DNA of 64,000 bases, from NCBI GenBank assembly GCA_902570695.1, contig CACFZE010000001.1, forward strand, positions 124,001 through 188,000, read 5' to 3'. The notes below the pieces were generated by a model. The model searched no databases, was not told where the DNA came from, and saw nothing but the letters and a program-made list of their open reading frames with translations. Source of the stretch: an uncultured Pelagibacteraceae bacterium (GTDB taxonomy: Bacteria; Pseudomonadota; Alphaproteobacteria; Pelagibacterales; Pelagibacteraceae). This document shows positions 1-64,000 of the stretch, one piece after another. How positions within the stretch are numbered: the first letter of the stretch is position 1; each line of letters opens with the position of its first letter. A program made the position numbers and the translations under genes.

Positions 1-410
1 TTTTTTAAATAATCAGTTACCAAATGAACAATTACTTCTGTATCTGTTTGGGATTTAAACTTATAGCCTTTATTTTCTAATAACTTTTTTAGAATAGTTG
101 AATTTTCAATTATACCATTGTGAACTACAGATACATCTTCTGATGAATGGGGATGTGCATTTATTGAACTAGGTTTACCATGTGTGGCCCATCTAACGTG
201 TCCGATACCAATAGAGCCAGATATTTTAGTTTGTATTATGTTTTTCTCTAAAGCGTCTACTCTACCCTCACATTTGACCTCATTTATATTTCCATTTGAA
301 AGAGTTGCTAAACCTGCAGAGTCGTAGCCTCTATACTCAAGTTTTTTTAATGAACTTATAATTCTTGGAGTAACCTCTTTAGAGCTTGTAATTCCAACTA
401 TTCCACACAT
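1..410 (-). CDS. glmS: Glutamine--fructose-6-phosphate aminotransferase, N-terminal part (runs off window start)
   Basis: Reverse-strand translation begins MCGIVGITSSKEVTPRIISSLKKLEYRGYDSAGLA (Ntn Cys2 glutaminase domain); start codon at 408-410. Confidence 0.95.
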   Translation of the reverse strand, partial: MCGIVGITSSKEVTPRIISSLKKLEYRGYDSAGLATLSNGNINEVKCEGRVDALEKNIIQTKISGSIGIGHVRWATHGKPSSINAHPHSSEDVSVVHNGIIENSTILKKLLENKGYKFKSQTDTEVIVHLVTDYLK

Positions 411-413
411 TAC

Positions 414-1025
414 TTATAATTTCCTTTTGTAATTTTTCTTTTCTTTTTGATTTGATCTAGTTAACGCCAATGAGCCTTTGCTTACATTTTTAGTAATTAC
501 AGATCCTGCGCCTATAACACTTTTTTCATTTAACGTAACGGGTGCTACTAAAGATGTATTTGAACCTACAAATACTTTATCCTTAATATTTGTTTTACTT
601 TTTTTTCTTCCATCATAATTACAAGTTATTGTTCCAGCTCCAATATTAACTTCCTTCCCCACTAGTGTATCTCCAATATATGATAAATGATTAACTTTAG
701 AATTTTTATTTATTGTAGATTTTTTTACCTCAACAAAATTTCCAATTTTTGATCCAGATTTTATTTTTGTTCCGGGTCTTAAACGTGCATATGGACCTAC
801 ACTTACATCATTATCTATTTTAACGCCCTCAAGATGAGAGAAAGATAAAATTTTTACATTGTTTCCTATTCTCACTTTATCGGCAAACACAACATAAGGT
901 TCTATCTCTACATTTTTTCCAATTTTAGTATCTTTAGAAAAAAAAACTGTCTCAGGCCCCTTCATTTTGACACCTTTTTTTAAAAATTTATCTCTAAGTT
1001 TATTTTGTAAATTTTGACTATTCAT
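414..1025 (-). CDS. GlmU acetyltransferase (left-handed beta-helix) domain as a stand-alone 203-aa protein
   Basis: [34 protein letters not shown] motifs typical of the GlmU C-terminal domain; no uridyltransferase domain. Confidence 0.85.
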
Positions 1026-1094
1026 TAGATAGTTGTATATAACTGGGTATTGATTTAATTAATTCACAATTTATTTCTTATTAATACTTTTTAA

Positions 1095-1775
1095 ATGACA
1101 CAAAAATTCACAGTTCTTTTTGATTTAGATGGTACGTTAGTAGACACAGCACCTGATCTAATGCTTGCTCATAACCATGTTATGAAGAAATTTGGATACC
1201 CCACAAAATCTCTTGATGAACTTAAAAATACTGTTGGTCAAGGAGCTGGGGCAATGATTGGTAGATCTATATGGAGCCAGGCCAAAAAAGAATTAACTTC
1301 GATTAATGAGAAAATTAAAAATGAAATGACAGATGAATTTATTTCTTATTATGGAAAAAATATTTTAAATGAAAGTACTCTGATGCCTGGTGTAAAAGAT
1401 TTTTTAAATTGGTGTAAAAAAGAAAATATATCAATGGCTGTATGTACGAATAAAACAGAACATCTTGCAGTAGATCTTTTAAAAAAAATTGGGATATATG
1501 ATTACTTCGAGTATGTTGCGGGTTATAATACCTTTGATTATTGTAAACCTGATCCGAGACATATAACAACAATCATAGAAATTTTAGATGGTAGTAAAAA
1601 TAAATCAATTATGATTGGTGATAGTGAGTCGGATGCAAATGCAGCAAAAGCGGCGGATATTCCAATGATTTTATTAGAGGATGGATATACTGAAAAAAAT
1701 ATTGATGAAATTTATCATAATCACTTAATAAAAGACTTTGTGGGTGTCGAAAAAATTGTATCTAAATATCTTTAA
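1095..1775 (+). CDS. gph: HAD-family phosphoglycolate phosphatase
   Basis: FDLDGTLVDTAPDL, CTNKTE, GDSESDANAAKAA motifs. Confidence 0.85.
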   Translation: MTQKFTVLFDLDGTLVDTAPDLMLAHNHVMKKFGYPTKSLDELKNTVGQGAGAMIGRSIWSQAKKELTSINEKIKNEMTDEFISYYGKNILNESTLMPGVKDFLNWCKKENISMAVCTNKTEHLAVDLLKKIGIYDYFEYVAGYNTFDYCKPDPRHITTIIEILDGSKNKSIMIGDSESDANAAKAADIPMILLEDGYTEKNIDEIYHNHLIKDFVGVEKIVSKYL

Positions 1776-1828
1776 TATTGATTAATTTATTTTAACTATT
1801 AAAACAAAATCACAAATTAGGAGTTATT

Positions 1829-3331
1829 TTGTTATTACATAGAATTAAAGTATATCCATCAAAAATAAATCTTCCAAAGAAGAAACAGCTTGCTTGGAAA
1901 ATAGCAGAGATAGCAAGTGATAATGCTAAATTAAATAAAAATTCAATAGAAATGGTTATTAATAGAATTATTGATAACGCTTCTGTTGCTATAGCTTCCT
2001 TAAATAGAAGACCTGTAATATCTGCAAGAGAAATGGCAAAAAAGCATGTTAGAAAAAATGGAGCTAATCTTTTTGGCATAAATTCAAAACTTAAATTTGA
2101 TTGTGAATGGGCTGCGTGGGCAAATGGTACTGCTGTTAGAGAATTAGATTTTCATGATACATTTCTAGCGGCTGATTATAGTCATCCTGGTGATAACATT
2201 CCTGCTCTATTAGCAGTAGCACAACAATTAAAAAAAAATGGAAATGATTTATTAAGAGGAATTATAACTGCATATGAGGTGCAAGTTAATCTTGTAAAAG
2301 CTATTTGTCTTCATAAACATAAGGTTGATCATATCGCTCACTTAGGACCGAGTGTTGCGGCTGGTATTGGATCAATGTTAAAATTAAATACAGAAACTAT
2401 TTATCAAGCTGTTCAACAAGCATTACATGTGAGTGTTTCAACAAGACAATCAAGAAAAGGTGAGATTTCAAGTTGGAAAGCTTATGCTCCGGCTCATGCA
2501 GGAAAATTAGCAATTGAAGCTGTTGATAGAACGATGCGAGGTGAAGGAGCTCCAAGTCCTATTTACGAAGGTGAAGATAGTGTAATAGCAAGAATATTAG
2601 ATGGAAAAAATGCTAAATACTTTGTTCCTTTACCTAAAAAAAACGAAGAAAAAAAGGCTATTCTTGAAACATATACAAAAGAATATTCTGCAGAATATCA
2701 AGCTCAAGCGTTAATTGATATTGCAAAGTCACTTAATAAAAAAATTGATAATTTAAATACAATTAAAAAAATAGATATATATACAAGCCATCATACGCAT
2801 TATGTAATAGGAACTGGAGCTAATGATCCACAAAAAATGGATCCTAATGCAAGTAGAGAAACTTTAGATCACTCAATAATGTATATTTTTGCAGTAGCTT
2901 TAGAAGATGCAGATTGGCATCATGTAAAGTCATATACTAAAAAGAGAGCAAATAAAAAAAGTACAATTAAAATATGGAGATCCATTAAAACTCATGAGGA
3001 TAAGAAATGGACGAAAAAATATCACGATCCTGATCCAAAAAAGAAATCTTTTGGAGCAAGGGTTGTTGTAACATTAAATAATGGGAAAAAAGTAATTGAA
3101 GAATTAGAAAGAGCAGATGCTCATCCCTACGGCAATAGACCTTTTGAAAGATCAAATTATATAAATAAATTTAAGATTTTAACTGAAAATATAATTTCAA
3201 AAAAAGAAAGTGATAGATTTTTAAAAGATGTTCAAAATTTAAAAAAATTAAAAAATAATCAACTAACAAAACTAAATATTGAAGTAAGTAAAAGATATTT
3301 AAAATCGAATAATAAAAGAGGAATATTTTAG
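1829..3331 (+). CDS. prpD: 2-methylcitrate dehydratase (MmgE/PrpD family)
   Basis: PrpD-like sequence, TTG start; followed by prpB and prpC. Confidence 0.9.
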
Positions 3332-4227
3332 TGCACTTCATTGAAAAAAAACCTGAAGAAAAAAGAATTTATTTAGATAATAAACTTAAATCTAATAAAA
3401 TTTTGAGAATACCTGGTGCATATAATCCATTAACAGCAAAAGTTATTGAAGAAATTGGATATGATGGAGTTTATGTATCTGGAGGTGTTATGTCTAATGA
3501 CCTAGGTTATCCAGATATAGGATTAACAACTCTTAATGATGTCAGTAACAGATCAAAACAAATTGCACGTGTTACAAATCTTCCGACCATTGTTGATGTC
3601 GATACTGGTTTTAAATCTTGTAAAGAAACTGTTCAAACATTTGAAAGTTTTGGTATTTCAGCAATTCATTTAGAAGATCAGATTGAACAGAAAAGATGTG
3701 GACATCTAGACAATAAAGAATTGATATCAAAAGAGGATATGACAAAAAAAATCAAAGAATGTGTAGAAGCAAGATCGGACAAAAATTTTAAAATCATAGC
3801 ACGTTCTGATGCTAAAAACGTAGAAGGTATTGATAAAATGATTGATCGTTGCAAATCCTATATTGATGCAGGTGCAGAAATAGTTTTTCCAGAAGCATTA
3901 AAAGATGAATCTGAGTTTGAAAAAGTTAGAAAATCACTAGATTGTTATCTTTTAGCCAATATGACTGAGTTTGGTAAATCGAAGCTGCTAGATTTTAAAC
4001 AATTAGAAGAGATTGGTTACAATATTGTAATTTATCCAGTTACTACACAAAGATTAGCAATGAAAAGTGTTGAGGATGGTCTACGTGCCATTTTTGCGGA
4101 TGGACATCAAAATAATATTATAGATAAGATGCAAACCAGAAAAAGACTATATGATCTTGTTGAGTATGAAAAATATAACTCTTTAGATGAAAAGATATAT
4201 AACTTTAGTACAGAGGGACATGAATAA
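3331..4227 (+). CDS. prpB: Methylisocitrate lyase
   Basis: ICL/PEPM fold: GAYNPLTAKVIEEIGYDGVYVSGG, DVDTGF, HLEDQIEQKRCGH; GTG start. Confidence 0.9.
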   Translation: MHFIEKKPEEKRIYLDNKLKSNKILRIPGAYNPLTAKVIEEIGYDGVYVSGGVMSNDLGYPDIGLTTLNDVSNRSKQIARVTNLPTIVDVDTGFKSCKETVQTFESFGISAIHLEDQIEQKRCGHLDNKELISKEDMTKKIKECVEARSDKNFKIIARSDAKNVEGIDKMIDRCKSYIDAGAEIVFPEALKDESEFEKVRKSLDCYLLANMTEFGKSKLLDFKQLEEIGYNIVIYPVTTQRLAMKSVEDGLRAIFADGHQNNIIDKMQTRKRLYDLVEYEKYNSLDEKIYNFSTEGHE

Positions 4228-5351
4228 TGAGTGAAGAAGTTAAAAAAGGTTTATTAGGAATTGTTGTTGATGAAACAGAAGTTTCTAAAGTTATGCCCGA
4301 AATTAACTCTTTAACTTATAGGGGTTATGCTGTTCAAGATCTGTGTGAATTTTGTAGATTTGAAGAAGCTGCATATTTGATTTTAAAAGGTGATTTGCCA
4401 AATACTATTCAGTTAAGACAATTTGAAAAAATTGAGCGAGGACATAGAGATTTGTCGAAAAATCTTTACGAAATAATTAAACACATGCCAAAAAAGTCTC
4501 ATCCTATGGATGTCGCCCGAACCGCAGTTAGTGTGATGGGACTTGAAGATAAAGAAACTACTGATAATTCTCCAGAAGCAAATACAAGAAAAGCTTTAAG
4601 AATTTTAGCCAAAACTCCAACTGCTTTAGCTGCCTTTTACAGAATTAGAAAAGGCAAGAAGATTATTAAACCAAAAAAAGATCTAACATTTGCAGAAAAC
4701 TTTTTCTATATGTGTTTTGGAAAAGTTCCTCAAAAGGAAATTGTAAAAGCATTTGATGTATCTTTAATTTTATATGCAGAACATAGTTTTAATGTTTCAA
4801 CTTTTACAGCTAGAACAATAACTAGCAGTTTATCTGATATTCATGGTGCAATAACAGGAGCTATAGCAAGTTTAAAAGGACCCTTGCACGGCGGAGCCAA
4901 CGAGGAAGTTATGCATATGATGAATAAAATTAAAAAACCTGAGAATGCCTTAAAATGGATTAATAATGCATTAAAGAAAAAAGAAGTTGTAATGGGATTT
5001 GGACATAGAGTTTATAAAAGTGGGGACTCTAGAGTTCCTACTATGAAAGAATATTTCAAAAAAGTAGCAAAACTTAAAAAAGATACAAAATTTTTAAAAA
5101 TTTATGAAATAGTTGAGAAAGTTATGATTAATAAAAAAAATATTCATCCAAACGTAGATTATCCAACCGGTCCAACTTATCATTTAATGGGATTTGATAC
5201 TGATTTCTTTACACCAATATTTGTAATTTCAAGAATTACAGGTTGGTCGGCTCATATAATGGAACAACATTCTTCGAATAAATTAATAAGACCTTTAGCT
5301 AAATACAAGGGCAGTAAATATCGTAAGGTAATGCTTCTAAATCACAGATAA
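4227..5351 (+). CDS. prpC: 2-methylcitrate synthase / citrate synthase family
   Basis: Citrate synthase motifs (GPLHGGANE, GFGHRVYKSGDSR) in a prpDBC context. Confidence 0.88.
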   Translation: MSEEVKKGLLGIVVDETEVSKVMPEINSLTYRGYAVQDLCEFCRFEEAAYLILKGDLPNTIQLRQFEKIERGHRDLSKNLYEIIKHMPKKSHPMDVARTAVSVMGLEDKETTDNSPEANTRKALRILAKTPTALAAFYRIRKGKKIIKPKKDLTFAENFFYMCFGKVPQKEIVKAFDVSLILYAEHSFNVSTFTARTITSSLSDIHGAITGAIASLKGPLHGGANEEVMHMMNKIKKPENALKWINNALKKKEVVMGFGHRVYKSGDSRVPTMKEYFKKVAKLKKDTKFLKIYEIVEKVMINKKNIHPNVDYPTGPTYHLMGFDTDFFTPIFVISRITGWSAHIMEQHSSNKLIRPLAKYKGSKYRKVMLLNHR

Positions 5352-5353
5352 GA

Positions 5354-5602
5354 TTACTTAATTTGTTTTTCCTTAAATAAAGAGATACCTTTTTCAACTT
5401 TATTTTTATAAGACATTTTAAAACTTTTAAGTTGCCAACCAGTTAATCTATTTTCAATTTCTTTCAAATTATTATTTTTCCATTCGTCAGTGGTAATTGG
5501 ATCCTTCCAGATTTTTTTTTCTTCATCGGATCTACCACAACCATAGCATAATCCAGATACTGGATCAGTTTTACAAATACTTATACAGGGACTTACTATC
5601 AC
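5354..5602 (-). CDS. DUF1289 family small Cys-containing protein
   Basis: SPCISICKTDPVSGLCYGCGR motif. Confidence 0.75.
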   Translation of the reverse strand: MIVSPCISICKTDPVSGLCYGCGRSDEEKKIWKDPITTDEWKNNNLKEIENRLTGWQLKSFKMSYKNKVEKGISLFKEKQIK

Positions 5603-5608
5603 TTAATC

Positions 5609-6631
5609 CTAGGAGAAAGCGTCTATCCAGTTACCTTGCGTAGATGCTTTTGAATATTCAGTAGCTCTACCTTCAAAGAAGTTCATATGCTCTACTGCAT
5701 TTAACATCGTATCTAACCATGTTAATGGATTTTTCTGAACATCATATATTGGTTCAAGACCTAACTGAGTTAATCTTCTGTTTCCAATGAACCTTATATA
5801 ATCTTTAACTTCTTGAGCAGTTAAACCTTGCATTGGACCCATTTCAAAAGCTAGATCAATAAACGCATCTTCGTGTTCAATTATAGTTCTGCAAGCTTCA
5901 TAAAGTTCTTTTTTAAGTTTTGGCGTCCAAATCTCAGGATTTTCTTTAATGAACTCTTTAAAAATTCTAATCATAGAATTACAATGAAGAGTTTCATCTC
6001 TTACCGACCAAGTAACTATCTGACCCATTCCTTTGAGTTTGTTGTGTCTTGGGAAGTTTAATAAAATTGCAAAACTTGCAAATAACTGAAGGCCTTCTGT
6101 GAAAGCACTAAATACTGCAACAGTTTTTGCGATATCTTCTTTTGAATTTACATTAAAGTTTTGCATGTAATCATATTTATCTTTCATCTCTTTGTATTTC
6201 ATGAATGCAGAATATTCAGATTCTGGCATTCCGATAGTATCTAATAGATGTGAATAAGCTGCTACATGAACTGTTTCCATGGATGCAAATGCTGTCATCA
6301 TCATTAAAACTTCTGTAGGTTTAAATACAGTTGTGTAATGTCTTAAATAACAGTTATTAACTTCAACATCTGCTTGAGTAAAAAATCTAAAAATTTGTGT
6401 TAATAAATTTTTTTCTGATTCTGAAAGATTTTTTTGCCAATCTCTGACGTCATCGCCAAGTGGAACTTCTTCTGGTAACCAATGAATTCTTTGTTGAGTT
6501 AACCAAGCATCATAACACCATGGGTATCTGAATGGTTTATAAACTGGGTTCTCAACTAATAGACCCATTTTCTTTGGTTCTATAATTTTTTGTTTTGTAT
6601 CTTTTAGACTTTCTACTGACATGATAAACAC
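5609..6631 (-). CDS. nrdB: Ribonucleoside-diphosphate reductase beta subunit (class I); probable start at 6622 (MSVESL)
   Basis: Diiron ligands (ETVHVAAYSH, EGLQLF, RDETLH) and the radical Tyr position. Confidence 0.93.
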   Translation of the reverse strand: MFIMSVESLKDTKQKIIEPKKMGLLVENPVYKPFRYPWCYDAWLTQQRIHWLPEEVPLGDDVRDWQKNLSESEKNLLTQIFRFFTQADVEVNNCYLRHYTTVFKPTEVLMMMTAFASMETVHVAAYSHLLDTIGMPESEYSAFMKYKEMKDKYDYMQNFNVNSKEDIAKTVAVFSAFTEGLQLFASFAILLNFPRHNKLKGMGQIVTWSVRDETLHCNSMIRIFKEFIKENPEIWTPKLKKELYEACRTIIEHEDAFIDLAFEMGPMQGLTAQEVKDYIRFIGNRRLTQLGLEPIYDVQKNPLTWLDTMLNAVEHMNFFEGRATEYSKASTQGNWIDAFS

Positions 6632-8550
6632 TCCTCATATTCTGGTTGTTGATTTTCTTGTTTCTTAGATTTGTAAACATTTGCAGTTACATCTGTAGAA
6701 TTCGCATCGTTTACGTTTTCTGCTCTTTGTATTGATTTAGATCTGCAGTAATAAAGGCTCTTCAATCCTTTTTTCCAAGCTTGGAAATGAATTTGGTGTA
6801 AGTCCCTTTTATGAATATCTGCAGGTATAAATATATTTATTGATTGTGCTTGTGAAATATGAGGAGTTCTATCTGCACCTAACTCCACGATCCATTTCTG
6901 GTCTAATTCAAAAGCTGTTTTAAATACGTCTTTTTCTTGTTGTGTTAAAAAATCAAGATGAGAAACAGAGCCTTGATTAGTTGTTATGCTTGACCAAGTT
7001 TCATCATCATTTTTACCGTGCTTCTCTAATAATTTACTTAGATATTTATTTCTAACATTAAATGATCCAGACAAAGTTTTATGTGTATAACTATTTGCTG
7101 CAATTGGCTCAACTCCTGGAGAAGTTCCACCACAAATAATTGAAATTGAAGCAGTTGGAGCAATTGCAGTTTTATTTGAAAATCTTTCATTAATTCCATA
7201 ATCAGCAGCATCTGGACATGCACCTCTTTCATCAGCCAAATCTTTTGAAGCTTGATCAACTTGTTTTTGGATACTTTCAAATATTTTTTTATTCCAAACT
7301 TTGCTCATTACTGACTCAAAAGGAATCATTTTTTGTTGGAAGAATGAATGAAGTCCCATAACACCTAGACCAACACTTCTCTCTTTTAATGCTGAATAAA
7401 CTGCATCACTAAATGACTCAGGTGCTTTTTCAGTAAAATCAGTTAATACATTGTCTAAAAATCTCATTACATCTGGAACAAAATTTTCATCGTCTTTCCA
7501 TTCGTCATAAGTTTCTAAATTTAAAGATGATAAACAACATACTGCCGTTCTATCTCTACCCTCTTTATCAATTCCTGTTGGTAAAGTTATTTCACTGCAC
7601 AAGTTAGATGTCTTAACAGTTAAACCAGCCAGTTTATGATGTTGAGGTATCATTCTATTAACTGTATCAATGAAAACAATATAAGGTTCTCCAGTTTCAA
7701 TTCTTGCAGTTAATAATCTAATCCATAAATTTCTTGCAGAAACAGTAGCTTGTACTGATTGATCTTTTGGACTTTTTAGTGCCCATTGTTCGTCTAACTC
7801 AACAGCTCTCATAAATGCATCTGAAACTAAAACACCGTGGTGTAAATTTAATGATCTTCTATTTGGATCACCACCTGTTGGTCTTCTCATTTCAATAAAT
7901 TCTTCTATCTCTGGATGATCAATTGGAAGATAACAAGCTGCCGATCCTCTTCTTAAAGAACCTTGACTGATTGCCATTGTCAAAGAGTCCATAACTTTTA
8001 TAAAAGGAATTATTCCTGAAGTTTTTCCAACTCTTCCTATTTTTTCTCCAATAGATCTTAAATTACCCCAATAACTTCCAATACCTCCGCCTTTAGCTGC
8101 TAACCAAACATTCTCACTCCAAAGATCCAATATTCCGGTTAAGCTATCACCTGCTTCATTTAAGAAACAAGAAATTGGTAAACCTCTCTTTGTTCCACCA
8201 TTTGATAGAACTGGTGTGGCTGGCATAAACCATAAATTGCTAATGTAGTTATATAATCTTTGCGCGTGTAAGTTGTCATCCGCATAATGACTTGCAACTC
8301 TTGCAAATAAATCTTGGAAAGACTCGTTTTCCCCAAGGTATCTGTCGCTTAATGTTGCTCTTCCAAAATCTGTTAAATTACTATCTCTCGATCTATCAAT
8401 TTTAATAGTTATTCCCTTAGAATTTTGAAACAACTCTGTGTTGTTATTTAGTGAAAATAAGTCTGGTCTTTTGTCATTATTGCTGATTTTTTCCGCTGGT
8501 TTATAATCAGAGACAGCCTTCCTGATTGCCTGAGACAATATTTTGTTCAT
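6613..8550 (-). CDS. nrdA: Ribonucleoside-diphosphate reductase alpha subunit (class I)
   Basis: SNLCSEI, PTASISIICGGTSPGVEP, C-terminal CLSCQ; adjacent to nrdB. Confidence 0.93.
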   Translation of the reverse strand: MNKILSQAIRKAVSDYKPAEKISNNDKRPDLFSLNNNTELFQNSKGITIKIDRSRDSNLTDFGRATLSDRYLGENESFQDLFARVASHYADDNLHAQRLYNYISNLWFMPATPVLSNGGTKRGLPISCFLNEAGDSLTGILDLWSENVWLAAKGGGIGSYWGNLRSIGEKIGRVGKTSGIIPFIKVMDSLTMAISQGSLRRGSAACYLPIDHPEIEEFIEMRRPTGGDPNRRSLNLHHGVLVSDAFMRAVELDEQWALKSPKDQSVQATVSARNLWIRLLTARIETGEPYIVFIDTVNRMIPQHHKLAGLTVKTSNLCSEITLPTGIDKEGRDRTAVCCLSSLNLETYDEWKDDENFVPDVMRFLDNVLTDFTEKAPESFSDAVYSALKERSVGLGVMGLHSFFQQKMIPFESVMSKVWNKKIFESIQKQVDQASKDLADERGACPDAADYGINERFSNKTAIAPTASISIICGGTSPGVEPIAANSYTHKTLSGSFNVRNKYLSKLLEKHGKNDDETWSSITTNQGSVSHLDFLTQQEKDVFKTAFELDQKWIVELGADRTPHISQAQSINIFIPADIHKRDLHQIHFQAWKKGLKSLYYCRSKSIQRAENVNDANSTDVTANVYKSKKQENQQPEYEECLSCQ

Positions 8551-8590
8551 TAAACTCCCTTTTTATCTTTATACTAAAAAATCTAGTAAA

Positions 8591-8606
8591 TAACTAGATG
8601 TAGTGT
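8591..8606 (-). promoter_or_regulatory. NrdR-like box 2 (ACACTACATCTAGTTA on the minus strand)
   Basis: About 12/16 match to the recalled NrdR box acaCTATATATAGTgt; 15 nt from a second box; upstream of nrdA. Confidence 0.6.
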
Positions 8607-8621
8607 GTAGATTTACCTGAT

Positions 8622-8637
8622 ATACTATATAAATTGT
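8622..8637 (-). promoter_or_regulatory. NrdR-like box 1 (ACAATTTATATAGTAT on the minus strand)
   Basis: About 12/16 match; 31-nt start-to-start spacing from the second box, as typical for tandem NrdR sites. Confidence 0.6.
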
Positions 8638-8711
8638 AAATCAATAGAACATTTATAGAACTTATTAAATATTTATCAATAAAAATTTTAAAAAAATGTA
8701 CATATATCCAC

Positions 8712-10166
8712 ATGAATAATTCAGGAAAAATTGATCCCTATGGATTTCGGGAATATGACGCACGATGGGTATACGAAAAAGACATAGATGATGACGGAAT
8801 CGTTCAACTTGGTAAAGGTCTTGGAACTCAAATAATTAATCATACTAAGAAAAACAATCCCAGGATTATAGTTGGCCAAGATTACAGATCTTACAGTGAA
8901 CATATCAAAGAAAAATTAAAAGAAGGTTTGGTTTCAACTGGATGCAAAATCGAAGATATAGGATTATCCTTATCTCCTATGGTTTACTTTGCACAATTTA
9001 ATTTAGACTCGGATGCAATAGCTATGGTTACAGCTAGCCATAATGAAAATGGTTGGACAGGTGTAAAAATGGGTATCAAAAAAGGACTTACTCATGCACC
9101 TGAAGAAATGAAAGAACTAAAAGATATTACTCTAAATCAAAAATTTATTAACGGTGAGGGCAATATAAATAAAATTGATGGTTTCCAGGACGTTTATAAA
9201 AATGATTTAATAACAAAAAATCCATTAAATAAAAAAATTAAAGTAGTAGTTGCTTGTGGCAATGGAACAGCAGGGATATTTGCACCAGAAATTTTAAGAA
9301 GTATTGGGTGCGAAGTAATTGAACTTGATTGTGAACTTGATTGGACTTTTCCAAAATACAACCCAAATCCTGAAGATTTAGAAATGTTACATGCAATTTC
9401 AAAAGCTGTAAAAGAAAATAATGCTGATATTGGATTTGGTTTTGATGGAGATGGAGATAGAGTTGGAGTTATCGATGATAAAGGTAATGAAATCTTTTCA
9501 GACAAAATAGGGCTATTAATTGCTAGAAATCTTTCAAAAGATCATAAAAATAGTAAATTTATAGTTGATGTAAAATCGACAGGACTTTATTCCAATGACA
9601 AAATATTAAATGAAAATAAATGTGAAACAATTTATTGGAAAACTGGTCATTCTCATATCAAAAGAAAGGTAAACACCGATAACGCTTTAGCAGGATTTGA
9701 AAAAAGTGGCCATTTCTTTTTTAATAAACCTTTGGGATATGGCTATGATGATGGAATTAATTCATCAATACAGGTCTGTAAGTTGCTCGATAAAAATAAC
9801 AAAAAAATGAGTGAAATACTTGGTGAATTACCAACGACTTATCAAAGTCCAACTATGGCTCCTTATTGTAAAGACAGCGAAAAATATGAAGTAGTTGAGA
9901 ATTTAGTTAAAGAAATAACAAATATCAAAGAAAATAAAACTAAAGTAGATAATCAAGAAATTAGAAAAATATTAACTGTTAATGGAGTAAGATTTTCTTT
10001 TGATGATGGTTCTTGGGGTTTAATAAGAGCATCTTCAAATAAACCCTCTTTAGTTGTAGTTACTGAAAGTCCAACCTCTGAAGATAGAAAAAAGAAAATT
10101 TTTGACTTTATTGATAATCTGCTTCAACAAACTGGAAAAGTTGGGGATTACGATCAAAAAATTTAA
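8712..10166 (+). CDS. Phosphomannomutase/phosphoglucomutase
   Basis: TASHNENGWTGVKMG, GFDGDGDRVGVID, GFEKSGHFFF motifs. Confidence 0.9.
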   Translation: MNNSGKIDPYGFREYDARWVYEKDIDDDGIVQLGKGLGTQIINHTKKNNPRIIVGQDYRSYSEHIKEKLKEGLVSTGCKIEDIGLSLSPMVYFAQFNLDSDAIAMVTASHNENGWTGVKMGIKKGLTHAPEEMKELKDITLNQKFINGEGNINKIDGFQDVYKNDLITKNPLNKKIKVVVACGNGTAGIFAPEILRSIGCEVIELDCELDWTFPKYNPNPEDLEMLHAISKAVKENNADIGFGFDGDGDRVGVIDDKGNEIFSDKIGLLIARNLSKDHKNSKFIVDVKSTGLYSNDKILNENKCETIYWKTGHSHIKRKVNTDNALAGFEKSGHFFFNKPLGYGYDDGINSSIQVCKLLDKNNKKMSEILGELPTTYQSPTMAPYCKDSEKYEVVENLVKEITNIKENKTKVDNQEIRKILTVNGVRFSFDDGSWGLIRASSNKPSLVVVTESPTSEDRKKKIFDFIDNLLQQTGKVGDYDQKI

Positions 10167-10219
10167 AATTCAATTATAAAGAGTAAAGAAAAAATTAGAG
10201 AATCGGTTAATATATACTT

Positions 10220-10256
10220 GAGGTGGCGGAGGGAGACTGAAACCACCTCGTCTCCT
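10220..10256. other. GC-rich overlapping inverted repeats between convergent genes (candidate structured RNA or terminator)
   Basis: GAGGTGG(10220-10226)/CCACCTC(10243-10249) interleaved with GGAGAC(10232-10237)/GTCTCC(10250-10255). Confidence 0.6.
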
Positions 10257-11088
10257 AAGTCACTAAAAATCTATAAAGAAATAAAGTACCAATAACATAT
10301 AGAAAAACACCAAATAATCTTTGTGTTTTAACTCTATCTAGATCTTGAACTGTTTTTGCTCCAATTCTTGCCATGAATGTGGTTATTGGAACAAAAATTA
10401 TAAATGCAGGAATATTAATAAATCCAATACTGAGTGGGATATCGGCTTTTAACATCAAGCCAGATGTAAAAAAACCAATCGATCCAAATAAGGCTATTAT
10501 AAATCCAATCGCCGCTGAACTTCCAATAGCCAGGTTAATAGGATAACCAAAATATCTTAGTATAGGAACATTCATCATGGCTCCCGTTATTCCCATTGGA
10601 GCTGATATTAGTCCCGATAGAAAACCGAATATTACCCTAGGAAATATACTAAATTTTTTTTTTAATTTTTTTTTTTTTATATTTTGCAACAATAAATATG
10701 CACCAAAAAAATAAACAACTGCAGAGAAAAAAAACAACAATGTTTTTGTATTCATAAATGCTGCCATGACTGTTCCTGTAAAAACTCCAATTATAACAAA
10801 TGAACCATAATTTTTTATAATACTCATATCGACAGCTTTATATTTTCTATGAGTTAATACTGAGGCTGTAGCAGTTAAAATTGTTATTGAGAAAGCTGTC
10901 CCTACAGATAAATGCATCAAATAATCTTTATCCACGTTAAATGCTTCAAATACAAAAAATAAAAATGGAACTGAGATTAATCCTCCACCGATACCAAAAA
11001 AGCCTGCAAAAAAACCAACCGGAACAGCGGTTGCCATCATTAAAAAAATAAAATAAATATTATTAATCTCTAAAAGAGTATTATTCAA
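10255..11088 (-). CDS. TauE/SafE family sulfite-exporter-like membrane protein
   Basis: FFAGFFGIGGGLISVPFLF N-terminal motif and multiple TM helices. Confidence 0.85.
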   Translation of the reverse strand: MNNTLLEINNIYFIFLMMATAVPVGFFAGFFGIGGGLISVPFLFFVFEAFNVDKDYLMHLSVGTAFSITILTATASVLTHRKYKAVDMSIIKNYGSFVIIGVFTGTVMAAFMNTKTLLFFFSAVVYFFGAYLLLQNIKKKKLKKKFSIFPRVIFGFLSGLISAPMGITGAMMNVPILRYFGYPINLAIGSSAAIGFIIALFGSIGFFTSGLMLKADIPLSIGFINIPAFIIFVPITTFMARIGAKTVQDLDRVKTQRLFGVFLYVIGTLFLYRFLVT

Positions 11089-12082
11089 TTTGACCTGCCG
11101 ATATACTTTGTGGATTAAATTTTACTTTATCCATTATGTGATCAATTTTCTTAACATCGGCATCTCTTACACACATATTTTCACTTAAATATCTTTTCCA
11201 AAAACTAGAGCCTGTTTGTCCATGAAATAAACCAAGAGTATGTCTCATGATTTGATTTAATCTTGTACCTTTTTTAATTTCTTCTTTTACATACTCAATT
11301 AGTTTCTCAACAACTTCTTGTCTTGTTAAAACTTCACTATTATTAAAAATTTGGTTCTCAATATCTGCCAACATGTAAGGGGAATGATAAATTGATCTTC
11401 CAATCATAACACCATCTACATTATCTAAATGTTCTTTGATTTGATCAGTAGACGTTATGCCTCCATTAATTATTATTTCTAAATCTTTAAAATCTTTTTT
11501 TAATCTATTTACGTATTCATATTTCAAAGGTGGAATGTTTAAATTTTGTTTAGGTGTAAATTTTCCTAACATTGCTTTTCTGGCATGGATTATAAAAGTT
11601 TTAACACCTGTTTCTTTTAAAATATTCACAAAATTATATAAATTTTCGTATTGATCAACATTGTCATATCCAATTCTAGTTTTAACTGTTACAGGAAGTG
11701 TTGTTTTTGAAATCATTTCACTTAGACAATCAGCAACAAGATTAGGTTCTTGAATTAAACAAGCCCCAAATCTATTTTTCTGAACTTTTTTACTTGGACA
11801 ACCTAAATTTAAATTTATTTCATCATAACCAAATTCTTCACCTAAATATGCTGCATTTCCTAATAATTTTGGAGAAGAACCACCAAGTTGCAGAGCAACA
11901 GGTTTTTCTCTCATATCAAATTCTAATAGTTTCTTTTTATCTCCTCTATCAATAGCTTCTGAGACAATCATTTCAGTATAGAGAAGAACGTTTTTACTAA
12001 TTAGTCTTAAGAAAAATCTTTCATGTTTGTCTGTGCAGTCCATCATTGGAGCAACGGAAACAGTTCTATTTAATCTAGACAT
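11081..12082 (-). CDS. dusA: tRNA-dihydrouridine synthase A
   Basis: SVAPMMDCTDKHERFFLRLIS, NLNLGCPSKKVQ, TVKTRIGYD motifs. Confidence 0.92.
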   Translation of the reverse strand: MSRLNRTVSVAPMMDCTDKHERFFLRLISKNVLLYTEMIVSEAIDRGDKKKLLEFDMREKPVALQLGGSSPKLLGNAAYLGEEFGYDEINLNLGCPSKKVQKNRFGACLIQEPNLVADCLSEMISKTTLPVTVKTRIGYDNVDQYENLYNFVNILKETGVKTFIIHARKAMLGKFTPKQNLNIPPLKYEYVNRLKKDFKDLEIIINGGITSTDQIKEHLDNVDGVMIGRSIYHSPYMLADIENQIFNNSEVLTRQEVVEKLIEYVKEEIKKGTRLNQIMRHTLGLFHGQTGSSFWKRYLSENMCVRDADVKKIDHIMDKVKFNPQSISAGQIE

Positions 12083-13382
12083 ATTTTTTGAGTTTGCTTG
12101 ATATATTAATTTTTTTTTCGTTTACATACTCTTGATGATTTTGCTCAATTTTCCCAAGTTCATATTTGTAATTAACCATAATTCCGAATGACCTTTTAAA
12201 TCCTACATCAGAAACATTGGCATTAACTACAATATCGTCAATTTCAGCTCCATTTTTTAAATGAAACCTACAAACATCATTAATGGGAAAACCTAGATCA
12301 TTTTTTTGTACAGCTAAGTAATTTAAAGCAAGTTTTGTAAGTAATTCTTTATTATCAATAAATTTTCTATCTCCAATTTTAAGGTCTAATGATTTTAAAA
12401 ACTCAACTTTTACAAAATTATCTTTTTGAACTATTTCACTAATTTTCTCATTTTCTGAAGATTTTACCCAATCTGCAAAACCTTGCATCGGTGATAAAGT
12501 TCCAAAATTTTTTACATCAGGTAACTCTTCTTGTAATTCGTATACCACCCTTTTGATTAAGAAGTTACCAAGCGTAACTCTTGAAAGACCCTCTTGGCAG
12601 TTGCTAATTGAATAAAATGTAGCTGTATCATAATTTTCGTTTTTTCCATCATTTGGTCTTGTCAATTCTTGAATAGATTTTGCCAAACCTTTCGTTAGTG
12701 CAATCTCAACAAAAATTATTGGTTCATCTTCTAATGCTGGATGAAAATAAGCAAAAAATCTTCTATTTTCACCTAATCTAATTTTCAATTCATTCATATC
12801 TTTCATCGAATGAACTTTTTCGTATTTTAATAATTTTTCTAATATTGCAGCTTTTGTATCCCAGGTTATTTTTCTTAATTTTAAAAATCCAGGATTGAAC
12901 CAATTTTTAAAAATATCAATCAAATCATAATCTAATTCTTTTAATTCAGGATTTTTTAATAAAAACATTTGTAGATCTTCTCTTAAAGAAACAATCTCAG
13001 CTGTTCCATTTGGAGCCATGTTTAATCTAACAAACAATTCTTTTCTAGTACCTGATGTAATTCTTGATAAATTTAAAATTGATCTACTATTTTTATTTTC
13101 TGTATAATCTTTTATGGCATTATCTATATTAGCTGTATCAGGTTTATATTTTTCGTTAACTTGAAGTAAGAATTTTAATTTATCTTCATGAGATAAATTA
13201 TGGTATCTAAAAAGAATATCCCTTGCTAACGTAATTCCAAATGCTGCTCCTTTAGATGATAACAGGTCATCACATAGCTCAATTAAATCTCTTTTTTTAG
13301 AGAATTTTTTTAGTGATTTTTTCTCTAAAATTTTTTGACCAGCATCAGCAATGGTCTCGAATATTCTTTTTATATTTAACAT
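12075..13382 (-). CDS. Malonyl-CoA decarboxylase
   Basis: MCD signatures: EPIIFVEIALTKGLAKSIQEL, FYSISNCQEGLSRVTLGNFLIKRVV, FGTLSPMQGFADWV. Confidence 0.9.
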   Translation of the reverse strand: MLNIKRIFETIADAGQKILEKKSLKKFSKKRDLIELCDDLLSSKGAAFGITLARDILFRYHNLSHEDKLKFLLQVNEKYKPDTANIDNAIKDYTENKNSRSILNLSRITSGTRKELFVRLNMAPNGTAEIVSLREDLQMFLLKNPELKELDYDLIDIFKNWFNPGFLKLRKITWDTKAAILEKLLKYEKVHSMKDMNELKIRLGENRRFFAYFHPALEDEPIIFVEIALTKGLAKSIQELTRPNDGKNENYDTATFYSISNCQEGLSRVTLGNFLIKRVVYELQEELPDVKNFGTLSPMQGFADWVKSSENEKISEIVQKDNFVKVEFLKSLDLKIGDRKFIDNKELLTKLALNYLAVQKNDLGFPINDVCRFHLKNGAEIDDIVVNANVSDVGFKRSFGIMVNYKYELGKIEQNHQEYVNEKKINISSKLKKYV

Positions 13383-13397
13383 GATGTTTTTTATATA

Positions 13398-14729
13398 TTA
13401 AAAACCTAAACTTTTACCCATTATTTTGTCAGGTAACCAAGTGACAATCTCAGGAAAAATACACAAAATAAGTATAGCTAAAGCCATAATTATCATAAAT
13501 GGTATAGATCCCTTTAAAATTTCTGAAAGACTAACATCTGGAGTGATACCTTTGATTATATAAAGGTTCAATCCAACGGGTGGTGTTATAAGACCAATTT
13601 CCATATTGATTGTAAATACAATTGCAAACCAATAAGGATCAAACCCCAATTGAGTTATAACTGGCAACAATATTGCGGAAGTCATAACAATTACGGCAAC
13701 TGGAGGTAAAAAGAAACCTGCAATCAAGAGAAATATATTTATTAAAATAAATACTACCCATTTATTAGAGCTCATCTCTACCATACTTTGAGCTAATGAT
13801 TGAGTTACGTAAAGTTGTGATAATGTAAATGCAAAAAGATAAGAAGCTGCGATGATAAACATTATCATCACACTTTCTTTCATTGAAACTTTAACTATAT
13901 TCCATATTTTTTTTGGTTGGTAAATTTTGTATACAACTGCAATCAAAACAAAAACTAAAAAGGCTCCAACCCCTGAAGCCTCTGATGGAGTTGCAACACC
14001 ACCATATAAAACATATAAAACACCAGCAATGATTGCTAAGAAAGGAAGTATCCTTGGTAGGACTTCAATTTTTTCTTTAAATGTTGGAGGCGTTCTATTC
14101 TTTAGAGCTTTAGCTGAATCTTTGTCAATAAAGTAACTGTGTATCAGTGCCCAGATAGCGAACATACCTGCAAGCATAAATCCAGGTATCAACCCACTTA
14201 AAAATAATCTTCCAATAGATGTTCCAGTTGCAATTCCATAAACAATTAAAACAATACTTGGAGGAATTAATACTCCTAAAGTTCCGCCGGCTGCTATGGT
14301 TCCTGTTGCAATTTGATCTGAGTATCCTCTTTTTCTCATTTCAGGAATTCCCATAGTGCCAATTGCAGCACAGGTTGCAGGACTTGATCCACTAAGTGCA
14401 GCAAAAATTGAGCAAGCTCCTATGTTAGAAATAACTAATCCTCCGGGTACTCTCCATAGCCATCTATCCAATCCTGTATATAAATCTTTTCCAGCTGGGG
14501 AATTAGCAACTGCCATTCCCATTAAAATAAACATTGGTATTGAAAGCAGAACAAACGAATTTAATCCTGCATAGAAAGTTTCAGCAAAAACATCTAACAT
14601 TTGAAAACCTTCAAAAGCAACTAAAAGAGCTATTGATACAAAGCTTAAACCAAAAGCAATTGGTATTCCGGAAAATAATACTATCAAAGTAAAAACAGCA
14701 ACGATTATTGCAATTATTAATGGATCCAT
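13398..14729 (-). CDS. dctM: TRAP transporter large permease (DctM family)
   Basis: IPMFILMGMAVANSPAGKDLY, multi-TM DctM family. Confidence 0.92.
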   Translation of the reverse strand: MDPLIIAIIVAVFTLIVLFSGIPIAFGLSFVSIALLVAFEGFQMLDVFAETFYAGLNSFVLLSIPMFILMGMAVANSPAGKDLYTGLDRWLWRVPGGLVISNIGACSIFAALSGSSPATCAAIGTMGIPEMRKRGYSDQIATGTIAAGGTLGVLIPPSIVLIVYGIATGTSIGRLFLSGLIPGFMLAGMFAIWALIHSYFIDKDSAKALKNRTPPTFKEKIEVLPRILPFLAIIAGVLYVLYGGVATPSEASGVGAFLVFVLIAVVYKIYQPKKIWNIVKVSMKESVMIMFIIAASYLFAFTLSQLYVTQSLAQSMVEMSSNKWVVFILINIFLLIAGFFLPPVAVIVMTSAILLPVITQLGFDPYWFAIVFTINMEIGLITPPVGLNLYIIKGITPDVSLSEILKGSIPFMIIMALAILILCIFPEIVTWLPDKIMGKSLGF

Positions 14730-15223
14730 TAGTTAGTATCCTTTTCGTCTGTAAGCTTAATAATCTCTGCTATATATTGTAAAATCATTAACGCAGCACC
14801 TATCATCATTGAAGAATATGGTACCCACAAAGGAAGATCCCAAACAGTTCCCGTTGAGTAATTTTTAGTAAAAGCTTCCTCAACCATTAAAAATCCAAAA
14901 TAGAATAATATTAAGAAGAATAATAAACTGACTAATGAGGTAAAAATTTTAAGTCTTAAAATATTTTTTTTTGATAAAAAATCATAAATCCACTCCATAC
15001 TGACATGAGCTTTTTCACTTAAAACATAAGCACTTCCAATAAATGTTGAAGCAACTAAAAGCATTGTTACTAGCTCTGTTTGCCATGTTATAGCTCTTTG
15101 AAAAAAGTATCTTTCAAAAACTAATTCTACGATTACAAGAATTGATAAAAGTAAAGCTAGAACAGCAAAAGCTCCGCAAGCTCTTGCAACATAATCACAA
15201 AATTTTAAGTATTTTTCTTTCAT
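14729..15223 (-). CDS. dctQ: TRAP transporter small permease (DctQ family)
   Basis: 4-TM protein between dctP and dctM; VERYFFQRAITWQTELVTMLLVASTFIGSAY. Confidence 0.88.
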   Translation of the reverse strand: MKEKYLKFCDYVARACGAFAVLALLLSILVIVELVFERYFFQRAITWQTELVTMLLVASTFIGSAYVLSEKAHVSMEWIYDFLSKKNILRLKIFTSLVSLLFFLILFYFGFLMVEEAFTKNYSTGTVWDLPLWVPYSSMMIGAALMILQYIAEIIKLTDEKDTN

Positions 15224-15262
15224 AAAAAAAACCCCTACCTATAGAGAATAAATAGGGGTTCT
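15224..15262 (-). terminator. Stem-loop plus T-run between dctP and dctQ (attenuator-like)
   Basis: Minus strand AGAACCCCTA-loop-TAGGGGTTTT followed by T's and the dctQ ATG. Confidence 0.75.
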
Positions 15263-15274
15263 TTATATATTATT

Positions 15275-16285
15275 TTATTTAACTGCTAAAGCCATTTCCA
15301 TTAGCTTATCGCCACCTGGAACTTTTTCAGCAAAAGCTTTGTGAGATGATTTTATTGCAATATCAACCCATGCAGCATGATCATCAGCATCCATATACAC
15401 TAATTTAACACCTGCAGCCTTGTATGCTTCCTCAAACTTTTTATCTAAGTTTTCTACTTGAGCTGTCATATATTTCTCTGCAACTTTTCCTGCTTTCATT
15501 AAAGCCACTTGCTGGCTTGAATTTAATGCATTGTAGCTTTTCTTAGACATCAAAATTGGTTCATACATAAACCATAAACCAAATTTCCCTGGAGGAGTTG
15601 CACATTTTACTTGTTCGTAAATTTTGTAACTTACAAAACTTCCTGAACTTGTATTTGCACCTGTTAATACACCAGTTTGTAATCCAGTATAAATTTCAGA
15701 TGATGGCATACTTTGAATACCTGCGCCTGCAGCTTCTAACATTTGGTTGAAAGCTTTTCCTGCAGCTCTCATCACTTGTCCTTTAGCATCACTTGGATTC
15801 TTGATGCATTTAGTTTTTGATGCGAAACCACCACCTAACCATGCATCAGATAGTACTACAACACCAGCATCACTGATTATTTTTTTAATCTCAGTCATCA
15901 TTGGACCTTTATTAAATCTCAATGCATGCTCATGATTTTTTACAGTTCCTGGCATCAATGTAGCATCAAATTCTGGATGGAATTTTGATGCATAAGCTAA
16001 TGGGAAAGCAGAAATATCTAATTGACCTGTAGTCATAGGTTTCCACTGTTCTTTTGGCTTATAAAGTGACTTAGCTGGATAAATTCTAATTTCTAAATCA
16101 ACGTTTGCTTTTTTTACTTCATCAGCAATAATTTGTACCATTTCATGACGTGGGTCAAAAGAGCCATCAGCTCTTGGTGTTCCTGGCCATTGGTGACTTG
16201 CTTTTAATGTAACTGCATATGCAGATCCTACTATTGAAAAAGCTATAATTATTGAAGACAAATATAATGTTATTTTTCTTAACAT
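15275..16285 (-). CDS. dctP: TRAP transporter substrate-binding protein (DctP family)
   Basis: Signal peptide, DctP-like fold, adjacent to DctQM. Confidence 0.92.
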   Translation of the reverse strand: MLRKITLYLSSIIIAFSIVGSAYAVTLKASHQWPGTPRADGSFDPRHEMVQIIADEVKKANVDLEIRIYPAKSLYKPKEQWKPMTTGQLDISAFPLAYASKFHPEFDATLMPGTVKNHEHALRFNKGPMMTEIKKIISDAGVVVLSDAWLGGGFASKTKCIKNPSDAKGQVMRAAGKAFNQMLEAAGAGIQSMPSSEIYTGLQTGVLTGANTSSGSFVSYKIYEQVKCATPPGKFGLWFMYEPILMSKKSYNALNSSQQVALMKAGKVAEKYMTAQVENLDKKFEEAYKAAGVKLVYMDADDHAAWVDIAIKSSHKAFAEKVPGGDKLMEMALAVK

Positions 16286-16369
16286 AGTTTTCCCCTTTTA
16301 TTTATATTGGAGATATTAAATTGAACTTGAGTGAAAGAGTCAATATAAGGAAATGTCATACTTATTATT

Positions 16370-17512
16370 ATGGATGGTCCTTTAAAAAATTTATTAGTTG
16401 TTGATCTTACTAGGGTTTTGGTGGGTCCATATTGTACAATGATTTTATCTGACCTAGGTGCACGTGTAATTAAAGTAGAAGCACCAGAAATTGGTGATGA
16501 TTCAAGAAAATTTGGACCATTTGTAAAAGACTATTCGGCATATTTTATGTCACTTAATAGAGGAAAAGAGAGTATTGCACTTAATTTAAAAAATGAAGAT
16601 GACAAAAAAATCTTTGATAAAATTTTAGCAAAAGCAGATATTTTAGTAGAAAATTTTAAACCAGGTACTTTAGAAAAATGGGGATATGGTTGGAAAGATG
16701 TAAGCAAAAAATATCCAAAATTAATATATGCATCTGCATCTGGTTTCGGTCAGACTGGACCTTTAAAAGAATTACCCGCTTATGACATGGTGGTTCAAGG
16801 AATGGGTGGACTGATGAGTGTTACGGGTCATCCAAATAGTGAACCAACAAGAGTTGGAACTTCAATTGGTGACATCACAGCAGGTCTTTTTACTGCGATT
16901 GGAATTAACGCAGCTTTGTATGATAGACAAAAAACAGGCAAGGGAATGTTTATAGATGTTTCTATGTTAGACTGCCAAATTGCAATTTTAGAAAATGCAA
17001 TTGCAAGATATTTATCTAAGAATGAAATTCCCAAACCGATGGGATCTAGACATCCTTCTATCGCTCCGTTTGAGGCATTTAAAACAAAGGATAGTTATAT
17101 AATTATTGCTGCAGGTAACGATAAATTATATGAAAAACTTTGTGAAGTATTAGGAATACCTGAGATGGTGAAAGATAAAAGATTTAATACCAATTCACTC
17201 AGATGTGAAAATATGAATGAACTAAAATCAATTTTTGAAGATAAACTTTCTTCAAAAAATACTTCTGAATGGGTAAGTGAAATGGAAAAATTAAAGATAC
17301 CTTGTGGACCGATATTTAATATTAAAGAAGCGGTAGAAAATCCTCAAGTCGAAGCAAGAAACATGATTGTTAAAGCCTATCATAAAGTAGTTGGTGATTT
17401 TAGATTAGCAGGCAATCCTATAAAAATGTCTTCATACGAAGATAAAAGTACTAGAGGGGACATTCCTGATCTTGATGAACACAGGGAACAAATATTAAAA
17501 GAGTTTTCTTAA
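16370..17512 (+). CDS. CaiB/BaiF class III CoA-transferase
   Basis: LVVDLTRVLVGPYCTMILSDLGARVIKVEAPEIGDDSR; YDMVVQGMGGLMSVTG. Confidence 0.9.
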   Translation: MDGPLKNLLVVDLTRVLVGPYCTMILSDLGARVIKVEAPEIGDDSRKFGPFVKDYSAYFMSLNRGKESIALNLKNEDDKKIFDKILAKADILVENFKPGTLEKWGYGWKDVSKKYPKLIYASASGFGQTGPLKELPAYDMVVQGMGGLMSVTGHPNSEPTRVGTSIGDITAGLFTAIGINAALYDRQKTGKGMFIDVSMLDCQIAILENAIARYLSKNEIPKPMGSRHPSIAPFEAFKTKDSYIIIAAGNDKLYEKLCEVLGIPEMVKDKRFNTNSLRCENMNELKSIFEDKLSSKNTSEWVSEMEKLKIPCGPIFNIKEAVENPQVEARNMIVKAYHKVVGDFRLAGNPIKMSSYEDKSTRGDIPDLDEHREQILKEFS

Positions 17513-18040
17513 TTAAGAATTATTTTCTTCGTCGCTTACGTTATCTGAAACTTGCTCTTCTGCTTCTGAAACTTGATCTAGTGAAACGTCATCATTTTCT
17601 TCTGCCTCACTTGGAGATTCTACATTAACATCAGGTTGAGCTGATGGTGATAATTCAGCAAGATCTTCTTTTGAAACTTGAATTTTTTCAGGAATTTTTC
17701 TAGCTCTTTTAGAAGGAAGGATTGGCACACCGCTTTTTGAGATTTCACCTTTGTATAAATTCTCAAAATCATCACCAATATCTTCATCTTCTTCAGCAGA
17801 ATCATCAATTTGTTCTACATGTTTTCTTAGTTTGTATACTGCAGCTTCAGTTAAATCTGGAACTTTAATTGTTTCTTCAGCTATTTCTCTTAAAGCAATA
17901 ACTGTGTGTTTGTCGTTATCTCTATCTAATGTAGGTTCAATCCCTGAATTAAGTTGAGTAGCTCTCTCTTTAGCAACCAAAACTAATTCGTAAGGGCTAT
18001 CTACTTTGTCTATACAGTCTTCAACGGTAACTCTTGCCAT
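17513..18040 (-). CDS. rpoZ: RNA polymerase omega subunit with long acidic C-terminal extension
   Basis: [33 protein letters not shown]...VALREIAEE. Confidence 0.9.
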
Positions 18041-18081
18041 GGGCGATTAAATATACTCCAAGATCAACAAAATCAAGTGTT

Positions 18082-19290
18082 TTATACTAAAATTGGATTT
18101 AATTTTTTTCTAACTAAAAAAAGAAGAATAAAAGAAATAAGTATATAAAGTGCAGATATTATTGCAATTTTCTCAATTGAAAATCCGATATCAATTAAAA
18201 TACCAAAAAGAGCAGTTCCGAAAGCTGTTGAAAAAACCATAAGTGCAGTGGTCAAAGCTTTAATAGATCCAATATGCTTTACCCCATAAACTTCAGCCCA
18301 AGTAGAAGACCCCAAAACGTTTGCCAAACCATTTGATATTCCAATTAAACCTAAAAATATAAATGCAGTAAATTGTGCATCAAAATAAATAATTACAAAA
18401 GTAGATAGAAATAAAGGAATATTCATAAAAATTAAAAGTTTTCGACTTGTGAATTTATCAATTAAAAAACCAGATATTAAAAGTGTAATTACTGAAAATA
18501 CTGAATAAGACATAAAAGACTGAGCAATTACAAATGGTCCCCAGTTTTTTGATTCAGTAATAAATGACTGATAAACAAATACGCCAGTTGCAATCCAAGG
18601 CATGGCCAGCATATTCATGCTTACTATATAAAATTTGTAATCTTTTATTACTTCAATTCTTTTCCATTGCTTAATATTTTCCTCTTTAAATTCTTCACCT
18701 TGAGTACTTTCTCTCGTATCTAGTTTAACAGTTCGAACTAAGAAGAATGATGCAATAGGTAAAAATATTAAAATTAATATTGCAATTACAGTCCAAATAT
18801 TTTGCCAAGTCGTTAATGACAACAAAAATACCATTAAAACAGGTAAAATAAATTCAGCACTAGATAAACCAAACCAACAAATACTTAATGCTCTACCCCT
18901 TGATTTTGTAAAATATCTTGAAACTGTTGTTGTTGCAGTATGAGACATCATTCCCTGTCCTGAAAATCTCATTAAGAAAATTGCAATGAATAAAAAAACT
19001 ATCGATGAAATTTTTGAAAAGAAAAAACAGGAAAAAGATAAAAGTAATGTTACATAGATTGCAAATCGGAAAATATTTATATCGTCAATTTTCTTTCCAA
19101 CCCATATAAGTAGTAAACTACTGCACAATGTTGCAGATGCATATATTGAGCCAAATTGTCCATGAGTAATTGATAGTGTCTCTCTTATACTTGTATTAAA
19201 TATTCCAAGAAAAAAACTCTGTCCAAAACTTGAAAAAAATGTAAATATAAATCCAAATACAATTACTTTTAAACTTAAATTTTTAAACAT
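18082..19290 (-). CDS. MFS transporter
   Basis: 12-TM MFS profile, FGSIYASATLCSSLLL. Confidence 0.85.
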   Translation of the reverse strand: MFKNLSLKVIVFGFIFTFFSSFGQSFFLGIFNTSIRETLSITHGQFGSIYASATLCSSLLLIWVGKKIDDINIFRFAIYVTLLLSFSCFFFSKISSIVFLFIAIFLMRFSGQGMMSHTATTTVSRYFTKSRGRALSICWFGLSSAEFILPVLMVFLLSLTTWQNIWTVIAILILIFLPIASFFLVRTVKLDTRESTQGEEFKEENIKQWKRIEVIKDYKFYIVSMNMLAMPWIATGVFVYQSFITESKNWGPFVIAQSFMSYSVFSVITLLISGFLIDKFTSRKLLIFMNIPLFLSTFVIIYFDAQFTAFIFLGLIGISNGLANVLGSSTWAEVYGVKHIGSIKALTTALMVFSTAFGTALFGILIDIGFSIEKIAIISALYILISFILLFLVRKKLNPILV

Positions 19291-19298
19291 AAAAAAAT

Positions 19299-20174
19299 AT
19301 GACTTCTAAAGTTGCTTTCATAGGTCTTGGTGTAATGGGTTATCCAATGGCAGGATATATATCAAAAGCAGGACATAATGTAACTGTTTTTAACAGAACA
19401 AAATCAAAAGCAGAAAAATGGATTGGTGAATACAAAGGTAATATGGCTAATACACCATCTGAGGCTGCTAAAGATGCTGATTTTATTTTTACTTGTGTTG
19501 GGAATGACGATGATTTGAGACAAGTCTCTTTAGGAGATGAGGGTTTATTTCATAATGCAAAAGAGGGATGTGTATATATTGATAATTCAACAGTGTCTGC
19601 TGAAATTTCTAGAGAAATTTATAAAGCTGCTAAAGATAAAGGATTTGGTTTTTTAGATGCTCCTATATCTGGAGGACAATCAGGTGCTGAAGGTGGGATA
19701 TTAACTGTCATGGTTGGTGGAGATGATAGTGATTTTAAAAAAGCGGAGCCAATAATAGATTGTTATAGTAAAAAAGTAACTTTAATCGGACCATCAGGTA
19801 GTGGACAATTAACTAAGATGGTCAATCAAATGTGTATTGGTGGTTTAGTTCAAGGTTTATCTGAAGCAGTAAATTTTGGAATTAATGCAGGTTTAGATAT
19901 GGATAAAGTTATGGAAACTATCTCTAAAGGTGCAGCTCAGTCTTGGCAAATGGAGAATAGATATAAAACTATGGTAGCTGATAAATTTGATTACGGATTT
20001 GCTGTGGATTGGATGAGAAAAGATTTAAAAATTTGTATTGAAGAAGCAAAAAGAAATGGTTCACCTGTACCAGTAACTGAAATTGTAGATAGCTATTATG
20101 CTGAAGTTCAAAAAATGGGTGGAAACCGTTGGGATAGCTCAAGTTTAATAGCTAGATTAAAAAAGAAAAAGTAA
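19299..20174 (+). CDS. NAD(P)-dependent beta-hydroxyacid dehydrogenase (3-hydroxyisobutyrate dehydrogenase family)
   Basis: FIGLGVMGYPMAGYISKAGH, DAPISGGQSGAEGGILTVMVGG. Confidence 0.9.
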   Translation: MTSKVAFIGLGVMGYPMAGYISKAGHNVTVFNRTKSKAEKWIGEYKGNMANTPSEAAKDADFIFTCVGNDDDLRQVSLGDEGLFHNAKEGCVYIDNSTVSAEISREIYKAAKDKGFGFLDAPISGGQSGAEGGILTVMVGGDDSDFKKAEPIIDCYSKKVTLIGPSGSGQLTKMVNQMCIGGLVQGLSEAVNFGINAGLDMDKVMETISKGAAQSWQMENRYKTMVADKFDYGFAVDWMRKDLKICIEEAKRNGSPVPVTEIVDSYYAEVQKMGGNRWDSSSLIARLKKKK

Positions 20175-20176
20175 TT

Positions 20177-20782
20177 GTGTCTACCACTGTTCCCTATTAC
20201 GAGGATTTTTCCGAAATAAAAAAGAAAATTTGGTTAATGTTAACTGATGCAGTTACTAATAGATCGTCTTCTTTTAGAATACCTGTATTTTCATGTGGAA
20301 GTGAAAGCGATATCGAAAGTAGAATTGTTGTTCTTAGAAAATCAGATGAACAAAATAATTTAGTGCAATTCCACAGTGATATTAGATCTGACAAAATTAA
20401 AATCTTAGAAAAAAATCCTAATTCTTCAATGTTATTTTATGATAAAGATGAAAAAATACAGGTTAGATTAAAAGTTGAGGCAATTATTAATCACAATAAT
20501 GATATAACAAAACAATCTTGGGAAAAAACCCAACATATAAGTCGTAAATGTTACTTAGTAGATAATGGACCAGGTACAGAGTCAGATATTCCAACATCTG
20601 GTTTAAAACCTGAATTAGATAATTTTGATTACACAAAAGAACAAAGCGAAGAAGGATATAAAAACTTTACTGTTATACAGTGTAAAATTAAATCTATCGA
20701 ATGGCTATATTTAGCTGCAAAAGGTCATCGTAGAGCTAGATTTGACATTGATAGTAATAAAGATACTTGGTTGGTACCATAA
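20177..20782 (+). CDS. Pyridoxamine 5'-phosphate oxidase-like FMN-binding protein
   Basis: PNPOx-like split-barrel sequence (RIVVLRKSD, VQFHSDIRSDKIKIL, EWLYLAAKGHRRARF); GTG start. Confidence 0.75.
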   Translation: MSTTVPYYEDFSEIKKKIWLMLTDAVTNRSSSFRIPVFSCGSESDIESRIVVLRKSDEQNNLVQFHSDIRSDKIKILEKNPNSSMLFYDKDEKIQVRLKVEAIINHNNDITKQSWEKTQHISRKCYLVDNGPGTESDIPTSGLKPELDNFDYTKEQSEEGYKNFTVIQCKIKSIEWLYLAAKGHRRARFDIDSNKDTWLVP

Positions 20783-20907
20783 TGAAAAAATATGAAGCTA
20801 TGGTTTTGTCGTGTATGGATCCAAGGTTTCAGCCAAAAGTATTTAATTATTTAGTGATCTTTTGGATTTCTATTATATTCTTTATTAGCCTGTTCGTTAT
20901 TAAATAA
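20782..20907 (+). pseudogene. 5' remnant of a beta-carbonic-anhydrase-like gene (MKKYEAMVLSCMDPRFQPKVFNYL...)
   Basis: ATG overlaps the preceding stop (TAATG); CxDxR-type CMDPRF motif; frame runs into the tail of the opposite-strand gene at about 20851 and stops at 20905-20907. Confidence 0.6.
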
Positions 20908-21798
20908 TTTCATAACTCCGGTACCGTTTCTGTCCCAATAAGTAAACTTACATCCAGATCCACCACTCCTATAGTTCCACTTACCTTTTTTAAGATCGCT
21001 TGCCTGTTTTTCTCTAAGTTTAACAAGTTTTTTGTGATTATATTTTCCCCATTCGTTCAAACATATTAACTTAAAAGGATCGTAAGGATCTTTTGACGTT
21101 GGCGTTAGATAGACTGAGTCTTCTCCTTTTGGACAACCTTCGACGTCATGAACATAAGCTTTTCCAAAAAACATATGTTTTGCATCAGTATCTTGTCCAC
21201 TTTTAAAATGAGCTTTTTTACTCATTCCAGGTACACAAGCAAAACCTCCTCCCATTGCATGATGTACTTCATGAAGAGCTGTTTTAACCATGTTATTTAT
21301 ATTTTTATTGTATTTGCTTTTAAGAAACATTGATGCCATTCCTACACCACCTTCTCCACCATCTTGGCTAGTTACATCAGCAAAAGTAAAATAAACTTTT
21401 TTTGGATTATTAAATCCATTTAACCAAAGGTAAGCACGATAGTTATTATTTATATGTTTGTGAAGTTCTTTTCTTTTTTTATCTAATCTTATGAAGGTAA
21501 CATCTAATTTTCCATCTTTTCGATAATCGTACTTATATTTTTTTACACCTGAGGACCCTTTTGTTTTTTTACTAAACTTTTCAACAAGAGCGTTCATTTT
21601 GTTAGCATATTCCTCAATTTTTCCATTTATATCCAGCTCACGATCTTTATCACTGGCTGTCAGCATATATATGAAATGAATTTGATAATCATCAGTTACA
21701 TCTGGTTGATCTTCGAAAAATCTACCAGGTTTTTCATCTGATGCGAATAATGATGAACTAAATAGTGTGATTAATAATGCTAATAATATTTTTTTCAT
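20851..21798 (-). CDS. Putative secreted zinc metallopeptidase (HEVHHAMGG), paralog of 22105-23094
   Basis: Signal peptide; KPGRFFEDQPDV; HExxHxxGG; conserved Cys. Confidence 0.7.
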   Translation of the reverse strand: MKKILLALLITLFSSSLFASDEKPGRFFEDQPDVTDDYQIHFIYMLTASDKDRELDINGKIEEYANKMNALVEKFSKKTKGSSGVKKYKYDYRKDGKLDVTFIRLDKKRKELHKHINNNYRAYLWLNGFNNPKKVYFTFADVTSQDGGEGGVGMASMFLKSKYNKNINNMVKTALHEVHHAMGGGFACVPGMSKKAHFKSGQDTDAKHMFFGKAYVHDVEGCPKGEDSVYLTPTSKDPYDPFKLICLNEWGKYNHKKLVKLREKQASDLKKGKWNYRSGGSGCKFTYWDRNGTGVMKLFNNEQANKEYNRNPKDH

Positions 21799-22085
21799 AA
21801 TCCTTTTATAATTATATTGGTCCCTTCTGAATTATCCAATCTTATTTTTTTTATTGGTTTGTATTCTTCTGAATTATACCATTCCAAAGCCCTCTCATAA
21901 CTTGGAAATTTTAGGACTATTATTCTTGGAAATTTAGTTTCACCATCAAATATTTGATATTCACCATTTCTAACCAAAAACTCTCCATTAAATTTTTTTA
22001 CAATTGGATTAACTTTTTCAATATACTCTTTATAATTTTCTGGATTGGTTACTCTTAATTGTGCAATTACATACCCTGCTGACAT
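21795..22085 (-). CDS. DUF1330 family protein
   Basis: YVIAQLRVTNPENYKEYIEKVNPIVKKFNGEFLVRNG; FPSYERALEWYNSEEY. Confidence 0.85.
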   Translation of the reverse strand: MSAGYVIAQLRVTNPENYKEYIEKVNPIVKKFNGEFLVRNGEYQIFDGETKFPRIIVLKFPSYERALEWYNSEEYKPIKKIRLDNSEGTNIIIKGL

Positions 22086-22104
22086 ATCAGAATAATTTTT
22101 TCAC

Positions 22105-23094
22105 TTAATTCCTTTGAAATATACCAAATTCTTCTTCCCATGGAGCTTCTACGTCGTCTCGTGCATAAAAACAATCTCCGCCTTCACCTCTATCATAAAT
22201 ATTTTCATAATTATGTTTTGTAAATTTCCATTTTTCATTTGGCATACAAGTAACTTCAAAAGGATCAAAAGGTGTATCTGATGTAGGTGTAAAATAAACA
22301 CTGTCCTGCATGTTTGGACAAGTTTTATTATTATGACCCCAATAGTCATCATTCTTTGGATCTAAAGTATGATTTGTTCCATCACCCGATCTACTCATCA
22401 TGTCTTTTGTTTTTTTAGTATTGTGTCCTTCAGTAAAATTTGGTGAACATTTATAAATTCCACCCATAGCATGTAAAATCTCGTGTAAAATAAAATAACC
22501 AACCTCTTTATTATTAAGTGGGTATTTTTTTTGATGTTTAGAAAATACACTAAAAATTGGAAATCCACCAGAAAATGGCCAATCTTTATGAGTAAAATCT
22601 CCAAAGTTAAAATATATTTTTTTAGGATTGTTCATTCCGTTATTAATAATGGATCTTCCAAAGACATTTCCACAACTACCCCACTTAGACTTTTTCATTT
22701 CTTTCTTGGTTCTGTTTATTCTAAGAAAAGTAATATCTAACTTTCCATCTTTACGTCTATCCCATTTTAATTTCTGACCTACTCCATTATTAAAATTTGA
22801 TTTCTTGTTTGCTTTAGCAGTTGTTTTTAAAATCCATTTATCAGCAATTTCAACCCATTTTTCTAACTCTCCATTTATGTCTCCCTCTTTATCTTTGGAG
22901 TCTTTTAATAAAGTATAAACAATGTGAACTTGGAAATCATCGTTAACATCAGGCTGATCCTCAAAATACCTTCCTGGTTTTTTGTCACTATCTAAAATAA
23001 CTTGTGTTGTATCGCCATCATAACATTTGTCAGCATAAACATTTGAAATTGAGTTAAGTAAAAAAATGATTGATAATAAAATTGTTTTTTTCAT
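22105..23094 (-). CDS. Putative secreted zinc metallopeptidase (HEILHAMGG), paralog of 20851-21798
   Basis: Signal peptide; KPGRYFEDQPDV; HExxHxxGG followed by a DMM segment; DSVYFTPTS shared with the paralog. Confidence 0.7.
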   Translation of the reverse strand: MKKTILLSIIFLLNSISNVYADKCYDGDTTQVILDSDKKPGRYFEDQPDVNDDFQVHIVYTLLKDSKDKEGDINGELEKWVEIADKWILKTTAKANKKSNFNNGVGQKLKWDRRKDGKLDITFLRINRTKKEMKKSKWGSCGNVFGRSIINNGMNNPKKIYFNFGDFTHKDWPFSGGFPIFSVFSKHQKKYPLNNKEVGYFILHEILHAMGGIYKCSPNFTEGHNTKKTKDMMSRSGDGTNHTLDPKNDDYWGHNNKTCPNMQDSVYFTPTSDTPFDPFEVTCMPNEKWKFTKHNYENIYDRGEGGDCFYARDDVEAPWEEEFGIFQRN

Positions 23095-23607
23095 TTAAAA
23101 TATTGATTTTGAATAACGTTTCCAATTATCTTGGTAATGTTTTGCGTTTTCTGTTATTTTTCCTATCTCCTCATCAGTAAGTTTTCTAACTACTCTTCCT
23201 GGAGCTCCAACTACTAATGAGTTGTCTGGAATTTCTTTGTTTTCAGTTATTAATGCTTTTGCACCAATGATGCAGTTTTTACCTATTTTTGCATTATTTA
23301 AAATGACAGCTCCAATACCTATTAAACTATTGTCTCCAATTGTACATCCATGAAGCATAACGATATGACCGATAGTTACGTCTTTACCAATTCTTAAAGG
23401 GCAGCCTGGGTCAGTATGTAGAACGCTCCCATCTTGAACATTCGAACCTTCTCCAACATGAATGTTTTCGTTATCCCCTCTAATTACAGCATTAAACCAA
23501 ACACTGGAGTTTTTTTCTAAAGTTACATCTCCAATTATAGTTGCATTTGGTGCGACCCAATTTTCGCCAGAGTTTTTTGGTTTTTTATCTTCCAAATCGT
23601 AAAACAT
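23095..23607 (-). CDS. Gamma carbonic anhydrase family protein
   Basis: Hexapeptide repeats, NAVIRGDNENIHVGEGSNVQDGSVLHTD, GHIVMLHGCTIGD. Confidence 0.9.
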   Translation of the reverse strand: MFYDLEDKKPKNSGENWVAPNATIIGDVTLEKNSSVWFNAVIRGDNENIHVGEGSNVQDGSVLHTDPGCPLRIGKDVTIGHIVMLHGCTIGDNSLIGIGAVILNNAKIGKNCIIGAKALITENKEIPDNSLVVGAPGRVVRKLTDEEIGKITENAKHYQDNWKRYSKSIF

Positions 23608-23627
23608 AATTTATATATTATTACATT

Positions 23628-24182
23628 ATGCCTATTAAAACACCAGTATGTGATTTTGGAAAAAAAGCAGAAAATTTTGAATTAAAATCTACAGAGAACA
23701 AATTAATATCGTTAAATGATATCAAAGGTGAAAATGGAACGTTGATAATGTTTATTTGTAATCATTGTCCATATGTAAAAGCAATAATTAGAGATGTGGT
23801 GGAAGACTGTGCTAAGCTTAATGATTTAGGAATAAATTCAGTTGCAATATGCTCTAATGATCCAATTAATTATCCAGAAGACTCTTTTGAAAAAATGATA
23901 GAGTTTGCAATTAAACATAAGTTTAATTTTCCTTACCTAATTGATGAAACACAAGACATTGCAAGAAAATATGATGCTGTATGTACTCCAGATTTTTTCG
24001 GTTATGATAAAGATTTTGGTCTCCAATATAGGGGAAGAATAAGAGAATTAAGAGAACTAAAGCCTGTGAGATCTGGAGATAGTGATTTATTTATTGCTAT
24101 GAGACAAGTTTCAGAAACAGGCAAAGGTCCTGAAGAACAATTCCCAAGTATGGGTTGTGGTATAAAGTGGTCATCTAATTAA
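23628..24182 (+). CDS. Thioredoxin-fold / peroxiredoxin-like redoxin
   Basis: MFICNHCPYVKAI motif, redoxin-like length. Confidence 0.85.
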   Translation: MPIKTPVCDFGKKAENFELKSTENKLISLNDIKGENGTLIMFICNHCPYVKAIIRDVVEDCAKLNDLGINSVAICSNDPINYPEDSFEKMIEFAIKHKFNFPYLIDETQDIARKYDAVCTPDFFGYDKDFGLQYRGRIRELRELKPVRSGDSDLFIAMRQVSETGKGPEEQFPSMGCGIKWSSN

Positions 24183-25264
24183 TGTATTTAATAATAACTA
24201 GAACTTTCCCTCCAGAAGTTGGTGGTATGCAAAATCTAATGTGGGGACTAGCAAGATCATTATCAAAATTAGATATGGTTAAAGTTTTTGCCGATTATCA
24301 CGAAGATCATAAAAAGTTTGATGATAAAGTTTCATTTACAATTGAAAGAGTTAGCGGAGTTAAATTATTAAGAAAATATAGAAAATCTTTGCTTATAAAT
24401 GAATATTTAAATGAAAATAAAAATGTAAATTGTATCATTGCAGATCACTGGAAAAGTTTAGAACTTATAAAATCCCAAAAAAAGAAAATATGTTTAATAC
24501 ATTCTAAAGAAATTAATCACCCTAAAGGATCTAGATTAAACAAAAAAGTTTTAGAAGTTTTAAATAATGTTGATCATGTCGTAGCAAACTCAAACTTTAC
24601 GAAAAATTTAGCGGTTAGTCTTGGAGTTGAAGAAAAAAGATTAATAGTCATAAATCCAGGTGTAGATCCTGTTGAAGAAATTCCAAAAGACGATCTTAAA
24701 CAAGCAGAAGAAATGCTAAAAGGAAAAAAACAAAGACTAATTACTGTTTCTAGATTTGACAAAAGAAAAAATCATGAAAAAGTTATAATGGCTATTCGAA
24801 ATTTGAAAGAGAAATATCCTGATATTACTTACACTTGTATAGGATACGGAGATGAAGAAGAAAATTTAAAAAAATTAGTGATAGAATTAAATCTTGATAA
24901 ATATGTAAATTTTTTGAATGATATAACTAATGAATTGAAAAATGCATTAATTGCAAAATCTAATATTTTTATAATGCCATCAATAATTCACAAAACTTCA
25001 GTTGAGGGCTTTGGAATTTCTTTCATTGAGGCTGCACAATATGGAATACCGTCTATAGGTGGTAAAGATGGTGGTGCTTCAGATGCAATTATTCATAATA
25101 AAACGGGGTTAATTTGCGATGGTAACAGTCTAGATGAAATTTATTCAAGTATAGATAATTTATTTGAGGGAAATAAATATATTGAATTTGGAAAAGAGTG
25201 CAAAACACACTCCAAAAATTTTCTTTGGGATAAGATAATTGAAAACTATAAAAGAATCTTATAA
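24182..25264 (+). CDS. Glycosyltransferase family 4
   Basis: FPPEVGGMQNLMWGLAR, NPGVDP, EGFGISFIEAAQYGIPSIGG. Confidence 0.88.
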   Translation: MYLIITRTFPPEVGGMQNLMWGLARSLSKLDMVKVFADYHEDHKKFDDKVSFTIERVSGVKLLRKYRKSLLINEYLNENKNVNCIIADHWKSLELIKSQKKKICLIHSKEINHPKGSRLNKKVLEVLNNVDHVVANSNFTKNLAVSLGVEEKRLIVINPGVDPVEEIPKDDLKQAEEMLKGKKQRLITVSRFDKRKNHEKVIMAIRNLKEKYPDITYTCIGYGDEEENLKKLVIELNLDKYVNFLNDITNELKNALIAKSNIFIMPSIIHKTSVEGFGISFIEAAQYGIPSIGGKDGGASDAIIHNKTGLICDGNSLDEIYSSIDNLFEGNKYIEFGKECKTHSKNFLWDKIIENYKRIL

Positions 25265-25273
25265 AGTTAAAAG

Positions 25274-25690
25274 ATGCTAGATAAATTTAATGGAATAATT
25301 TATTTAAGTATTTTTATTTTACATTTTATTGTTTACGCCGTTTATGCTTTCAGAACAGTTGTTGCAACAAAGTCATTTTTAGATCAATACAATATTGATC
25401 AATCTGCAGCTGTGATGGTTAGATTTTTTGGAGCACCATTTATTGCATCACTTTTAGTAGCACTATACATAATGTTAATTAAAGCAGATGGTTTGGCAGG
25501 AACATGGGGTTTCTTTACATTAATTTTTGCTCAAAACGTTTTATATTTTTTAATTGGGATATATACAATTTATATAAATAAGCTTGGACATAACGAAAAA
25601 ACAAATAGCGAAGGGGTAATTGCCTCAGGAATTTTGACAGTTTTAAGCGGGATTCTTTGTTACGGTCTAGCTGATAAAATTTACATTTAA
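25274..25690 (+). CDS. Conserved hypothetical integral membrane protein
   Basis: 138-aa ORF with about 4 hydrophobic segments, downstream of the GT4 gene. Confidence 0.6.
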   Translation: MLDKFNGIIYLSIFILHFIVYAVYAFRTVVATKSFLDQYNIDQSAAVMVRFFGAPFIASLLVALYIMLIKADGLAGTWGFFTLIFAQNVLYFLIGIYTIYINKLGHNEKTNSEGVIASGILTVLSGILCYGLADKIYI

Positions 25691-27186
25691 CTTTTTTTCC
25701 TTAAAGTTGAAAAAATTTGCCAACCAACAATTGTTATTGTTATCAATAATATTATTAGAGTTATTGGCCTATCCCATAAAAAGTTAGGTGAACCATCACT
25801 TATTAAAAGTGATCTTCTCAATGTTTCCTCCATTAATCCTCCAAGTACAAAAGCTAATATTAAAGGTGGCATGGGGAAATCATAAAGCCTTAAAAAAGTT
25901 GCAACTACGGCAATACCTATCATTAGAAAAATATCAAAATTATTAAATGACATTAGATATATTCCTGTCACTGAGAAAAATAAAATTAAAGGAATTAAAT
26001 AGTTTCTAGGCACTGCTAAAATTCTAGCGATATAGGGAATTAATGGCAAATTTAAAATTAAAAGTACAACCATGCCAATGTACATTGACATTATAACCGA
26101 CCAAAAAATCTCAGGGTTAGTTTGATAAAGTCTTGGTCCAGGCTGAATACCAAATCCTAAAAGAGCTCCGAGCATTACAGCAGTTGTTCCACTTCCAGGA
26201 ATACCTAATGTTAGTAACGGAACAAAAGAACCAGAGCAAGCTGCATTATTTGCAGTTTCAGGCGCTGACAAACCATGAACGCTACCTTTTCCAAATTTTT
26301 GTTTTTCTTCTTCGTTTACGTAATTTCTCTCCATTCCATAAGCTAAGAAAGATGCAATTGTTGCACCTGCACCAGGCAAAACACCAATTAAGAAACCAAG
26401 TATTGAGGATCTAGGTATTGTTTTGGCCATTTTAATTGTTTCCTCTTTATTTACTTTAATTGAGCCTAATTCTGTTAATGAAATTTGTTTTGCAGCTCTG
26501 TTTGGATCTTTACCTCTAAAAATAATCGTTAGAGCTTCACTCATTGCAAATGTTGCCATTACAATTAATACAAAGCTTATTCCATCAGTTAAGTTCATAT
26601 TGTTAAAAGTAAATCTTGTTATATCTGACAATGAGTCTTGTCCGACGGTTGCTAGCATTAATCCTAAAACAACCATCATCATTGCCTTTAAAAACTGTCC
26701 TTTTGATGAAAATGCAGAAATGGCGGTTAAACCTAAGATCATTAATGCAAAATAATCAGGTGATCTAAAAGCTAAACTTACTTTCGACAAACTAGGGGCT
26801 GCAACTAATAAAAATATTGCAGAAATTGTTCCTCCAGCAAATGAACTATAGGCTGCAATCGCTAAAGCTTTACCAGCTTTTCCTTGTTGTGCCATTGGAT
26901 AACCATCAAATGCAGTAGCAACTGTTCCTGGTATTCCAGGTGCATTTAACAAAATAGAAGATGTAGATCCTCCAAATACTGCACCATAGTAAACTCCTGC
27001 CATTAAAATTAAACCTGTTGATGGATCAAAGCCGTAAGTAATTGGTATCATTAATGCTATTGCAGTCATTGGTCCAAGTCCAGGCAACATTCCAATTATT
27101 GTTCCAGCAAAACAACCAACCATAACCATTAAAATATTAGTTAATGATAGCGCAGTTGATAATCCAATTAGTATTCCTTCGATCAT
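25687..27186 (-). CDS. tctA: Tripartite tricarboxylate transporter large permease TctA
   Basis: GLGPMTAIALMIPITYGFDPSTGLILMAGVYYGAVFGGSTSSILLNAPG. Confidence 0.95.
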   Translation of the reverse strand: MIEGILIGLSTALSLTNILMVMVGCFAGTIIGMLPGLGPMTAIALMIPITYGFDPSTGLILMAGVYYGAVFGGSTSSILLNAPGIPGTVATAFDGYPMAQQGKAGKALAIAAYSSFAGGTISAIFLLVAAPSLSKVSLAFRSPDYFALMILGLTAISAFSSKGQFLKAMMMVVLGLMLATVGQDSLSDITRFTFNNMNLTDGISFVLIVMATFAMSEALTIIFRGKDPNRAAKQISLTELGSIKVNKEETIKMAKTIPRSSILGFLIGVLPGAGATIASFLAYGMERNYVNEEEKQKFGKGSVHGLSAPETANNAACSGSFVPLLTLGIPGSGTTAVMLGALLGFGIQPGPRLYQTNPEIFWSVIMSMYIGMVVLLILNLPLIPYIARILAVPRNYLIPLILFFSVTGIYLMSFNNFDIFLMIGIAVVATFLRLYDFPMPPLILAFVLGGLMEETLRRSLLISDGSPNFLWDRPITLIILLITITIVGWQIFSTLRKKS

Positions 27187-27677
27187 CCCATAACTCCAAT
27201 GTATTTTAAGAAAGGATCACGAAGATAAATATTTAGTAAACCATGTAATAAATACATAAATGCAGCAACAAATGGAAATGACAAAATAAACATCAGTCCC
27301 CATCTTCTTTCACCTAAGAAATAATAAGATGCAAAAAGAAATAAAGAAGTTGATATAAAATACCCAATTTTTAAAATTACAGCTGCATATATTAAAGAGA
27401 TTAATATTAGATAAATTATACTTTTATAATCTAAGTGTTTGTGATTTACCTCTGTAGTAACTTTCTCAGGTAAAATTATTTTTAAACTCGATAAAATTAT
27501 TCCTGCCCAACCTAAATATATTGGAAAAGTTCTAGCATTAAATGGTGCGTTCTCATCAAACGCAAATACTTGAATGTTGTATGCAGTGTATAGATAAAAT
27601 ACTGATAAAACTAAAAAAAGCAGTGAGATAAATTTTGTAGGACTTATTCTCACTGCTTTACATTTTTTAATAATCAA
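27183..27677 (-). CDS. tctB: Tripartite tricarboxylate transporter small permease TctB (start uncertain: TTG 27677 or GTG 27653)
   Basis: 4-TM protein between tctC and tctA. Confidence 0.85.
   Translation of the reverse strand: MIIKKCKAVRISPTKFISLLFLVLSVFYLYTAYNIQVFAFDENAPFNARTFPIYLGWAGIILSSLKIILPEKVTTEVNHKHLDYKSIIYLILISLIYAAVILKIGYFISTSLFLFASYYFLGERRWGLMFILSFPFVAAFMYLLHGLLNIYLRDPFLKYIGVMG
27613..27659 (-). terminator. 12-bp perfect stem-loop plus T-run at the 5' end of tctB (attenuator-like)
   Basis: Minus strand AAAGCAGTGAGA-19 nt-TCTCACTGCTTTTTTT. Confidence 0.8.
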
Positions 27678-27683
27678 TAAAGA

Positions 27684-28700
27684 TTATATTACTCCAAGTT
27701 TTTTCATCAGAGCTGTCATTTCAACCGTTTGTTTTTCCAAGAATGCATCAAATTTAGAACCTGGGTTATAAATATTTACCCATGCATTTCTTTTTCTAAC
27801 AGCTTCCCACTCTGGTGTTTTTTGAACATCGCCAAGCATTTTAGAGATTTTGTTATAGTCACTCATACTCATGCTTTTTGGTGCAAAGAAACCTCTCCAG
27901 TTAACAAACTGAACATCATATCCTTGCTCTTTTAATGTTGGAGCTTCTGGTGCATCACCTACTCTCTCAGGAGCAGTGATACCAATTATTCTTACTTGAT
28001 CTCTAGCACCCATTACTTCACCTAAACCAGTTGAAAGTATTTGAGTTTCTCCAGATAAAAGTCCAGCAAGTGCTTTTCCACCAGCATCATATGGAACATA
28101 AATCACATCGTTTGGATTTGCTCCAGCTGCTTGGAAAGCTAACGCACCAATTAAGTGGTCCATACTTCCTCTTACAGATCCACCAGCCATTTTAATTGAC
28201 TTTGGATCTTTTTGATACTGATCAACTGCATCTTTGAAATTTTTGATAGGTGAATTTTTTGCAACAACTATTGCACCATAATCTCCAATTACACCTGCAA
28301 TTGGTTTAACATCTTTATAAGATAATGTGCCAGTGCCTTTTACATAACCTTTGTGTCTGGTAATTGATCTTAACACCAATGGTGTTGACTGAACTAAAAC
28401 TGTATCTTTTGGAGCGTTATTGATTAGGTAAGCTAAAGCTTTACCACCCCCACCACCTGACATATTTTCAAATGATGCACTTTTCAAAAAACCAGCTTTT
28501 GTTAATGCTTCTCCAGTACCTCTAGCAGTTCCATCCCAGCCACCACCAGCACCACCACCAATTAAAAAATGTAATTTTTCAACTGCGAATGAACTTGTTG
28601 ATGAAAACAGAAGGAAAGCAGAGAATAAAACTGAAATAAAAGTTTTAATTAGTTTCATTATTTCCTCTCTTATTATATTTATGAATTCATCATTAAACAT
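27684..28700 (-). CDS. tctC: TctC/Bug family substrate-binding protein (likely start MKLIKTF at 28658)
   Basis: Signal peptide, GGGAGGGWDGTARGTGEAL, Bug fold. Confidence 0.92.
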   Translation of the reverse strand: MFNDEFINIIREEIMKLIKTFISVLFSAFLLFSSTSSFAVEKLHFLIGGGAGGGWDGTARGTGEALTKAGFLKSASFENMSGGGGGKALAYLINNAPKDTVLVQSTPLVLRSITRHKGYVKGTGTLSYKDVKPIAGVIGDYGAIVVAKNSPIKNFKDAVDQYQKDPKSIKMAGGSVRGSMDHLIGALAFQAAGANPNDVIYVPYDAGGKALAGLLSGETQILSTGLGEVMGARDQVRIIGITAPERVGDAPEAPTLKEQGYDVQFVNWRGFFAPKSMSMSDYNKISKMLGDVQKTPEWEAVRKRNAWVNIYNPGSKFDAFLEKQTVEMTALMKKLGVI

Positions 28701-28719
28701 AAGTTATAAATTTTAGTCA

Positions 28720-29799
28720 ATGCTCAAATATAATTTTTCTAAAAACATAAAGGAATATTTCTTAGCTTTAATAGGTAGTTATAAAGCATTATTTATAGGC
28801 CTTGTTGGAGGCTACATTGGTACATTAATTAATCTGCCTTTGCCATGGTTATTAGGTTCTTTAGGTTTAAATTTATGCTTTGCTTTTACGAGATACAAAA
28901 TCATCTTTCCTACTAAATTGTTAAATCCTATTTTTCTAATAGTTGGTATAATTCTAGGTGGAACTTTAAATGTAACATTATTGTATAAAATTCATTTATG
29001 GTTTTTTTCCTCAATTGCTATTGTTATTTGCACAATTGTTAGCACCATACTTGCTGGTTATTACTTTTTTAAAGTATGCAAATTTAGTAAATTTATATCT
29101 GCATTAGCAGCTTTGCCAGGAGCATTCGTTCCAATATCTGCAGCATTATTAGAATTTGGTAAATCAAAAAATGATAAAGGTGTTTTGATCCCTCAGGCTA
29201 CTAGAGTTATATTTATTGTGAGTTTCGTTCCTATTTTTTTTATCAATAATCTAGGCTTCTCAGAGATGAAAGGTTATAATTATGATAATATCTATAATGA
29301 AAGATATTTTTTAGAAATATTATTTCTGTTAGTAATCTGCTTTATTTTTGCAAATATCTTAAAAAATTATAAAATTCCATCACCTACTTTAGTTGGTGCA
29401 ATGGCTTTATCTGGAGCTTTTTATACATTCGAATTAATTAATGCCAGATTTCCAGATATATTTATAAATATTGCATTTGTATTTTTGGGAACTGCACTTG
29501 GTACAAGGTTAAATGGTTTAAAAATTAAAGAATTAATATTTTTTATGTTTCATGGAATAATAGTGAGTTCAATTTTGATTATTATTTCTATGATAACTGC
29601 ATACTTATTAACTTTTATAGGATTTGAATTTATCCCAACGTTTTTAAGCTTTGTACCTGGGGGAATACATGAAATGATTGTAATTAGTGTTGCTTACAAT
29701 ATAGACCCAATATTTGTGAGCTACCATCATTTTTTAAGAATTTTTATTATAGTTTTATTTTTACCATTTTTATTGTCAAAATTTAAGAAGGCTAACTAA
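28720..29799 (+). CDS. AbrB family (putative ammonia monooxygenase regulator/transporter-like) membrane protein
   Basis: GGYIGTLINLPLPWLLGSLGL, ALPGAFVPISAAL, FVPGGIHEMIVIS. Confidence 0.8.
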   Translation: MLKYNFSKNIKEYFLALIGSYKALFIGLVGGYIGTLINLPLPWLLGSLGLNLCFAFTRYKIIFPTKLLNPIFLIVGIILGGTLNVTLLYKIHLWFFSSIAIVICTIVSTILAGYYFFKVCKFSKFISALAALPGAFVPISAALLEFGKSKNDKGVLIPQATRVIFIVSFVPIFFINNLGFSEMKGYNYDNIYNERYFLEILFLLVICFIFANILKNYKIPSPTLVGAMALSGAFYTFELINARFPDIFINIAFVFLGTALGTRLNGLKIKELIFFMFHGIIVSSILIIISMITAYLLTFIGFEFIPTFLSFVPGGIHEMIVISVAYNIDPIFVSYHHFLRIFIIVLFLPFLLSKFKKAN

Positions 29800-30733
29800 T
29801 AGCTTCTAACATTCTTTGAAAAACCTTATCTGCAGAAAGTTTGTTTAAATCAGACACTTGGATTGCTCTAAAATTTTCTCGTTCAATACTTACTTTTTTT
29901 GCACTAGTATGAGATCCAAATAAAACTAATCCTTTTACATTTAAATGTGCCGCAATATGTGCTGGCCCAGTATCATTAGATATAACAAAATAACTATCTT
30001 TTATTAATGATGAAAGTTGAGAAATATTCAGAGCTTTATCATTATCTAAAATAATATTAGCATCAATATCATTTGCTAATTTGATTTCATTTGGACCTGG
30101 GGCAATTAAAACTTGGATTTCATCTCTAAAAGAAGATTTAATTTTTTTTATCAATTCATTGTAATATGGCCATCTTTTTAAAGTTAAATGAGATGATGAA
30201 AAAGGGAATAAAATTATGTATTTATTTAAATTATATTTTTGTTTAATTTCTGTAATATCTTCACAGCTCCATGAAAAATCTGGTTTCATTACTTTATCAG
30301 TTTTAATTCCAGAAACATTCAATTGATGTTCAAAACGATTTAGAACAGCATCCTTATCAAACTCTGTCTTATCTGTTCCCTCTGGTATTGTTGTTTCGGT
30401 TGAGGACCAAACATCTGATGAAACTTTAGGAAAGAGAATTTTTTTATAGAAACTTGTTCTTCTGGAATTTTGAAGGTCATAAACTTTAATAAATTTATAT
30501 TTTTTTATCTTTCTCATTAATAAATATAAATAAATTAAGTTAAACCTAGAGAGTCGTTTATCTAAAATGACATCAGTTATATTTGGATTTTTTTTTAATA
30601 AATCATAATAAGGTTTGGTTGATAGTATATAAAGATCATCATTTGGATGATTATCAGATATATCTTGAATTGCACCGCTTGCTTGGGCTATATCACCCAA
30701 AGATCCATGTTTTATAATAAGTATGTTAGACAT
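29792..30733 (-). CDS. Glycosyltransferase family 9 (heptosyltransferase-like)
   Basis: IIKHGSLGDIAQASGAIQDI; SNDTGPAHIAAHLNVKGLVLFGSH. Confidence 0.88.
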   Translation of the reverse strand: MSNILIIKHGSLGDIAQASGAIQDISDNHPNDDLYILSTKPYYDLLKKNPNITDVILDKRLSRFNLIYLYLLMRKIKKYKFIKVYDLQNSRRTSFYKKILFPKVSSDVWSSTETTIPEGTDKTEFDKDAVLNRFEHQLNVSGIKTDKVMKPDFSWSCEDITEIKQKYNLNKYIILFPFSSSHLTLKRWPYYNELIKKIKSSFRDEIQVLIAPGPNEIKLANDIDANIILDNDKALNISQLSSLIKDSYFVISNDTGPAHIAAHLNVKGLVLFGSHTSAKKVSIERENFRAIQVSDLNKLSADKVFQRMLEAIS

Positions 30734-30765
30734 ATTTTTAACAACTTAACATAATATAAATTTAT

Positions 30766-31155
30766 ATGAATAAAATTTTAGTAGAAGTATCAGTTGGAGA
30801 ATTGCTGGATAAAATTTCAATTTTAGAAATTAAATCTGAAAAAATTAAAGATCCTGAAAAACTGAATTTTATAAATGATGAATATAAAATTTTACAAGAT
30901 CAATTAAATACAAATATTAAAAATTACAGTGAAATTGAAAGTTTATATAATTCACTAAAAGAAATTAATTCAAAGCTTTGGGTAATAGAAGACGATAAAA
31001 GATTATGTGAAAAAAATTCTGATTTTGGTGAAAAATTTATTAAATTATCAAGAGATGTTCACTTCCTAAATGATGAACGTGCAAAATTAAAATTAGAAAT
31101 AAATAATAAAACTGGTTCTAAAATTAAAGAAATCAAAGAATACACAAAATATTAG
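30766..31155 (+). CDS. DUF6165 family protein
   Basis: VEVSVGELLDKISILEIKSEKI pattern. Confidence 0.65.
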   Translation: MNKILVEVSVGELLDKISILEIKSEKIKDPEKLNFINDEYKILQDQLNTNIKNYSEIESLYNSLKEINSKLWVIEDDKRLCEKNSDFGEKFIKLSRDVHFLNDERAKLKLEINNKTGSKIKEIKEYTKY

Positions 31156-31157
31156 TT

Positions 31158-31880
31158 TTATTCCCAGTCAAACCTTTGAAAAGAATCAAATATCTTGAAA
31201 ATACCTTGTGACCATTGATTACAAACTTTTGAAAATTCAGGGTCATTCATATTTAAGCATTTAAGTGATGCTATTTTGATTTCATCTTTTTTTATCACTG
31301 CAAAATCTATTGGCGGACCAACAGTTAAATCACTTTTTAATGTCGAGTCCATTGATATCAGAGCACATCTCGATGCATCTCCGATTGAGACTTTTGGTGT
31401 GATTACTCTATCTAAAATAGGTTTTCCATATTTTACCTCACCTATAACTAAATATGGTTTGCTATCCGCTGGACGAATATAATTGCCTTGGGGGTAAACT
31501 AAATATAATTCTGGTGGTTGATCTTTTATTTGACCGCCTACAATAAAAGTTGAACCTAGTAAAACGCTATCAGTATTAATTCCTTGAGGAGATGAATGCT
31601 CAATATTGAGAGAACCTATGTAGGAGGCAATTTGCTCAAAATCACTACAAGTATTTAAATTCATAATTCCAGTTTCGCTTTTTAAATCTTTTTCTATTGA
31701 ATTATAAACAGCTTGAGAAGTTCCAAGATTTCCTGATGTAACAATTACTATTGTTCTATCTCCAACATCGTGTGTAAGCATTTTAGAATATATATTTACA
31801 TTGTCCAATCCTGCATTTGTTCTGGAGTCTGATGCAAAAACTAGTCCTGTCTCTGTTTTAATGCCAATACAATAAGTCAT
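31158..31880 (-). CDS. Proteasome-type peptidase (Anbu-like)
   Basis: MTYCIGIKTETGLVFASDSRTNAGLDN; adjacent CP-ATP-grasp gene. Confidence 0.88.
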   Translation of the reverse strand: MTYCIGIKTETGLVFASDSRTNAGLDNVNIYSKMLTHDVGDRTIVIVTSGNLGTSQAVYNSIEKDLKSETGIMNLNTCSDFEQIASYIGSLNIEHSSPQGINTDSVLLGSTFIVGGQIKDQPPELYLVYPQGNYIRPADSKPYLVIGEVKYGKPILDRVITPKVSIGDASRCALISMDSTLKSDLTVGPPIDFAVIKKDEIKIASLKCLNMNDPEFSKVCNQWSQGIFKIFDSFQRFDWE

Positions 31881-31995
31881 ATTAAAGTTAAATGTTTAAA
31901 TTATATGTGAATACAATAAAACCCATTTATTTCATATCAGATATCGAATTTAATCATTTGCTTATTTAACTCTTATGTAAAAAAATTAAGTTAAT

Positions 31996-33444
31996 ATGTC
32001 TGATTTTTGGAAAAATTACGATTCTAAATCAACTTTTGATGGATATATCAGTAAAGAGAAGAAGTTGAGAAGTCATGCTAAGATCATTGCAGGTATACTT
32101 GAAAAATATGGAAAAAAAAAATTACAAGAAATAGAAAAAAATTGTCAAAGTACAATAAGCGCTAGAGGAATAAATTTTAGAGTTTATGCTGCAAACAATA
32201 GAGCTGAAGAGAAAAAATGGCCTTTAGACATCATTCCTAGAATTATACCAAAAAGTCAATGGTTAAAGGTTGCAAAAGGACTTGCGCAAAGAGTTAAGGC
32301 ACTAAATTTATTTATCGATGACGTCTACAATGCAAAAAAAATATTTAAAGACAAAGTAATACCTAAAGAACTAATTTTTAATTCTCCATTGTATTTAAAA
32401 GAGTGTGAAGGTTTCTCACCAAAACACAAAGCATGGTCAAATATATCTGGGATTGATCTTATTAAAAATATTGATGGGGATTTTTTAGTTCTTGAAGATA
32501 ACTTAAGAGTTCCTTCTGGAGTTTCATATATGCTGGAAAATAGAATGGTTATGAGAGATATTTTTCCAGAACTATTTACAAGATATAAGGTTTCCTCAGT
32601 TCATCAATATGCAAATAAATTATATAATTGTATGACAGAGTGTATTCCAAAGAAGACTAACAACCCACACATGGTTTTATTAACACCTGGTATTTATAAT
32701 TCTGCTTATTTTGAACACTCCTTTCTTGCTGAACAAATGGGAATAGCATTGGTGGAGGGTAAAGATTTATTTGTTGAAAACGATCATGTTTACATGAAAA
32801 CTGTTAAAGGCCCTTTGAAGGTAGACTGTATATATAGAAGAATAGATGACAATTTTATGGATCCAAAAGTTTTTTTTAAAGGATCCTTATTAGGCGTGCC
32901 TGGTGTGTTCAAATGTTGGAGAAAAGGAAATGTTGGAATTATTAATGCTTTAGGAACAGGAGTTGCAGATGATAAAGCAGTTTATTCATATGTTAATAAA
33001 ATGATAATTTACTATTTAGGTGAGCAACCAATTATTGACCAAGTTGAAACTCTTCTATGTGGAGACAAAAAAAATAGAGAACACGTTATAGATAATATCT
33101 CAAAATATGTTGTTAAACCTTCAAATGCTTCAGGTGGCTATGGAATTATGATTGGTCCTAAGGCCTCTAAAGCAGAAAAAGAAGAAATGATAAAAAATAT
33201 CAAAAAAAATCCTAGAAATTATATTGCACAACCATTAGAGATTCTTTCCACTGTTCCTACAATCACGCCTGATAACATTGAACCAAGACATTTAGATTTG
33301 AGACCTTTTATTTTAACAGGTAAGTCAACTTATGTTACAACTGGTGGATTAACTAGAGTTGCACTGAAAAAAGGTAGTACAATAGTTAATAGTTCTCAAG
33401 GTGGCGGATCTAAAGATACATTGATTGTGGATAGCAGGAATTAA
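31996..33444 (+). CDS. Circularly permuted ATP-grasp type 2 family protein
   Basis: DFLVLEDNLRVPSGVSYMLENR, KPSNASGGYG, SSQGGGSKDT. Confidence 0.9.
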   Translation: MSDFWKNYDSKSTFDGYISKEKKLRSHAKIIAGILEKYGKKKLQEIEKNCQSTISARGINFRVYAANNRAEEKKWPLDIIPRIIPKSQWLKVAKGLAQRVKALNLFIDDVYNAKKIFKDKVIPKELIFNSPLYLKECEGFSPKHKAWSNISGIDLIKNIDGDFLVLEDNLRVPSGVSYMLENRMVMRDIFPELFTRYKVSSVHQYANKLYNCMTECIPKKTNNPHMVLLTPGIYNSAYFEHSFLAEQMGIALVEGKDLFVENDHVYMKTVKGPLKVDCIYRRIDDNFMDPKVFFKGSLLGVPGVFKCWRKGNVGIINALGTGVADDKAVYSYVNKMIIYYLGEQPIIDQVETLLCGDKKNREHVIDNISKYVVKPSNASGGYGIMIGPKASKAEKEEMIKNIKKNPRNYIAQPLEILSTVPTITPDNIEPRHLDLRPFILTGKSTYVTTGGLTRVALKKGSTIVNSSQGGGSKDTLIVDSRN

Positions 33445-34226
33445 ACTAAACTTGGTATTATTTTTCTTAAATCCATTGAAAGCTTAGGGTTAATTTTTGA
33501 ATATATCACTCCCTTGCCTAATTTTTTTAATGCCAATATTTTTCCATCTGGTGAAATAATTGCTGTATGACCAAATGTTTCTCTTTTAGGGGTATTTTTA
33601 CCAGTTTGAGCTGGTGCAAAAATATAACAAAAATTTTCAATAGCTCTTGCTCTTAAAAGTGTTAACCAATGTTTTTGTCCTGTAAACTTTGTGAAAGCTG
33701 ATGGAACTGCAATAAAACTTAAATTTTTTTTTGACAAATTTCTGTAAAGTTCTGGGAATCTAAGATCATAACAGATTGTAAAACCTATTTTACCCCAAGG
33801 TAAATTCGCAGTGACTAATTTATTTCCTGCTTTAAAAGTTTTACTTTCTTTGTGTTGCTCTTTGTTCGGAATTTTAACATCAAACATATTAATTTTATCG
33901 TAATATTTGACAATTTTTCCATTTGGTCCAACCAGTATAGATCTATTTCTGAGTTTGTTTTTAACCTTAACGCAAATTGATCCGAGTAAAATCCATTTCT
34001 TATATTTTTTTGAAACTTCTCTAATATTCTTCAAAATTGGATCTTTATTCATTTCAAATGAATATTTAAAAAGTGTTTCTCTACTACTAGACATCAAAGA
34101 AGAAGTTTCAGGTGTAATAATTAGATCAGATTGATTTTTTATAGCTTGATTTACAAATTTAAGAATTTGTTTAAAATTATTTTCATAATTTTCTCCACTA
34201 GATAATTGTATGCATGCTATTTTCAT
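33441..34226 (-). CDS. Carbon-nitrogen hydrolase (nitrilase / Nit family)
   Basis: Glu-Lys-Cys triad context: TPETSSL, YDKINMFDV, GFTICYDLRFPELYRNL. Confidence 0.9.
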   Translation of the reverse strand: MKIACIQLSSGENYENNFKQILKFVNQAIKNQSDLIITPETSSLMSSSRETLFKYSFEMNKDPILKNIREVSKKYKKWILLGSICVKVKNKLRNRSILVGPNGKIVKYYDKINMFDVKIPNKEQHKESKTFKAGNKLVTANLPWGKIGFTICYDLRFPELYRNLSKKNLSFIAVPSAFTKFTGQKHWLTLLRARAIENFCYIFAPAQTGKNTPKRETFGHTAIISPDGKILALKKLGKGVIYSKINPKLSMDLRKIIPSLV

Positions 34227-34900
34227 GTTTGAAATCCATATTTTTTCTCTAAATATTTAATTACATTATGAATTATAAATGTCATAAACAAGTAAATGCT
34301 TCCTGCAACAATAAATACTTCAACAGGCTTAAATGTAGTTGAGATTATATATTTAGCTACACCAGTCAAGTCCATTAGTGTTACCGTGCTTGCTAAAGAT
34401 GTGCCTTTAAGCATTAAAATAATTTCATTACCGTAAGCTGGTAAAGACTGTTTAATTGCAATAGGAATTTGTATTTTTGTAAAAATAATTTTGGAGGGTA
34501 TCCCTAAACTTCTTCCAGCCTCTAAATATCCGGGTTTTATAGTTTGAAAAGCTGATCTCAGTATTTCTGATGTATAAGCTCCAGTATTTAATGAAAATGC
34601 TATTATAGCACACCAATATGGTTCCTTTAAAACTACCCACAAAAAGGTAGTTCTTAAATATTCAATTTGACCTAATCCAAAATATATTATGAAGATTTGA
34701 ACCAATAGAGGTGTTCCTCTAAAAATATATGAGTATCCGTAAGCAAATTTATTAATCAACTTATTATTATTCATTCTCAAGATTGCAAAACCTAATCCAA
34801 TAAAAAGACCGACAATAAGAGACACGGACAAAAGTTTAAGAGTAATCAAAGTTGCGTTTAGCAACTTTGGAAAACTACTAATCATTAATTCAATATCCAT
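34223..34900 (-). CDS. Polar amino acid ABC transporter permease (HisM-like)
   Basis: FRGTPLLVQIFIIYFG, EILRSAFQTIKPGYLEAGRSLG EAA loop. Confidence 0.9.
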   Translation of the reverse strand: MDIELMISSFPKLLNATLITLKLLSVSLIVGLFIGLGFAILRMNNNKLINKFAYGYSYIFRGTPLLVQIFIIYFGLGQIEYLRTTFLWVVLKEPYWCAIIAFSLNTGAYTSEILRSAFQTIKPGYLEAGRSLGIPSKIIFTKIQIPIAIKQSLPAYGNEIILMLKGTSLASTVTLMDLTGVAKYIISTTFKPVEVFIVAGSIYLFMTFIIHNVIKYLEKKYGFQT

Positions 34901-35592
34901 TAATAACCTTTGCTATATTTTGTTTCTAATCTATTTAATAATTGCATGCTTAAAAATGTAAGCATTAAATATAGAACTGCTGCAAATGAGTAAAAAAACA
35001 ATGGATCTCTAGTTGAGCCAGCTGCGATATATGATTGTCTCATTATTTCAACTAAACCAGTTACAGATATAAGAGAAGTATCTTTTAATGTAATTTGCCA
35101 AACATTACTTAAGTTTGGAATTGCTAGTCTTAGCATTTGAGGCAAAATAATTTTAAAGAAGTAAATATATTTATTAAATCCTAAAACTTTTGCAGCTTCA
35201 AACTGACCTTTATCAATTGATTGTAGTGCTCCTCTAAATACTTCGGTTGAGTACGCTCCTGATATTATTCCTATTGAAAATGAACCTGTTAAAAAAGCAT
35301 TAATTTCGATATAATCATTATAACCAAATATTGAAGCAACAAACATAATTGCTCCACTTCCACCAAAGAAAAATAAATAAATTACTAGAAGCTCTGGCAC
35401 ACCTCTAATAACAGTGGTGTATGCATTGCCAATAGAATTAAGGAATTTATTATTAGATAATTTTAATGGAGTAAATAAAGCAGCAAATATAAAGCCAATT
35501 ATCATTGCGGTTATAGAGACCGCAATTGTCATTAAGGTTGCAAAGAATAACTCGTCTCCCCAACCTTTATCACCAAAATATAGAAGTTCCAT
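34900..35592 (-). CDS. Polar amino acid ABC transporter permease (HisQ-like)
   Basis: TVIRGVPELLVIYLFFFGG, EVFRGALQSIDKGQFEAAKVLG. Confidence 0.9.
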   Translation of the reverse strand: MELLYFGDKGWGDELFFATLMTIAVSITAMIIGFIFAALFTPLKLSNNKFLNSIGNAYTTVIRGVPELLVIYLFFFGGSGAIMFVASIFGYNDYIEINAFLTGSFSIGIISGAYSTEVFRGALQSIDKGQFEAAKVLGFNKYIYFFKIILPQMLRLAIPNLSNVWQITLKDTSLISVTGLVEIMRQSYIAAGSTRDPLFFYSFAAVLYLMLTFLSMQLLNRLETKYSKGY

Positions 35593-35594
35593 AA

Positions 35595-35622
35595 TATAGG
35601 TGGCTAATTATAGCCACCCATA
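35595..35622 (-). other. 12-bp stem-loop between the binding-protein and permease genes
   Basis: Minus strand TATGGGTGGCTA-TAAT-TAGCCACCTATA, one G.U wobble. Confidence 0.75.
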
Positions 35623-35631
35623 AATAATTTA

Positions 35632-36459
35632 TTACATAGACGCGTCAAAACCAAAATGTTTTATAGCAAGCTTACTAATAATGCCATCATCTCTAGCTTT
35701 ATCAATTGCTGCATTAAAATCATTTAAAAGTTTAGAGTCACCTTTTCTAATACCTACACCAACTCCATTTCCAAAATCTCCACCTGCAAATGTTGGTCCA
35801 GTTAACACAACTTCTTTACCAGATTTCTCTGCATAATCTGTAAAAGCAACTGCTGCAGCTAGTGCTGCATCTATTCTACCAGCAGATAAATCTAAGTTTA
35901 CTTCGTCCTGAGTTTTGTAAGTTCTAATTTTTACATTACCCATTAAACCAGACTCTAGAAAGTTCTGGTGAATTGTTGCTGTTTGTACACCAATAGTTTT
36001 ACCTTTAAATGCTTTGGTCAAAACATCTAGTGTTGCTTGTTCATCAGCACTTACATCAGATAAATTTATAGCTGACATTGTTTTAAGGCCTTCGTTTTTC
36101 GATCCTTTAATAACAGCTAATGATGCAACTTCATCAGCATAACCTTGAGAAAAGTTTATTGTTTTCATTCTCTCACCAGTTATTGACATTCCAGCCATGA
36201 TGGCATCAAATTTTCTTGAGACTAAAGCTGGTATCATCCCATCCCAGTCTTGCTCTACAATTGTGCAATCATGATTCATAATTTTACATAATTCATTTGC
36301 TAATTCGACTTCAAAGCCAATCAAATTTCCAGCTGAATCTTTAGAATTCCAAGGCGGATATGCACCTTCAGTTCCTATTTTAATTTGATCTGCAATTGAA
36401 GAAATTGTTAGAAATGATGATATTAAAATACCAAGTCCTAATACTTTTAATTTTTTCAT
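35632..36459 (-). CDS. Lysine/arginine/ornithine-type ABC substrate-binding protein
   Basis: Signal peptide, IKIGTEGAYPPWNSKDSAGNLIGFEVELANELC. Confidence 0.9.
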   Translation of the reverse strand: MKKLKVLGLGILISSFLTISSIADQIKIGTEGAYPPWNSKDSAGNLIGFEVELANELCKIMNHDCTIVEQDWDGMIPALVSRKFDAIMAGMSITGERMKTINFSQGYADEVASLAVIKGSKNEGLKTMSAINLSDVSADEQATLDVLTKAFKGKTIGVQTATIHQNFLESGLMGNVKIRTYKTQDEVNLDLSAGRIDAALAAAVAFTDYAEKSGKEVVLTGPTFAGGDFGNGVGVGIRKGDSKLLNDFNAAIDKARDDGIISKLAIKHFGFDASM

Positions 36460-36519
36460 TTTTTTTCCTCCAAAAATTTTAAAGATTATTTCATAAAATT
36501 ATTGTTTTAAAAAGAAAAA

Positions 36520-37560
36520 TTAATGATTTATTGACGAGGAAAAATTCCAAGAACAATCGAAACTTGGTATATAAACTCTTGAAAGTTTTGTATTTCCAAA
36601 ATTTTTGTTAAAAACATTTAACCAATTTTCAACTTGTTTTGGTTTTTTGTCTTGGCTTCCTACTTGAGCAGTAATTACACCTTTGGGTTTTAAAATTCTT
36701 TCTAAAGATGACATATTTTTTGCAGCCAAATCTATACAAAATTGATCATCATTCAGATCTACAAATATTTGATCATAAGTATTGTCTTTGACAGATTTAA
36801 TACTTTCAAAAGCATCTCCCCAAACGCATTTAACTGAATTTTTTTCTGTGGCCTTCTCACCAATTTTACTTAGATGTTTATCACACACATCCACAACTTC
36901 AGGATCTAATTCATACCAATCTATAAAGCCAAAGTTTTGTGAAATGCATTCTCTTGCAACACCACCATCACCTCCACCAATAATTGCAGCTTTTTCTTTG
37001 TTTGAATTTAAATTAAGACCTGAATTTACAAAGGTTGAGCTATATAAATGTTCATCACTTTCAGCTACTTGTATTTCATTATCAATAAATAAAGCTTTTC
37101 CAAATTGTTCTAAATCAAGTATTTCAATATATTGACCTACTTTAGATTTAAAATTTTCTAAAACTCTATTAGCAACATATGATTTTTTTAAACCTGGGGA
37201 ACTATAATTGTCATGATAAAGATCAATAGTATCTCTATTAAATTCTTTAATTATTATATTTGTATGTTCCATCTCATCTTTTATTATATCTAGAGAAACT
37301 TTTGGTGATACTTTTCCACATGTAAAAAAATCAAAGCTTACAATTTCTTTTTCTGGGAAAGTATGAAAACTAATGTGGCTTTCAGCAAGCAAAGCGACCA
37401 ATGTAAATCCTTGTGGCTCGAATTTATATTTAGAAATTTTTAAAACTGTTACTTTTGCTGCTTTAGCAATTTTATAAACTAACTTTTCATAAAATTCGGG
37501 AGTATATTCCTTTTTAGTTCCAACTATATCCAGTGTTATATGTTCCCCAACTTTTTCCAT
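36520..37560 (-). CDS. Bifunctional S-adenosylmethionine decarboxylase (SpeD) - spermidine synthase (SpeE) fusion
   Basis: N-terminal AESHISFHTFPE (AdoMetDC pyruvoyl Ser site) fused to AIIGGGDGGVARECI...LDPEVVDVC (spermidine synthase). Confidence 0.85.
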   Translation of the reverse strand: MEKVGEHITLDIVGTKKEYTPEFYEKLVYKIAKAAKVTVLKISKYKFEPQGFTLVALLAESHISFHTFPEKEIVSFDFFTCGKVSPKVSLDIIKDEMEHTNIIIKEFNRDTIDLYHDNYSSPGLKKSYVANRVLENFKSKVGQYIEILDLEQFGKALFIDNEIQVAESDEHLYSSTFVNSGLNLNSNKEKAAIIGGGDGGVARECISQNFGFIDWYELDPEVVDVCDKHLSKIGEKATEKNSVKCVWGDAFESIKSVKDNTYDQIFVDLNDDQFCIDLAAKNMSSLERILKPKGVITAQVGSQDKKPKQVENWLNVFNKNFGNTKLSRVYIPSFDCSWNFSSSINH

Positions 37561-37649
37561 AAGAATTTAATATATATCTTTTTTAACTAACGAAATTTTT
37601 TACTTCTTTCAAACAAAAAACTATTATAATAATTTATTGAGGATAAACA

Positions 37650-39683
37650 TTGAAAAACAATTGGTCAGAAAACGAAGCTAAAAAATATATTAAAAAGTAT
37701 AAGAAATTAGGTCATTCTGAGGATATGGCTTTAAGAGTTTATACAACTAGGCTTCTCGGAAGAAATCCAGAATTGGTACTGCATGGTGGTGGCAATACAT
37801 CGGTTAAGACAAAAATCAAAGATATAGATGGTAAATATTATAATGTTCTTTGCGTAAAAGGCAGCGGATGGGATATGGCAGAAATTGAACCAGCGGGTTT
37901 GCCAGCAGTTAAATTAAATCCATTGCTTACTATGAAAAAAAAGAAAACACTCTCTGATGATGACATGGTTGCTTTTCAAAAAAAAAATTTGATAGATACA
38001 AAATCGCCCAATCCATCAGTTGAAACTTTTTTACATGCATTTTTACCATTTAAATTTGTTGATCACACTCATTCTGATGCAATTATGAAAATCACTAATA
38101 GACCAAATGGAGAAATGCTATCAAAAAAAATATTTGGTAAAAAAACTGCAATAGTACCCTATGTAATGCCAGGATTTAAATTAGCGCAAAAAATAAATGA
38201 AGTTTATTCTAAAAACCCAAATATAAACTGTTTAATTTTATTAAACCACGGAATTTTTACATTTGCTGATAATGCAAAAGATGCTTATAGTTTAATGATT
38301 AAGTATATATCTGATGCTGAAAAAACTTTAACCAAACTAAAAAAGAAAAAAATAAAACAGATAAAGAAAACTAAATTTAATTTCTCAACTGCAGATATAG
38401 CTCCTATATTGAGAGGTCTTTTATCTGAAAAAAATGATAACAAATTTATCTTAAATTTTAAAAAAAATAGTAAGTTGGATTATTTTATTAATGGTAAAGA
38501 TATAAATAGATACTCAAATGAAGGAACGGCTACCCCTGATCATGTTATAAGAGTTAAACCATTTCCTTTAGTAATATCACCAAAAGCAAACTGTACTTTA
38601 GATGAATTTAAAAATTTAGCTGAAAAAAAATTCAAAGAATATAGGCAAAAATATAAAAAATATTTTGAAACTAATAAGAAAAAAACTAAAGAAAAAAAAG
38701 TAATGCTTGATACATCTCCTAGAGTAATTCTAGTTCAGAATTTTGGTTTATTTGCAGTAGGAGATACCTTAAAAGCTTCAAAAATTGCAGGAGATTTAAC
38801 TCAAACTAATGCCAATGTAATTTCAAGTGTTGAGGAAACATCCAGATATAAATTTTTATCGAAAAAAGACTTATTTGATGTTGAGTATTGGTCCTTGGAA
38901 CAAGCAAAATTAAACAAAGCAAAAAAAGAATTGCAAGGCAACGTTGTTGTTATCACTGGTAGCACTGGTGAAATTGGTAAAGCAACATATAAATTATTCA
39001 AAAAATATGGAGCTGAAGTTGTTTTACTTGATATTAATAAAAGTAAGATAAATGATTTGCAGACTAAAATAAGTGATCTTTGTATTCACTGTGATGTAAC
39101 CAGCAAACAAAGTGTAAAAAAAGCATTTAGTAAAATTTTGGAAATATATGGAGGTGTAGACATTTTAATATCAAATGCTGGAACTGCTATGGGTGGATCA
39201 ATTGCAGAAGTTAATGATGAAATACTTCGAAAAAGTTTTGAAGATAATTTTTTTTCACATCAAAATTGTGCTTCAGAGGCTGTAAAAATTATGAAAAAAC
39301 AAAATATAAATGGATGTTTGTTATTTAATATATCAAAGCAATCAGTTAATCCTGGTAAAAATTTTGGACCATATGGATTGCCTAAGTCTGCGCTTTTAAA
39401 TTTGTGTAAACAATATGCAGTTGATTATGGACACCTTGGTATTAGATCAAATGGTGTTAATGCTGATAGAATTAGAAGTGGTTTATTAAATGATAAAATG
39501 ATTAAACAAAGAGCAAAGGCTAGAGAAGTAACAATGGATCAATATATGAGTGGCAATCTATTGTTAAGCGAAGTTAAAGCAGATGATGTAGCCAAAGCTT
39601 TTTATCATCTTGCAATATCAAAAAAATCAACTGGAGCAGTACTAACTGTAGACGGTGGAAATATTGCAGCTTCTTTAAGATAA
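37650..39683 (+). CDS. Class II aldolase / short-chain dehydrogenase fusion (rhamnulose-1-P aldolase/lactaldehyde dehydrogenase-like)
   Basis: NPELVLHGGGNTSVK, DHTHSDAIM (aldolase); VVVITGSTGEIGKATYKLFKKYGAEVVLLDI, ISNAGTAMGG (SDR); TTG start. Confidence 0.88.
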   Translation: MKNNWSENEAKKYIKKYKKLGHSEDMALRVYTTRLLGRNPELVLHGGGNTSVKTKIKDIDGKYYNVLCVKGSGWDMAEIEPAGLPAVKLNPLLTMKKKKTLSDDDMVAFQKKNLIDTKSPNPSVETFLHAFLPFKFVDHTHSDAIMKITNRPNGEMLSKKIFGKKTAIVPYVMPGFKLAQKINEVYSKNPNINCLILLNHGIFTFADNAKDAYSLMIKYISDAEKTLTKLKKKKIKQIKKTKFNFSTADIAPILRGLLSEKNDNKFILNFKKNSKLDYFINGKDINRYSNEGTATPDHVIRVKPFPLVISPKANCTLDEFKNLAEKKFKEYRQKYKKYFETNKKKTKEKKVMLDTSPRVILVQNFGLFAVGDTLKASKIAGDLTQTNANVISSVEETSRYKFLSKKDLFDVEYWSLEQAKLNKAKKELQGNVVVITGSTGEIGKATYKLFKKYGAEVVLLDINKSKINDLQTKISDLCIHCDVTSKQSVKKAFSKILEIYGGVDILISNAGTAMGGSIAEVNDEILRKSFEDNFFSHQNCASEAVKIMKKQNINGCLLFNISKQSVNPGKNFGPYGLPKSALLNLCKQYAVDYGHLGIRSNGVNADRIRSGLLNDKMIKQRAKAREVTMDQYMSGNLLLSEVKADDVAKAFYHLAISKKSTGAVLTVDGGNIAASLR

Positions 39684-40760
39684 TTAATTAAATAACTTTT
39701 TTAAGCCTTCAGAAGAAGCATCGCAAACTCCCTTTTCTGTTATTAATGCAGTAACATATTTAGCAGGTGTTACATCAAAGGCTAAATTTAATGATTTGCT
39801 TTTTTCAGGATATATTAAAACTCTATCAACTTTATTATCTTTGTTAATTCCATCCACATGAGAAAGTTCTTTTGGATCTCTTTCTTCAATTGGAATATCT
39901 TTAGAGGTTTTTAAATTCCAATCTATAGTTGAACTTGGTAAAGCAACATAAAAAGGTACCTTGTTATCATGAGCTGCGAGGGCTTTTAAATATGTTCCAA
40001 TTTTATTGCACACATCTCCGTTAGATAATGTTCTATCTGTTCCAACAATACACATATCAACCTGTCCTCTTTGCATTAATATTCCACCTGTATTATCTGC
40101 TATAATTGTATTCGGAATTTCTTCTTCATTAAGTTCATATGATGTAAGGTTTGCTCCTTGATTTCTTGGTCTGGTTTCATCTACCCAAACATGTATTGGT
40201 ATTCCTTTTTTATGTGCATGATAAATAGGAGAAGTTGCTGTTCCCCAATCTATTGTAGCTAACCAACCTGCATTACAATGTGTGAGAATATTGACGGTAT
40301 CTTTTTTTTTATTATATATATCTTCAATAATATTTAATCCATTTTTACCAATACTTTCACAAAATCCCTCATCTTCTTTACAAATTTCTTTAGCTTCATT
40401 GAGTGCAACATTAAATAAATCTCCAGGTTCAACAAATGATAATTTGTTATTCATTCTATGAACTGCCCACTGAAGATTTATAGCCGTCGGCCTAGAAGCA
40501 ACTAATTCTTCTGAACTTTTTTTTATAAAATCTAAACTGTTATTTTCTTTTATAGCTAGAACTAATCCAAATGCAGCCGTTCCTCCAATTAATGGTGCAC
40601 CTCGAACTTCCATTGTTTTGATAGCATTTATAGCGTCTTTAACTGAACTTAATTCTTTTATTACAAATTTATGTGGAAGCTTTGTCTGATCTATAATTTT
40701 TACAACTTGTTTTTCTTCATCAAACCAAATTGTTTTATATTTAACACCATTAATTTTCAT
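39684..40760 (-). CDS. mtnA: S-methyl-5-thioribose-1-phosphate isomerase
   Basis: EVRGAPLIGGTAAFGLVLA, ILTHCNAGWLAT, IVGTDRTLSNGDVCNKIGTY. Confidence 0.93.
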   Translation of the reverse strand: MKINGVKYKTIWFDEEKQVVKIIDQTKLPHKFVIKELSSVKDAINAIKTMEVRGAPLIGGTAAFGLVLAIKENNSLDFIKKSSEELVASRPTAINLQWAVHRMNNKLSFVEPGDLFNVALNEAKEICKEDEGFCESIGKNGLNIIEDIYNKKKDTVNILTHCNAGWLATIDWGTATSPIYHAHKKGIPIHVWVDETRPRNQGANLTSYELNEEEIPNTIIADNTGGILMQRGQVDMCIVGTDRTLSNGDVCNKIGTYLKALAAHDNKVPFYVALPSSTIDWNLKTSKDIPIEERDPKELSHVDGINKDNKVDRVLIYPEKSKSLNLAFDVTPAKYVTALITEKGVCDASSEGLKKLFN

Positions 40761-41629
40761 TAATTAAGAACTCTTCCTGCTATTGTTTTTAATTTATCTT
40801 TAGTTTTTTGAGTTCTTTTTTCTGGAGCAGTAATTATAGCTACATCTAAACAATTATTAGCTGGATCATTTGGATCAATGTGATTTTCAAAGTTCTCTAT
40901 CAAATTTTTAATCATATTTTTAGCTTTTGCTGCATTATCTAAGAGTACTTTTATAACTTGTTGGACATCTACATTCTCATGATCTGGATGCCAGCAATCA
41001 TAATCAGTTACCATTGAAACTGAAGCATATCTAATTTCTGCTTCTCTTGCTAGTTTAGCTTCTGGCATATTTGTCATTCCAATAATATCAGCTTTCCAAG
41101 TTCTATATAGGTTTGATTCTGCTAATGTAGAAAATTGTGGCCCTTCCATTACAATATAAGTTCCACCTCTTTGATAAGGTATACTTTCTTTTTTTATAGC
41201 ATCTTCGCAAGCGTTCATCAGTCCATTTGAAGTTGGGTGTGCCATTGATACATGCGCCACAATCTCATCATCAAAAAAAGTTTTGTTTCTTGCAAAAGTT
41301 CTATCAATGAACTGATCAACGATAACAAATTTACCTGGAGGTAAATCTTCTTTTAAAGATCCAACAGCTGAAACAGAGACTATATCTGTAATGCCAAGTT
41401 GTTTAAGTGCATCAATATTTGCTCTAAAATTTATTTTTGATGGAGAAATAAAATGACCTTTTCCATGTCTTGGTAGAAAATATATTTCTTTATTATTGTA
41501 TTTTGCCTTTAATATTAAATCTGAGGGTTTTCCCCATGGAGTATTTAAATCTAAACTTTCTCTATCTTTAAACTCTTCAACATCATATAAGCCACTTCCA
41601 CCAATAATTGCTAATTTATTATTTGCCAT
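40760..41629 (-). CDS. mtnP: S-methyl-5'-thioadenosine phosphorylase
   Basis: IIGGSGLYD, FLPRHGKGHFISPSKINFRANIDALKQLG, EGPQFSTLAES. Confidence 0.93.
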   Translation of the reverse strand: MANNKLAIIGGSGLYDVEEFKDRESLDLNTPWGKPSDLILKAKYNNKEIYFLPRHGKGHFISPSKINFRANIDALKQLGITDIVSVSAVGSLKEDLPPGKFVIVDQFIDRTFARNKTFFDDEIVAHVSMAHPTSNGLMNACEDAIKKESIPYQRGGTYIVMEGPQFSTLAESNLYRTWKADIIGMTNMPEAKLAREAEIRYASVSMVTDYDCWHPDHENVDVQQVIKVLLDNAAKAKNMIKNLIENFENHIDPNDPANNCLDVAIITAPEKRTQKTKDKLKTIAGRVLN

Positions 41630-41657
41630 AGTATATTTTAGATTATAATTAAGTTTT

Positions 41658-42185
41658 ATGGATTTAAAAGAATATATTAGGTCGATTCAAGACTATCCGA
41701 AAAAAGGAATTCTATTTAGAGACATCACTACACTTATTAAGAACGAAGAAGCTTTCAAAGAGTGTATAAATCAAATTATAGAGAGAACTAAAAAATTTAA
41801 TTTTGATAAAATAGCTGCAGTGGAATCTAGGGGTTTTGTATTTGCTTCTGCTATTTCATATATCTTACATAAGCCATTTATAATGTTAAGAAAAAAAAAT
41901 AAATTACCTGCAGAAGTACATTCTGTTGATTTTGAACTAGAATATGGAACTGCTACAATTGAAGTTCACAAAGACTCATTCAAAGAAAACGAAAATATAT
42001 TAATTATTGATGATTTAATTGCTACAGGAGGTACCGCGGAAGCGGCTGCTAAATTAATTGAAATAGCAAAAAGCAAAGTTGCAGGATTTATTTTTGTAAT
42101 TAACTTATTTGATCTTGGTGGAACTAATAATTTGTTAAAAAAAGGATATAAAGTTGAGAATCTCGTTGATTTCCCAGGACATTAA
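41658..42185 (+). CDS. apt: Adenine phosphoribosyltransferase
   Basis: YPKKGILFRDITTLI, ILIIDDLIATGGTAEAAAKLI. Confidence 0.95.
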   Translation: MDLKEYIRSIQDYPKKGILFRDITTLIKNEEAFKECINQIIERTKKFNFDKIAAVESRGFVFASAISYILHKPFIMLRKKNKLPAEVHSVDFELEYGTATIEVHKDSFKENENILIIDDLIATGGTAEAAAKLIEIAKSKVAGFIFVINLFDLGGTNNLLKKGYKVENLVDFPGH

Positions 42186-42189
42186 AATT

Positions 42190-43566
42190 ATGAAAAATTT
42201 ATATAGTAGTTTTAATTTTAGTAAAATTAAATTATCAATAGAAACAAACCTAATCTTATTCGTAATTCTAACTTTTTTAATTAGTAGATTTATTACTTAT
42301 TTTTATCTTAAGATTTCAATTGATCCATATTGGATTTATGGGGTATGGCAACATATAAATCCAAAATATCTTGAAGAAAGTTTATTTTCTTCACTTTTAT
42401 ACTTCCATGCTCAACCACCTTTTTGGAATTTTATTTTAGGATTAGGAATTAAATTTGAAAACTTTTTACCCATAAAGATATATTTAAATTATTTAAATTT
42501 TTTATTTACGTTAATAATTTTAATTTACTCATGCAAAATATTGAAGTCTCTAAAATTAAATAAATTATATATTTATTTTATATCTCTAATTTTAATTACT
42601 TTATCCCCATCTATACTATTTTTTGAAAATTTACCTTTATACGCACATTTTACTTGTATGTTGTTATTTTTAATAAAATACTATTTTATAAAAGTATATG
42701 AAATCTATAAAATTAAATATGAATTATTAATTTATTTATTTTCGACACTTCTTATACTTAGCTGGAGCGCTTATATAATTTATTTTAATATTTTAATACT
42801 AATTTTATTAATTCCATTGATAATTAAAAAAAAAATAGTTTTAAGATCAATATTAATTTTTATATTTTTTTTTGTTTTAGGCTCATTACCATCAATTAAA
42901 AATAAAATCTTATTTGACTTTTTTGCTAACTCATCTTGGACAGGACTAAATGCAGCACAGTCAACAGGATATGATAGACAAAATTGGCCATTATGTAGTT
43001 TTGGAAAAGATAATTTAGATAAGCATAATTTATTTTACAAAAATTTGTTAAAAAAAAAAAATTATACCGATCATGAAATGTTGAATGACAAATCTTATAA
43101 TGATCTTGGTTATATTTATAAGTCAAAAAGCTGTGCAAACGAAGCTAAAAAATTTCTTATTTCTAATTTTTTTGAAATATCAAAACACAAGTTGCAAAGA
43201 TTTTTGTCTGTACATGGTCATTTATCAATTGATTTTGCTTTTAAACCTAGCAACTGGAAAATAATATTTCACACCCTTGAAGAATTAAATTACAATAATT
43301 TATTTAAGATAATCGTTTTTATTTTTTTTATTGCTAATTATGGCATTTATTTATTTATTTTGTATCACTCGCTTAAAAAAAAGCAAAAAAATCATATAGA
43401 CTATTTTGTTATTATCAACTTTATGCTTTATTCTTATCTCTTATTTGTATCTTTTTATGGCAGTACATGGGAGCAAGAAAGAATGAGATATAGTGGTTAT
43501 TCATTCATTATGATTTCAACTGCGATTATTTTTCATAAGCTATTAACTACGATCAAAAAAAATTAA
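42190..43566 (+). CDS. Multi-TM membrane protein, possibly ArnT/PMT-like glycosyltransferase (start reset to 42190)
   Basis: Multiple TM segments, periplasmic-loop-like soluble region; MKNLYSSF start after the apt stop. Confidence 0.6.
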   Translation: MKNLYSSFNFSKIKLSIETNLILFVILTFLISRFITYFYLKISIDPYWIYGVWQHINPKYLEESLFSSLLYFHAQPPFWNFILGLGIKFENFLPIKIYLNYLNFLFTLIILIYSCKILKSLKLNKLYIYFISLILITLSPSILFFENLPLYAHFTCMLLFLIKYYFIKVYEIYKIKYELLIYLFSTLLILSWSAYIIYFNILILILLIPLIIKKKIVLRSILIFIFFFVLGSLPSIKNKILFDFFANSSWTGLNAAQSTGYDRQNWPLCSFGKDNLDKHNLFYKNLLKKKNYTDHEMLNDKSYNDLGYIYKSKSCANEAKKFLISNFFEISKHKLQRFLSVHGHLSIDFAFKPSNWKIIFHTLEELNYNNLFKIIVFIFFIANYGIYLFILYHSLKKKQKNHIDYFVIINFMLYSYLLFVSFYGSTWEQERMRYSGYSFIMISTAIIFHKLLTTIKKN

Positions 43567-43596
43567 ATTCTTAAATATTTTATTGATCTTTTTTAT

Positions 43597-43673
43597 TGGT
43601 AGCGGGAAGTGGGATCGAACCACTGACCTCGGGCTTATGAGTCCCGCGCTCTAACCAACTGAGCTACCCCGCC
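43597..43673 (-). tRNA. tRNA-Met (anticodon CAU), elongator-like, CCA encoded
   Basis: GGCGGGGTAGCTCAGTTGGTTAGAGCGCGGGACTCATAAGCCCGAGGTCAGTGGTTCGATCCCACTTCCCGCTACCA; D, anticodon and T arms recognisable. Confidence 0.95.
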
Positions 43674-43781
43674 GTAAATAATTGTTGTTTTATACTACTT
43701 TTATTTTTTGTTGCAAATAGACTTTACCAGTATGATCTATTTGTGATCAATAATTTATTAATTGCAAATAATGATTGTGTA

Positions 43782-44654
43782 TTAACGCTCTTGAACCGCT
43801 GACATTGGAACGTTCATTACATTACATACCTCAAAAGCATATGCTTCATGCATATTAATTTTTGGTATAACTCTTAAAAGGTATTCATAGTCAAAATTAA
43901 GGTCATAATTTCCATATTTTATAAATATGTTATTAAAATCTTTTTTAAGTTTTTCAATCTGAGAGCTATGTAAAATGAGTGGTGTTGTTGTTAATACTTC
44001 AATATCAGCTTGACTATAATCTAAGTCTATTAATTTATTATAATGATTTTCAATAATATCCGACACAATATAATCAATATTATATTTCATTTTAGGATAC
44101 CCTGGTATCAGCATATAATCTAAGGCATCTTCATTTAAAATTTCTATAAAAAAATTTGCTACACATATTTTATCATCTTCGTTTTCAAATCTATCAAAAG
44201 TGTGTCTATTAGCTTCAATAAAATCATTAGTTTTTTTATTTCTTTTTATTTCACTGGGATTTTTTTTTGGTTTACTTTCTATTTGAAATTCAAATTGCAA
44301 ACCTTTTTTTTGAATTAAATAATTATATTCACTTACAATTTGTTCTAATTTAGGAGTTTGTCCACTATTAAATTTAAGAGTTTTTAATTCAGTTTCATTT
44401 ATAACGTATAATTCATTAGGATGAACCTTTTCTATAGCCAATTTTAAAAGAGCTTCATCTTTTTTTATTTTTACTATCGTCCTTTCATTAAGCTCACTCA
44501 ACCTCTTTTCCTTAAATTCTTTAATATTAGTATTTGGTTTATACTCAATGGTGTGATCTTCAGTTTTTTGCTTTATAATAACTACTCTATAAATTGTAAT
44601 TAAAATAATAAACAATAATAAAACATTAGAAATTAATTTTTGTTTTTTTGTCAT
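43782..44654 (-). CDS. Hypothetical protein with N-terminal membrane anchor
   Basis: 290-aa ORF, one N-terminal hydrophobic helix, no family recognised. Confidence 0.6.
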   Translation of the reverse strand: MTKKQKLISNVLLLFIILITIYRVVIIKQKTEDHTIEYKPNTNIKEFKEKRLSELNERTIVKIKKDEALLKLAIEKVHPNELYVINETELKTLKFNSGQTPKLEQIVSEYNYLIQKKGLQFEFQIESKPKKNPSEIKRNKKTNDFIEANRHTFDRFENEDDKICVANFFIEILNEDALDYMLIPGYPKMKYNIDYIVSDIIENHYNKLIDLDYSQADIEVLTTTPLILHSSQIEKLKKDFNNIFIKYGNYDLNFDYEYLLRVIPKINMHEAYAFEVCNVMNVPMSAVQER

Positions 44655-44681
44655 TTTTTATTTTTTGATGCAAACAAGATT

Positions 44682-44795
44682 TTACTTGTTCTTTTTCTTA
44701 TCTTTTTTAATTTTTCTTTTTTCCTTGAGAGAAAGTTTAGCTTTTTTCATTACACTAGAGTCTTTAAATGATTTACCGCTATATCTTTTTGACAT
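44682..44795 (-). CDS. Small very basic 37-aa ORF (not in supplied track)
   Basis: MSKRYSGKSFKDSSVMKKAKLSLKEKRKIKKDKKKNK*, starts directly after the stop of the upstream gene. Confidence 0.4.
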   Translation of the reverse strand: MSKRYSGKSFKDSSVMKKAKLSLKEKRKIKKDKKKNK

Positions 44796-45245
44796 TTAAT
44801 TAATTTGTTCAAAGAACTTATCTTTTAGTTGGTAGGTAAAAGGATATTCTTTTCCAAGTGGTTGAAATTTAGTCTTAATTACTATTACGTTTTGCTTATC
44901 AAGTTTAAATTTCCATGTTAATTTGATATCACCTGAAAAAACTCTTAATTTACCTAAATTTGTAAATCTCCATCCATCTTCTGAAATGACATTTCCATCT
45001 TGGTATCTTTTGTAATTTTTTTCATCAAATATATAAGTTACAACACCTTGATTTCTCTCATCTTCCAATGTTATTGCATAATTATTTAAAAATTCTGCAG
45101 TTTGTGATTTATTCAAACTTTTCTTAGATATAGATTTTAAAAAGTCAGTGGTTTTATCAATAGTTTCATCTATTTTATCTTTAGCTATCGAAATCGATGA
45201 TAAGAATAAAGAAATAAAAAGGATACTAAATATATTTTTGATCAT
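44796..45245 (-). CDS. Hypothetical periplasmic protein
   Basis: Signal peptide MIKNIFSILFISLFLSSISIAK; 149 aa. Confidence 0.6.
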   Translation of the reverse strand: MIKNIFSILFISLFLSSISIAKDKIDETIDKTTDFLKSISKKSLNKSQTAEFLNNYAITLEDERNQGVVTYIFDEKNYKRYQDGNVISEDGWRFTNLGKLRVFSGDIKLTWKFKLDKQNVIVIKTKFQPLGKEYPFTYQLKDKFFEQIN

Positions 45246-45251
45246 ATTTGT

Positions 45252-46175
45252 TTAATTTAATAAATTTATTGTAAATAAAAAGCTAAATATTGAAGCAAAT
45301 GTTGAAATAAATATTGCCTTAATAATATTTTCTGGACTTACATTGTATGCAGAGCACATAACAATTGAGGTAGCTCCACATGGACCCACACTAACCAACA
45401 AAGCTCCAGCAAAATTAATTGGATTTGATAAGTTAAAAAATGTGTAACCTAAGATCAGCAAAATCAGTGGTGAAATAATAAGTTTTAATATTGAAATAGT
45501 AATTGTTAATTTATTGAAAACTTTTTTTGAATAAAAAGATAGAATAATACCAATTGCAAATAATCCAACTGGCATAACACATGCTGCAAGTCTTTGTAGA
45601 ATATACTCAAATGGGGTTTCGTCTATATTGATCTTTGAAATTCTTATAATCAATCCAATTAAAATTGCTAATATCATCGGATTTAATATTAAATTTCTTA
45701 AAAACTGAGATAATTTAATTCTTTTTTTTACAGTAAACTCTAAAAAAAAACTAACTATTGATAATAAAACTACACTATCCATTAAAATAATACCTGATAT
45801 TTGAGTTATAGTACTTCCTCCAAAGAAAATTTCTGCGATAGGTAAAACTAATATTACGTGATTTGATAAAGCAACTGTTAGAGCCCAAATAATAGACTCC
45901 TGTATTGATCTTTTAAAAGTATTTTTAGTTAATAAAAAAGCAAATATTCCGCTTGTTAACTGCATTAAAAAATAAGATGAAATTTGAGATATGTCTATTT
46001 CCCCAACATCACTTTGGGCAACTAGTTTTATGATTAAAGCTGGTACCGCTATATAAAATGAAAATAAATTAAATATTCTAGCCTTTTGTAGGTCAAATAT
46101 TTTAGTATATCCTAATAGATAACCTATAAGAGTAATTCCTATAAATGGTGTTAAGCCTAGAAATACCTGAAACAT
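45252..46175 (-). CDS. AEC (auxin efflux carrier) family transporter
   Basis: Ten-TM AEC pattern: FLGLTPFIGITLIGYLLGY, MPVGLFAIGIILSF. Confidence 0.85.
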   Translation of the reverse strand: MFQVFLGLTPFIGITLIGYLLGYTKIFDLQKARIFNLFSFYIAVPALIIKLVAQSDVGEIDISQISSYFLMQLTSGIFAFLLTKNTFKRSIQESIIWALTVALSNHVILVLPIAEIFFGGSTITQISGIILMDSVVLLSIVSFFLEFTVKKRIKLSQFLRNLILNPMILAILIGLIIRISKINIDETPFEYILQRLAACVMPVGLFAIGIILSFYSKKVFNKLTITISILKLIISPLILLILGYTFFNLSNPINFAGALLVSVGPCGATSIVMCSAYNVSPENIIKAIFISTFASIFSFLFTINLLN

Positions 46176-46963
46176 TATTGGACAGTAATTCTATGCATAA
46201 TTCTATTACCTTTAAAAGCTGTTGCTTGATGAAGCATAGATCTATTATCCCAAATAGCTAATTGGTTCTTTTCCCACTCTAAAGAATATTGAAAACTTTT
46301 TTTTAATTGGTGTTTGAATAAATAATTTTTTAATTTTTTATCAATTTTACTGTTATTAAAACGTATAAAGTGTCCTGGACTACAATATAAAGTGTATTTA
46401 CTATTTATTTTTCTTATTAATTTATGCTTTGAAATAAGTTCTTTAGCTTTTTTCCCCTTTTCTTTTTCTCTTTCCAATCTCGTTACAGAAATAGGACCTT
46501 CTGATGAAAATATACATTTTTCGTTTTTAAACTTTTTTTTAAAGTTAGCTGGTAATTTTTCATAAGCTAAATATTGGGAACAAAAATCTGTGTTTGCCTG
46601 ACCTTTTTTTGGAACTAACTTAGATAGTAACATAGTAAATCTAGGTGGTTTTTTAGTATAAATTGAGTCTGTATGAAATTGCTCACCAAAACTAGGTCCT
46701 TTATCAGTAGATTTTCTTTGAACAACAGTTATTTGAGGATATTTTTTATTCAATCCTTTAAGTCTTGGATAGTTTGCAAGTTTTCCAAATTTTTTTGCAA
46801 ATTTTACATAATTATCAGAATTTAATTTTTGGTTTCTAAAATAAATCATCCCGTATTTTGAAAGAGCAGATTTTATTTTTTTTAACGAAGAATTGTTAAT
46901 TTTATTTAAATCACAGACTAATTCTGCACCTATATTTTTTTTATTAGGAATAATTTTAAGCAT
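46175..46963 (-). CDS. TauD/TfdA family 2-oxoglutarate dioxygenase
   Basis: MIYFRNQKL, QFHTDSIY (HxD), IWDNRSMLHQATAFKGNRIMHRITV. Confidence 0.85.
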   Translation of the reverse strand: MLKIIPNKKNIGAELVCDLNKINNSSLKKIKSALSKYGMIYFRNQKLNSDNYVKFAKKFGKLANYPRLKGLNKKYPQITVVQRKSTDKGPSFGEQFHTDSIYTKKPPRFTMLLSKLVPKKGQANTDFCSQYLAYEKLPANFKKKFKNEKCIFSSEGPISVTRLEREKEKGKKAKELISKHKLIRKINSKYTLYCSPGHFIRFNNSKIDKKLKNYLFKHQLKKSFQYSLEWEKNQLAIWDNRSMLHQATAFKGNRIMHRITVQ

Positions 46964-47831
46964 TTTTTAAAAAGAAACTTTTTAATTGTTTAATTGTTTC
47001 TTTGGGATTTTGCTCTGGTATAAAATGTCCAGATTTAACAGCAACTCCAACAACTTTTTTATTTGAATAATTTTGCCAAATTTTGATTGGTTTAAATTGT
47101 TTGCCTATAACACCATTTTTTCCCCATAAAACTTGAACAGGAATATTTAATTTTTTCTTTCGATCGTATCTGTCATGATCAAGATCAATAGTAGCAGATG
47201 CTCTATAATCCTCACATGATCCATGAATTCTCTTAGGTTGCTTAAAGCACTTTAAGTAACCCTCTTCAACTTTTCCAAACTTATGATTGCCAGACCATTT
47301 GTCCAAGCAATACTTCATCCATTTCCTTGGATCACTCATTATCATTCTTTCTGGTAACCATTTTGGTTGAATTAAGAAAAACCAATGAAAGTAAGCTTTT
47401 GCAAAATCTCTAGTTGTTAGTTCATACATATCTAAAGTTGGACAAATATCTAAAACGCTAAGAGCAAGGACGTTTTTTCTGTGATCTCTTGCCAATCTAT
47501 GAGCAACTCTTCCACCTCTATCATGGCCTGCAACATAAAATTTACTATACCCTAATTTTACCATCATTTGTTTCATGTCGTTTGCCATTTCTCTTTTTGA
47601 GTAATTAAAATGTTTATTATCAGATGGTGGAGCTAAACTGTTTCCATAACCTCTTAAGTCTGCTGCAACCACAGTAAAACTTTTTGATAACCCTGGAGCT
47701 GTTTTATGCCACATTAAATGTGTTTGAGGGTAACCATGAAGTAATAATAAAGGTGGACCGTCTCCTTTCACTTTACAAAAGACTTTCCCCTTTTTAACTT
47801 TGACGTATTTACTTTTAAAACCTTCAAACAT
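46956..47831 (-). CDS. Alpha/beta hydrolase, haloacetate (fluoroacetate) dehalogenase-like
   Basis: LLLLHGYPQTHLMWHK, AGHDRGGRVAHRLARDH (Asp nucleophile), HWFFLIQPKWLPE, GHFIPEQNP. Confidence 0.8.
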   Translation of the reverse strand: MFEGFKSKYVKVKKGKVFCKVKGDGPPLLLLHGYPQTHLMWHKTAPGLSKSFTVVAADLRGYGNSLAPPSDNKHFNYSKREMANDMKQMMVKLGYSKFYVAGHDRGGRVAHRLARDHRKNVLALSVLDICPTLDMYELTTRDFAKAYFHWFFLIQPKWLPERMIMSDPRKWMKYCLDKWSGNHKFGKVEEGYLKCFKQPKRIHGSCEDYRASATIDLDHDRYDRKKKLNIPVQVLWGKNGVIGKQFKPIKIWQNYSNKKVVGVAVKSGHFIPEQNPKETIKQLKSFFLKNA

Positions 47832-47935
47832 TTATTTATTTTAATATATATATTAATAATTCAATCAGTAATTTTAAAATTGTTTAAATACAACGTTTAT
47901 AAGGTCAATTATTAAATTGAATTATCATTCATTGA

Positions 47936-48988
47936 ATGTATACCTTCATTTTTGTGAGAATTGAAGAAGAGCTAAAACTAGATTATTCCGACGTACTTTT
48001 TAGACCTAAAAGAAGCACTCTTAAAAGTAGAAAAGATGTTAATTTAAAACGAACTTATCGTTTTAAATACAGTAAAAATGAATGGTCTGGAATTCCTATA
48101 ATGGCAGCTAATATGGATGGTGTAGGCGTGCTTGGTGTTGCTGAAAAATTATCTGAATACGGAATGATTACATGCTTAACAAAACAGCATGATGTTAAAA
48201 AAATAAAACAATTTAAAAAAATTAAGTCAATATATCCAAATGTAGCTTTAAGTATTGGAACAAAAAAAGATGATTTTCAAAATTTAGATAAAGTTTTAAA
48301 AGAATTTAGTTTCATTAAATTTATATGCATTGATGTTGCTAACGGTTATTCAGAGCATTTTAGTAAATTTTTAAAATCTGTTAGGGATAAATATCCAACG
48401 AAAACAATCATAGCAGGTAATGTTGTTACTGCAGATATGACACAAGAATTAATTTTATCAGGAGCAGATATTGTGAAAGTTGGAATTGGACCAGGGAGTG
48501 TGTGTACAACAAGAATACAAACTGGGGTTGGCTACCCTCAGTTAAGTGCGGTAATAGAATGTGCTGATGCAGCGCATGGATTAGGTGCACATATCATTGC
48601 AGATGGTGGATGTACATGTCCAGGTGATGTTGCGAAAGCATTTGGTGGAGGGGCTGATTTTGTTATGCTTGGAGGAATGTTTGCAGGTCATGATGAAGGT
48701 AAAGGAAAATTAGTAAAATCTAATGGCTCAAAGTATGTTGAATTTTACGGATCAAGTTCTGAAACTGCAAATAACAAACATTATGGTGGACTATCAGACT
48801 ACAGAAGTAGCGAAGGCAGAACAGTAAGAGTTAAGTACCGAGGTAAAATTAATGATACCATTTTAAATATTTTAGGTGGTGTGAGAAGCAGTTGTACATA
48901 TGTTGGAGCACCCTCTTTAAAACAATTAAGTAAGTGCACAACTTTTGTAAGAGTTACTAAGCAATTTAACGATACATTCACTAAATAA
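47936..48988 (+). CDS. guaC: GMP reductase (IMPDH/GMPR family)
   Basis: [40 protein letters not shown]; start uncertain. Confidence 0.85.
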
Positions 48989-50062
48989 ATGAAAGAGTAT
49001 TCTATAGCATCAATTGCTGGTGACGGCATTGGTAAAGAAGTTGTACCTGAGGCACAAAAAATTTTAAAAGAAATTTCTCAGCAACATCAATTCAAATTAA
49101 AGATAGAGGATTATGATTTCGCATCATGTGATTATTATGAAAAGCATGGAAAAATGATGCCAGATGACTGGAAAGATAAATTAACTAAACATGATGCAAT
49201 TTTTTTTGGTGCGGTTGGCATGCCAGATAAATACCCTGACCATATTACGCTTTGGGGTTCATTATTAAAATTTAGAAGAGAGTTTGATCAATTTATTAAT
49301 TTGAGACCTGTAAAGCTTTTTGAAGGTGTCAATGCTCCATTAGCTAAAAAAAAACCCGGTGATATTGACATGATAATTGTTAGAGAAAATACTGAAGGAG
49401 AATACTCATCAGTCGGTGGAAGAATGTATCAGGGAACTGATAGAGAGGTTGTTATTCAAGAAACAGTAATGTCAAAATATGGAATAGATAGAGTTCAACA
49501 ATTTGCTTTTGAATTAGCTAAGAAAAGGAAAAGAAAAAAACTAACAAGTGCTACAAAATCAAATGGAATATCTATTACAATGCCTTATTGGGATGAAAGA
49601 TTTAATGAAAATAAAAAAAATTATCCTGATGTTGAAACTGATCAATACCATATCGATATATTAGCTGCTAGATTTGTTTTAAGTCCTGAACGCTTTGATG
49701 TGATAGTCGCATCAAACCTTTTTGGGGATATTCTATCTGATCTAGGACCAGCTTGTACTGGAACTATTGGAATTGCACCATCTGGAAATATTAATCCAAC
49801 AAATAAATACCCATCATTATTTGAACCTGTTCATGGATCTGCACCAGATATTGCGGGCCAAGGGATAGCCAATCCAGTGGGACAGATTTGGTCAGCTGCA
49901 ATGATGCTAGATTACTTGGGTGAAAAAGAAGCTTCTGATAGAATAGTAAAATCAATCGAATTAACTCTTAAAGATAAAGACAGTCGAACAAAAGATCTTC
50001 AAGGCTCTAGCAATACAGAACAGTGCTCAAAAAAAATTTTAGATAATCTTAGTTCAGTCTAA
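48989..50062 (+). CDS. Tartrate dehydrogenase / isopropylmalate-dehydrogenase family
   Basis: SIAGDGIGKEVVPEA, IIVRENTEGEYSSVGGRMYQG, NLFGDILSDLG. Confidence 0.85.
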   Translation: MKEYSIASIAGDGIGKEVVPEAQKILKEISQQHQFKLKIEDYDFASCDYYEKHGKMMPDDWKDKLTKHDAIFFGAVGMPDKYPDHITLWGSLLKFRREFDQFINLRPVKLFEGVNAPLAKKKPGDIDMIIVRENTEGEYSSVGGRMYQGTDREVVIQETVMSKYGIDRVQQFAFELAKKRKRKKLTSATKSNGISITMPYWDERFNENKKNYPDVETDQYHIDILAARFVLSPERFDVIVASNLFGDILSDLGPACTGTIGIAPSGNINPTNKYPSLFEPVHGSAPDIAGQGIANPVGQIWSAAMMLDYLGEKEASDRIVKSIELTLKDKDSRTKDLQGSSNTEQCSKKILDNLSSV

Positions 50063-50077
50063 AATTTAATCAAAATT

Positions 50078-50959
50078 ATGAATTTTCTTAAAAATAAGTC
50101 TATTACCAAAGTTATAATTTTATCTATATCTGGATTTTTTATTTTAGTTTGCCAAGATTCTACTGCAAAATATCTGGGAACATTAATGCCATTAAATCAA
50201 GTAATTTGGGGAAGATTTTTTTTTCACTTTGTGATTATTTTAATTTTATTCGCGATATTAAAACCTAAGTTAAACTTAAAAAGCAATTTTAAAATTAATA
50301 TTATTAGATCTATATTAATGGTTTTTGCTACTTTTTTTTTCATTCATTCTTTACAAAAATTTGACCTTGTCGATATCTATGTAGTTTTCTTCTCAGCTCC
50401 ATTAATAGTATCAATTTTAACGGCATTGTTTTTAAAAGATATTCTTTCATCTAAAGGTATAATTTTAATGTTATTAAGCTTCGGGTGTATAATTTATTCA
50501 ATGAGTCCTAGCATGAAAGTCTTAAGTTTAGACTTAATTTTTCCTTTGGTGCCACCAGTATGTTGGGCTTTATATCAATTTTTTACAAAATTTATTTCTG
50601 GTAATAATGATCCTTTAGTGGCGTTATTTTATGCTGCTGTTGTTGGGGCCATTGTTTTCTCTATTTATGTAATGTTAGACTGGACACCTATTGAGAATAA
50701 AAAGTTATGGATTTGGTTAGTATTTCTAGGTGTATTAGGTTTTTCTAGCCACCTTTTAATTATATTTGCAATTCAGCTATCAAATTTATCTTTTGTTACT
50801 AATTTTCAATATTCACAACTAATTTGGTCAACATTAATCAATTTTTATATATTTGGAGTACCTTTTGATTTTAATAAAACTTTTGGAGTTATTGGAATTA
50901 TAGTTTTTGGAGTTTTATTTGTTCAAGCTGAAAGTAGAAAAAAGAAAATTAGTTCTTAA
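50078..50959 (+). CDS. DMT (EamA) family transporter
   Basis: 10-TM EamA-like repeat pattern. Confidence 0.85.
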   Translation: MNFLKNKSITKVIILSISGFFILVCQDSTAKYLGTLMPLNQVIWGRFFFHFVIILILFAILKPKLNLKSNFKINIIRSILMVFATFFFIHSLQKFDLVDIYVVFFSAPLIVSILTALFLKDILSSKGIILMLLSFGCIIYSMSPSMKVLSLDLIFPLVPPVCWALYQFFTKFISGNNDPLVALFYAAVVGAIVFSIYVMLDWTPIENKKLWIWLVFLGVLGFSSHLLIIFAIQLSNLSFVTNFQYSQLIWSTLINFYIFGVPFDFNKTFGVIGIIVFGVLFVQAESRKKKISS

Positions 50960-53387
50960 AATCTTTATTATTTAAAGGTTTTTCTAATACTTCAACTGGA
51001 TATTTTTGTTTTTCAATTTCAATATATATATTTTTATCTTTTAATGTTTCAACTGTATTTCCAGAATTGACATATCCAAAAGAAAGATTTTTATCATAAC
51101 AAAAAGAATAATTTCCTGAAGTTGTTCTACCAATAATTTCGTCATCCATATAAATAGGTTCTTCATGTAGTAAAAGAGGTTCACCAGGTTTGCTGTCTTT
51201 AAGAGTAAACATCATCATTCTCTTATCTAATTTTTGGTCTTTAATTTTTAATAGAGCATCTTTTCCAATAAAGTTTACATTTTTCTTATAACTAATTGCA
51301 AATTTTAAACCTGCTTGATACTGATTTTCCTCAGGTGAAATATCATGTCCCCAGTGAACAAATCCACTTTCCATTCTCATAATATCCATTGCATGCATTC
51401 CACAATGAGATAGTTCAAAATTTTTACCTTCTTCAATCAGAATTTCATATAAATCCTTGGCTAAACTTGAGTCAACGTAAAGCTCAAATCCTAATTCACC
51501 AACGTAAGAAAGTCGTTGAGCCCAAACTTTAACACCATTTATCATTATGAACTTTCCAGTTCCAAACTTAAATTTATCGTTACTAAAATCATCATTGCTT
51601 ATTTTCGAAATCATTTCTCTACTCTTTGGACCAAATAGTCCTAGACAACAAATATCTTCTGTTACATCGTTAAAAGATACGTCTTCATCTAAATACTTTA
51701 AGATATGGTATTTATCGTGTTCTCTTGTAGCCGCAGAGCTTACAACTCTAAAAAAGTTTTTATCCATACATACAACAGTTAAATCTGTTTCTATTCCTCC
51801 ATCTTCATTTAGCATATGAGTGTAAGTTGTTTTTCCAATTTCATTTTTAATATTTGCAGTACATAACTTTTGTAATTCTTGATGAGTTTTTTCACCTTTC
51901 AAATCAAATTTTGAAAATGTTGAAAAATCAAATAGACCAACATTTTTTCTTGCATTTAAAGTTTCGTGTTTTGCTGATGGATACCAATTTTGATAATTAA
52001 AACTATATTCGTATTTAGGCTCCTTATCATTCAACGAATACCACATTGGTCTTTCAAATCCTCCAGCGACACCGAAACAAGCTCCAGCATTTTTTAATTC
52101 CTCATGGTAAGGTAAAAGCTTTTGATTTCTTGATGTATTGTGCTGTTTAAATGGCCAATGCATTCCATACAAATCACCAAGAGTTTCTGTTACCCTTTCC
52201 ATAATAAAGTTTTTTGAAGAGTGGAATTTTTGAAACCTTTTAATATCTAATGAAAATAAATCCTCATTTATATGTCCATTCATCATCCATTCGGCTGTAA
52301 CTCTACCCGCTCCTCCAGAGCTAGCAATTCCGATGCTATTAAAGCCACAACAAGTGTAAAGGTTTTTAACTTCAGGAGTTTCTCCTAATAAGTATTGTGT
52401 ATCTGGAGTAAAAGATTCTGGGCCTGAGAAAAATTTTCTAATTCCTGCGCTCTCTAACATTGGTAATCTATGAAATGACTTTTCTAAATACGGTTCAAAA
52501 TGATCAAAATCATCAGGAAGTTCGCCAAAAGAAAAATCATCAGGCACTCTTCCAGTCTCCTTGAATGCTGGTTTTGCATTTGGTTCAAAAATTCCAACAA
52601 GCATTTTCCCTGCATCTTCTTTCAAATATAAACAAGCGTTATAGTCTCTTAAAACAGGAAGATTTTGTGGTAAATCTTTCATTGGCTCAGTGATTATATA
52701 AAAATGTTCATTTGGGTATAAAGGAACACTAACATTAATTTCTTCGCCTAGTTGTCTAGACCACATTCCTGTAGCCATAACTACATACTCACAATCTATA
52801 ATACCTTTTTCTGTTTCTACTCCACTTATTCTTGAATTCTTTGTAAGTATTTTTTTTACTGGAGTTTTTTCAAAAATTTGAGCACCTTCCATTCTTGCAG
52901 CTTTTGCAAGAACATTAGTAACTCCAACCGGATCTGCTTGTCCATCTTTTGGCATGTAAACACCACCTACAAGATCTTCACTATGTATCACTGGATATAA
53001 TTCTTTTAGTCTTTTGTGATCTAAAACTTCTACTTCAACATCAGACAATTGAGCAGTAGTTGCTTGTCTTAGCAATTCTTGCATTCTTTCTTTAGTAGAT
53101 GCAACTGTAATTGCACCATTTTGCTTCATCCCGGTTGATAATCCTGTAGTCTTTTCTAATTCTTTATAAAGATCTAAAGAGTATTTTCTAATTTTGGTAA
53201 TTGTAGATGATGCACCTAATTGACCTAGAAGACCTGCTGCGTGCCAAGTAGTTCCTGATGTTAATTGATCTCTTTCAAGTAATATTACATCTTTCCAACC
53301 AAATTTAGCTAAATGATAAGCGCAAGATGTTCCCGCAACACCTCCGCCTATAACTACTACTTTAGTACTTTTTGGTAACTCCTTCAT
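50949..53387 (-). CDS. FAD-dependent oxidoreductase with GcvT C-terminus (dimethylglycine/sarcosine dehydrogenase-like)
   Basis: VVVIGGGVAGTSCAYHLAKFGWKDVILLERDQLTSGTTWHAAGL; GcvT-like GELGFELYV. Confidence 0.9.
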   Translation of the reverse strand: MKELPKSTKVVVIGGGVAGTSCAYHLAKFGWKDVILLERDQLTSGTTWHAAGLLGQLGASSTITKIRKYSLDLYKELEKTTGLSTGMKQNGAITVASTKERMQELLRQATTAQLSDVEVEVLDHKRLKELYPVIHSEDLVGGVYMPKDGQADPVGVTNVLAKAARMEGAQIFEKTPVKKILTKNSRISGVETEKGIIDCEYVVMATGMWSRQLGEEINVSVPLYPNEHFYIITEPMKDLPQNLPVLRDYNACLYLKEDAGKMLVGIFEPNAKPAFKETGRVPDDFSFGELPDDFDHFEPYLEKSFHRLPMLESAGIRKFFSGPESFTPDTQYLLGETPEVKNLYTCCGFNSIGIASSGGAGRVTAEWMMNGHINEDLFSLDIKRFQKFHSSKNFIMERVTETLGDLYGMHWPFKQHNTSRNQKLLPYHEELKNAGACFGVAGGFERPMWYSLNDKEPKYEYSFNYQNWYPSAKHETLNARKNVGLFDFSTFSKFDLKGEKTHQELQKLCTANIKNEIGKTTYTHMLNEDGGIETDLTVVCMDKNFFRVVSSAATREHDKYHILKYLDEDVSFNDVTEDICCLGLFGPKSREMISKISNDDFSNDKFKFGTGKFIMINGVKVWAQRLSYVGELGFELYVDSSLAKDLYEILIEEGKNFELSHCGMHAMDIMRMESGFVHWGHDISPEENQYQAGLKFAISYKKNVNFIGKDALLKIKDQKLDKRMMMFTLKDSKPGEPLLLHEEPIYMDDEIIGRTTSGNYSFCYDKNLSFGYVNSGNTVETLKDKNIYIEIEKQKYPVEVLEKPLNNKDFKN

Positions 53388-53413
53388 ACTTAAAGTGATT
53401 TATACAATTAAAT

Positions 53414-54469
53414 TTAAAAGCAGACAATATGATCGATATGGATGGGTCTTTTTATACCAAATTTTTCATCAACTTCATGTTGATGAATATGATGGGAATG
53501 CACAAAAACTGGTATTAATTTATTACTTAATGTTTTTAATGTATAAATAAAATTTGATCCTCTGAATTTTCTATCTACTACTTCAAGTTTAAGATTACTT
53601 GCATCATCATGTTGTAAGTCTTCTGGCTGTATTAATAGTTTTACTTTAGACCCTATTGGGAACGGTCTAGCAAAATTTCCAGTTATTGTTCCTAAATCTT
53701 CATTTTCAAGACTTTTCGGACTGGTAACTTCTGCTGGTATTAATGTACCTCTATTTAAAAAATTAACTACTTCTACTGAATTTGGTAAATGGTAAACATT
53801 ATATGGATCATCATATTGCTTTAATTCACCATCTAATATTATTCCACATTTACTGCCTAGATAAAAAGCTTCATAAGAATCGTGTGTTACAATTATTGTA
53901 GTTATTTTTGAATTTGTTAAAATTTGTTTTAATTCAACTTGAATTTCCTCCTTAAAACTTTGATCTACATTAGATAATGGCTCATCAAGCATTAATAAAT
54001 CAGGTTGAGAAACTAAAGATCTTGCTAGAGATGCTCTTTGGGCTTCGCCAGCACTTATCTCATGCGGAAATTTATTTAATATTTTGTTTAAGTTTAAAAA
54101 ATTAATTACTTCTTTAGTTTGTATTTTTTTATCATCTTTCACTCTATCTGAGCCAAGATTAATATTTTTTTCTATATTGTAATGAGGAAATAAACTGTTC
54201 TCTTGAAATGATAGAGCAATGTTACGGTTTTCTGGCTCAATATGAATATTTTCAGAAGAGATTGTTCTGCCTTTCAGATTAATTTTACCTTTATTAATTT
54301 TTTCTAAACCCGCAATGGTTCTTAATATTGTGGTTTTACCTATGCCAGAGGGACCAAGTAAACATACTATTTCACCTTCATTTTCAATATTTAAAGTAAC
54401 ATTATTAACTTTGTTTTTCCCACCTGCAGTAAAGGAAACATTATCAATTTCAAAAAAATTATCAGCCAT
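53414..54469 (-). CDS. fbpC: Iron(III) ABC transporter ATP-binding protein
   Basis: Walker A GPSGIGKTT, signature SAGEAQRASLARSL, Walker B LLMLDEP. Confidence 0.9.
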   Translation of the reverse strand: MADNFFEIDNVSFTAGGKNKVNNVTLNIENEGEIVCLLGPSGIGKTTILRTIAGLEKINKGKINLKGRTISSENIHIEPENRNIALSFQENSLFPHYNIEKNINLGSDRVKDDKKIQTKEVINFLNLNKILNKFPHEISAGEAQRASLARSLVSQPDLLMLDEPLSNVDQSFKEEIQVELKQILTNSKITTIIVTHDSYEAFYLGSKCGIILDGELKQYDDPYNVYHLPNSVEVVNFLNRGTLIPAEVTSPKSLENEDLGTITGNFARPFPIGSKVKLLIQPEDLQHDDASNLKLEVVDRKFRGSNFIYTLKTLSNKLIPVFVHSHHIHQHEVDEKFGIKRPIHIDHIVCF

Positions 54470-56079
54470 TAGTCTTTCAAAATAAATTTAGATGTGATCA
54501 AAATAAATGTACTTGCAATCAATATCAAGAATAATGATGGAACTGCTGCTGCTTCTAAAAGATCTTGAGATGCGAATATATATGCTGTTGTAGCGAATGT
54601 TTCAAAGTTAAATGGTCTCAATATCAAAGTTATAGGTAATTCTTTTATTACTTCTATAGTAATCAATATCCCTATAAGAAAAACAGAATTTTTTAAATAA
54701 GGAACATGAATTCCTAAAAAAGTTTTTATTTTCGAGTAACCAAGAAGATAAGAACTTTCATCAATTGACCTATTTATTCTTTCATAACCAGTTTTCAAAC
54801 CGTTATAAGCTAATGAATAAAATCTGATAAAATAAACTATTACTAAACCAAAAATAGATCCTATAAATACTCTCTTTATAGAATTAAATTCAAAGGCTTT
54901 TATAAAAGTATTATCAAACCAAGCAATAAAAGTGATGAATGCTACAGCTAAAATCACACCAGGGATTGCATAACCAGTAATAGAAAATGTTGTAAGATAA
55001 TTTAAGAATTTACTTTTAGTTACTCTGTTTCCATAATTTGAAATAAATGAAAAAATTACTAGAACAACACTTGATAAAAATACCAAGTAAATTGTGTTTA
55101 TAAATAATTGAAAAGTATTTAAATCAAATAAATTTTTTGGAAAAATTATTGTCCAATACAACATTTGTAAAACAGGGAATAAAAAGCTGACTAAAAAAAC
55201 TAAAAAACAAAATCCGAATGCTAAAGATCCTTTTGAAAAGTTTAATTTAATTTTCTTCTTTTCTTTAATTCCTCCCTTAACTGGAGAGTGATATTGAGCT
55301 TTTTTTCTTGAGATATTCTCAATAAAAAAAAGTCCTAATATAAATAATAGCAAAAAAAATGAGAGCTGATTTGCAAAAGCTAAATCATCAAAAGATATCC
55401 ATGAATCATATATTCCAGTAGTAAGAGTTGCTATTCCAAAAAATGATACTGCTCCAAAATCTGATAATGTTTCCATAGCAACTAATGCTAAACCCGCAAC
55501 TATAGCTGGTCTTGCAGATGGTAAAATGATTTTAAAGAAAGATTTATATTTTGAAAAACCTAGATTTTGTCCTAATTCTATTAAATTTTGAGACTGATAA
55601 TGAAAAGATGCTCTAGTTAAAACGTAAACATATCCAAATAGTGAAAAAGAAATAGATAAAATAGCACCAAACATACCATCAAATTTTGGAATGGATTGAT
55701 TATATTCACCAGGTCCAAATAAAGATTTCAATATTGAGTATAATGTTCCAAAGTTTTCAAAAAAAGCAGTTAATGAATAAGCATAAATGTAAGCAGGTAC
55801 TGCAAAAGATAATATTAAAGCCCATTTAAAAAATTTAACACCTGGAAAATCATAAAATGAAACTACATATGCACTGCCAACACCTAAGAATAATGTAAGA
55901 ACTAAAACTCCTAAAAGTAATATTAAGGAATTATAAATATATTCAATTAAAAATGTATTTTTTAAAATATCAAAGTAATTAGTTGTTTCCTGGAAGAAAC
56001 TTGCAAACACAGTTAAAATTGGAATTGCAACAACAAATGAAACTAAAAATGAAGAAAGGTACCAGGAATTAAATTTCAT
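54469..56079 (-). CDS. fbpB: Iron(III) ABC transporter permease
   Basis: Two fused permease domains with EAA-like loops; between fbpC and fbpA. Confidence 0.9.
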   Translation of the reverse strand: MKFNSWYLSSFLVSFVVAIPILTVFASFFQETTNYFDILKNTFLIEYIYNSLILLLGVLVLTLFLGVGSAYVVSFYDFPGVKFFKWALILSFAVPAYIYAYSLTAFFENFGTLYSILKSLFGPGEYNQSIPKFDGMFGAILSISFSLFGYVYVLTRASFHYQSQNLIELGQNLGFSKYKSFFKIILPSARPAIVAGLALVAMETLSDFGAVSFFGIATLTTGIYDSWISFDDLAFANQLSFFLLLFILGLFFIENISRKKAQYHSPVKGGIKEKKKIKLNFSKGSLAFGFCFLVFLVSFLFPVLQMLYWTIIFPKNLFDLNTFQLFINTIYLVFLSSVVLVIFSFISNYGNRVTKSKFLNYLTTFSITGYAIPGVILAVAFITFIAWFDNTFIKAFEFNSIKRVFIGSIFGLVIVYFIRFYSLAYNGLKTGYERINRSIDESSYLLGYSKIKTFLGIHVPYLKNSVFLIGILITIEVIKELPITLILRPFNFETFATTAYIFASQDLLEAAAVPSLFLILIASTFILITSKFILKD

Positions 56080-56115
56080 ATATTATAATCCGCCTTATAA
56101 TCATGAAAATCAAAA

Positions 56116-56149
56116 GTGCCCATGGCTTAGGAGACCAAACCATAGGCAC
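56116..56149 (-). other. 10-bp stem-loop between the fbpA/ORF57 and fbpB genes
   Basis: Minus strand GTGCCTATGG-TTTGGTCTCCTAAG-CCATGGGCAC, one G.U wobble. Confidence 0.75.
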
Positions 56150-56162
56150 AAACTTTAGAAAA

Positions 56163-56336
56163 TCAAAAATTAAATACTTTTAGGATATGCGGAACCTCCT
56201 TAGTTTTAATTTCAGACAATTTTCTATTATTTACACGTTTATTGATTTTTTCACACTCCGACGCACATGCAGGACAGGCTTTGGAAGATTTATTATAATC
56301 AACTTCCGTAGTAAATTTTTTTTTAACAGCTATCAT
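56163..56336 (-). CDS. 57-aa Cys-motif ORF (CPACASEC) immediately after fbpA (not in supplied track)
   Basis: MIAVKKKFTTEVDYNKSSKACPACASECEKINKRVNNRKLSEIKTKEVPHILKVFNF*; ATG abuts the fbpA stop. Confidence 0.6.
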   Translation of the reverse strand: MIAVKKKFTTEVDYNKSSKACPACASECEKINKRVNNRKLSEIKTKEVPHILKVFNF

Positions 56337-57359
56337 TTACTTCCAACCTGCAGCCAACATTACTTCTAATGCATCTGCTTGTTTTGCACCGTATGACTTT
56401 ACACTTGTTTTAGTATCCATTACAAAGTTCATCTCTTTGCCTGGAACTAAATCATTAGGTGTTACACCACCGATCATTGGATACTCAAAAGTATTATTTA
56501 CAATGTGATTTTGAGCCTCTGTTGATAATAAAAACTCAACTAATTTTACAGCATTAGCTTTGTTTGGTGCATATTTAAGCATTCCAGCTCCACTAATATT
56601 AATGTGCGTTCCTCTATCTTGTTGATTAGGGAAAAAAGGCATTACTTTTTTTGCTGCTTCTTGTTGTTCAGCACCTTTTTTTCCAGATAACATCAATGCA
56701 TGATAGTATGTATTTGCAACAGCAATATCAGCTTCTCCAGCTGCAACAGCCATGATTTGAGCACGGTCGTTACCTTTTGGAGTTCTTGCCATGTTTGCCA
56801 CAACAGCTTTAGACCATTCTGCAGTTTTTGCTTTACCATTATTCTTAACAAGTGAAGCAACTAAAGATTGGTTATAAATGTTGTTAGATTTTCTAATTAC
56901 TAATCTACCTTTCCATTTTGGATCAGCTAGACCTTCGTAAGTCATGCCATTTAGTTCATTTGCATTTACTCTTTCAGGTGAATAATAAATTATTCTTGCT
57001 CTCTTAGCTATTCCAGTCCATTTAGCAGATCTAAATTGTGCAGGTACAGCATCCTTAATAGCTTTTGACCAACCAGCGTTTTGCATCATGCCTTTAGCTG
57101 CAAATGCACCTAATCTTCCAGCATCAGCTGTGATGTATAAATCTCCAACACAGTCTACTCCCTCTTCTGTAATTCTTTTTTGCAGGGCTTTATCTTTACC
57201 TGATACTACGTTTACTTTAATTCCTGTTGCTGCTGTGAACTTTTCATATAATTGAATGTCAGAATCATAGTGTCTTGCACTAAAAATATTGACCTCAGCT
57301 GCAATCGTAAAACTTGAAATTAAAGCAAAAAACAATGAAATTATTGTTAATTTTCTCAT
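56337..57359 (-). CDS. fbpA: Iron(III) ABC transporter substrate-binding protein (start reset to MRKLTIISLF at 57359)
   Basis: Signal peptide; EVNIFSARHYDSDIQLYEKFTAATGIKVNVV; FbpA-like. Confidence 0.92.
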   Translation of the reverse strand: MRKLTIISLFFALISSFTIAAEVNIFSARHYDSDIQLYEKFTAATGIKVNVVSGKDKALQKRITEEGVDCVGDLYITADAGRLGAFAAKGMMQNAGWSKAIKDAVPAQFRSAKWTGIAKRARIIYYSPERVNANELNGMTYEGLADPKWKGRLVIRKSNNIYNQSLVASLVKNNGKAKTAEWSKAVVANMARTPKGNDRAQIMAVAAGEADIAVANTYYHALMLSGKKGAEQQEAAKKVMPFFPNQQDRGTHINISGAGMLKYAPNKANAVKLVEFLLSTEAQNHIVNNTFEYPMIGGVTPNDLVPGKEMNFVMDTKTSVKSYGAKQADALEVMLAAGWK

Positions 57360-57412
57360 TCTACTCCTTAAATTTATATTTATATTAAACGTTTTTTGTC
57401 CTGCAATGCGGA

Positions 57413-57478
57413 TGATAACTATTCTCAATGAAAATGATAATCAATTGCAATATTGTCGCAATTGATAATCAATCGCAA
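57413..57478 (-). promoter_or_regulatory. Cluster of three Fur-like boxes upstream of fbpA
   Basis: TGATAACTATTCTCA (57413-57427), TGATAATCAATTGCAA (57435-57450), TGATAATCAATCGCAA (57463-57478). Confidence 0.65.
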
Positions 57479-57504
57479 TTAGTGCAGTTTTTTGGAAAAT
57501 TTTA

Positions 57505-58395
57505 TTAAAATTCCCACTCGGAAATTTTACTGTAAAGGAAGTTTCTAAAAGCTTGAACTCTAGCAACATTTTTAAGTGATTGAGGATATACAAAGTGTGC
57601 TTCTGTAGTTGGACCTTGAACGCTAGGTAATACTTTTACTATATTTGGTTGTTTGACAGTTAAATAATCTGGTATTGCAGCTAATCCTACACCGCTTTGA
57701 ACGGCTAATAGTAAACCATAAACACTGTTCACTCTCATTACAGTTTTTCTTTTTTTATTATCTTTCATTCCAAGTTTTAATGCCCAATCTGGATTATAAA
57801 CTGGAGATGGAGCTCCTCTACCAAATGAAATAAAGTTGTGCTTATTTAAGTCATTAATTGTCTTAGGATATCCATGTTTTTCTAGGTATTTTGGTGATCC
57901 ATAGATATGATAGTTGATATCAATCAGCTTTTTTTGAATATAGTTTAGCTGTTTTGGTCTTCTCATAAATATACCAATATCCGCTTGTCTCGTACTTAAA
58001 TCTAGTTCTCTATCATCAAATATCAGTTCAACCTCAATTTCAGGATTAAGTTGCATAAATTCTTGGATTCTTGGTGTTAACCAGGTTGTTCCAAAACTAA
58101 CTACTGTTGTTACTGACAGTTTTCCAGAAGGTTTGTGTTTTTTATCTCCTAAAGTTGTTTCTACCTCTTTTAATTTAGAGATAACTTCATGTGCTGTTTT
58201 AAATACATATTCGCCATTTTCAGTTAGTGTTAAACCTCTAGCATGACGTTCAAATAATTTAACTTTTAAATCTTCCTCTAAAGATTGAATTTGTCTACTA
58301 ATTGCAGATTGGCTAAGGTTTAGAATAACAGTTGCGCTTGTAAAACTTCCTGCCTCAGCAACTGCATGAAATATCTTTAATTTATCCCAATCCAT
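57505..58395 (-). CDS. LysR family transcriptional regulator
   Basis: MDWDKLKIFHAVAEAGSFTSATVILNLSQSAISRQIQSLEEDL. Confidence 0.93.
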   Translation of the reverse strand: MDWDKLKIFHAVAEAGSFTSATVILNLSQSAISRQIQSLEEDLKVKLFERHARGLTLTENGEYVFKTAHEVISKLKEVETTLGDKKHKPSGKLSVTTVVSFGTTWLTPRIQEFMQLNPEIEVELIFDDRELDLSTRQADIGIFMRRPKQLNYIQKKLIDINYHIYGSPKYLEKHGYPKTINDLNKHNFISFGRGAPSPVYNPDWALKLGMKDNKKRKTVMRVNSVYGLLLAVQSGVGLAAIPDYLTVKQPNIVKVLPSVQGPTTEAHFVYPQSLKNVARVQAFRNFLYSKISEWEF

Positions 58396-59396
58396 TATTT
58401 GTTTACATCCACTACTATTTTATTTTTTAAATTTCCTTTTAATATATCTGGATAGACATTTAATAATTCATCTAATCCAATAGTATTTACAGATTTTTCT
58501 AAAATATTAAAATCTAGCAAAGCAGGAAATTCTCCCCAAACAAACTCTTTTCTTTTTTTACTAATATTTACCGAGTCTACTCCCCATAATTTAACTGCTC
58601 TTAATATAAACGGAATTACTGATGTATTTAATTTATTGCCACTAGCATTTCCACATATGGCAACAATTCCTTTTGGTTTAGTTTGAGCTATTGCATTAGA
58701 TAAAATGTTACCACCCACGGTATCTACAACTCCATCCCATGTTCCTTTATCTATTAATCTTGCTTCACCCTCAAATTCTTTACGATCTATAACGTTTTTT
58801 GCACCAAGTTCTTTTAAGTAATCTGCTTTATCTGGTTTACCAGTTATAGCTGTTACATTAATTCCCATCTTAGCAAGAACCATTACTGCTACCATACCAA
58901 CACCACCTGTAGAACCTGTTACCAATACATCGTTTACTTTTGATTGCATCAATAGTTCCTCTCTTGCTTTAACTGCAAAGGCACATAATAAACCCGTAAG
59001 ACCGGCGGTTCCTAGTATCATTGCTTGTTTATTTGTCATTCCCTCAGGTGTTTTTGTAATATGATCCTTTTTAACTTTTGCGTATTGAGAATATCCACCA
59101 TCAAAAAGTTCTCCTGCTCTACAACCTGTTAATATAACTCTGTCTCCTTCTTTAAATTCTTCACCATCTCCTTGTGCAACAGTTCCAGAAAAATCAATAC
59201 CAGGTATTCTTGGATACTCTTTAACTAATTTACCACCATCTTTTAGTATCATTGCATCTTTCCAATTAAGATCAGAATAATCTATCTTAACTAGCACCTC
59301 ACCATCTTTAAAATGATCTAAACTTAGTTCTTTGACTTCTCTTGTAAAATTTTCGTTCTGATTGTTTATTACAACTGCTTTAAATGAGTCCGCCAT
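58395..59396 (-). CDS. acuI: YhdH/YhfP quinone oxidoreductase (acrylyl-CoA reductase AcuI-like)
   Basis: YSDLNWKDAMILKDGGKLVKEYPRIPGIDFSGTV, VTGSTGGVGMVAVMVLAKMG, ILRAVKLWGVDSV. Confidence 0.8.
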   Translation of the reverse strand: MADSFKAVVINNQNENFTREVKELSLDHFKDGEVLVKIDYSDLNWKDAMILKDGGKLVKEYPRIPGIDFSGTVAQGDGEEFKEGDRVILTGCRAGELFDGGYSQYAKVKKDHITKTPEGMTNKQAMILGTAGLTGLLCAFAVKAREELLMQSKVNDVLVTGSTGGVGMVAVMVLAKMGINVTAITGKPDKADYLKELGAKNVIDRKEFEGEARLIDKGTWDGVVDTVGGNILSNAIAQTKPKGIVAICGNASGNKLNTSVIPFILRAVKLWGVDSVNISKKRKEFVWGEFPALLDFNILEKSVNTIGLDELLNVYPDILKGNLKNKIVVDVNK

Positions 59397-59411
59397 GTTT
59401 ATCAGTAAATA

Positions 59412-60014
59412 TTATTTTGCAATAAATCGCAAATATCTATTTTGATAACTTAAATCGTCTTTAAACTGTCCAAGATAAAAATTTGTAACTGTGGTAGCTT
59501 GCTCTTTTTTTATGCCTCTCATAGTCATACACTGATGAGTTGAATCTATTGTTACCGCAACTCCTTTTGCATCCAACGACTCCATTAAAGTATTAGCGAT
59601 CTGAACAGTTAATCTTTCTTGTGTTTGTAATCTTTTAGAAAATACTTCTACTACTCTTGCTATTTTACTTAATCCTACAACTCTTTGATTTGGAATATAC
59701 GCTACATGAGCAATTCCTATAATTGGTGCCATGTGATGTTCGCAATGACTTTGAACTGAAATATTTTTTTGAACAACCATATCGCTATAGCCTTCAACAT
59801 CACCAAATGTTTTATCTAAAACTGCTTTAGGATCTTCTTTGTATCCCTTGAAATATTCTTTAAATGCTTTTGTTACTCTTTTTGGAGTTTCCAATAAACC
59901 TTCTCTGGTAGGATCTTCACCTAACCACTTAAGAATTTTAACGAAAGCTTCTTCAGCTTCCTTGTCTGTTACTTCGTTAATTTTTTTTTCGTTTTCGTTT
60001 TTTACTAATTTCAT
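59412..60014 (-). CDS. folE: GTP cyclohydrolase I
   Basis: REGLLETPKRVTKAFKEYFKGY, SHCEHHMAPIIGIAHVAYIPNQRVVGLSKIARVVEVFSKRLQTQERLT. Confidence 0.95.
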   Translation of the reverse strand: MKLVKNENEKKINEVTDKEAEEAFVKILKWLGEDPTREGLLETPKRVTKAFKEYFKGYKEDPKAVLDKTFGDVEGYSDMVVQKNISVQSHCEHHMAPIIGIAHVAYIPNQRVVGLSKIARVVEVFSKRLQTQERLTVQIANTLMESLDAKGVAVTIDSTHQCMTMRGIKKEQATTVTNFYLGQFKDDLSYQNRYLRFIAK

Positions 60015-60071
60015 GACGTGCTTTTATATATATAAAACCTTAATTTTAAAATATTTATTATATTTATTATT

Positions 60072-60560
60072 ATGTTAGATAATTCCACATATATGTTTAA
60101 AAAAAGAGAAAATGTAGCAGAAATAGAAGAAGGCAAGCTTTTATCTCCTAAATTCGACAATGATGGATTGATTCCAGTCATTACAACATGCTCAAAAACA
60201 AAAGAAATATTAATGCATGGGTATATGAATGTCGAAGCCTTCAAGTTAACTATTGAAACCAAAGAAGCACATTACTGGAGCAGATCAAGGCAATCAATTT
60301 GGCATAAAGGAAAAACAAGTGGGTTTGTTCAAAAAGTAAAAGAGATTCGAATTGATGATGATCAAGATGCAGTGTGGATGACTGTAGATATTGGCGAAGG
60401 TTCTAGTTGCCACGTTGGGTACAGATCCTGTTTTTACAGATCTGTTCCTTTGGGTAAAATTGATAATGCAAGACAAATCGAAATGAAATTTGAAGAAGAA
60501 GAAAAAAAATTTGATCCAGAGGTTGTTTATAAAGGACAACCTAATCCAACAAAAATATAA
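60072..60560 (+). CDS. hisI: Phosphoribosyl-AMP cyclohydrolase
   Basis: LMHGYMNVEAFKLTIETKEAHYWSRSRQSIWHKGKTSG. Confidence 0.9.
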   Translation: MLDNSTYMFKKRENVAEIEEGKLLSPKFDNDGLIPVITTCSKTKEILMHGYMNVEAFKLTIETKEAHYWSRSRQSIWHKGKTSGFVQKVKEIRIDDDQDAVWMTVDIGEGSSCHVGYRSCFYRSVPLGKIDNARQIEMKFEEEEKKFDPEVVYKGQPNPTKI

Positions 60561-60567
60561 AAAATTA

Positions 60568-61176
60568 ATGAAAGTTTTAAGTCCGTTTGGACCAAAAATT
60601 GCTGTTGTTAAAATTCCATTAAATTTGGTAAAAAAAATTAATGATGAAGTTGAAAGTATTATCAAAGATAAAAAAAAATTGAAATCAAATGACTACTCAA
60701 AAAAGTTAGTAGGTCAAGTTGAGCAAGAAATTGAATTAAAAAATAAATTTATTAAAAAAAATTTAAAAAGTTTTATTTTTAAAAGTGTAAATCAATATTT
60801 AAAAAAAAATCTTAATAAGAAGTCAAAAAATATTAAAATTAAGAATTTATGGGTCGTAAGACAATTTAAAAATGATTATAACCCTGTACATTTTCATGAT
60901 GGCAATGTTTCTGGAGTTGGTTATTTAAAAATTCCAAACAATTTAACAAAGGGACATAAAAAAATTAAAACTAACGGAACAATTGATTTTATTTATGGTT
61001 CTAAATCTTTTTTAAATAATTCTATATTTAATCATAAACCAAGAGTTGGTGATCTTATCTTATTCCCAAATAATTTAATGCATACTGCATATCCATTTAA
61101 ATCTGATGGTGAAAGAAGATCATTTTCTTTTAACATAGATATTGATAAAAAATTAACAAGATTGTTTCATGGCTGA
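60568..61176 (+). CDS. Putative 2OG-Fe(II) oxygenase (start reset to MKVLSPFGPK at 60568)
   Basis: YNPVHFHDGNVSGVGYLKIP ... LILFPNNLMHTAYPFKSDGERRSFSFN (HxD...H, Arg). Confidence 0.75.
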   Translation: MKVLSPFGPKIAVVKIPLNLVKKINDEVESIIKDKKKLKSNDYSKKLVGQVEQEIELKNKFIKKNLKSFIFKSVNQYLKKNLNKKSKNIKIKNLWVVRQFKNDYNPVHFHDGNVSGVGYLKIPNNLTKGHKKIKTNGTIDFIYGSKSFLNNSIFNHKPRVGDLILFPNNLMHTAYPFKSDGERRSFSFNIDIDKKLTRLFHG

Positions 61177-61543
61177 TAAACAAAAAAACGTTTTAGACGA
61201 AGACTTAGAGTTATGTTCAAATGATCCTTTAACAGGATGGTATAGAGACGGATGTTGCAATACAGATGAAAATGATCATGGTGTGCACACTGTTTGTGCA
61301 AAAGTAAATATTGAATTTTTAGAATGGTGTAAAGAAGCAGGCAATGATTTAATTACACCTCATCCTGAGTTTGGTTTTCCGGGTTTAAAAGATGGAGATA
61401 GTTGGTGTGTGTGTGCAGGTTGGTATGCTAGAGCTTTAGAAGCGGGAAAAGGATGTCCAATTTATTTAAAGAAAACTCATAAAAACACTTTGAAACTTAT
61501 TCCAATTGAAACTTTAAAAAAGTTTGCAATCGATTTATCCTAA
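61169..61543 (+). CDS. DUF2237 family protein
   Basis: LELCSNDPLTGWYRDGCCNTDENDHGVHTVCA; PEFGFPGLKDGDSWCVCAGWYARALEAG. Confidence 0.85.
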   Translation: MADKQKNVLDEDLELCSNDPLTGWYRDGCCNTDENDHGVHTVCAKVNIEFLEWCKEAGNDLITPHPEFGFPGLKDGDSWCVCAGWYARALEAGKGCPIYLKKTHKNTLKLIPIETLKKFAIDLS

Positions 61544-63163
61544 CTACATATTTCCATATTTAGGTCCACCCCCACCTTCTGGAGTGACCCAAGTAATATT
61601 TTGAGATGGCTCTTTAATATCACAAGTTTTACAATGTATGCAATTTTGAGCATTGATTACAAATTTTTGAACAGAATTTACTTCTTGAACTTCATAAACT
61701 CCTGCTGGACAATATCTTTGTGCGGGCTCATCAAATTTCTCTAAAGTATATTTTATAGGCAAATCTGGATCTTTAAGTTTTAAATGTACTGGTTGATTAT
61801 CATCATGAATTGTACCCGTTAAATAAACCGAACTAGTTTTATCAAATGTAATAACGTTATCAGGCTTAGGATAATCAATTTTTGGCATTTTATCTGCTGG
61901 TTTTAAAGCTTCATGATCAGCATGTTTATGCTTTAATGTGAATGGAAGCTTTCCTCTAAATAAAATCTGATCAATTCCAGTAAATAATATACCCAAAATT
62001 AATCCCCAGGAGAAACTTGGTTTTACATTTCTTGCCTCATGTAATTCTTTATAAACCCAACTTTCTTTAAATTTTTGTTCATATGTAGATAAATTTAAAT
62101 TTTTTGTAAGATGCTCATAAATTGTTTCAGCAGCGATCATTCCACTCTTCATTGCAGTATGTGACCCTTTTATTTTAGGCATATTTAATGTTCCTGCATC
62201 ACACCCAACTAACAAAGCACCTGGCATAAACATCTGAGGTAAACTCTGTATACCACCCTCAATTAAAGCTCTTGCGCCATAAGAAATTCTTTTTCCACCT
62301 TCAATTATTTTTTTTATATCTGGATGAGTTTTAAATCTTTGGAATTCATCGAAAGGTGAGAGATGAGGATTTTGGTAATCTAATCCAATTACGTAACCAA
62401 GAAAAACTTGTTTATTTTCTGCATGATACATAAAACTTCCACCGTAGGTGTTATTGTCTAAAGGCCATCCAGCAGTATGCATTACTAAACCTTCTGTATG
62501 ATTTTTTTCATCTATCTCCCAAATTTCTTTAAAACCAATTCCATATTGTTGAGGATTTTTACCTTTATCCAACTCAAACTTCTTAATTAATTCTTTTCCT
62601 AAGTGACCTCTGCATCCTTCTGCAAAGACTGTAACTTTTGCATGCAATTCCATTCCAGGTTCATAAGTATCTTTTTTATTTCCCTCTTTATCAATACCCA
62701 TATCTTGAGTTGCAATACCTTTAACTGATCCATCATCATTATATAAAACTTCACTTGCTGGAAATCCTGGAAATATTTCAACTCCTAATCCCTCAGCCTG
62801 CTCAGCCAACCATCTGCAAAGATTTGCAAGACTTATAATATAATTGTTATGATTTTGTTGAACCTTAGGAAGTAACCATGTTGGCCAACTTATTGATTTT
62901 TGTTTTCCTAAAAATAAAAATTTTTCTTTTGTAACTTTTGTTTTAATTGGAGCATTTAATTCTTTCCAATTAGGTATCAGTTCGTCTAAGGCACGTGTTT
63001 CAAACACGTTCCCTGACAAAATATGTGCACCTATTTCAGATGCTTTTTCTAAAAGGCAGACATTAATATCTGGATTTAACTGCTTTAATTTAATTGCAGT
63101 TGAAAGTCCTGATGGTCCGCCACCTACGATGACAACATCGTATTCCATCACTTCTCTGGACAT
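61544..63163 (-). CDS. Electron transfer flavoprotein-ubiquinone oxidoreductase
   Basis: DVVIVGGGPSGLSTAIKLKQ, C-terminal CIHCKTCDIKEPSQNITWVTPEGGGGPKY. Confidence 0.95.
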   Translation of the reverse strand: MSREVMEYDVVIVGGGPSGLSTAIKLKQLNPDINVCLLEKASEIGAHILSGNVFETRALDELIPNWKELNAPIKTKVTKEKFLFLGKQKSISWPTWLLPKVQQNHNNYIISLANLCRWLAEQAEGLGVEIFPGFPASEVLYNDDGSVKGIATQDMGIDKEGNKKDTYEPGMELHAKVTVFAEGCRGHLGKELIKKFELDKGKNPQQYGIGFKEIWEIDEKNHTEGLVMHTAGWPLDNNTYGGSFMYHAENKQVFLGYVIGLDYQNPHLSPFDEFQRFKTHPDIKKIIEGGKRISYGARALIEGGIQSLPQMFMPGALLVGCDAGTLNMPKIKGSHTAMKSGMIAAETIYEHLTKNLNLSTYEQKFKESWVYKELHEARNVKPSFSWGLILGILFTGIDQILFRGKLPFTLKHKHADHEALKPADKMPKIDYPKPDNVITFDKTSSVYLTGTIHDDNQPVHLKLKDPDLPIKYTLEKFDEPAQRYCPAGVYEVQEVNSVQKFVINAQNCIHCKTCDIKEPSQNITWVTPEGGGGPKYGNM

Positions 63164-63187
63164 AATGATAATTTCTTACAGTATTTG

Positions 63188-64000
63188 CTATTTTTGTATA
63201 GTGTTTAATTTGTTCAATTCTGACAAAAACTGAGGAAGCGCCTCAAAAAGATCTGCTTCTAATCCATAATCTGCGACACTAAAAATTGGAGCTTCACCGT
63301 CTTTATTTATAGCTACAATAACTTTACTTTCTTTCATTCCTGCTAAGTGCTGTATCGCACCTGAAATTCCAACTGCAATATATAAATCTGGAACCACAAC
63401 TTTACCCGTTTGTCCTACTTGATGATCATTAGTAATATAACCAGCATCAACTGCTGCTCTTGATGCTCCAATTGCTGCATTAAGTTTATCAGCAATATCG
63501 CTGATTAATTTGAAATTTTCACCATTTTGCATTCCTCTGCCACCAGAAATAACTATTCTAGCCGTTCCAAGTTCTGGCCTGTCTGACTTAACTTCTTCTT
63601 TCTTAAGAAATTTAGTAGATGAACTAGCTTCTGCTGGATCAGATTTTGTAATTTCAGCCGATCCACCACTCTTATCTGCAGGATCAAATGATGTTGGTCT
63701 TATAGTAACACATTTTTTCTTATCATTACTTTTAACCGTAGCAAATGCATTTCCTGCGTAAATTGGTCTTAAAAAAGTATCTTCAGAAATAACTTTAATA
63801 ATATCACTTACCTGTGATGTATCTAACAAAGCCGCAATTCTTGGCATTAAATTTTTACCAAATGTATTTGCTGAGCTTACAATGTGTGAATAATTTTCTG
63901 CATGCTTGATTATTGCTGATGTATAATTCTCTGCGATATAGTTTTCATAAATCTCATTATCGACATGAATAACTTTTTTTACATTTGGAACTTCGGATAA
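63188..64000 (-). CDS. etfA: Electron transfer flavoprotein alpha subunit (5' end beyond window)
   Basis: [53 protein letters not shown]; frame open to window end. Confidence 0.93.

Follow-up and report, generated by a model that had tools for sequence, protein, structure and literature searches.

The A/B locus

The window, by which we mean the whole stretch of 64,000 nucleotides from an uncultured Pelagibacteraceae bacterium that was analysed, carries on its minus strand two related open reading frames, A and B, separated by a DUF1330 gene (Table 1). This is the arrangement given in a preliminary description of the same DNA. A and B are paralogs, sharing 38% identity over 282 aa in a pairwise comparison (E 2e-56), and every segment that the description had listed as common to the two proteins was found in both. 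They are the only copies in the source genome, where no third copy was found. Their origin by recent duplication in this genome was rejected, since A and B belong to separate old clades in the tree.

The stop codon of the DUF1330 gene overlaps the start of A by 4 bases, while the gene itself lies 19 bases downstream of B. Judging from this spacing, the gamma-carbonic-anhydrase-like gene, B, DUF1330 and A probably form a single transcription unit.

Table 1. Features of the A/B locus (positions in the window; residue numbers refer to the respective protein).
Feature	Positions	Strand	Description
PNPOx-like gene	20177-20782	+	Pyridoxamine-phosphate-oxidase-like, named from sequence; conserved slot border
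ORF A	20851-21798	-	315 aa; predicted exported metzincin-like peptidase, A-type, without canonical Met-turn
A C222	21133-21135	-	Second invariant Cys, from alignment
A H197	21208-21210	-	Predicted displaced third zinc ligand, from positional His scoring
A C188	21235-21237	-	Invariant Cys, from alignment
A HEVHH (H176-H180)	21259-21273	-	Predicted zinc ligands 1 and 2 plus catalytic Glu, from alignment
DUF1330 gene	21795-22085	-	96 aa; PF07045, E 4.5e-30
ORF B	22105-23094	-	329 aa; predicted exported metzincin-like peptidase, B-type, Met-turn-like DMM
B C259	22318-22320	-	Second invariant Cys, from alignment
B D231-M-M233	22396-22404	-	Met-turn-like segment; D[IVLM][ML] in deep branches and B-types
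B H224	22423-22425	-	Predicted displaced third zinc ligand
B C216	22447-22449	-	Invariant Cys after HExxHxxG, probable disulfide, from alignment
B HEILH (H204-H208)	22471-22485	-	Predicted zinc ligands 1 and 2 plus catalytic Glu, on predicted active-site helix; invariant in 40/40 members
gamma-Carbonic-anhydrase-like gene	23095-23607	-	Named from sequence; conserved slot border, abuts B on its upstream side

The signal peptides that had been proposed for both proteins agree with a reading of the N-terminal sequences: each has a Lys-rich start, a hydrophobic core and an A-x-A-like end (SLFA/S, NVYA/D). We infer from these features that A and B are exported, either to the periplasm or to the outer surface. 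Both genes are under purifying selection, with dN/dS values of 0.06-0.17 for A and 0.11-0.17 for B.

An uncatalogued protein family in two alphaproteobacterial orders

Searches with A and B gave no significant match in Pfam, NCBIfam, PHROGs, PADLOC or the PDB sequences. By means of an iterative profile over the fetched loci (designated L with a number), we collected 129 distinct homologous ORFs. When 40 members of the family were compared with Pfam and NCBIfam, nothing scored above threshold and no peptidase cut-off was passed, in line with the earlier suggestion of a possible new metallopeptidase family. The best Astacin score, that of a distant homolog, was 17.8 bits against a cut-off of 22.5. 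Searched against the PDB, the family profile matched only MMP-14 and small Streptomyces zinc proteases, at sub-significant E-values of 1.7-1.9 and in register at the HExxH motif. A weak profile match to a streptococcal agglutinin receptor was rejected, as it was below significance and lay outside the catalytic part. Among open-licence papers, we found no literature on the family in SAR11 (Pelagibacterales). The A/B family is real, conserved and previously uncatalogued in the curated libraries searched.

Within Pelagibacterales, 61 of 248 sampled genomes carry the family in a patchy pattern, many of the carriers falling into one other bacterial family of the order (f2), and a search of relatives yielded carriers in 43/101 genomes. 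Related genes are also present in a second alphaproteobacterial order (32/107 genomes), while a 398-genome sample of the phylum contained no further carriers. Genomes of Pelagibacterales and of the second order measure about 1-1.6 Mb. In the tree, second-order members (L104; L105 and L106) nest among Pelagibacterales members, which suggests transfer between the orders. Contamination is an unlikely source of these sequences, because weak-scoring matches of the L105/L106 type recur in several second-order genomes. Neither viral homologs (phage tblastn with B; scans of viral contigs with A, B and the family alignments) nor plasmid homologs (plasmid search with a distant homolog) were found, and a phage or plasmid carrier of the genes was dropped for this reason.

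Conserved residues and the predicted zinc site

The alignment of 40 members has a mean column identity of ~25%. In the numbering of the distant homolog L058, its invariant residues are D57, R62, D66, D69, H77, D92, D120, D128, F131, R133, H257, E258, H261, C269 and C310, and G264 and H277 are, as aligned, at least 90% conserved. The HExxHxxG zinc helix of the metzincins is accordingly represented by an invariant HExxH and a Gly present in at least 90% of the members. In shuffled versions of A and B, HExxHxxG arose in 21 and 16 of 20,000 sequences, or ~0.1% each. The canonical third ligand of HExxHxxGxxH/D is replaced, as already noted in the preliminary description, by F in A (HEVHHAMGGGF) and by Y in B (HEILHAMGGIY).

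A conserved His following the conserved Cys had been put forward as a substitute for this ligand. When residue positions were scored instead of alignment columns, a His was found 8-20 residues past the first conserved Cys in all 40 members. It sits 16-28 residues past the second His of HExxH, where the usual spacing is six, and remains the candidate third ligand. Soon after it, 25/40 members show a D-[IVLM]-[ML] segment, namely the deep branches, the B-types and two long variants. The Met-turn-like DMM reported for one copy stands for B, and the D-[IVLM]-[ML] pattern is shared by the deep branches, but in its strict form this pattern is missing from copy A and most A relatives, whose loop after HExxH also differs strongly.

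Counted beyond the first 28 residues, the number of Cys is even in most members, which agrees with the disulfides proposed earlier; the count for B of the window appears odd only because it leaves out a Cys at residue 24. Taken together, the invariant HExxH and Cys residues, the downstream His and the even Cys counts fit an exported, disulfide-stabilised zinc enzyme.

Predicted fold and comparison with known metzincins

We obtained AlphaFold2 models of B (17 sequences, pLDDT 70.8, pTM 0.73) and of L058 (40 sequences, pLDDT 82.7, pTM 0.81). In the model of B, strands and helices succeed one another as in the upper subdomain of a zincin, HExxH falls on helix 195-209, and the C-terminal part is of low confidence. 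A Foldseek search of the PDB with this model returned nearly exclusively metzincins, the best being OgpA (E 2.2e-4, probability 1.00), followed by Amuc_1438 and then by TACE, ADAMs, fragilysins, adamalysins and mirolysin. The L058 model retrieved the same list of metzincins, with a best E-value of 1.3e-3 and none below 1e-3. The two models thus lend weight to the metzincin resemblance first noticed in the HExxHxxG motif. Query-normalised TM-scores to metzincins are modest, at about 0.3-0.36, and for this reason we call the predicted fold metzincin-like and go no closer.

The nearest parallel to the predicted zinc site is found in the leishmanolysin-type peptidases (M8, PF01457). Their layout consists of HExxHxxGF, a displaced third His and then an acidic-x-Met segment. 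The third His and the Met-turn serve as markers of M8 (PMC6899020). Like M8, the A/B family has an HExxHxxGF-like motif and a putative third His displaced by an inserted loop, and in B and the deep branches the displaced His is followed by acidic-x-Met in the M8 order, after a shorter insert. The bacterial M8 homologs that we fetched for comparison contain HEMxHxLGF, a long insert, HW-x-E and ELM; their third His is separated from HExxH by a much longer insert, which lacks the invariant Cys of the A/B family. PF01457 is absent among the matches listed for the 40 members. With hhalign, the family aligned to M8 with a probability of 59.6, confined to 22 columns in the active-site helix, and to astacin with a probability of 9.9, whereas M8 and astacin aligned to each other with 65.7 over 106 columns. 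The distance between the A/B family and M8 is therefore no smaller than that between M8 and the astacins.

Other metzincins share different parts of the picture. The O-glycopeptidases OgpA and Amuc_1438 of Akkermansia muciniphila are exported metzincin-type zinc peptidases, as predicted for A and B, and give the best fold matches of both models. OgpA, however, has the canonical HExxHxxxxxH ligands H205, H209 and H215 with the Met-turn at M231 (PMC7518263), while the third His is displaced in the A/B family, and identity is about 10-17% at the TM-scores given above. The astacins (M12A, PF01400) are linked to the family by a weak Pfam match at the HExxH region of one distant homolog (E 0.0029), but possess HExxHxxGxxH. 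Archaemetzincins (M54) are metzincins that likewise have a conserved Cys beside the zinc motif (PMC3427221); their pattern, HExxHxxGxxHCx4CxMx17CxxC, combines a canonical third His with a four-Cys arrangement absent from the A/B family. In the features compared here the family resembles a metzincin, but since it departs from the strict HExxHxxGxxH rule and its Met-turn is not universal, we placed it in no named family.

A small variable slot

Comparison of positions 20783-23094 of the window with loci L033-L056 and L122-L136 revealed a small variable slot in Pelagibacterales, which is empty, contains DUF1330 only or holds diverse exported-protease cassettes. The slot is empty in L123, L124, L125, L131 and L134, and in L123 the border genes abut. 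In L122 it contains only DUF1330 and a short ORF, between flanking proteins that are 97-99% identical to those of the window. In some relatives, B stands beside a different A-type, with 47% instead of 95-97% identity. Elsewhere the slot is occupied by long A-types (~440 aa), by secreted proteins with an HEYFH motif, by MORN-repeat proteins bearing HELTH or HELVH, by a membrane protease resembling PrsW or by an alpha/beta hydrolase. The A/B slot is swapped, multiplied or lost among close relatives. Extracellular proteases had been called unexpected in a streamlined osmotroph, an argument weakened by a family that is common, if patchy, in Pelagibacterales and that shares its slot with other exported proteases.

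Synonymous divergence of B is 0.13-0.19, against 0.39-0.76 for the adjacent carbonic-anhydrase-like gene in the same genomes, and the lower value for B suggests exchange by recombination; the other flanking genes span a wide range (0.06-0.99). DUF1330 was rejected as a functional partner of the peptidases, as it is not beside the pair in L040-L053 and occurs without peptidases in L122, L126 and L129. It is a passenger of the slot and no obligate partner.

A B-type gene lies within a Liv-type branched-chain amino-acid ABC transporter operon (L055:1753-8521), where its neighbour encodes a secreted protein that weakly matches glycosyl-hydrolase-10.

Proposed activity and alternative explanations

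From the conserved residues and the models, we consider A and B likely to be zinc endopeptidases that are exported, stabilised by disulfides and built on a metzincin-like fold; they belong to a family absent from Pfam and NCBIfam. Both proteins would be exported by Sec, after which their Cys pairs would be oxidised. One zinc would be held by the two His of HExxH and by the third His displaced downstream, behind a Cys-anchored loop, and the Glu of HExxH would activate a water molecule for peptide-bond hydrolysis. Such a site would resemble the leishmanolysin arrangement with a shorter insert. Zinc binding and catalysis are accordingly attributed to both copies as predicted properties. Their targets would most likely be external or envelope proteins, cleaved for nutrition or surface remodelling, and the cassette would probably be exchanged between strains by homologous recombination in its flanks and, occasionally, between orders.

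It is quite unlikely that A and B are remote, diverged members of a named metzincin family (M8 leishmanolysin, M12A astacin, M11/OgpA-like or M43). The M8 order of motif, displaced His and acidic-x-Met, the hhalign probability against M8 and the Astacin match of one homolog would all agree with such an origin, but the M8 match, limited to the active-site helix, does not exceed the one between M8 and astacin, the astacin alignment is poor, none of the 40 members passes a peptidase cut-off, and the loop of the family is shorter than that of M8 and bears an invariant Cys. Rather improbable, too, is the retention of a zincin fold, perhaps with bound metal, in a binding protein, an inhibitor or a pseudopeptidase, at least in copy A. 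The A-types do lack the Met-turn-like segment, and their loop after HExxH is very different. Pseudopeptidases, however, usually lose the catalytic Glu and the zinc His, while the Glu and three His are present in 40/40 members, A-types included, and dN/dS is low. That HExxH arose by chance in unrelated secreted proteins without a common enzyme function is exceedingly improbable: HExxH alone is a short pattern, but the longer motif appears in only ~0.1% of shuffled proteins, its conservation is strict over two orders and already contradicts this explanation, and two models match metzincin folds.

Compatible with the assignment as peptidases, yet doubtful, is a role of the cassette in antagonism or defence instead of nutrition or housekeeping, with A and B acting as effectors released from the cell or as proteases directed against phages. 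The fast turnover of genes, the variety of proteases in one slot and the tandem divergent paralogs speak for such a locus; against it, there was no PADLOC match, no viral homolog and no evident pattern of immunity genes. The suggestion that the pair might be toxins likewise found no support. The B-type gene in the branched-chain amino-acid transporter operon of L055 leans towards peptide nutrition, and the fast exchange of slot contents towards an external target that varies. With low confidence, we favour nutrition or surface processing over antagonism.

SAR11 bacteria count among the most abundant cells of the ocean and are commonly described as consumers of small dissolved molecules. Far more tentatively than the enzyme assignment, we raise the possibility of a metzincin family of two orders in which the third ligand would lie behind a disulfide-anchored loop and the A-types would work without a Met-turn, and which would be the main content of a slot devoted to exported proteases and exchanged rapidly, allowing an otherwise streamlined "osmotroph" to change the set of external or surface proteins that it cleaves. 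If this possible scenario were true, widespread exchangeable exported peptidases would mean that many SAR11 also cleave proteins on the cell or beyond it, which would bear on the turnover of dissolved organic nitrogen, on surface variation and on the niches of strains. In enzymology, the series from deep members with a Met-turn-like segment to A-types without one would offer a natural probe of how much change the metzincin zinc site tolerates.

Other proteins of the slot and of related loci

The exported HEYFH proteins occupy the same slot at L033:7178-8098 (+), L047:3300-4169 (+) and L133:3834-4703 (-). They have no Pfam peptidase match and possibly represent another undescribed zinc-peptidase family. 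A PrsW-family intramembrane protease (L039:6309-7169 (+), PF13367, E 1.1e-22) replaces the A gene in one slot. An exported family of ~200 aa with the segment RFIPLELFTGG is a recurrent companion of the peptidase genes (L042:3503-4132 (+), L047:417-1004 (+), L040:6926-7531 (+)); its L040 copy has no Pfam match.

Exported proteins that combine MORN repeats with a HELTH/HELVH domain at the C-terminus are encoded in the slot at L036:5997-7688 (+) and L128:2369-4057 (+), Pfam confirming the MORN repeats in L036 only. Long A-types with an extra N-terminal domain of ~130 aa occur at L035:3746-4993, L047:1949-3271 and L010:1063-2388. Two members of the alignment match DUF4189 weakly (E 0.014), and a similar Cys pattern is present at the N-terminus of the L036 MORN protein.
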